Assembly (NCBI GenBank): GCA_030692055.1
Contig: JAUYCY010000103.1
Coordinates: forward strand, 1 to 25,418
Source of the DNA: Candidatus Omnitrophota bacterium
GTDB lineage: Bacteria; Omnitrophota; Koll11; Duberdicusellales; 4484-171
Reading direction: 5' to 3'
Length of the DNA stretch: 25,418 nt
The notes beneath the pieces were generated by a model that searched no databases, was not told where the DNA came from, and was given only the letters and a program-made list of their open reading frames with translations. The translations under genes and the position numbers were made by a program. Of the stretch, positions 1 through 25,418 are shown piece after piece. Each line of letters begins with the position of its first letter. Position 1 is the stretch's first letter.

Positions 1-198
1 TTCAAGAAGCAGATGGTAATGGCTACTCATCAAGCAATAAGCGTATAAATAGAATTTGAATTTTTCTTTTGACTTCTGGATGTATTCGAGGAATTTATGA
101 TAATCGGTTTTGCTGATGAAGATTTTTTTGCGGTCATCACCTCGGCTGGTGATATGATATAGCAATCCTTCGCCTTGTAATCTATATGGTCGCGCCAT
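1..198 (-). CDS. REP-associated tyrosine transposase (Y1_Tnp/RAYT), N-terminal part, cut by window edge
   Basis: The frame is open from the ATG at 198 to the left edge, giving 66 residues. It begins MARPYRLQGEGLLYHITSRG and reaches CLMSSHYHLLLE, the HxH (HUH) motif that binds the metal in IS200-like/RAYT single-strand transposases. The catalytic tyrosine would lie beyond the edge. In this family the HUH motif is normally preceded by 'MSNH' or 'MPNH'; here it reads MSSH. No clear Shine-Dalgarno precedes the ATG. The start is flanked upstream by a repeat containing GGTCTGACCCC that recurs next to the second copy, as expected for the substrate repeats of RAYT enzymes. Family assignment is firm; whether the gene is intact cannot be seen. 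Confidence 0.85.
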   Translation of the reverse strand, partial: MARPYRLQGEGLLYHITSRGDDRKKIFISKTDYHKFLEYIQKSKEKFKFYLYAYCLMSSHYHLLLE

Positions 199-224
199 AT
201 TCACATATTAGCATTTATCAGGGC

Positions 225-576
225 TTTGTCAAATTATCTAACATCTCGAGGTCTGACCCCGTTATTTTTTAGCAGAAAGAATGAAACTGTCAAGAGGTTT
301 TCAACATTCAAGGGCTGACCCCATATCCTACTCGTAGATATTCAAGGAATTTACGGTAGTCGTAATCGCTATGGTAAATTTTCTTTCGGTTGTCGCCGCG
401 GCTGGTGATATGATATAGCAATCCTTCGCCTTGTAATCTATATGGTCGCGCCATATTCACATATTAGCATTTATCAGGGCTTTGTCAAATTATCTAACAT
501 CTCGAGGTCTGACCCCATTATTTTTTGACCCCATTATTTTTTTGTCAAATTATCTAACATCTCGAGGTCTGACCCC
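225..576. repeat. Three copies of a 36-bp RAYT-flanking repeat
   Basis: The 36-bp unit starting TTTGTCAAATTATC and ending CTCGAGGTCTGACCCC occurs at 225-260, 481-516 and 541-576 with no mismatch that I can see. Each copy is followed by a T-rich stretch (CATTATTTTTT or GTTATTTTTT). GGTCTGACC is a 9-bp palindrome around a central T. The first two copies sit just upstream of RAYT start codons; the third lies between them and the secreted-protein gene. A degenerate form, TTCAAGGGCTGACCCC, is at 307-322. Confidence 0.85.
308..454 (-). pseudogene. Truncated RAYT transposase fragment (48 codons)
   Basis: This is a second copy of the same start region: its first 21 residues equal those of the gene at 1-198, and it then diverges (DNRKKIYHSDYDYRKFLEYL). 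Homology stops after about 43 codons, where the frame runs into GGGTCAGCCCTTGA and ends at a TGA. The HUH motif and the catalytic tyrosine are absent, so it cannot be active. DNA identity with the first copy continues through the start codon into the upstream repeat (about 139-260 versus 395-516), which points to a recent duplication or decay of an inserted element. Confidence 0.8.
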
Positions 577-612
577 ATTATTTTTCCATTATTTTTCCCT
601 AGTGGTTTAACT

Positions 613-1683
613 CTAGTTAATTTTCCATATGCGGAGACGGAACTGGTCGATTATTTGAGTATTAGTATGCCCCGGAGCCGGATAAGGGTCAAGTATTCCA
701 GAAACAAGGATCTGTGTTGGGGTTAATTGCTGCCAGAAAAGAACAGTGTGAGTATCGTAAGTACTGCCTCCGTAATCGCTGTAGTTAGTGCCGACCTGCC
801 ATATTCCCTGGACCTGTTGAACGGGTGGCCAGTTATCAATGTCTCGGCTTTCTAAATATATAAGCACGTTTGTTGTCCTCAGATCATGGGTAAGACGGGA
901 TTCTGCTTTATTGCCAGGACCTTTTGTCGCCCAGTTTTGCCACCCGCTGTCGTAGTCAGGAGGGCCCAAGCCGCCGCCTACATTTTGCCAACCGCTTGGA
1001 GTATATACTTGCAGTTTTTTTGCATCCGTATTGTAGATAGTCATACCTTCAACGCCGGTAATTGCATCCCTCTGGGCAGTAGTCATGCGCGGAGGAAGAA
1101 ATCCGTTTGTTGTTGATGCAACATCCAATTTTGCCCGTGGATCGTTAGTTCCCATACCTACATTGCCATTATCAGCAACGTAAAGAGAGTCATTGGGTGC
1201 TCCTTGCTCTATGGTCATAGGAGTTGTTGTGTTGACCGGTGTAGCTGTATCAGTTGAATTAAACTGTAAGTTTCCTGCGGGAGGTGTACCTGGAGTACCG
1301 CCTTGAGAGTTAATATCCCAAGAGCCTGTTGATGCGCCATTGGCTGGGTTTTCGCCTTCAATAATTAAATTTGCATTACCGTTTGTATTATCGGTTGAAC
1401 GGATGTGCAGTTCTCCTTGAGGATTAGTTGTACCAATACCCACGTTGCCACTAATCCAAACTTCTCCTGGATCAGTAGCTGGGTCTGGAGCATCATTACC
1501 TCCTATCACGCCATCGGTGTTATTATCTCCTACACCGAGGGTTTGTGTTACTAGTTGGCGATATACCCCAAAAGGCGCGGGATAATAGGTGGTAATGGTG
1601 ATGGATTCGGTTTGAGAAAAGGCAGGGAAAATAATACAGCTAGTGAAGATTAAAGCTACAGAAAAAATAGATATGTTACGCAT
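613..1683 (-). CDS. Secreted modular surface/fibre-like protein, paralogue 1
   Basis: A 356-residue exported protein. A signal peptide covers about residues 1-23 (MRN, hydrophobic stretch, AFSQ). It is followed at once by TESITITTYYPAPFGVY (25-41), shared by three proteins in this window. Two short repeats follow (GNVGIGTTNP at about 79-88 and GNVGMGTNDPRAKLDV at about 173-188), then an NGFLPPRMTTAQRDAI module (about 193-208) ending in GWQNVGGG. Such repeats are common in fibrous or tail-fibre-like surface proteins. The C-terminal ~110 residues (SGWQNW, then LTHDL) resemble a beta-sandwich tip domain. The start is supported by GGAGG six bases upstream of the ATG. Function unknown; adhesin or appendage subunit is an inference. 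It shares the FLPPRM module with the paralogue at 16763-17512. Confidence 0.85.
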   Translation of the reverse strand: MRNISIFSVALIFTSCIIFPAFSQTESITITTYYPAPFGVYRQLVTQTLGVGDNNTDGVIGGNDAPDPATDPGEVWISGNVGIGTTNPQGELHIRSTDNTNGNANLIIEGENPANGASTGSWDINSQGGTPGTPPAGNLQFNSTDTATPVNTTTPMTIEQGAPNDSLYVADNGNVGMGTNDPRAKLDVASTTNGFLPPRMTTAQRDAITGVEGMTIYNTDAKKLQVYTPSGWQNVGGGLGPPDYDSGWQNWATKGPGNKAESRLTHDLRTTNVLIYLESRDIDNWPPVQQVQGIWQVGTNYSDYGGSTYDTHTVLFWQQLTPTQILVSGILDPYPAPGHTNTQIIDQFRLRIWKIN

Positions 1684-1715
1684 GGATACCTCCGTTTTTT
1701 ACTATTAAATAGGTT

Positions 1716-1744
1716 TATTTAGGACAGATATATTTTAGTATCAA
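1716..1744 (-). promoter_or_regulatory. Weak candidate promoter for the paralogue-1 gene
   Basis: Minus strand TTGATA (1739-1744), 17-bp spacer, TAAATA (1716-1721), upstream of the ribosome-binding site at about 1690. The -35 box is good but the -10 box is poor, so this is only a candidate. Confidence 0.3.
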
Positions 1745-1778
1745 ATAGCAACTAATTCAAGAATAATTTAACTTAAGA

Positions 1779-2111
1779 TTATCTCTTGATAATTTTAAGG
1801 GTAATATACTGGCCGTCTTGCCAAGGCCAAAACATGGCAAATATAGCACTCTCGGCATTATTTGAATAATACAGTGTTTGGCCAGGTATAATTCCGCCAA
1901 AGGGATCAATAGTTTTAATGATTTGTGAAGGTAATTTGTTTTTAGAAGGAAAAATGGCTGCAGCGAAAAAACTTTCAAGTAAATTCTTGAGCTTGCTATA
2001 CTCTTCTTTAGCTATTACCGCCTCAAAATAGTTATCTTCGTCAAGACGTACTTTTTCAAAACGAATCTCTTTTACCGCATTTTTAATTTTTGTAAAATCC
2101 AAAAGCATCAT
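1779..2111 (-). CDS. Hypothetical protein (110 aa) coupled to a PPC-domain gene
   Basis: I do not recognise the family. The protein starts MMLLDFTKIKNAVKEIRFEKVRLDED and has a charged first half followed by a more hydrophobic second half with IDPFGGIIPGQTLYYSN and FAMFWPWQDGQYITLKIIKR. There is no signal peptide or membrane segment. Its ATG immediately follows the TAA of the PPC-domain gene (TAAATGATG), with no intervening base, so translation is probably coupled and the two products may work together. It could be a small cytoplasmic partner of that gene; nothing in the sequence gives an activity. Confidence 0.7.
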   Translation of the reverse strand: MMLLDFTKIKNAVKEIRFEKVRLDEDNYFEAVIAKEEYSKLKNLLESFFAAAIFPSKNKLPSQIIKTIDPFGGIIPGQTLYYSNNAESAIFAMFWPWQDGQYITLKIIKR

Positions 2112-2552
2112 TTATCCAAGTATCTTAAGAAGGTTAAGCCCGGTACGCGGGTCAATTGACTTAGTAGCTTTTACTCCCTTTAACTCAAACACAATTGCCT
2201 CTACAACTAAAAATACTTTTGACTTACCCCGCACGCAACCCATAAGTACTTCTCTCTTTTTCCCCATACTAGCGTGTATATGTATCTGCGGCCCTGATTT
2301 ATTAGCAAAAATTGTACCGACACCCATTACCTCCCAACCATCTTTAAAATAAACTTTGTTCGGCTGGGGTGGAATTACCGGTTTTTTCGGGCCGGTAACC
2401 AATTCCCCTTTTTTTAGCGCTCCGATAAAAACAAGAACCGCTGCCTTAATCTTTTCTTTTTTGGCTAAAGCAGAGAGCTTTTCTAAAAGAACGTCATCAT
2501 CCTCAAATTTCAATAAAAACAATCTGCCAATACTTCCTTTAGTATATTTCAT
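2112..2552 (-). CDS. PPC/DUF296-domain protein
   Basis: 146 residues, about the size of a single PPC (plants and prokaryotes conserved, DUF296) domain. Visible hallmarks are the IGALKKGEL segment (43-51), the GWEVMGVGTIF strand (72-82) and the GPQIHIHASMGKK motif (87-99), whose histidines 91 and 93 match the metal-binding histidines of prokaryotic PPC proteins. The family forms trimers; in plants it is linked to AT-hook DNA-binding proteins, while bacterial functions are mostly unknown. No good Shine-Dalgarno is seen before the ATG (AATTTCTGATG). It lies directly upstream of the 110-residue hypothetical gene. Confidence 0.8.
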   Translation of the reverse strand: MKYTKGSIGRLFLLKFEDDDVLLEKLSALAKKEKIKAAVLVFIGALKKGELVTGPKKPVIPPQPNKVYFKDGWEVMGVGTIFANKSGPQIHIHASMGKKREVLMGCVRGKSKVFLVVEAIVFELKGVKATKSIDPRTGLNLLKILG

Positions 2553-2712
2553 CAGAAATTTTGCATTAGGCTGTTATGGTAATCGATAACGTTTTATGAA
2601 ATAGTAGGTTATCGCGCATTCCCAAGGTAAGAAAAAGTTACAAAACTTTTTATAAAATAAAATGTTTTCTCTGCTGCGAAATGCTTATATTCACAATCAA
2701 ATTTAATGATGG

Positions 2713-2760
2713 ACCCAATGAATGCGCCTGCGGCGCTCTTTGCTAACGCAAAGATTGGGT
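2713..2760. other. Three-way-junction inverted repeat
   Basis: An outer 7-bp stem ACCCAAT/ATTGGGT (2713-2719 with 2754-2760) encloses two perfect hairpins: GCGCC-TGC-GGCGC (2724-2736) and CTTTGC-TAAC-GCAAAG (2738-2753). No ORF crosses it. It may be a small mobile palindromic element or a structured transcript end. Confidence 0.6.
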
Positions 2761-2792
2761 TCATATTTTATATTATACCCGTAACAGTAAAA

Positions 2793-2820
2793 AATCCCAA
2801 GCAAAATCACGCTTGGGATT
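2793..2820 (-). terminator. Rho-independent terminator (minus strand)
   Basis: A 10-bp perfect stem AATCCCAAGC/GCTTGGGATT with an 8-base loop. On the minus strand it is followed by TTTTTTACTG. It lies downstream of the secreted-protein gene at 3077-4072 and the short ORF after it, so it probably ends that transcript. Confidence 0.8.
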
Positions 2821-2872
2821 AATTATTTTATATGGTACAGCCGCTTCTATTTTTCAAAAATCATTATTTCAC

Positions 2873-3005
2873 ATTTCAAGGTCTGATCCTATTATTCTCG
2901 TTGTTGCTAAGACATGCAGAGAACCGCCTACGGAAGAATACTATTTATTCTTGACTTTTATTTCCATAGGTGACCCCTTTATTTTGATTGCATTATTTTG
3001 ACCCA
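2873..3005. repeat. Degenerate RAYT-type repeat relics
   Basis: CATTTCAAGGTCTGATCCTATTATT (in two parts around 2873-2897), GGTGACCCCTTTATTTTG (about 2970-2987) and CATTATTTTGACCC (about 2990-3003) resemble the CTCGAGGTCTGACCCCATTATTTT repeat at the left end of the window. They suggest an old RAYT-related insertion that has decayed. Confidence 0.5.
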
Positions 3006-3063
3006 TGATGATCATTGGAAAGCATAAAACAATCAATAGAATATAATATTTTTTCTTGCTCAT
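2941..3063 (-). CDS. Short exported-peptide ORF (40 aa), probably a truncated secreted protein
   Basis: ATG at 3063 lies 13 bases after the TAG of the upstream surface-protein gene, with AGGGGAGA as a ribosome-binding site in the gap. The product opens MSKKKYYILLIVLCFPMIIM, a basic N-terminus and a hydrophobic segment as in a signal peptide with possible cleavage after MGQ. Only about 18 residues follow (NNAIKIKG, then SPMEIKVKNK) before a TAG. The 3' half overlaps sequence resembling the RAYT-associated GGGTCA/GGGGTCA repeats, so the gene may have been cut short by that insertion. Function unknown. Confidence 0.5.
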   Translation of the reverse strand: MSKKKYYILLIVLCFPMIIMGQNNAIKIKGSPMEIKVKNK

Positions 3064-3076
3064 CTGTGTCTCCCCT

Positions 3077-4072
3077 CTACGGAATACGACAGCAATCTAT
3101 AAGCACCTGGCCCGCTGAGATGCCAGCATCGCCGACTGTCCCGGTACACACAGTTCTATTCGCATTCCAGGAACACGGAGTGACGCCATGATACTGGACC
3201 ACTCCTCCGGCGCCACCTTGGACACTATTGGTATCATAATACTCAAATCGGCCCGTTACACCGACATAATCAGCGGGGCAAGAAACAGGATACGATTGAC
3301 CGTTAACCACAGGCCCCCACGTATTTGAAACGCTCACGCAACTCAACTTAGCCGAAGTCTGTTTTGTGCCATCAGGATATTTAATGCCGTCTGTACCCGC
3401 GACTCCACCGATTTCGAGCTTGGCAGAAGGGCTTGACGTTCCAATACCGACATTGCCGTTTTCTTGAACTATAAATAGCTCTATGGCCGAGGGACCAAAC
3501 CAAAAGTTATCCTTCAGGATCATAAAGGCTCTAGTGTCGGGGTCATCATTGTCGGAATCAAGGAAAACAGCTACGGATCGATCACTAGTCAAACGTGCAA
3601 CGCCGTTATCTGCTTGTATCATGAAATTGGTTAGTTCAGTAGTTCCAGACTCAATTTCGTCATCTTCGAATAGAATGATTGGATTCACGCCTTTAAGGTG
3701 TAGTTGTCTTTCTGGAGTTGTTGTCCCAATACCTACATTCCAATCGGGACCATTTGTATAAAGGATATTTGTTCCTGCTGGATGCGTCCAGCTTGAGCCA
3801 GCCATACCCCAACCATATATTCCTGGTGCAGTTTCCCGGCATACCATAAGCTGGTTAACGTTGACTGTATTATCATAATACATAACCCCCTCATCATTAT
3901 CAGTAGCGCAATTAGGCACGGTGGTGGTGGGAAATAATCTTAAGTTCTGATATACCCCAAAGGGCGCAGGATAGTAGGTAGTGATAGTGATGGATTCGGT
4001 TTGGGAAAAGACGGGGATAATAAAACAGGTTGTAAGTATTGAAGCCAAAGAAAAAATAAACTTATTTCGCAT
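3077..4072 (-). CDS. Secreted modular surface/fibre-like protein, paralogue 2
   Basis: 331 residues with a signal peptide (about 1-23, ending PVFSQ) followed by TESITITTYYPAPFGVY. Next comes an LRLFPTTT...C...EGVMYYD...VNQLMVCRET module shared closely with the paralogue at 16763-17512, then two NVGIGT repeats (about residues 112-118 and 209-214; the second reads GNVGIGTSSPSAKLEIGG), a bridging IKYPDGTKQTSA segment, and a C-terminal domain of about 85 residues with at least six cysteines (LSCVSV, VSCPADY, TPCSW, TVCTG, DCCRIP), likely disulfide-bonded outside the cytoplasm. Start supported by GGAGGT upstream of the ATG and a plausible promoter at 4121-4149. A surface or extracellular role is inferred; ligand unknown. 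Confidence 0.85.
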   Translation of the reverse strand: MRNKFIFSLASILTTCFIIPVFSQTESITITTYYPAPFGVYQNLRLFPTTTVPNCATDNDEGVMYYDNTVNVNQLMVCRETAPGIYGWGMAGSSWTHPAGTNILYTNGPDWNVGIGTTTPERQLHLKGVNPIILFEDDEIESGTTELTNFMIQADNGVARLTSDRSVAVFLDSDNDDPDTRAFMILKDNFWFGPSAIELFIVQENGNVGIGTSSPSAKLEIGGVAGTDGIKYPDGTKQTSAKLSCVSVSNTWGPVVNGQSYPVSCPADYVGVTGRFEYYDTNSVQGGAGGVVQYHGVTPCSWNANRTVCTGTVGDAGISAGQVLIDCCRIP

Positions 4073-4120
4073 GTAGACCTCCGTTTTTATTGGTCCAATA
4101 GAGCTACTCCAAACAAGTTT

Positions 4121-4149
4121 ATCTTAGCAGTAAACGAGTAATTTTTCAA
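4121..4149 (-). promoter_or_regulatory. Sigma70-type promoter candidate for the paralogue-2 gene
   Basis: Minus strand TTGAAA (4144-4149), 17-bp spacer, TAAGAT (4121-4126), about 50 bases upstream of the start codon. The -35 box matches consensus at five of six positions and the -10 box at four. Confidence 0.45.
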
Positions 4150-4199
4150 GAAAATACTTTTAATAAAGAAATCGCCAGGAAATTTTAAATTTTTAATTG

Positions 4200-4310
4200 A
4201 ACCCAAATTTTTCATTAGAAAAATTTGCCCAAAGGGCAGCCCTTTATTCTCATAGAAGATTTCTCATTCGTAGAAATAAAGGGCTGGGTTAACCCAGCCC
4301 TAATTTTACT
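4200..4310. other. Mutually exclusive hairpins, attenuator-like
   Basis: AGCCCTTTATT (4238-4248) pairs perfectly with AATAAAGGGCT (4275-4285), but part of the second arm also belongs to a perfect 22-bp palindrome AGGGCTGGGTT/AACCCAGCCCT (4280-4301). Only one can form at a time. A small GCCC-AAA-GGGC hairpin (4227-4237) precedes them. The stretch has no gene; it lies between the 5S gene and the surface-protein promoter and may act as an rrn transcript end. Confidence 0.5.
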
Positions 4311-4687
4311 GATAGAATATGCTTTTTAAGCAAAACAAAAGAGTTACATTGCAAACTTTTGGATGAACCAATCTGCCTTTTTTGTAAAATTAGGGCTGCC
4401 GTAGGCAAAATTTGCCTGCACCTTTTTGGTGCGGACCTATTTATTATAATAGCAACAGTTTAAGCAAGTTACAAAGCTTCTGCATTTCTAATGCAAATTT
4501 TGGGTTGAATTGTTTGGGATTTTTGAGAACCTTAATGAAGTATATAAAGCGAAATCCCGACTGTGCCGTCGGAAGAGATTTACAAATTCGTGCTGATTCG
4601 TGTGTAATTTCCCGCCTCAGCGGGATCCCGCCAAATAAAAACATTAAGGGGCGGGACGTGTACTATTCGTGTTGAGAAAATAAAAAA
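4311..4687. other. Gene-free spacer between rrn operon and surface-protein gene
   Basis: No supported gene. It contains a near-perfect palindrome AGGCAAAATTTGCCT (4403-4417) next to a GCACC-TTTTT-GGTGC hairpin (4418-4432), and ATTCGTGCTGATTCGTGTG (about 4587-4604), a tandem-like motif similar in design to the CACAGAT arrays elsewhere. ORFs here have no family resemblance and no ribosome-binding site. Confidence 0.5.
4608..4632. repeat. Variant of the dispersed GGCGGATCCGCC palindrome
   Basis: TTTCCCGCCTCAGCGGGATCCCGCC: same layout as the copies at 5277, 13831, 20449 and 21627 (TTTCCGCC, short loop, GGCGGATCCGCC), but with an added C/G in each arm. Confidence 0.5.
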
Positions 4688-4805
4688 GCCCGGCAACTAC
4701 TTACTCTCCCACCTCCTTGCGAAGGCAGTACCATCAGCCTTAGAGAGCTTAACGGCCGTATTCGGAATGGGAACGGGTGTGGCCTCTCCAGTATGATCGC
4801 CGGGC
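4688..4805 (-). rRNA. rrf: 5S ribosomal RNA
   Basis: 118 nt. The terminal helix GCCCGGC/GCCGGGC closes the molecule (4799-4805 with 4688-4694). The conserved internal segments of bacterial 5S are visible on the minus strand (CCACACCCGTTCCCATTCCGAA and GTGGGAGAGTA). Immediately 3' of it the minus strand reads TTTTTTATTTT, so transcription may end on the terminal helix. Confidence 0.93.
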
Positions 4806-4822
4806 GTATAAAAACAGTAAAA

Positions 4823-4880
4823 CGCATGGCGCATAGAGCACAGCGTAAATTTTCTTACGCTATGCGCTTTGCGCTATGCG
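4823..4880. repeat. 26-bp inverted repeat in the 23S-5S spacer
   Basis: CGCATGGCGCATAGAGCACA... (4823-4848) pairs with 4855-4880 at 22 of 26 positions, with a 6-base loop. In the transcript this is a long hairpin between 23S and 5S, a possible RNase III processing stem or an inserted palindromic element. Its internal units (GCGCATAG, GCGCTATGCG) repeat within each arm. Confidence 0.65.
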
Positions 4881-5276
4881 ATAAAAACAAGGCTGAGTAT
4901 CAAGCCGATTGGCTTATTAGTAGTGCTCGGCTGAACACGTTACCGTGCTTACACCTGCACCCTATCAACGTAGTAGTCTACTACGAGCCTTCATCTCGAC
5001 TAACGCCGAGAAGGGATTCTTAGTTTCAAGGTGAGCTTCGCACTTAGATGCATTCAGCGCTTATCTCGTAGGAGCATAGTTACCCAGCCTTTACCCTTGG
5101 CAGGATAGCTGGCACGCCAGAGGCTCCTCTGTCCCGGTCCTCTCGTACTAGGGACAGTACCTCTTCAAGAATCCTTACACCCACACTGGATAGAGACCGA
5201 CAGTTTTGTTACTTCCCGTTCTTACGAACGGAAGGATTAGCCATTTCTGCTTCCGCCACATCATATTACTGATATG

Positions 5277-5300
5277 GGCGGATCCGCCTTAGGCGGAAAT
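5277..5300. repeat. Dispersed GGCGGATCCGCC palindrome inside the intron 3' region
   Basis: GGCGGATCCGCCTTAGGCGG plus AAAT (read on the + strand) matches the intergenic repeat found at 13831, 20449 and 21627. In the intron RNA it lies after the P7 3' strand, within a region that can fold as a peripheral stem (TTCCGCC with GGCGGAA). Confidence 0.65.
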
Positions 5301-5381
5301 CTCTGCATATCGCTATGCAGCTCGGACTATATCTTAACCCCGACACAATATCGGGGCCATTGGCGTATAGTCTCTGAGGTT

Positions 5382-5897
5382 TCAAGGTTTTAGAAGAATA
5401 TCTTTCGAATACTTTTTAAGTCCTGTCTTTGGTGAATTAAAAACTAATTTCACAACTCGATTGAAACCTGCACGCTTCAAGTGCTCTCTTTTATTTATAA
5501 TATCGAGCACTCTAACAAAAATTTGAAAATCAATATTTTTGTCAGAACGAAGCGGGTGTTTCTTGAAGAAAGGAATTAGCTTTTCGCATAGATCCTTTCT
5601 ATTTTTCACAATCAAAACCCATGTCCTATCTTTAGGATTTTTGAGGTGATTGGGTTTTAGGTATCCGCAACCCAATCTATTCTTGAATGCTTCAAGAATA
5701 TTCTTCCCACCTGGATTTTGACTTAAGTGAAATTCAGTAATAATTTGCCATTTTAAAGGCAAATCTTTGCGCTTACTGAACCCCACATAGAAACATCCTT
5801 CACCATCAACAAAACCCGCAAAGTACTCGTCGGAAATTCTCTTTTCCCTGCTTACCTGCTGATTGTCCGCATACTGCACATTTTCACTTGACACCAT
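5382..5897 (-). CDS. Single-motif LAGLIDADG homing endonuclease of the L2604 intron
   Basis: 171 residues with one LAGLIDADG helix, YFAGFVDGEGCFYVGFSKR (about 25-43), as in I-CreI-type enzymes that work as homodimers. Residues after it (ITEFHLSQNPGGKNILEAF, GCGYLKPN, WVLIVKNRKDLCEKLIPFF, HPLRSDKNIDFQIF) follow the expected alpha-beta-beta order. It should cut intronless 23S alleles around the L2604 site to drive intron spread. The N-terminus (MVSSENVQYADNQQV) is encoded by ribozyme-core sequence; ADNQQ is the translation of the P4/P5 3' strand. It stops at TGA 5382-5384, just before the P7 region. The start is uncertain: no clear Shine-Dalgarno lies before this ATG. Confidence 0.88.
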   Translation of the reverse strand: MVSSENVQYADNQQVSREKRISDEYFAGFVDGEGCFYVGFSKRKDLPLKWQIITEFHLSQNPGGKNILEAFKNRLGCGYLKPNHLKNPKDRTWVLIVKNRKDLCEKLIPFFKKHPLRSDKNIDFQIFVRVLDIINKREHLKRAGFNRVVKLVFNSPKTGLKKYSKDILLKP

Positions 5898-6202
5898 AGA
5901 GACATTATATCTCTACTTATCTTTTTATCAAGTAGTGAGTAATTCTCCGGACTTTCCAGCATATAGCTCCGACAATTTCCTTACGGAAATGTCGGAGTCC
6001 GATCCAATAAAAGTTGGTATCGGACCAATTTTAGAGACAGCAAACGGTCATTTTCACTGTCTTACGACGTTCTGAACCCAGCTCACGTACCCCTTTAACC
6101 GGCGAACAGCCGGACCCTTGGGACCTTCTCCAGCCCCAGGATGGGATGAGCCGACATCGAGGTGCCAAACCGGGTCGTCGATGTGAACTCTCGGACCCGA
6201 TT

Positions 6203-6245
<43 letters not shown>

Positions 6246-6727
6246 GCTTCCACAAGCAACCACCGGATCATTAGACCCCGCTTTCGCGTCTGCTCGGCCT
6301 GTCAGCCTCACAGTCAGGCACCCATATGCTCTTATACTCAACGTCCGATTTCCAAACGGACTGAAGGTACCTTTAGACCCTTCCGTTATCTTTTAGGAAG
6401 GAACCGCCCCAGTTAAACTGCCCGGCTGGAACTGTCCCCCAATTAAATGGGGTTAGAACCTTAATAAAGTAAGAGTGGTATTTCACTGATGGCTCCATTC
6501 TAGCTAGCGCCAGAACTTCAAAGCCTCCCACCTATGCTACACATACTACACCAAAATCCAATACCAGCGTACAGTAAAGGTTCCGGGGTCTTTTCGTCCG
6601 AGTGCGGGTAGACGGCATCTTCACCGCCACTACAACTTCACCGGGCTCCTCGTTGAGACAGCGCTGCTATGGTTATACCATTCGTGCGGGTCGGAACTTA
6701 CCCGACTAGGAATTTCGCTACCTTAGG

Positions 6728-7424
6728 CATTTTTGTTAGCTTTGTGTCGCCACAAAGATCGGACTATATCTTTCCCGACTCAACATCGGGATTCGGCGTA
6801 TAGTCTCTGAGGATTCTGCTAATTACTTCTTCTTTTGTTCGCTTACGTTGTTTACCTGCGTGATTCGTTGAATATGCTAATTCAACTAAACGCAAAGTAC
6901 CTTCAAGTGTTTTGTGCGCCTTATTCTCTAAAGCCAATGTTGCTTCCTTAAACATCAGGAAATTGCGACGCTTTATTGCTGAGGAGTATCGCATATATTT
7001 TTCGAAGAAAGGAATTACTTTCTCTACGATACTTCTTCGTGATGCAATCTTGTAAACTAAAACGTCCTCATTCCCTGGTTTAGGTACAATGCTTCCTGTG
7101 CCAAAAAAGTCTTTTGCTCGTTCCAGAAGTTCACGCGCTGACTTGTGTTGATAAATAAAAAATTCTGGATCGATGTAATAACCAAACTTGGCAGTAGGAT
7201 GTTGCTTAAAGGAGATGCATAAACTTCCCTCTCCCTCAATTAGGCCCGCAAGAAACCACTTGAACTCTTCTGTAATCTGCAGTCTTTCCTGCTGATTATC
7301 TGCATTCATACTTTGTCACCTCCTCGGTAGCATGAAATCTAACCAGATGTTCCAGCATATAGCCAAATTTTACAACGGCCACAGTCAGGTAGCAGCATAA
7401 TTACTTATTATGCTTAGACTTTTA
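6728..7424 (-). other. Group I intron in 23S at position L1923, with LAGLIDADG ORF
   Basis: 697 nt between exon ...CGTAACTATAACGGT and exon CCTAAGGTAGCG, the same insertion point as the Chlamydomonas eugametos intron encoding I-CeuI (after U1923). P1 can be drawn as exon AUAACGGU with intron GCCGUUGU: eight pairs including two wobbles, with U-G at the splice site; the intron ends in G. Core elements match the other intron closely: GCTATATGCTGGAACATCTGG, GCAGATAATCAGCAGG, CCTCAGAGACTATACGCC, a CCCGATGTTGAGTCGGG P8 hairpin, AAGATATAGTCC, and a CTTTGTGGCGACACAAAG P9 hairpin. I could not find a convincing P10. The loop of P1 is extended and holds an AGCATAAT/ATTATGCT hairpin. Confidence 0.9.
6764..7309 (-). 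CDS. Single-motif LAGLIDADG homing endonuclease of the L1923 intron
   Basis: 181 residues; the motif FLAGLIEGEGSLCISFK lies at about 19-35, one per chain, so a homodimer is expected. Following blocks (EFFIYQHKSARELLERAKDF, GTGSIVPKPGNEDVLVYKIA, SIVEKVIPFFEKY, KRRNFLMFKEA) fit the family fold. GAGGAGGTGA nine bases before the ATG is a strong ribosome-binding site, so this start is well supported. The N-terminal MNADNQQERL is read from the ribozyme P4/P5 strand, and the C-terminal RDYTPNPDVESGKI is read from P7, P8 and the 3' strand of P7, with the TAG stop inside AAGATATAGTCC. Predicted target: intronless 23S helix 69/71 junction, as for I-CeuI, though the two enzymes need not be closely related. 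Confidence 0.9.
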   Translation of the reverse strand: MNADNQQERLQITEEFKWFLAGLIEGEGSLCISFKQHPTAKFGYYIDPEFFIYQHKSARELLERAKDFFGTGSIVPKPGNEDVLVYKIASRRSIVEKVIPFFEKYMRYSSAIKRRNFLMFKEATLALENKAHKTLEGTLRLVELAYSTNHAGKQRKRTKEEVISRILRDYTPNPDVESGKI

Positions 7425-8844
7425 ACCGTTATAGTTACGGCCGCCATTCACCGGGGCTTCGGTTCAAAGCTTCAACCGACTTACGCCGGCCTAACCTCTT
7501 CCCTTAACCTTCCGGCATTGGGCAGGTCTCAGTCCCTATACATCCTCTTGCGAGTTAAGCAGGGACCTGTGTTTTTGCTAAACAGTCCCAGCAGCCATTT
7601 CACTGCGACCCCCGATAAATCGGGGGCACCCCTTCTTGCTAACGTACGGGGCTAGATTGCCGAGTTCCTTAACGAGAAATCTCCCGAGCGCCTTACCATT
7701 TGATGGTAGCCTACCTGTGTCGGATTGCGGTACGGTCATCAATAAACAATCTAAAAAGCTATTTCTTGGCACTTGGTCCTGGTGGGTTTACCCGCGCCGT
7801 AGCTTGGGCTCCCTTCCCGACTTACGTCGGAAAAACGGACACATCCAACAGTCCGACCACCGCACCTTATGCGTCACTCTTTAGATTAACGTCTATAGAT
7901 GGGGGGCGAATATTAACGCCCTTCCCCATTACCTACCCTCGAAATATCGAGGTACAGCTTAGGGACCGCCTAACCTCCGTCTGACGAACATTGACGGAGA
8001 AACCTGAGGCTTTCGGCGGACCGGTTTTTCACCGGTCTTTTCGCTACTCATTCCAAGATAATCTCTTCTGTACGCTCCAGCCTGTCTTACAACGAGACCT
8101 TCACTGCCTACAGAATGCTCCCCTACCACTTATCCCCCGCCTATGGCGGGGAATAAATCCGTAGTTTCGGTAACAGGCTTGAGCCCCGATCATTTTCGGC
8201 GCAGAACCACTCGACCGGTGAGCTATTACGCACTCTTTAAATGATGGCTGCCTCTAAGCCAACATCCCGGCTGTCTTAGCAGCTCCACATCCTTTTCCAC
8301 TTAGCCTGCTTTTAAGGACCTTAACTGACGGTCTGGGCTGTTTCCCTTTTGACTATGCAGCTTAGCCCGCACAGTCTCACTCCTTAGTATAGACTATAGC
8401 AATTCGGAGTTAGATTGGGTTTGGTATGGAGAAACTCCACCCTAGCCCATCCTGTACTCTACCTTCCATAGCCCTTACCTAAAGGCTGCCCCTAAAGGCA
8501 TTTCGGGGAGAACCAGCTATCACCAGCCTTGATTAGCCTTTCACTCCGACCCACAACTCATCCAAGACATTTTCAACTGTCACTGGTTCGAACCTCCCCC
8601 CGACTTTCGTCGGGGTTCGCTCTGGTCATGGGTAGATCGACTGGCTTCGGGTCTATTGCCTACCGCTAAGGCGCCCTATTCGGACTCGCTTTCGCTACGC
8701 CTCCTTCCGAACGTCGGAATTAGACTTGCGATAAACAAATAACTCCCTGGACCATTATGCAAAAGGTACGCCATTGTCCCGCCGAAGCGAGACTCTGACC
8801 GCTGTGTAAACTTATGGTTTCAAGTTCTATTTCACTCCCCTTCC

Positions 8845-8880
<36 letters not shown>

Positions 8881-9331
8881 ACTATCGGTCTGGTGCGTGT
8901 ATTTAGCCTTACCCTGTGGTCAGGGCAGATTCCAACAGAGTTTCTCGTGCTCCGTTGTACTTGGAAACATTGCCACAGAAGTCTAACCCATTTAACTTAC
9001 AGGGCTATCACCTTCTTTGGCTCAGTTTTTCAACTGATTCTGCTACAGGTTAGATTTGTAACTTCTTGAAAGTTCTGCTGCACTCTCCGACAATGCTCCG
9101 CAACCCCCAACAAGCAACGCCAGCAGGCTTGACACTTGTCAGGTTTAGGCTATTCCCTTTTCGCTCGCCGCTACTGGGGGAATACTATTCGGTTTCTTTT
9201 CCTCCGGGTACTGAAATGTTTTACTTCCCCAGGTTAGCTTCCCGCCTTACGGCGGAACTTGCAGGTATTACCCCGCAAAGGTTTTCCCATTCGGAAATCT
9301 GCGGGTCAAAGATTGCTTGCATCTTACCGCA

Positions 9332-9363
<32 letters not shown>

Positions 9364-9417
9364 AGCACCAACCAAGCTATCCACCATAAGCCGTTAGTAG
9401 CTTGATACTCAACCAAA

Positions 9418-9430
9418 TTTTCAAAGAACA
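9418..9430 (-). promoter_or_regulatory. boxA-like antitermination site before 23S
   Basis: Minus strand TGTTCTTTGAAAA, close to the rrn boxA consensus (TGYTCTTTRAAAA type), a few bases upstream of the 23S 5' end. A similar sequence precedes 16S at 11888-11901. Confidence 0.7.
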
Positions 9431-9535
9431 TTTTATAAAAACGATTTCTATGTTGTTGAGTTGATAGGTTTTTAAGTTTAGCTTCTCTATATTTACCTAT
9501 CAACCTAATAACCTATAAACCTAATAACTTTTTCA

Positions 9536-9608
9536 TGGAGCCGAGGAGAGTTGAACTCCTGACCTCCTGCTTGCAAAGCAGGCGTACTCCCAACTGTACT
9601 ACGGCCCC
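9536..9608 (-). tRNA. tRNA-Ala (UGC)
   Basis: 73 nt. Acceptor stem GGGGCCG/CGGCTCC carries the G3-U70 pair that marks alanine tRNAs. Anticodon loop CTTTGCA gives anticodon TGC; T arm GGAGTTCAACTCTCC. Discriminator A at 9536; the next bases read TGA, so CCA is not encoded. Second spacer tRNA of the rrn operon. Confidence 0.96.
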
Positions 9609-9942
9609 GAAAAAAATGCTTATTAAGGTATTTTGCCTTGCATTTTTTTCGCATCGACGCCGCAAGGCAAAGATGCATTTACTTGCATTTTGAATGAACA
9701 CCACTAAGATCTCTCGTTTCGCTCGAGATTAATTCGGCTACACATTTTTTCTACGCCTTTAGCTTGAAAAAATGTAAGCCTCATCAATGGGCCAACCAGA
9801 ATCGTATATAATCTGCGAAGCAGATAGTCCAACGGGACACCCTGCTGGGTAGCTCGAAGAACTCTTATTGTATCCGATCATTTGCTGCCTCACAAACTAA
9901 ACCCCTACTTTAGGCCACAAGTGAACCATTAATCACTTACTA
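9609..9942. other. Hairpin-rich spacer between tRNA-Ile and tRNA-Ala
   Basis: 334 nt with no supported gene. Hairpins: ACATTTTTTC...GAAAAAATGT (about 9742-9776), ATCTGC-GAA-GCAGAT (about 9810-9825), and TCTCG...CGAGA near 9711-9729. The minus-strand segment CTATCTGC TTCGCAGA followed by TACGATTCTGGTTGGCCCA looks faintly like a tRNA T-arm plus acceptor end and could be a decayed tRNA-Ile 3' half. The length is unusual for a tRNA-tRNA gap in an rrn spacer. Confidence 0.5.
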
Positions 9943-10015
9943 TGGGCCCAACTGGGATCGAACCAGTCACCCCCGCGTTATCAGCACGGTGCTCTACCAA
10001 CTGAGCTATGGGCCC
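9943..10015 (-). tRNA. tRNA-Ile (GAU)
   Basis: 73 nt. Acceptor GGGCCCA/TGGGCCC, D arm AGCTCAGTTGGTAGAGC, anticodon loop CTGATAA with anticodon GAT, T arm CTGGTTCGATCCCAG. Discriminator A at 9943; CCA not encoded (next bases TAG). First tRNA after 16S, the usual Ile-Ala order. Confidence 0.96.
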
Positions 10016-10278
10016 GCGCGCTGTACGCGCACAGATTAGCACAGATTTGTAAGCGGATGAGCACAGATTAATATCGTATTTCGTCTATCGGTTGCGCAGC
10101 TCGTTTCGTATGCCGTCAAACGTCTTACGTAAAACGCAACCGATACGAGTGGCGCAACCGCAACCGTTTAACGAATATCTTTATCTGCGATCATCTGTGG
10201 TCTCAATCTGTGATCATCTGTGTATAAAAACAAAAAGCCTTTGGAGGTAAATCTTGTTGGCACAAGATTTTAAAAAAT
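10016..10278. repeat. 16S to tRNA-Ile spacer filled with dispersed repeats
   Basis: Contains CACAGATTAGCACAGATT and GAGCACAGATTA (about 10030-10070), an inverted repeat TATCGGTTGCG/CGCAACCGATA (10086-10096 with 10135-10145) enclosing CTCGTTTCGTATGCCGT, a short extra GGCGCAACCGCAACC, and inverted CATCTGTGGTCTCAATCTGTG and ATCATCTGTG (about 10190-10223). The two CACAGAT blocks are in opposite orientation and flank the GGTTGCG element. No gene seen. Confidence 0.75.
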
Positions 10279-11858
<1,580 letters not shown>

Positions 11859-11887
11859 CTTTTAATTTCTGGCTCGTATAAATTGGC

Positions 11888-11901
11888 TTTTCCAAAGAAC
11901 A
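11888..11901 (-). promoter_or_regulatory. boxA-like antitermination site in the 16S leader
   Basis: Minus strand TGTTCTTTGGAAAA, about 30 bases upstream of the 16S 5' end. It has the same core (TGTTCTTTG) as the site before 23S. Confidence 0.65.
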
Positions 11902-11912
11902 AAAAGAGACAA

Positions 11913-11933
11913 AAAGCATCCTTAGGATGCTTT
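11913..11933 (-). terminator. Terminator-like hairpin in the rrn leader
   Basis: A 9-bp perfect stem AAAGCATCC/GGATGCTTT with a 3-base loop; on the minus strand it is followed by TTTTTGTCTCTTTTTG. It lies between the rrn promoter and boxA. It could be a leader attenuator overridden by antitermination complexes, or simply a leader processing stem. Confidence 0.55.
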
Positions 11934-12090
11934 CCCCTTAACTCAAATTTAATTATTTTTACTTCAGGCTAGGTTAAACTATGGCAGTAGATTTGATTGC
12001 TTTTAGATAAACTCTGCCTTGTTTCTAGCGGTATTTTACAGCCCGAAATCCCATTCCTCTGTCATTAGAACTATTTCTATAGTAGCTAAA
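11934..12090. other. rRNA operon leader, no gene
   Basis: Transcribed leader between the rrn promoter and the terminator-like hairpin. AT-rich, with no ORF or tRNA. Confidence 0.5.
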
Positions 12091-12118
12091 TATATACACT
12101 AATTAAAAAAAATGTCAA
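12091..12118 (-). promoter_or_regulatory. rRNA operon promoter
   Basis: Minus strand TTGACA (12113-12118, perfect -35), 16-bp T-rich spacer, TATATA (12091-12096); a shifted -10 TATATT with an 18-bp spacer is also possible. About 230 bases upstream of 16S. It is the only strong promoter seen upstream of the operon. Confidence 0.75.
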
Positions 12119-12132
12119 GTATTTTCTTAAAA

Positions 12133-12174
12133 CGCAGATGCTCGCAGAATAAAAACGCAGATTTTCGCGGATTG
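12133..12174. repeat. CACAGAT-type repeat variant (ACGCAGAT)
   Basis: ACGCAGATGCTCGCAGAATA followed by ACGCAGATTTTCGCGGATT, a variant of the CACAGAT arrays, lying between the rrn promoter and the hldD stop codon. Confidence 0.5.
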
Positions 12175-12179
12175 AATAA

Positions 12180-13097
12180 CTAAACCACAAGAGAAAGGTA
12201 GTTCTCTACGTAGTCTAAAATGCCTTCTTCAAGACTAAATTGCGGCGGGGTTTTGAAATTCTTTTTCAGAAGGCTGCTGTCTGCTTCGGTAAAATCCTGA
12301 TACACTCCTGTAAAAGGGTTATCAAAGTAATCGGGTTTTAAATTTTTGCCCATAGCGTTATTTAACGCAGCAATAATATCATTGAAACTGCGCGCCTTAC
12401 CTGTGCCCACATTGACGATTAAATTCTTTTTTAAATCTAGCGCTTCAACGGTAAGCCGCGCTACATCCTTTACGTAAATAAAATCTCTTTTCTGCTGGCC
12501 GTGTTTAAAAACTCTTGGCCGTTTACCTTCCTTCATCTGTAGATATAGCTGATAAATCATACTTGCGGCTGAGCCCTTATGGTATTCACCCGGACCGTAT
12601 ATGTTAAAATAACGAATACCCACAATAAGCGGTAAATTTTTTTTTGCCATATATCTTGAAGCGTAACAATCGCAAAGGTATTTTGAGTATGCATAAGCAT
12701 TTAGCGGACGTAGTTTCTGTGTCTCCTTCATTGGGCTAGGCCCATCACCATAAACTCCTGCACTTGAAATATAAACAAGCTTTATCTTCTTGCCGGCACA
12801 GAAATTAAAAACATTTCTAAAGCCATTGTAATTAACCGTTATCATTTTCTTATCGTCACGAAGTGTAGTATCAGTAATCGCTGCTTCGTGAATTATCGCA
12901 TCTACCTTGGGTAACTTATTAAAAATATTGCCATCCACAATATCTGCGCAAATAACTTCGCCTTTGGTGCCTTCTAAGTTGCGAAAGTTTGCATAAGAAA
13001 AATCATCAAGGATAAAAGTTTCTGCTCCTCTATCCTCTAAAATCTTCACAACGTTAGAACCGATAAATCCTGCTGCGCCGGTTACTAGTGCTTTCAT
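12180..13097 (-). CDS. hldD: ADP-L-glycero-D-manno-heptose 6-epimerase
   Basis: 305-residue extended SDR enzyme that epimerises ADP-D-glycero-D-manno-heptose for the lipopolysaccharide inner core. NAD(P)-binding TGAAGFIG at 6-13; catalytic SSAGVYG (111-117) and YAYSK (135-139). HldD-type signatures are RYFNIYGPGEYHKGSAASM (162-180), KRDFIYVKDVA (203-213) and PFTGVYQDFTEAD (261-273). Length close to the usual ~310. Start supported by AGGAG five bases upstream of ATG. Only 8 bases separate it from the cysE stop, so both are on one transcript. A general NDP-sugar epimerase is the alternative, but the HKGSAAS and GxYQxFTxAD motifs favour HldD. Implies a Gram-negative outer membrane. Confidence 0.88.
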   Translation of the reverse strand: MKALVTGAAGFIGSNVVKILEDRGAETFILDDFSYANFRNLEGTKGEVICADIVDGNIFNKLPKVDAIIHEAAITDTTLRDDKKMITVNYNGFRNVFNFCAGKKIKLVYISSAGVYGDGPSPMKETQKLRPLNAYAYSKYLCDCYASRYMAKKNLPLIVGIRYFNIYGPGEYHKGSAASMIYQLYLQMKEGKRPRVFKHGQQKRDFIYVKDVARLTVEALDLKKNLIVNVGTGKARSFNDIIAALNNAMGKNLKPDYFDNPFTGVYQDFTEADSSLLKKNFKTPPQFSLEEGILDYVENYLSLVV

Positions 13098-13105
13098 TGA
13101 ACTCC

Positions 13106-13756
13106 TTATGATTTGTGAAATTTATTATGCTCTCTTTCTAAATCTTCGATGCGCTTTTCTAAGCGATGCAAAACTTCAATTACCGGGTCAGGCAATTTAT
13201 TATGATCCAGAGCTACCCCGCTTACATGTTTGGGTTCACGCTCAATAATTACTCTGCCGGGAACACCGACAACAGTAGCACCTTGCGGCACATCACCTAT
13301 AACAACTGAACCTGCGCCCACTCGCGCATCATCTGCTACTTTTATCGGGCCTAAAAGGATTGCACCGGAGCCAATAACCACTTTATTACCGATAGTCGGA
13401 TGGCGTTTATGCTTTTCTAAAGAAACTCCCCCCAATACTACTCCCTGATATATCAAGACATCATCGCCTATTTCTGCCGTTTCTCCGATAACCACACCCA
13501 TACCGTGGTCTATAAAGAAACGTCGACCGATATTCGCGCCGGGATGGATTTCTATCCCTGTTAAAAAACGCGCAAATTGAGAAATAAGCCGCGCTTCGAT
13601 TTTAAATCCCCTGGTCCACAGCCAATGGGAAAAGCGGTAAATCCATATCGCATGCATCCCGGAATAGCATAAAACTATTTCAAGGGTGCTGCGCGCAGCA
13701 GGATCCTCACGAAAAACAGTATCAATATCCTCTTTTAGTCTGGATAGTATACTCAT
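13106..13756 (-). CDS. cysE: Serine O-acetyltransferase
   Basis: 216 residues, the short form of CysE, making O-acetylserine from serine and acetyl-CoA for cysteine synthesis. N-terminal helical part (1-65), then left-handed beta-helix hexapeptide repeats with [20 protein letters not shown] (71-90), [29 protein letters not shown] and [20 protein letters not shown]. The C-terminal tail contains a predicted coiled coil ([19 protein letters not shown]). Start ATG at 13756. Followed closely by hldD, with which it has no metabolic link that I know. Confidence 0.92.
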
Positions 13757-13765
13757 ATTTATTTT

Positions 13766-13885
13766 TTACACAGATGGGCACAGATAAAAGACCACAGATG
13801 AGCGCAGATAAAACATCTGTGCTCATCCGCTTTTCCGCCAGGAGCGGATCCGCCTCAGGCTGAAAATCTGTGATAATCTGTGTGG
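13766..13885. repeat. CACAGAT repeats flanking a GGCGGATCCGCC palindrome
   Basis: ACACAGATGGGCACAGAT, CCACAGATGAGCGCAGAT (13768-13809), then inverted ATCTGTGCTCATCCGC, the palindrome TTTTCCGCC...GCGGATCCGCC (13831-13868) and ATCTGTGATAATCTGTGTG (about 13866-13884). The forward and inverted CACAGAT arms bracket the palindrome, giving a nested long inverted repeat. Confidence 0.75.
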
Positions 13886-13889
13886 GGCG

Positions 13890-13973
13890 TTAGCCCAGAC
13901 AGGGTTTTTGACCCTTATTCTTCTTACGCTTACGGCGCCAGGACAGCTTTTTTCTTCTCGATCTTCTTGACAT
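13890..13973 (-). CDS. Tiny very basic protein (27 aa), candidate
   Basis: The ORF opens MSRRSRRKKLSWRRKRKKNK and ends GQKPCLG: 16 of 27 residues are Arg or Lys. Such composition recalls small ribosome-associated or RNA-binding peptides, but I cannot assign a family. There is no Shine-Dalgarno. A near-consensus promoter (TTGACA-17-TATCAT) ends nine bases before the ATG, so its transcript would be almost leaderless. The gene is free-standing between cysE and the HEPN-like gene. It could instead be a fortuitous ORF in a small RNA made from that promoter. Confidence 0.45.
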   Translation of the reverse strand: MSRRSRRKKLSWRRKRKKNKGQKPCLG

Positions 13974-13982
13974 AGTATTTAG

Positions 13983-14011
13983 ATGATAAGGTTTTTTGAT
14001 AAAATTGTCAA
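13983..14011 (-). promoter_or_regulatory. Near-consensus sigma70 promoter
   Basis: Minus strand TTGACA (14006-14011), exactly 17-bp spacer, TATCAT (13983-13988; five of six). Predicted start of transcription about 13976, three bases upstream of the ATG of the tiny basic ORF. May also serve cysE-hldD downstream. Confidence 0.65.
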
Positions 14012-14024
14012 TGGTTTTTGCTTT

Positions 14025-14069
14025 ACACAGATGATCACAGATACAGACCGCAGATGAGCACAGATTAAA
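14025..14069. repeat. CACAGAT array
   Basis: ACACAGATGATCACAGAT and CGCAGATGAGCACAGATTA: four head-to-tail CACAGAT-like units about 11 bp apart, the same design as the arrays at 10030, 13768 and 14718. Confidence 0.7.
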
Positions 14070-14126
14070 TATAGCAGATATAGTGATTTTTGAGAATTGG
14101 AATAAATGTAACTTTAAAACAATAAA

Positions 14127-14681
14127 CTAATATTGATAGTCAGATTTTAAAATATTGAGAATATCTTGCAAAATAATAATTGCCTCTTTTTTATACCCAT
14201 CGATTAACCCCTTAAGATCAGCTTTACAAAATATATCCTTTCTTTTACTTTTATCCCAAATTATATATCGAAAAGCGTCTTTACTAATTGACATTCTTGT
14301 AATATAACACCGTTTGTTACTATTTTTATTTAGTGGATGCCCAACTGTTAAATTTCTCAAATCTCTAATTTCTTTCCATGAAGATAGCTTATATTTACCC
14401 TCCTCAAAACAACCAATAAGTATCTTGCATAGAAATTTAATTGCATCTTGTTGAATAAATATAGATTGAAGTACCCCATATAATCGTAAATATCTAGCAC
14501 CGTCACAATTGCTGCCTTTATGCTTTTCGTAGTAATTTAAAGCTAATAGAGTATCTTCTAGCGCATCCATCGATACACAGGCTAAATTCCAAGCATCTAA
14601 ATTATTGTTAAAAGGTTCACTGGATAATTTCTTTTTCTCAAAAATACCTCTAATTTCTTTTGTTATATTATCCATCATCAT
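14127..14681 (-). CDS. HEPN-like hypothetical protein (184 aa)
   Basis: No family recognised with certainty. Mostly alpha-helical in character, no signal peptide. The segment RDLRNLTVGHPLNK (106-119) contains R109-N-L-T-V-G-H115, an Rx5H spacing that fits the Rx4-6H active-site motif of HEPN ribonucleases, often toxins or defence effectors. N-terminal half has SMDALEDTLLALNYYEK and FIQQDAIKFLCKIL helices as in HEPN four-helix bundles. No nucleotidyltransferase (MNT) antitoxin gene is next to it; it is a single gene flanked by CACAGAT repeats on both sides. Three ATGs in a row begin it, with no clear Shine-Dalgarno. Codon use is AT-richer than its neighbours, hinting at acquisition. Confidence 0.6.
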   Translation of the reverse strand: MMMDNITKEIRGIFEKKKLSSEPFNNNLDAWNLACVSMDALEDTLLALNYYEKHKGSNCDGARYLRLYGVLQSIFIQQDAIKFLCKILIGCFEEGKYKLSSWKEIRDLRNLTVGHPLNKNSNKRCYITRMSISKDAFRYIIWDKSKRKDIFCKADLKGLIDGYKKEAIIILQDILNILKSDYQY

Positions 14682-14717
14682 TATTTATAATTTTGATTTT
14701 TAAAATAATAAAAGTTT

Positions 14718-14764
14718 TTCATCTGTGATCATCTGCGATTTTTTATCTGTGCTAATCTGTGCCG
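14718..14764. repeat. Inverted CACAGAT array overlapping the rdgB stop
   Basis: CATCTGTGATCATCTGCG and ATCTGTGCTAATCTGTG, in the opposite orientation to the array at 14025, so the two form widely spaced inverted arms around the HEPN-like gene. Read on the minus strand the array begins CACAGATTAG, whose TAG terminates rdgB. Confidence 0.75.
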
Positions 14765-15357
14765 AGCGTCATATTAGTAAGATATTGTTTTAGCTTCAGA
14801 AAAGCGAGGGCGCGGTGGCTGATTTTGTTTTTTTCCGATAGCGGAAGTTCGGCAACGGTTTTTTTATATTTCGGCAGGTAAAAAATTGGGTCGTAGCCAA
14901 AACCGCCTTTCCCTTTTATTTCGTTGTGGATAAAACCATTAAGCTGACCTTCTATTTTTTTTATTATTTTTCCATTTTTTATAAGTACCAAATAACATAT
15001 AAAATGCGCTTTTCTCTTTTTTCTCTCAACTCCTTCCAATTCTTTAAGAATTTTTAGATTATTTTTATGATAAGTCCATTTTTTTCCGGAATATCTTTTA
15101 GAAAATACTCCCGGCTTACCACCCAGATAATCAACTACTAATCCCGAATCCTCTCCTGCCACTAAATTATCTTTATAGGCTTTAGATATAGGCAGGGTCT
15201 TTTTGACTGCATTCTCAAAGAAAGTCTTTTCGTTCTCTTTTATATTAAATTTTCTACCCAGCTCGTTAAGCGATACAATAGAAAATTTAACACCTTTTAA
15301 GAGGTGTTTTATCTCGCGCAGTTTGCCCGGGTTTTGGGTAGCGATGATCAACCGCAT
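14752..15357 (-). CDS. rdgB: XTP/dITP diphosphatase (non-canonical purine NTP pyrophosphatase)
   Basis: 201 residues, usual length for the HAM1/RdgB family, which hydrolyses ITP, dITP and XTP to keep them out of nucleic acids. Motifs: TQNPGKLREI (7-16), GEDSGLVVDYLGGKPGVFSK (68-87), GKGGFGYDPIFYLP (149-162) and the substrate-binding SEKNKISHRALA (174-185). The last residues (MTLGTD) run into a CACAGAT repeat that supplies the stop codon, so the native C-terminus was probably altered by repeat insertion. It follows rph by 90 bases, a common pairing in bacteria. Start ATG at 15357; only a weak ribosome-binding site is seen. Confidence 0.93.
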   Translation of the reverse strand: MRLIIATQNPGKLREIKHLLKGVKFSIVSLNELGRKFNIKENEKTFFENAVKKTLPISKAYKDNLVAGEDSGLVVDYLGGKPGVFSKRYSGKKWTYHKNNLKILKELEGVERKKRKAHFICYLVLIKNGKIIKKIEGQLNGFIHNEIKGKGGFGYDPIFYLPKYKKTVAELPLSEKNKISHRALAFLKLKQYLTNMTLGTD

Positions 15358-15361
15358 TTTT

Positions 15362-15435
15362 CAAGTAACACGTAACAGGTATCACGTAACACGTCCTGTT
15401 GCATTTCCTCTTTATAACGTGTTACCTGTTACTTG
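15362..15435. repeat. Inverted repeat between rph and rdgB
   Basis: CAAGTAACACGTAACAGGTA through to ACACGT (15362-15394) pairs with ACGTGTTACCTGTTACTTG (15417-15435); the left arm equals the right arm plus about 14 extra bases that repeat CGTAACA. Further ACGTGCGACGT follows. Likely a small mobile palindrome in the rph-rdgB gap. Confidence 0.65.
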
Positions 15436-15447
15436 CGACGTGCGACG

Positions 15448-16170
15448 TTATAAATTTATTAAAACATCTTTGAACAAATTCCTCTCTATATCAATTATTT
15501 CTGTAATTCCCTTTTTTGCTAAGGTAAGCATTTCATTTAAATCGTCCTGCGTAAATGCCAGGCGCTCGCCGGTGCCTTGCACTTCAATAAAATCTCCGCA
15601 GCCTTTCATTACGATATTCATATCCACGTCTGCGGTTGAATCCTCTGCGAATGTCAAATCTAAAATACTTTTACCTTTCCACATGCCTACGCTTACCGCT
15701 CCCAAGTAATCAGTTATACAAATCTCTTTAATCGTTCCTGCTTTATAAAGCTTGGATAAACAATCAACCAAAGAAATAAACCCGCCTATAATAGCAGAAA
15801 TTCTCGTTCCTCCGTCTGCCTGGATTACATCACAATCTATATAAATGGTGCGCTCGCCGATTCTTTTTAAATCCGTTATACTTCTTAGCGACCTGCCGAT
15901 TAAGCGTTGTATTTCATAGGTTCTTCCGGAATTTTTTTCTCTTTGGATTCTTATTTCGGTTGAACGCGGAAGCATCCCGTATTCAGCAGTAACCCAGCCG
16001 GTTCCTGAATTTCTTAAAAATAAAGGGACGTTTTTGTCAACGGTTGCAGTGCAGATTACTTTTGTGCTACCAACCTCAATTAAGCACGAGCCTTCGGCAT
16101 GCTTGTTAAAATGCCTTTCGATTTTTATTTTACGGAGCTCTTTAAAATCTCTTCCATCAAGCCTTTTCAT
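15448..16170 (-). CDS. rph: Ribonuclease PH
   Basis: 240 residues, full length for RNase PH (E. coli 238), a phosphorolytic 3'-to-5' exoribonuclease that trims tRNA 3' ends; relevant here because the local tRNAs lack encoded CCA. Family blocks: MKRLDGRDFKELRKIKIER at the start, GTGWVTAEYGMLPRST (56-71), GRTYEIQRLIGRSLRSITD (82-100), CDVIQADGGTR (113-123) and a C-terminal GTGERLAFTQDDLNEML. GGAGGT seven bases upstream of ATG supports the start. First gene of the rph-rdgB pair. Confidence 0.95.
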   Translation of the reverse strand: MKRLDGRDFKELRKIKIERHFNKHAEGSCLIEVGSTKVICTATVDKNVPLFLRNSGTGWVTAEYGMLPRSTEIRIQREKNSGRTYEIQRLIGRSLRSITDLKRIGERTIYIDCDVIQADGGTRISAIIGGFISLVDCLSKLYKAGTIKEICITDYLGAVSVGMWKGKSILDLTFAEDSTADVDMNIVMKGCGDFIEVQGTGERLAFTQDDLNEMLTLAKKGITEIIDIERNLFKDVLINL

Positions 16171-16350
16171 GATCTACCTCCGGGATTAGAAATAGCTGCA
16201 AGAAAACAAAAAAAACAATAAGACTAGCATCGTACTTAGACTAACGGAAGTGGAGAAAAATAACTTTTGTTGATAAATATGGTAGAATAAGCTGGCTAAG
16301 ACTATATTCCTCGGTATGCCGTCCCTATGCGACTTTCTTGCAGACCGAAA
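16171..16350. other. Intergenic region upstream of rph, possible structured RNA
   Basis: No gene. On the minus strand TCGGT-C-TGC (near 16344) can pair with GCA-T-ACCGA (near 16312), with an inner GTC/GAC pair closing a GCATAGG loop. No terminator T-run follows and no known riboswitch consensus matches. The rph ribosome-binding site lies at its left end. Confidence 0.35.
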
Positions 16351-16704
16351 CTATTTCTGAGAAAGTAAGGTAAAAAGACGTTGCGAAACTAAGAAATCTG
16401 TATCATTCATTATTTCTATTTGTTCTTTTAGCAAAGGTTTTAATTTTTCTACCGCGGCTTGTTTGCTCAATTTACCTGCTTTATAGTCATTTAAAGCCAT
16501 ATCAATTTCTTTCAATATTTGTCCTAGCCTATTATGATATTGAGAAAATTTAGGATTTATTTGCTCCATCTCCGCAATAAATCTTTCTCTTTCCTCAATA
16601 GACATCTTTTTTATAGAGACTTGTGCAGATAAAAATAAAGGAGTATTAAGTATAAATATGGAAAAAATAAGTATACTTTTATATAGTGATATTTTTTTAA
16701 GCAT
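16351..16704 (-). CDS. Small secreted helical protein (117 aa), function unknown
   Basis: Signal peptide about residues 1-27 (MLKKISLYK, hydrophobic core, LFLSAQ). The mature part is charged and alpha-helical: SIEERERFIAEMEQINPKF, then LGQILKEIDMALNDYKAGKL and EKLKPLLKEQIEIMND, with a likely coiled coil. I do not recognise the family; it could be a periplasmic chaperone-like or surface-accessory protein. AAAGGAGGT upstream of the ATG gives a very strong ribosome-binding site. It follows the third TESITITTYYP paralogue by 58 bases and may be co-transcribed with it. Confidence 0.75.
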   Translation of the reverse strand: MLKKISLYKSILIFSIFILNTPLFLSAQVSIKKMSIEERERFIAEMEQINPKFSQYHNRLGQILKEIDMALNDYKAGKLSKQAAVEKLKPLLKEQIEIMNDTDFLVSQRLFTLLSQK

Positions 16705-16762
16705 CGGCTACCTCCTTTATTTTAATAATAGAAGTGTGGTAATTTTTGTCTAAATAAATCGG

Positions 16763-17512
16763 TTATTTCCAGCAAACAATTACATTAAAAATATCAGCAC
16801 TGCCTCCAACGAGAACAGGAGGCATGAGCTGCTGAGAATGATACCCTGCCGGACACGACATACCGCCCGTATAAGGGTTGACTACATACCACGATGAAAC
16901 ATCTATGCCCAACCCCTCGTAGAAAGAAATCCACTCGCAGAGATAACAAGAATAGGCTCCTCCGAAATCTCCTCCAAACGTTTTCCAGCCGTTATTATAG
17001 TAATCCATAGAACCGTCGGTAGTATTAAACATCATCATTCCATTAACAGGGCCAGCTATAGCATTTCTATCGCCTTTAGTCATTCTCGGCGGAAGAAATC
17101 CGCTTGTATTTGAATTTACATCCAGTATTGCTTGTGGATTATCTGTCCCAATACCCACATTCCAGTTAGTATCATTGGCATAGAGGTCATTCGTTCCTGC
17201 AGGATGTGTCCAGTTAGAGCCAGCTACAACAAAACCATATGTTCCTGGTGTGGTTTCGCGGCATACCATAAGCTGGTTTACAGTTAACCTGTCATCGTAA
17301 TACATCACTCCTTCATTATTAGCATTGCAGGCAGGAATAGTGGTAGTAGGAAATAACCTAAGGTTTCCATACACCCCAAAAGGTGCAGGATAATAGGTAG
17401 TGATGGTGATGGATTCGGTTTGTTGGCAGAAGGCTGGGCCAATGGAGATAAAAATAAAAAGTGAAAGAAACACTAAAAAAGGAACATATAACCCTGGAAA
17501 ACGCTTCTTCAT
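16763..17512 (-). CDS. Secreted modular surface/fibre-like protein, paralogue 3
   Basis: 249 residues. Signal peptide about 1-30 (MKKRF, hydrophobic, GPAFCQQ), then TESITITTYYPAPFGVY. The next ~70 residues (LRLFPTTTIPAC, EGVMYYD, VNQLMVCRETTPGTYGF, SNWTHPAGTNDLYAND) closely match paralogue 2, followed by one NVGIGTDNPQAILDV repeat and an SGFLPPRMTKGDRNAI module matching paralogue 1. A cysteine-containing C-terminal domain (SCYLCEW, MSCPAGYH, VIVCWK) is probably disulfide-bonded. It is thus a mosaic of the other two. Start supported by a GAGGG site; a good promoter lies at 17556-17583. Role on the cell surface is inferred. Confidence 0.85.
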   Translation of the reverse strand: MKKRFPGLYVPFLVFLSLFIFISIGPAFCQQTESITITTYYPAPFGVYGNLRLFPTTTIPACNANNEGVMYYDDRLTVNQLMVCRETTPGTYGFVVAGSNWTHPAGTNDLYANDTNWNVGIGTDNPQAILDVNSNTSGFLPPRMTKGDRNAIAGPVNGMMMFNTTDGSMDYYNNGWKTFGGDFGGAYSCYLCEWISFYEGLGIDVSSWYVVNPYTGGMSCPAGYHSQQLMPPVLVGGSADIFNVIVCWK

Positions 17513-17555
17513 AAAACCCTCGTTTTTAAAATAGTGTTAATATTTTATCATTTTT

Positions 17556-17583
17556 ATTATAATACATTCTAAATTATCGTCAA
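17556..17583 (-). promoter_or_regulatory. Promoter of the paralogue-3 gene
   Basis: Minus strand TTGACG (17578-17583), 16-bp spacer, TATAAT (17556-17561, perfect -10), about 45 bases upstream of the ATG. Confidence 0.65.
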
Positions 17584-17653
17584 GATAATACTAATTAAAT
17601 CATTTCTGAGCTTTATTCTAAATACCAATTCAGACATTATTTTTACCATAAGG

Positions 17654-18199
17654 CTATAAATCTCTATAGATATTTCTGCCTTTATAATCTATTGCCACAA
17701 TCAAAGGAAAATCTTTTACCTTTAGTTGATATATTGCTTCCGGACCTAATTCTTTAAAACAAACTAATTTTTTGGAAATAACTTTTTTAGACAGCAACGC
17801 GCCGCAGCCGGCGGGTGCTACAAAATAAACTGCTTTATATTTTTTAATCAATTCTCTTACCTTTTTCGACCTTCTGCCCTTGCCGATCATTCCTAATAAC
17901 CCTTTTTTTAATAAAGGCTCAACAAAATTATCCATTCGGCTTGAAGTGGTAGGGCCGCAAGAACCTATAACCTTTCCTTCGGGCGTAGCTGTAGGCCCAC
18001 AATAATAAATAACTTGATTTTTTATATCAAAAGGTAGTTTTTTATCTCGCTTTACGAGTTCAACTAATTTTTTATGTGCCTGGTCTCGTGCGGTATACAT
18101 ATAACCGGAAAATAGCATTTCCTCTCCCATCTTAAGCGCCCTTATGGCATTTACTTCATTTTTCTTACTAGATTTCATCATCTCTCTTTTTCTAAACAT
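17654..18199 (-). CDS. Class I fumarate hydratase, beta subunit
   Basis: 181 residues forming the C-terminal (beta) half of the two-subunit [4Fe-4S] fumarase/L(+)-tartrate dehydratase family. Signatures: MYTARDQAHKKL (34-45), YYCGPTATPEGKVIGSCGPT (66-85), SRMDNFVEPLLKKGLLGMIGKG (87-108) and KELGPEAIYQLKVKDFPLIV (149-168). It should associate with the alpha subunit at 18939-19769 and interconvert fumarate and malate. The annotated ATG has no Shine-Dalgarno; ATGATG at codons 7-8 follows AGAAAAAGAGAG and is a likely true start. The alpha gene is not adjacent: efp lies between them. Tartrate dehydratase cannot be excluded. Confidence 0.88.
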   Translation of the reverse strand: MFRKREMMKSSKKNEVNAIRALKMGEEMLFSGYMYTARDQAHKKLVELVKRDKKLPFDIKNQVIYYCGPTATPEGKVIGSCGPTTSSRMDNFVEPLLKKGLLGMIGKGRRSKKVRELIKKYKAVYFVAPAGCGALLSKKVISKKLVCFKELGPEAIYQLKVKDFPLIVAIDYKGRNIYRDL

Positions 18200-18226
18200 T
18201 ATGGTTAATAGTATCGTCTAGCGTTT

Positions 18227-18332
18227 ATAGGTTGCGCCCATTCGACTTCGCTCAGGACTAAGTCCTGAGTATTATCGAAGGACGCTACTCGTTTCGTATA
18301 TCGTTTAACGTATTACGGTTAACGCAACCTAT
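18227..18332. repeat. GGTTGCG...CGCAACC element with a nested palindrome
   Basis: Outer arms ATAGGTTGCG/CGCAACCTAT (18227-18236 with 18323-18332). The right interior (CTCGTTTCGTAT, AACGTATTACGG) matches the element at 10086-10145. Inserted after the left arm is a second palindrome, TTCGACTTCGCTCAGGACT and AGTCCTGAGTATTATCGAA (18241-18279), a family also present at 23541-23597. Confidence 0.75.
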
Positions 18333-18334
18333 CT

Positions 18335-18889
18335 TTATGTTCTTCCTACATACTCCCCAGTTGCTGTATCTATACGTACAATATCACCCTCTTTTATAAA
18401 AAGCGGGGCATTGACTTTATAGCCAGTTTCAAGAGTAACCTGCTTTCTGGCTGTTCCTTCAGTATCTCCCCTCAGTCCCACAGGCGCCTCAATAACTTTT
18501 AAATCCACTCGCGGCGAAAGTTCCAAAGAAACAGGTTTATGATTATAATATAAAAATTTAACTTCTGAATTTTCTTTAATATAATTTTTGCTATCACCAA
18601 CGATATCTTCTCCTAGCACAACCGTGTCATAGGTTTCCATATCCATAAAGTGATATCCAGGGCTATCATGGTAAAGGTATTGCGCTTTTTGCGAATCTAA
18701 GCGCGCTTCATCTACTTCATCGTCAGGGTTATAACGCTGTTTTATCACGCGCCCGTCTTTAAGGTTCTTTAAATACACCTGATAGCACGCCCGGTAATTT
18801 CCGGGAGTGCGATGGTCTATATCTGTCACAATATACAAATCCCCTTTTTCGTTAATGACTGTGCCTTTTTTCATTTGCGATGCTCGCAC
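18335..18889 (-). CDS. efp: Elongation factor P
   Basis: 184 residues, three-domain EF-P that relieves ribosome stalling at polyproline. Recognised by GDLYIVTDIDHRTPGNYRA (16-34), LKDGRVIKQRYNPDDEVDEA, YLYHDSPGYHFMDMETYD, LSPRVDLKVIEAPVGLRGDT and the C-terminal GYKVNAPLFIKEGDIVRIDT followed by GEYVGR. At the tip of the domain I loop, where E. coli has modified Lys34 (KPGK), this protein has PGN31-Y-R33, so there is no lysine at the tip; modification, if any, must differ. The start is GTG, preceded by AAGGGG; ATG at codon 6 is the alternative. The gene sits between the two fumarase subunit genes. Confidence 0.92.
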   Translation of the reverse strand: MRASQMKKGTVINEKGDLYIVTDIDHRTPGNYRACYQVYLKNLKDGRVIKQRYNPDDEVDEARLDSQKAQYLYHDSPGYHFMDMETYDTVVLGEDIVGDSKNYIKENSEVKFLYYNHKPVSLELSPRVDLKVIEAPVGLRGDTEGTARKQVTLETGYKVNAPLFIKEGDIVRIDTATGEYVGRT

Positions 18890-18938
18890 TGTTTCAACCC
18901 CTTATTAACTAATATTTAAATTTATTTTTCGCTTTGCG

Positions 18939-19769
18939 CTATACTTTAATATTTACTATTGCGCTTCTAAGTGCGTGACAACTAATATTTACTCCAACCG
19001 GCAATCCCGCAATATGCGTAGGTACAGTTTTAACTTTTACCGCCAGACAGGTATGTTTCCCGCCTAAGCCCATTGGCCCGATATTTAAAGCATTTATTTT
19101 TTTAAGTAACTTTTTTTCTAAACCATTTATAAAATAATTCTTGTTTGGCTTATCAACTCTTTCGATAAGCGCTTTTTTTGCTAAAAGTAACGCACTGTCA
19201 GACGTTCCTCCGATTCCTACACCGACAATAAAGGGGGGGCAAGCCTCTGGCCCTGCTTCTTTTGCGCTCTCAACTATAAACTCTTCAATATCTTTTATGG
19301 TAACCGTGGGGTTAAACATCTTCAGCTGTGTTTTGTTTTCGCTGCCAAAACCTTTAGGTAAAAGTGTAACTTTTATTCCTCTTACTTTAGAAGAAAAATC
19401 TATATGCGACGCTCCACCTTTATATGAAGATTTTGCCCGCCTTAAAGGGTCAATAATTGAGGGGCGTAGGCAATTCTTTCTATAACCGCTAATAATACCT
19501 TCTTCAATATTACCAATTATCCTATCATTAATAGATATGCTTTTGCCTACTTCAATAAAAATTACCGGAAAACCCGTATCTTGACAAATGGCTAATCTCT
19601 CTTTTTTAGCAATTTTGGCATTTTCTAAAATCCAACTTAAAGCTTTTTTTGCCTTTTTTTCTTTCTCCTGACTGTGGGCTTTGCGTAAAAGGCGTAAAAC
19701 ATCGGCCCTTAAGGAAAAATTTGCTTCGGCAACCATATTTTCGATTTGCTTTCGCATACCTATGCTCAT
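18939..19769 (-). CDS. Class I fumarate hydratase, alpha subunit
   Basis: 276 residues, the iron-sulfur subunit of the two-subunit fumarase family. Likely [4Fe-4S] ligands: Cys62 in CQDTG, Cys177 in EACPPFIVGVGIGGTSD and Cys264 in VNISCHALRSA. Other family blocks: FSSKVRGIKVTLLPKGFGSE (125-144), GPMGLGGKHTCLAVKV (231-246) and THIAGLPVGVNI (251-262). Its ATGA overlaps the last codon of queE, so translation is coupled to the queuosine genes, which have no known metabolic link to fumarase. The beta subunit gene follows after efp. Confidence 0.9.
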   Translation of the reverse strand: MSIGMRKQIENMVAEANFSLRADVLRLLRKAHSQEKEKKAKKALSWILENAKIAKKERLAICQDTGFPVIFIEVGKSISINDRIIGNIEEGIISGYRKNCLRPSIIDPLRRAKSSYKGGASHIDFSSKVRGIKVTLLPKGFGSENKTQLKMFNPTVTIKDIEEFIVESAKEAGPEACPPFIVGVGIGGTSDSALLLAKKALIERVDKPNKNYFINGLEKKLLKKINALNIGPMGLGGKHTCLAVKVKTVPTHIAGLPVGVNISCHALRSAIVNIKV

Positions 19770-20431
19770 TGTACGCCTAATTTCTTATGTATTTGGGGGA
19801 TAATTATAGCTTTTATGCCTCCGTTTATACATAATCCGCGGAATAACAGCAATTTCTCTTCCAATAAATCTTCAAGCGGATTTTCCGGCTGAAGCACAAA
19901 ATGTAAATCAGGCTTTAATTCCTTAATAAGCGCTATTGATTTAGCGATATCGTCCATTACGGTATATTTTCCTATTACTGCCTTAACAAATACTTCCTTA
20001 GCTCGAGCGATTTCCAAAAACTTTTTATGCTCGTTCCATAAATCTTTCTGCTGTGTTGACGAAGGCAATTTGAAATCCATAGCAATTACATCTATATAGT
20101 CAATAACCCTTTTTAAATTATTGTGCAAGATTCCGTTAGTTTCTAAATAAATGGTTTTACACCTAACTTTAAGTTCATGGCATAAATCAGTTAAAAAATC
20201 AATTTGCAGTAACGGTTCCCCTCCGGTTAGCGATATTGAATGATAGTTGCTGTATCTCGAAATAGATTCTAATACTTCTTCAACTGTTTTTTCTTCATAA
20301 AATTCTAGCTTTGTATCGCAAAACGAACAGTCTAAGCCGCAGCCATAAAAACGCACAAAAACCTGCTCTTTGCCTTGACATATACCTTCTCCTTGGATAC
20401 TTTTAAAAATTTCTGATATTTTCGCTTTCAT
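19766..20431 (-). CDS. queE: 7-carboxy-7-deazaguanine synthase
   Basis: 221-residue radical SAM enzyme converting 6-carboxytetrahydropterin to 7-carboxy-7-deazaguanine, third step of preQ0 synthesis. Cluster-binding cysteines are C31, C35 and C38 (CGLDCSFCD), the CX3CX2C spacing typical of canonical QueE. IFKSIQGEG (8-16) and SLTGGEPLLQ (67-76, the GGE motif) are family marks. Downstream of queC in the same direction after an 81-base gap holding a palindrome; its stop overlaps the fumarase alpha start by four bases. Confidence 0.94.
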   Translation of the reverse strand: MKAKISEIFKSIQGEGICQGKEQVFVRFYGCGLDCSFCDTKLEFYEEKTVEEVLESISRYSNYHSISLTGGEPLLQIDFLTDLCHELKVRCKTIYLETNGILHNNLKRVIDYIDVIAMDFKLPSSTQQKDLWNEHKKFLEIARAKEVFVKAVIGKYTVMDDIAKSIALIKELKPDLHFVLQPENPLEDLLEEKLLLFRGLCINGGIKAIIIPQIHKKLGVQ

Positions 20432-20448
20432 TATAAAATGATTAGACC

Positions 20449-20486
20449 GATTTCCGCCTGAGGCGGATCAGCCTTCGGCTGAAGAT
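20449..20486. repeat. Dispersed CCGCC/GGCGGATC palindrome between queC and queE
   Basis: GATTTCCGCCTGAGGCGGATCA followed by GCCTTCGGCTGAAGAT: two adjacent hairpins of the dispersed family. Confidence 0.7.
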
Positions 20487-20512
20487 ATAGACTACACAGA
20501 TTTTTTATAATT

Positions 20513-21187
20513 TCAAAAAGAAGTATTGCTTTTTTTTGAAATTAGCAATGGATCTGTTATCCCAAGCTGGTTAAATGCATTGATTCTAAAATGGCAGCTA
20601 TCGCATTTTTGACAAGGGAACTTTCCGCCTTGATAACAAGACCAAGTATGTTGGAAAGGTACGCCCAGTTTTAACCCCATTTTGATTATTTCTTTCTTAC
20701 TTTTATTTATCAAAGGCGCTTCTATTTTGATGTCACCCTGTTTCATTCCTATATCAACGGCTTGCTCAAAAGCTTTCAAAAATTGTGGCCGGCAATCAGG
20801 ATAACCGGAATAATCCTGGATATGCGCGCCGATAAATACTTTCTTGGCACCGATACTTTCCGCAAGCGAAAAAGCATAGCTTAAAAAAACAATATTCCTT
20901 GCCGCAACATAGGTAGAAGGAATCTCGTGTGTAGCTAAATTGCGGTTTAACGGAACGTGCTTTTTCATATCAGTTAAACTAGAATGTGTCCACGCAAGGT
21001 TTATCTTTACGACATAATGAACAACGTTATTTAACTCTGCGATTTTTTTTGCTGCTTCTATCTCTTTTTTATGGCGCTGATGATAATTAAAAATAAGCGC
21101 GGTTAACTTAAACCCAAGTTTTTTGGCAAAGTAAAGTGTCGTGGCGGAATCCAATCCGCCGGAAAGTAAAATAATTGCTTTTTTCAT
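20513..21187 (-). CDS. queC: 7-cyano-7-deazaguanine (preQ0) synthase
   Basis: 224 residues; ATP-dependent conversion of 7-carboxy-7-deazaguanine to preQ0. PP-loop LSGGLDSATT (8-17), STYVAARNIVFLSYA (90-104), GAHIQDYSGYPDCRPQF (119-135), and the zinc-binding cysteines in TWSCYQGGKFPCQKCDSCHF (186-205). Start overlaps the queD stop by ATGA. Together with queD and queE it gives the GTP-derived route to preQ0, after FolE. Confidence 0.95.
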   Translation of the reverse strand: MKKAIILLSGGLDSATTLYFAKKLGFKLTALIFNYHQRHKKEIEAAKKIAELNNVVHYVVKINLAWTHSSLTDMKKHVPLNRNLATHEIPSTYVAARNIVFLSYAFSLAESIGAKKVFIGAHIQDYSGYPDCRPQFLKAFEQAVDIGMKQGDIKIEAPLINKSKKEIIKMGLKLGVPFQHTWSCYQGGKFPCQKCDSCHFRINAFNQLGITDPLLISKKSNTSF

Positions 21188-21552
21188 TCACTATAGGCAG
21201 CGCAGGAGTTTTCTGTCTCCCATACTAATACTTCCTCTAATTTACATTTTTGCTTAGCGATTATCTTTTTCAATTTTGAAAAAATATAACGCGCAATTGC
21301 TTCCGAGCTAGGGTTAACCTTGCTAAAATATTCCAATTCATTGATATGTTTATGGTCTAGCTCTTCTAAAACTTTATTAGTTATTCTTTTTAATTCATGA
21401 AAATCTATCACCATTCCCAATGAATTTAGTTTTTCTGAAGAAGCTAATACTTCAACTTTCCAGTTATGTCCGTGCAGAGATTCGCATTTTCCTTTATATC
21501 CCCGTAAAGAATGCGCGGCGCTAAAATTTGAAATTACTTTTATTTTATACAT
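21184..21552 (-). CDS. queD: 6-carboxy-5,6,7,8-tetrahydropterin synthase
   Basis: 122 residues, usual QueD length. Zinc ligands His14 (FSAAHSL), His27 and His29 (LHGHNW); catalytic Cys23 in GKCESLHGHNW; GMVIDFHELK (46-55) and LDHKHIN (65-71) follow, and a C-terminal VWETENSCAAY. Converts dihydroneopterin triphosphate to 6-carboxytetrahydropterin. First gene of the queD-queC-queE set. The upstream 127 bases hold a palindrome but no preQ1 riboswitch that I can recognise. Confidence 0.95.
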   Translation of the reverse strand: MYKIKVISNFSAAHSLRGYKGKCESLHGHNWKVEVLASSEKLNSLGMVIDFHELKRITNKVLEELDHKHINELEYFSKVNPSSEAIARYIFSKLKKIIAKQKCKLEEVLVWETENSCAAYSE

Positions 21553-21626
21553 TTTAACTATCGTTAAAATTCGATTACAGCGATGGGAAAATGATTACGG
21601 CGATTTTTTCAATCGCTGAAATCTAT

Positions 21627-21665
21627 ATTTTCCGCCGAAGGCGGATCCGCCTCTGGCGGAAATCT
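21627..21665. repeat. Dispersed palindrome, best-preserved copy
   Basis: TTTTCCGCCGAAGGCGG, ATCC, then GCCTCTGGCGGAAAT: CCGCC-GAA-GGCGG and CCGCC-TCT-GGCGG hairpins share the GGATCC centre, and the outer TTTCCGCC/GGCGGAAA arms also pair. Lies between the murI stop and queD. Just to its left-hand side on the minus strand is another hairpin built on CAGCGATT/AATCGC (about 21600-21618). Confidence 0.75.
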
Positions 21666-21679
21666 CTAAAATTATAACT

Positions 21680-22501
21680 TTAATGAGAGCTATCTACAAC
21701 TTTAGGTGTCGGAATATCTCTTTTCAAAAATAGTTTCGCTAATTTTCTAAATCCCTTTGGCTCGTCAGAAACGTAAAAGTCCACCTTACCTTTTTTGCCA
21801 GCCCTATTATTCAACTTCTTTACATCAAGCAAATTTTTTGTATGTACGGCTACTTCTTTTGCCGAATCAATTATGCATACCCCTTTTAAGTATTTTGATA
21901 TTGGCTCCTTTAAAAGAGGGTAATGCGTACATCCCAAGATTACCGTATCTACATTTTTCGCCTTAATTTCTTCTAAATACATCCTTACGATAGAATTTAC
22001 GATGCTGCCGCTCAGAATTGCCTCTTCCACTAACGGAACGAATAGCGGACAAGCCTTGGAATATACTTTTGCGTTTCGATTCCTCTTTGCTATCTCTTTT
22101 CTATAGCTACCGCTGTTTATGGTTGAACGCGTTCCGATAACGCCTATTCTATTATTTTTTGAAATACCGATAGCCTTTTTGGCTCCGGCCTCGATTACTC
22201 CGATTACCGGTGCGCTAAAATTCTTTTTAAAATAATCCAACGCTAAAGCAGAAGAAGTATTACACGCGATTACAACCATTTTTACTTTTCTCTTTAAAAG
22301 AAAAAGGACATTTTCTGTACTAAACTTTATAATTGTCGATTTTGATTTATTACCATAAGGCACCCTTGCGGTATCGCCAAAATAAATTATATCTTCAGAC
22401 GGCAATATTTTCTCTATCTCGCGTAGTACCGTCAACCCCCCTACGCCAGAATCGAAGATACCAATCGGTTTATTTCTAGCGTTTATCTGCATAAGATTCA
22501 T
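21680..22501 (-). CDS. murI: Glutamate racemase
   Basis: 273 residues; makes D-glutamate for peptidoglycan. FDSGVGGLTVLREI (16-29), YFGDTARVPYGNKS (40-53), catalytic Cys80 in VIACNTSSA and Cys191 in LGCTHYPLL are all present. The start overlaps the 3' end of the upstream amidase gene by 26 bases, and no Shine-Dalgarno is clear; ATG at codon 4 is a possible alternative. Pairing with an amidase makes a small cell-wall unit. Confidence 0.95.
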   Translation of the reverse strand: MNLMQINARNKPIGIFDSGVGGLTVLREIEKILPSEDIIYFGDTARVPYGNKSKSTIIKFSTENVLFLLKRKVKMVVIACNTSSALALDYFKKNFSAPVIGVIEAGAKKAIGISKNNRIGVIGTRSTINSGSYRKEIAKRNRNAKVYSKACPLFVPLVEEAILSGSIVNSIVRMYLEEIKAKNVDTVILGCTHYPLLKEPISKYLKGVCIIDSAKEVAVHTKNLLDVKKLNNRAGKKGKVDFYVSDEPKGFRKLAKLFLKRDIPTPKVVDSSH

Positions 22502-23501
22502 TTTGCTTGTTCAAAGAAACCACACCAAGAGTGATTGCCTCAGCGATTTGATTTTGATAAGTTTTTCTCATGAGGCACTTCTCTTCGTAGCGATTGCTTA
22601 TATAGCCTATCTCTACCAAAACCGAGGGAACGTATGCCAGGCGTAATACATAAAAAGGGGCTTTTTTGGGCGGTTTTACCTTAAATCCTAAATTCTTGAA
22701 GCTAAAATAAAGAGCGTGAGTAAAATCCATAGATAGAGCATAATTTTTTGTAAGAAGTAAATCCCATAGAATTACTTCAGCATCAAAAGGTATTTTCTGC
22801 GGCCCAAAGCTCTCTTCTTTTGCTAAATCAATCGCTCTTTCTTCGCTGTTGAAGCGCGAAGGCGAAAGGTAATACACCTCTACCCCCTTCATTTGCCTTG
22901 AACGGTTAGCATTACTGTGTATAGAGATAAAAAGGTCTGCATTATGTTTTTTTGCTATATCAACCCGCTCCTGAAGCGTAAGATAAATATCATGGGAACG
23001 TGTCAGTATAACTCTAAAACCCTTTTGCTCTAGCTCTTGCTTTAAATATTTTGCTACTTTTAAATTTAAAACTTTCTCTTCTAGCCCCCTATAAGATATT
23101 GCCCCAGGGTCTTTTCCGCCGTGGCCGGGATCAACAACAATTGTTTTTATAGTGAAGGAAGCCCTGAAAGGAGTTATTTCCTTAGAAGAAATTATTTTTT
23201 CTAATTCACGCGAAAGCAATATCTTTCCGTTAGAATATAGAGGAGGGTTTTTAAGGTCAAAAACATTACCGTTAAAATAGCCTACATTAGAATTAAGAAT
23301 AAGGCGTAAATCTTTCCCGCTAGATGAAATCTTAACCATGTCATCGAGGGTGTCGAAACTATATTGTAAATTATATTTTTTGCAAAAATCATCTAGATAC
23401 ATGAAATCGGAAGATTGATACCCTATTGGTATATTTTTATGCGAAGTAGTAACGCAAGCAGCAAGAAAGACAATAAAAAACAAGCTTAAAAGCCTATGCA
23501 T
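22476..23501 (-). CDS. N-acetylmuramoyl-L-alanine amidase (Amidase_3), predicted lipoprotein
   Basis: 341 residues. N-terminal lipoprotein signal MHRLLSLFFIVFLAAC with lipobox LAAC (Cys16). Residues ~30-105 form a small N-terminal domain (YLDDFCKKYN, FDTLDDMVKISS, GNVFDLKNPPLYSNGKILL) resembling the copper-amine-oxidase-N-like domain often joined to amidases. The catalytic Amidase_3 domain starts at about 119 with VVDPGHGGKDPGA (122-134): His127, Glu142 and His195 (SIHSNA) are the zinc ligands, and VLVEIGYISNRYEE near the C-terminus holds the catalytic glutamate. It cleaves the peptide from MurNAc, probably at the outer membrane or in the periplasm, in cell separation or wall turnover. Overlaps murI. 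Confidence 0.92.
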   Translation of the reverse strand: MHRLLSLFFIVFLAACVTTSHKNIPIGYQSSDFMYLDDFCKKYNLQYSFDTLDDMVKISSSGKDLRLILNSNVGYFNGNVFDLKNPPLYSNGKILLSRELEKIISSKEITPFRASFTIKTIVVDPGHGGKDPGAISYRGLEEKVLNLKVAKYLKQELEQKGFRVILTRSHDIYLTLQERVDIAKKHNADLFISIHSNANRSRQMKGVEVYYLSPSRFNSEERAIDLAKEESFGPQKIPFDAEVILWDLLLTKNYALSMDFTHALYFSFKNLGFKVKPPKKAPFYVLRLAYVPSVLVEIGYISNRYEEKCLMRKTYQNQIAEAITLGVVSLNKQNESYADKR

Positions 23502-23540
23502 AATGAGAAATTATACCATCCCTTATATAAAAATCAACCC

Positions 23541-23753
23541 ATTCGACTTTGCTCAGGGTTGCGGTTCGATTGCACTCACCGTCCTGAGCATGTCGAAGGA
23601 ATACTGAGTGGAATCGAAGCATCAAAACTAAATAATAATAATTGATTACAATAATTAAGTATAGATTGCGCCGATTATGAAGCCTTCCCTAACTCCTCGG
23701 GCTAAAGCCCGAGGTTTCGGCATGGCGAATACTGAGCGGCGTTTTTGGCGCCG
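23541..23753. repeat. Cluster of inverted repeats between pgi and the amidase gene
   Basis: TTCGACTTTGCTCAGG (23542-23557) pairs with CCTGAGCATGTCGAA (23583-23597); TTCGATTGCACTCA (23565-23578) pairs with TGAGTGGAATCGAA (23605-23618) at 13 of 14, so the two stems interleave. Then come a perfect CCTCGGGCT-AA-AGCCCGAGG hairpin (23695-23714) and GCGGCG-TTTTTGG-CGCCGC (about 23736-23754). There is no gene in 23502-23788. Confidence 0.75.
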
Positions 23754-23788
23754 CGAATGTATAAATACTATAAATCTGTGTAATCAGT

Positions 23789-25222
23789 TTACCTGGAAAG
23801 CGTAAATAGAATAGATTTATTTTTTAAGGTAAGGTAAGTAGCTTTGCCGATAAGCTTAAGAGTTTCGACATTTTTCTTAAGAGTTGTGGCAGGGATAGAA
23901 GCAAGATCGGTGATATAAGAACGAGAAAGCAACAAAACATAAAATGTATTCTTATCCCCAAATGCTGCTTGATAAGAGTGGTGATTCCAATCGCTTCCGA
24001 CAAAAACAAAAATAATTTTTTCCTTAAAATTTTCGTGAAATATTTTATATACCTTATCAATGTTTTTTCTGTCGGCATGAAAATAAAGAACAACCTCAAT
24101 AAATTTATGAGTTGCCGTAACTTTCTTTTTTGCCTCTTCAATGATCTGCCTTAAAGGCCAAGAGCAAATATCATTACTTTTATCTTGCGCGAGTTTACGC
24201 ATTTCTTCCTTGTATTTTTCCACAAATTCTTGGTCAACAAAATTTATTCTTTTCAAAGCAGAGTAAAAAGCAATAAATATCTGGAAAAAATACATCTGGG
24301 ACATGAGAGAAGCTACAGGATCACTAATTTCTAATTTAAGCTCCAAAGGTAAAAATAGATTATTCTGCTTTTTGGCTGAACATATTGTCTTAACGGTTAA
24401 GTTTTGGCTCTTGGAACCCAAAGATTCCTGAAAAAGCTGAACAACCCAAGAAGAAAGGCGCTCGCTGAACCTCCCGGTCACGGTAGGAGAAAAATATGCG
24501 CGTTCAGTATCTTTATACTTTTCAACAAAAGAATACGCCTGCCTTCTAATAGCTTCTTGAGAAGAAACATAGCTGGTATAAACATTTTCTAATGCTTTAA
24601 AATTTTTATTTAAAAGTATAAATAAAGGAAGAAAAAATATGTTGGTATTAGGGGAAGAGAACCTACCACCAATATCGGATTCTCTGTTAAACTGTATAGG
24701 TAACCTCGCAATGCCTTTCCAACCCAATGAATCAAGTTTATCAAATGCCGCAGGATCGCTAAGCCACAGAAAGTGCTGTTGCCAATTTTTTGTAAATAAT
24801 TCTTTTAAGGTGTGGGAAAGAAGTTGAGTTTCCTGCGTAGTCGCGGATTTAGATATAGAAATAACTAAAGTTTTATCTATATCTTTTATTTTTCCTAAAA
24901 TCTCTTTAACGGCTAGGGGATCAAGACTATCTAGCGTATGCAGGGAATGTTTCTTAAATAAAGAAAATAATGTCTTTATGCCATTTATAGAGCCCCCCAT
25001 GCCCACAAATATAAAGTTCTCTTTTCCCTCCAAAATAGGCAGGGCCGTGTTCAGTGCTTTTTTTATTTCGGCATAAGGGGCAATTTCTACCCATCCTAAT
25101 CTTTTCTTTTCCTTATCAAAACCAACTTCTCTATAGGGATTATCTAAGGGTAAATCTTTTTTAGATTTTCCTACTGCCCCAAGAAGATACTGTTCTAGTT
25201 TGCTGTTATATTTTTGTTCCAT
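23789..25222 (-). CDS. pgi: Glucose-6-phosphate isomerase, divergent
   Basis: 477 residues with the SIS-fold layout of PGI: GMGGSINGIKTL (74-85), ISISKSATTQET (121-132), RESDIGGRFSS (180-190), QLFQESLGSKSQN (262-274, Glu266 as candidate catalytic base) and SDWNHHSYQAAFG late in the chain. Interconverts glucose-6-phosphate and fructose-6-phosphate. Divergent points: SKSATT replaces the usual SKSGTT in the phosphate-binding loop, and the C-terminal catalytic lysine region is not obvious. Shorter than E. coli PGI (549). PGI-like domains fused to transaldolase look similar, but no transaldolase domain is present. No strong ribosome-binding site is visible before the ATG. Confidence 0.8.
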   Translation of the reverse strand: MEQKYNSKLEQYLLGAVGKSKKDLPLDNPYREVGFDKEKKRLGWVEIAPYAEIKKALNTALPILEGKENFIFVGMGGSINGIKTLFSLFKKHSLHTLDSLDPLAVKEILGKIKDIDKTLVISISKSATTQETQLLSHTLKELFTKNWQQHFLWLSDPAAFDKLDSLGWKGIARLPIQFNRESDIGGRFSSPNTNIFFLPLFILLNKNFKALENVYTSYVSSQEAIRRQAYSFVEKYKDTERAYFSPTVTGRFSERLSSWVVQLFQESLGSKSQNLTVKTICSAKKQNNLFLPLELKLEISDPVASLMSQMYFFQIFIAFYSALKRINFVDQEFVEKYKEEMRKLAQDKSNDICSWPLRQIIEEAKKKVTATHKFIEVVLYFHADRKNIDKVYKIFHENFKEKIIFVFVGSDWNHHSYQAAFGDKNTFYVLLLSRSYITDLASIPATTLKKNVETLKLIGKATYLTLKNKSILFTLSR

Positions 25223-25305
25223 AAATTATATCTATTATCCATAAGCAGCAAAAAAAATCAACCCCCTTGACGCAACTGGTAACGCAAGCAAAAGTGTGTA
25301 AGTCC

Positions 25306-25418
25306 TCATAGTGTATCAGCCCCTAGTTGATTAAACTTCTTACAAGGGTGTTCCTTCCAGTGTTTGTTTAAATGGTTGAAAATAGCAAAGATTATCCTGT
25401 CACAACTTGCGGCATTAC
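25306..25418 (-). CDS. Partial ORF at right edge, unidentified
   Basis: The frame is open from the right edge for 36 codons and ends NKHWKEHPCKKFNQLGADTL before a TGA. No family recognised. It could be the C-terminus of a gene beginning outside the window, possibly a transposase tail, but this is a guess; coding status is uncertain. Confidence 0.3.
   Translation of the reverse strand, partial: NAASCDRIIFAIFNHLNKHWKEHPCKKFNQLGADTL

Follow-up and report, generated by a model that had tools for sequence, protein, structure and literature searches.

The 23S rRNA gene studied here is interrupted directly after the base that corresponds to E. coli U2604, and the question raised by this locus is what kind of element sits there and whether its site is as unusual as the original prediction supposed. 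We conclude with considerable confidence that the element is a mobile group I intron with a LAGLIDADG homing endonuclease, lodged in the 23S gene of a probable Omnitrophota bacterium. The site, the fold and the reading frame are results of computation, and so is the finding that other genomes carry relatives at this base.

The rRNA operon and the junction at 2604

The window, that is the whole stretch of 25,418 nt that was analysed, holds a single rRNA operon, on the minus strand, with the 16S gene at 10280-11858, tRNA-Ile and tRNA-Ala in the spacer, the start of the 23S gene at 9407 and the 5S gene at 4688-4804. Compared with E. coli rrlB, the 23S gene is interrupted twice, by 697 nt after position 1923 and by 855 nt after position 2604. 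The MAFFT alignment to rrlB listed the 1923 intron together with an insertion of 78 nt after E. coli 277 (9061-9138, minus strand); the 2604 junction was obtained from the blastn pieces, the numbering and the exon letters. A long and stable hairpin also lies between the 23S and 5S genes (4815-4890; −35.3 kcal/mol, z −6.3).

The intron at 2604 occupies 5201-6055 on the minus strand. The 5′ exon ends at 6056 (..CGTAAGACAGT), the 3′ exon starts at 5200 (TCGGTCTC..) and the terminal base of the intron is a G. In rrlB, GAGACAGT begins at 2597, which places the junction between U2604 and U2605, and the blastn piece corresponding to E. coli 1924-2604 terminates at window position 6056. A2602 thus lies two bases before the junction, and 2593 lies 11 before it. 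The original prediction had given these borders, with AGACAGT joined to TCGGTC, and had counted the number 2604 and the two distances by hand, proposing an alignment to E. coli as the check; the borders and the exon joining proved exact, and the alignment returned the number and the distances as counted. Junctions shifted by one to three bases were rejected. They gave 53-57 identities out of 80 against 58 out of 80 for the true one, a difference that discriminates weakly; the choice was made on the terminal G and the letters of the exons.

As for the host, the 16S gene of the window is 73-80% identical to those of the Omnitrophota genomes tried: 80% for G013, 78% for G009 (74% at its second place), 77-78% for G001, 77% for G004, 73-79% for G005 and 73% for both G012 and G007, with short pieces in G006 and no match in G002, G003 and G008. 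Identity to the Ratteibacteria genome G011 was 76%. Genomes of other phyla, 12 of 14 of which matched, gave 66-75% over stretches of at least 490 nt, and a ‘Nitrospirae’ bin (that of locus L113) had a match of 384 nt at the 3′ end with 81% identity.

Elsewhere in the window, three proteins (613-1683, 3077-4072 and 16763-17512, minus strand) have a common start with TESITITTYYPAPFGVY, and none of them matched an NCBIfam family at E 0.001. A glucose-6-phosphate-isomerase-like protein (23789-25222, minus strand) scores 68.9 against 487 bits, far under the curated cut-offs; it is 46% identical to one in the Omnitrophota bin G008, with weak matches elsewhere.

Fold of the intron RNA

The original prediction had called the element a group I intron and had suggested a covariance-model search as a means of checking it. 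This search (cmscan against Rfam) matched Intron_gpI at 5303-5530 with 44.1 bits and an E-value of 8e-10, which bears out the identity. The gathering score of the family is 50, and the intron is therefore unlisted by a default Rfam search; the reading frame inserted in the RNA may depress the score. The elements at the splice sites can be read directly from the sequence, as the original prediction had described them. The 5′ exon strand of P1 (AGACAGU, 6056-6062) pairs over 7 bp with the internal guide sequence (IGS; GCUGUCU, 6035-6041), with a U-G pair at the splice site, and the intron closes with the terminal G. P10 consists of 5 bp between GACCG and CGGUC, its intron strand standing 3 nt ahead of the IGS and its partner lying in the first bases of the 3′ exon (UCGGUC, 5195-5200), the first of which is unpaired. 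The window intron thus has the P1 U-G, the terminal G and the P10 of a group I intron. Across the family, P10 is enriched rather than universal: among the matches listed, it reaches at least 5 bp in 30 of 81 introns, where 200 shuffles gave a mean of 12.7 and a maximum of 21, and this is only a trend.

The conserved core from P3 to P9, with the P3/P7 pseudoknot, is present on the minus strand. The 5′ strand of P3 lies at 6025-6029. The 3′ strand of P5, J5/4, the 3′ strand of P4 and the start of P6 follow at 5855-5871, inside the reading frame; the 5′ strand of P7 and the 3′ strand of P3 stand at 5359-5376 with one base between them. The 3′ strand of P7 lies in the region 5324-5335 (AAGAUAUAGUCC), and the P9 hairpin at 5303-5320. 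A script that checked the pairing in the window intron found every pair formed in P3 (6 of 6, one of them G-U), P4 (5 of 5), P5 (4 of 4), P7 (7 of 7) and P9 (7 of 7).

The fold is supported by covariation in an alignment, A2, of 12 short introns without reading frame taken from the 82 both-exon loci listed (see below). The P1 core is invariant in these 12 introns. RNAalifold returned the group I layout without P7, and P7 was then added by hand. With P7 included, 95.7% of the 842 cells are paired and 35 of the 71 pairs show changes on both sides; in P7 itself these values are 96.4% of cells and two of seven pairs. The covariation score was 0.385, against 0.152 (sd 0.011) for shuffled alignments and 0.061-0.088 for slid versions, a sliding control that favours a structure drawn, as this one was, from the very alignment on which it was scored. 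One of the five measures, the number of further pair types (63), was reached in 14 of 500 shuffles.

An endonuclease start coded within the ribozyme core

The intron contains a reading frame for 171 aa on the minus strand (5382-5897), which matches the LAGLIDADG_1 profile PF00961 with 72.6 bits (E 5.5e-20, cut-off 23.1). The match is one stretch covering profile positions 2-100 of 102, as in a single-motif enzyme. The protein has 334 homologues at E ≤ 0.001, the best of which is 99% identical and comes from another contig. Among solved relatives, aHE15 is the best and the others are of the I-OnuI and I-SmaMI types (E 2e-30 and weaker); I-CeuI follows at E 2.4e-5.

Part of the ribozyme core is translated in this frame. 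The stretch that forms P5 3′, J5/4, P4 3′ and the start of P6 is read as ADNQQ in the window, and the same arrangement, with the motif inside the frame and in the same phase as DNQQ or a near variant, was found in 40 of the 44 introns that bear a reading frame. In one of the remaining introns (L103) the core motif lies upstream of the reading frame and out of its phase; in the other three it was unmatched within two mismatches, yet their proteins begin with ADNQQ, AGNQQ or ADHQQ. Exact DNQQ is present in 33 of the 44, and DNQQ with at most one substitution occurs in the first 60 residues of all of the best 120 of the 334 homologues. Reading frames that extend into the core have a precedent in PMC1995217, where one running from P6 through P7, P3 and P8 is described. 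In-frame core strands that double as the start of the endonuclease tie ribozyme and enzyme to each other within a single piece of DNA.

We built a tree from the 44 proteins of at least 130 aa found in the 83 site-2604 introns (the window and the 82 listed loci), plus the protein of the intron at 1923. The window protein pairs with that of an Omnitrophota locus, L061 (support 95/80, 72% identity), within a 100/100 clade of nine rows made up of five CPR, two Omnitrophota, one Ratteibacteria and the window itself. The proteins of L106 and of the 1923 intron are on long branches. Four host labels placed on this tree require 11 changes, when the least possible is 3 and the shuffle average is 23.1; none of 200 shuffles was as low. 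The labels are part clustered and part mixed, as homing together with some vertical descent would give.

By analogy with known group I introns and LAGLIDADG enzymes, the RNA would adopt the group I core, in which P1 would grip the 5′ exon and P10 the 3′ exon. The intron would then excise itself in two transesterification steps that use an external guanosine, and the exons would be rejoined as AGACAGU and UCGGUC beside A2602. The reading frame is predicted to give a single-motif LAGLIDADG endonuclease acting as a homodimer, which would cut intron-less 23S genes around 2604, so that the intron may be copied in by homing.

Extra double hairpins and the competing readings

The copy in the window differs from its relatives by two extra double hairpins, both on the minus strand. 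One of 57-58 nt lies between the 5′ strand of P3 and J3/4 (5968-6024, the right border may include 5967) and folds with −31.2 kcal/mol and a z-score of −6.2. The stretch from the IGS to P4 consequently measures 88 nt in the window, against 30 nt in 63 of the 81 introns measured, and the window is alone among these 81 in having an insert beside the 5′ strand of P3. Inspected by eye, the 17 other copies with a long IGS-to-P4 stretch (16 titled CPR and one, L084, titled ‘bacterium’) keep the P3-J3/4-P4 block unbroken, with their extra bases before the block. The other double hairpin, of 46 nt (5252-5297), lies in P9.1 and has a z-score of −4.3 with its flanks; by eye, it is lacking in L088 and in most other introns of A2. 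A repeat search found no copy of either inserted hairpin in window 4680-9420. Nor does a repeat family appear to lie behind them, as only one of the 35 window hairpins with a stem of at least 9 begins with CTCCG; three single-base shuffles contained 11-15 hairpins with such a stem.

Such additions at P3/J3-4 and P9.1 could disturb the core, and one may ask whether the window intron is degenerate, its splicing damaged by the double hairpins and its rRNA copy silent or poorly processed. The insert seen in the window alone, and the stability of both hairpins, would suit this idea. We nevertheless find it improbable, as P1, P3, P4, P5, P7 and P9 are still fully paired, the reading frame is open and spans the Pfam profile, and a 99% identical protein is found on another contig; moreover, a dead copy would break the 23S gene of the sole rRNA operon in the window. 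Far less credible still is an intervening sequence excised without ligation, or an expansion retained in the rRNA. According to the available text of PMC11270868, intervening sequences occur in bacterial 23S genes, and the 78-nt insertion after E. coli 277 is a case of additional sequence in this very gene; against this, the element has the group I fold, P1 and the terminal G, its family shows covariation, and it is located in the conserved peptidyl-transferase region. A functional, mobile group I intron remains the reading that we favour.

Occupancy of site 2604 and known counterparts

The original prediction regarded the site as apparently rare and perhaps new. Rarity did not survive a scan of contigs from GTDB genomes, in which we looked for a 5′ exon that ends in U2604 and is not continued by a U; at least 115 stretches were returned. 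Both exons were accepted when a G at a distance of over 150 nt downstream was followed by a 3′ exon with at most two substitutions from TCGGTC[CT]CTATC[CT]. On these terms at least 82 loci show an intron at 2604 flanked by its two exons (82 of the 115 listed), and their terminal G is a selection and not a result because the scan required it. Of the 33 listed loci left outside, 28 have no recognised 3′ exon, three (L007, L064 and L090) have substitutions at U2605 and two (L020 and L039) have their best 3′ exon after an A; an IGS lies within 60 nt in 25 of the 33, and the sequence left is shorter than 950 nt in 10. An IGS within 60 nt of the site is present in 105 of the 115 listed loci. In L007, L064 and L090, titled Microthrix, Bacteroidia and Nitrospira, U2605 is replaced by A or G without an intron, through real variation or an assembly error. 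Among the matches listed, the window included, introns at 2604 range from 241 to 901 nt. Viral carriage was considered and discarded, with no stretch bearing the exon pattern in viral contigs.

The 82 loci listed comprise 26 titled CPR, 54 with other titles and two titled only ‘bacterium’, these hosts being names from record titles, and the bins behind them may be wrong, above all for short contigs. The 54 include 23 Omnitrophota, 17 Actinobacteria in the wide sense, three Armatimonadota (counting Nitrosymbiomonas among them), two ‘Deltaproteobacteria’ and one each of Acidobacteria, Dormibacteraeota, Chloroflexi, Dadabacteria, Methylococcaceae, Thiomargarita, Margulisiibacteriota, Nitrospirae and Ratteibacteria. 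In Omnitrophota (the phylum to which G009, the genome with locus L082, belongs by title), 27 of 384 genomes match the interrupted pattern and 116 the intact one; only G012 (the genome of L008) matches both, and 242 match neither. The interrupted pattern, which a U2605 substitution would match too, is thus found in 27 of the 142 genomes with a readable site, or about 19%. Two of the loci, L017 and L049, lie at opposite ends of one contig, both with an interrupted site. A Candidatus Thiomargarita nelsonii contig (L097) has a 752-nt intron at 2604; three 23S introns of Thiomargarita, given without E. coli numbers and unmatched by Rfam, appear in the accessible part of PMC4853749.

Novelty did not hold either. 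A CPR survey of 2024 (PMC11270868) already records, in the text available to us, LAGLIDADG_1 at 23S positions 1917, 1931, 1952, 2593, 2604 and 2657 (23IS6-8 and 23IS12-14), in which 2604 corresponds to 23IS13 by the order of the list; it describes group I introns at 23IS13 as previously unreported in known bacteria. That the original prediction named no catalogued bacterial group I intron at 2604 fits the older lists, as the LAGLIDADG rows in Table 1 of PMC1995217 (2007) give L1917, L1931, L1951 and L2593, and 2604 is absent from the main texts of PMC6125680 (2018, on archaea) and PMC3984707 (a 2014 review). The likeness of the window intron to the CPR 23IS13 introns lies in the position by number, the group I class and LAGLIDADG_1, the exact base of 23IS13 falling outside the available text of PMC11270868; the host is CPR there and probably Omnitrophota here. 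At least 26 CPR-titled loci of our scan have an intron at the same base as the window. The enzyme I-ShaI, which belongs to a different 23S site of CPR bacteria, is reported in the same paper to cut its target and to dimerise. For site 2604 outside CPR, we found no report in the open-access literature (preprints and most subscription journals excluded).

Two better-known sites invite comparison. The first is L2593, 11 bases away, the site of I-CreI. Its introns likewise have a single-motif LAGLIDADG reading frame and are found in cyanobacteria, and they possess P7.1 and P7.2, according to the part of PMC1995217 available to us, whereas the window intron has one base between P7 5′ and P3 3′. The lack of P7.1 and P7.2 in the window intron speaks against the L2593 type alone. 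A shifted L2593 intron was rejected: the insertion is after 2604, P7 and P3 are one base apart, and the 171-aa enzyme is nearest, among solved structures, to aHE15 and the I-OnuI and I-SmaMI types and not to I-CreI. The other site is L1923, that of I-CeuI, where the window has its second group I intron (6728-7424, minus strand; Intron_gpI at 36.8 bits, below the cut-off), with a LAGLIDADG_1 reading frame found by profile match (6764-7309, minus strand). Its protein matches I-CeuI at E 4.8e-25, and 4lq0 and aHE15 score better. The two introns of the window have core words and the ADNQQ start in common. The proteins are distant: that of L1923 sits on an end branch of 2.26, and none of the site-2604 enzymes in the tree is more than 39% identical to it.

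Altogether, site 2604 is neither rare nor new, being recorded for CPR and interrupted in many other bacteria. Three points are mildly new, namely the occurrence beyond CPR, the coding of the first part of the endonuclease by the ribozyme core and the double hairpin at P3/J3-4. The site lends itself to the study of how homing into the peptidyl-transferase centre crosses phyla. There is also a practical caution for the 23S genes of these groups, which annotation may get wrong and primers placed near 2604 may fail to pick up. We suggest, tentatively and with more doubt than conviction, that the 2604 lineage is widely mobile among CPR, Omnitrophota and other phyla and that the copy in the window still splices with its self-contained P3-J3/4 double hairpin in place. 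We know of no description of new structured domains attached at such a point of a group I core. If the suggestion is true, P3-J3/4, next to the active site, would be an attachment point for domains of this kind.
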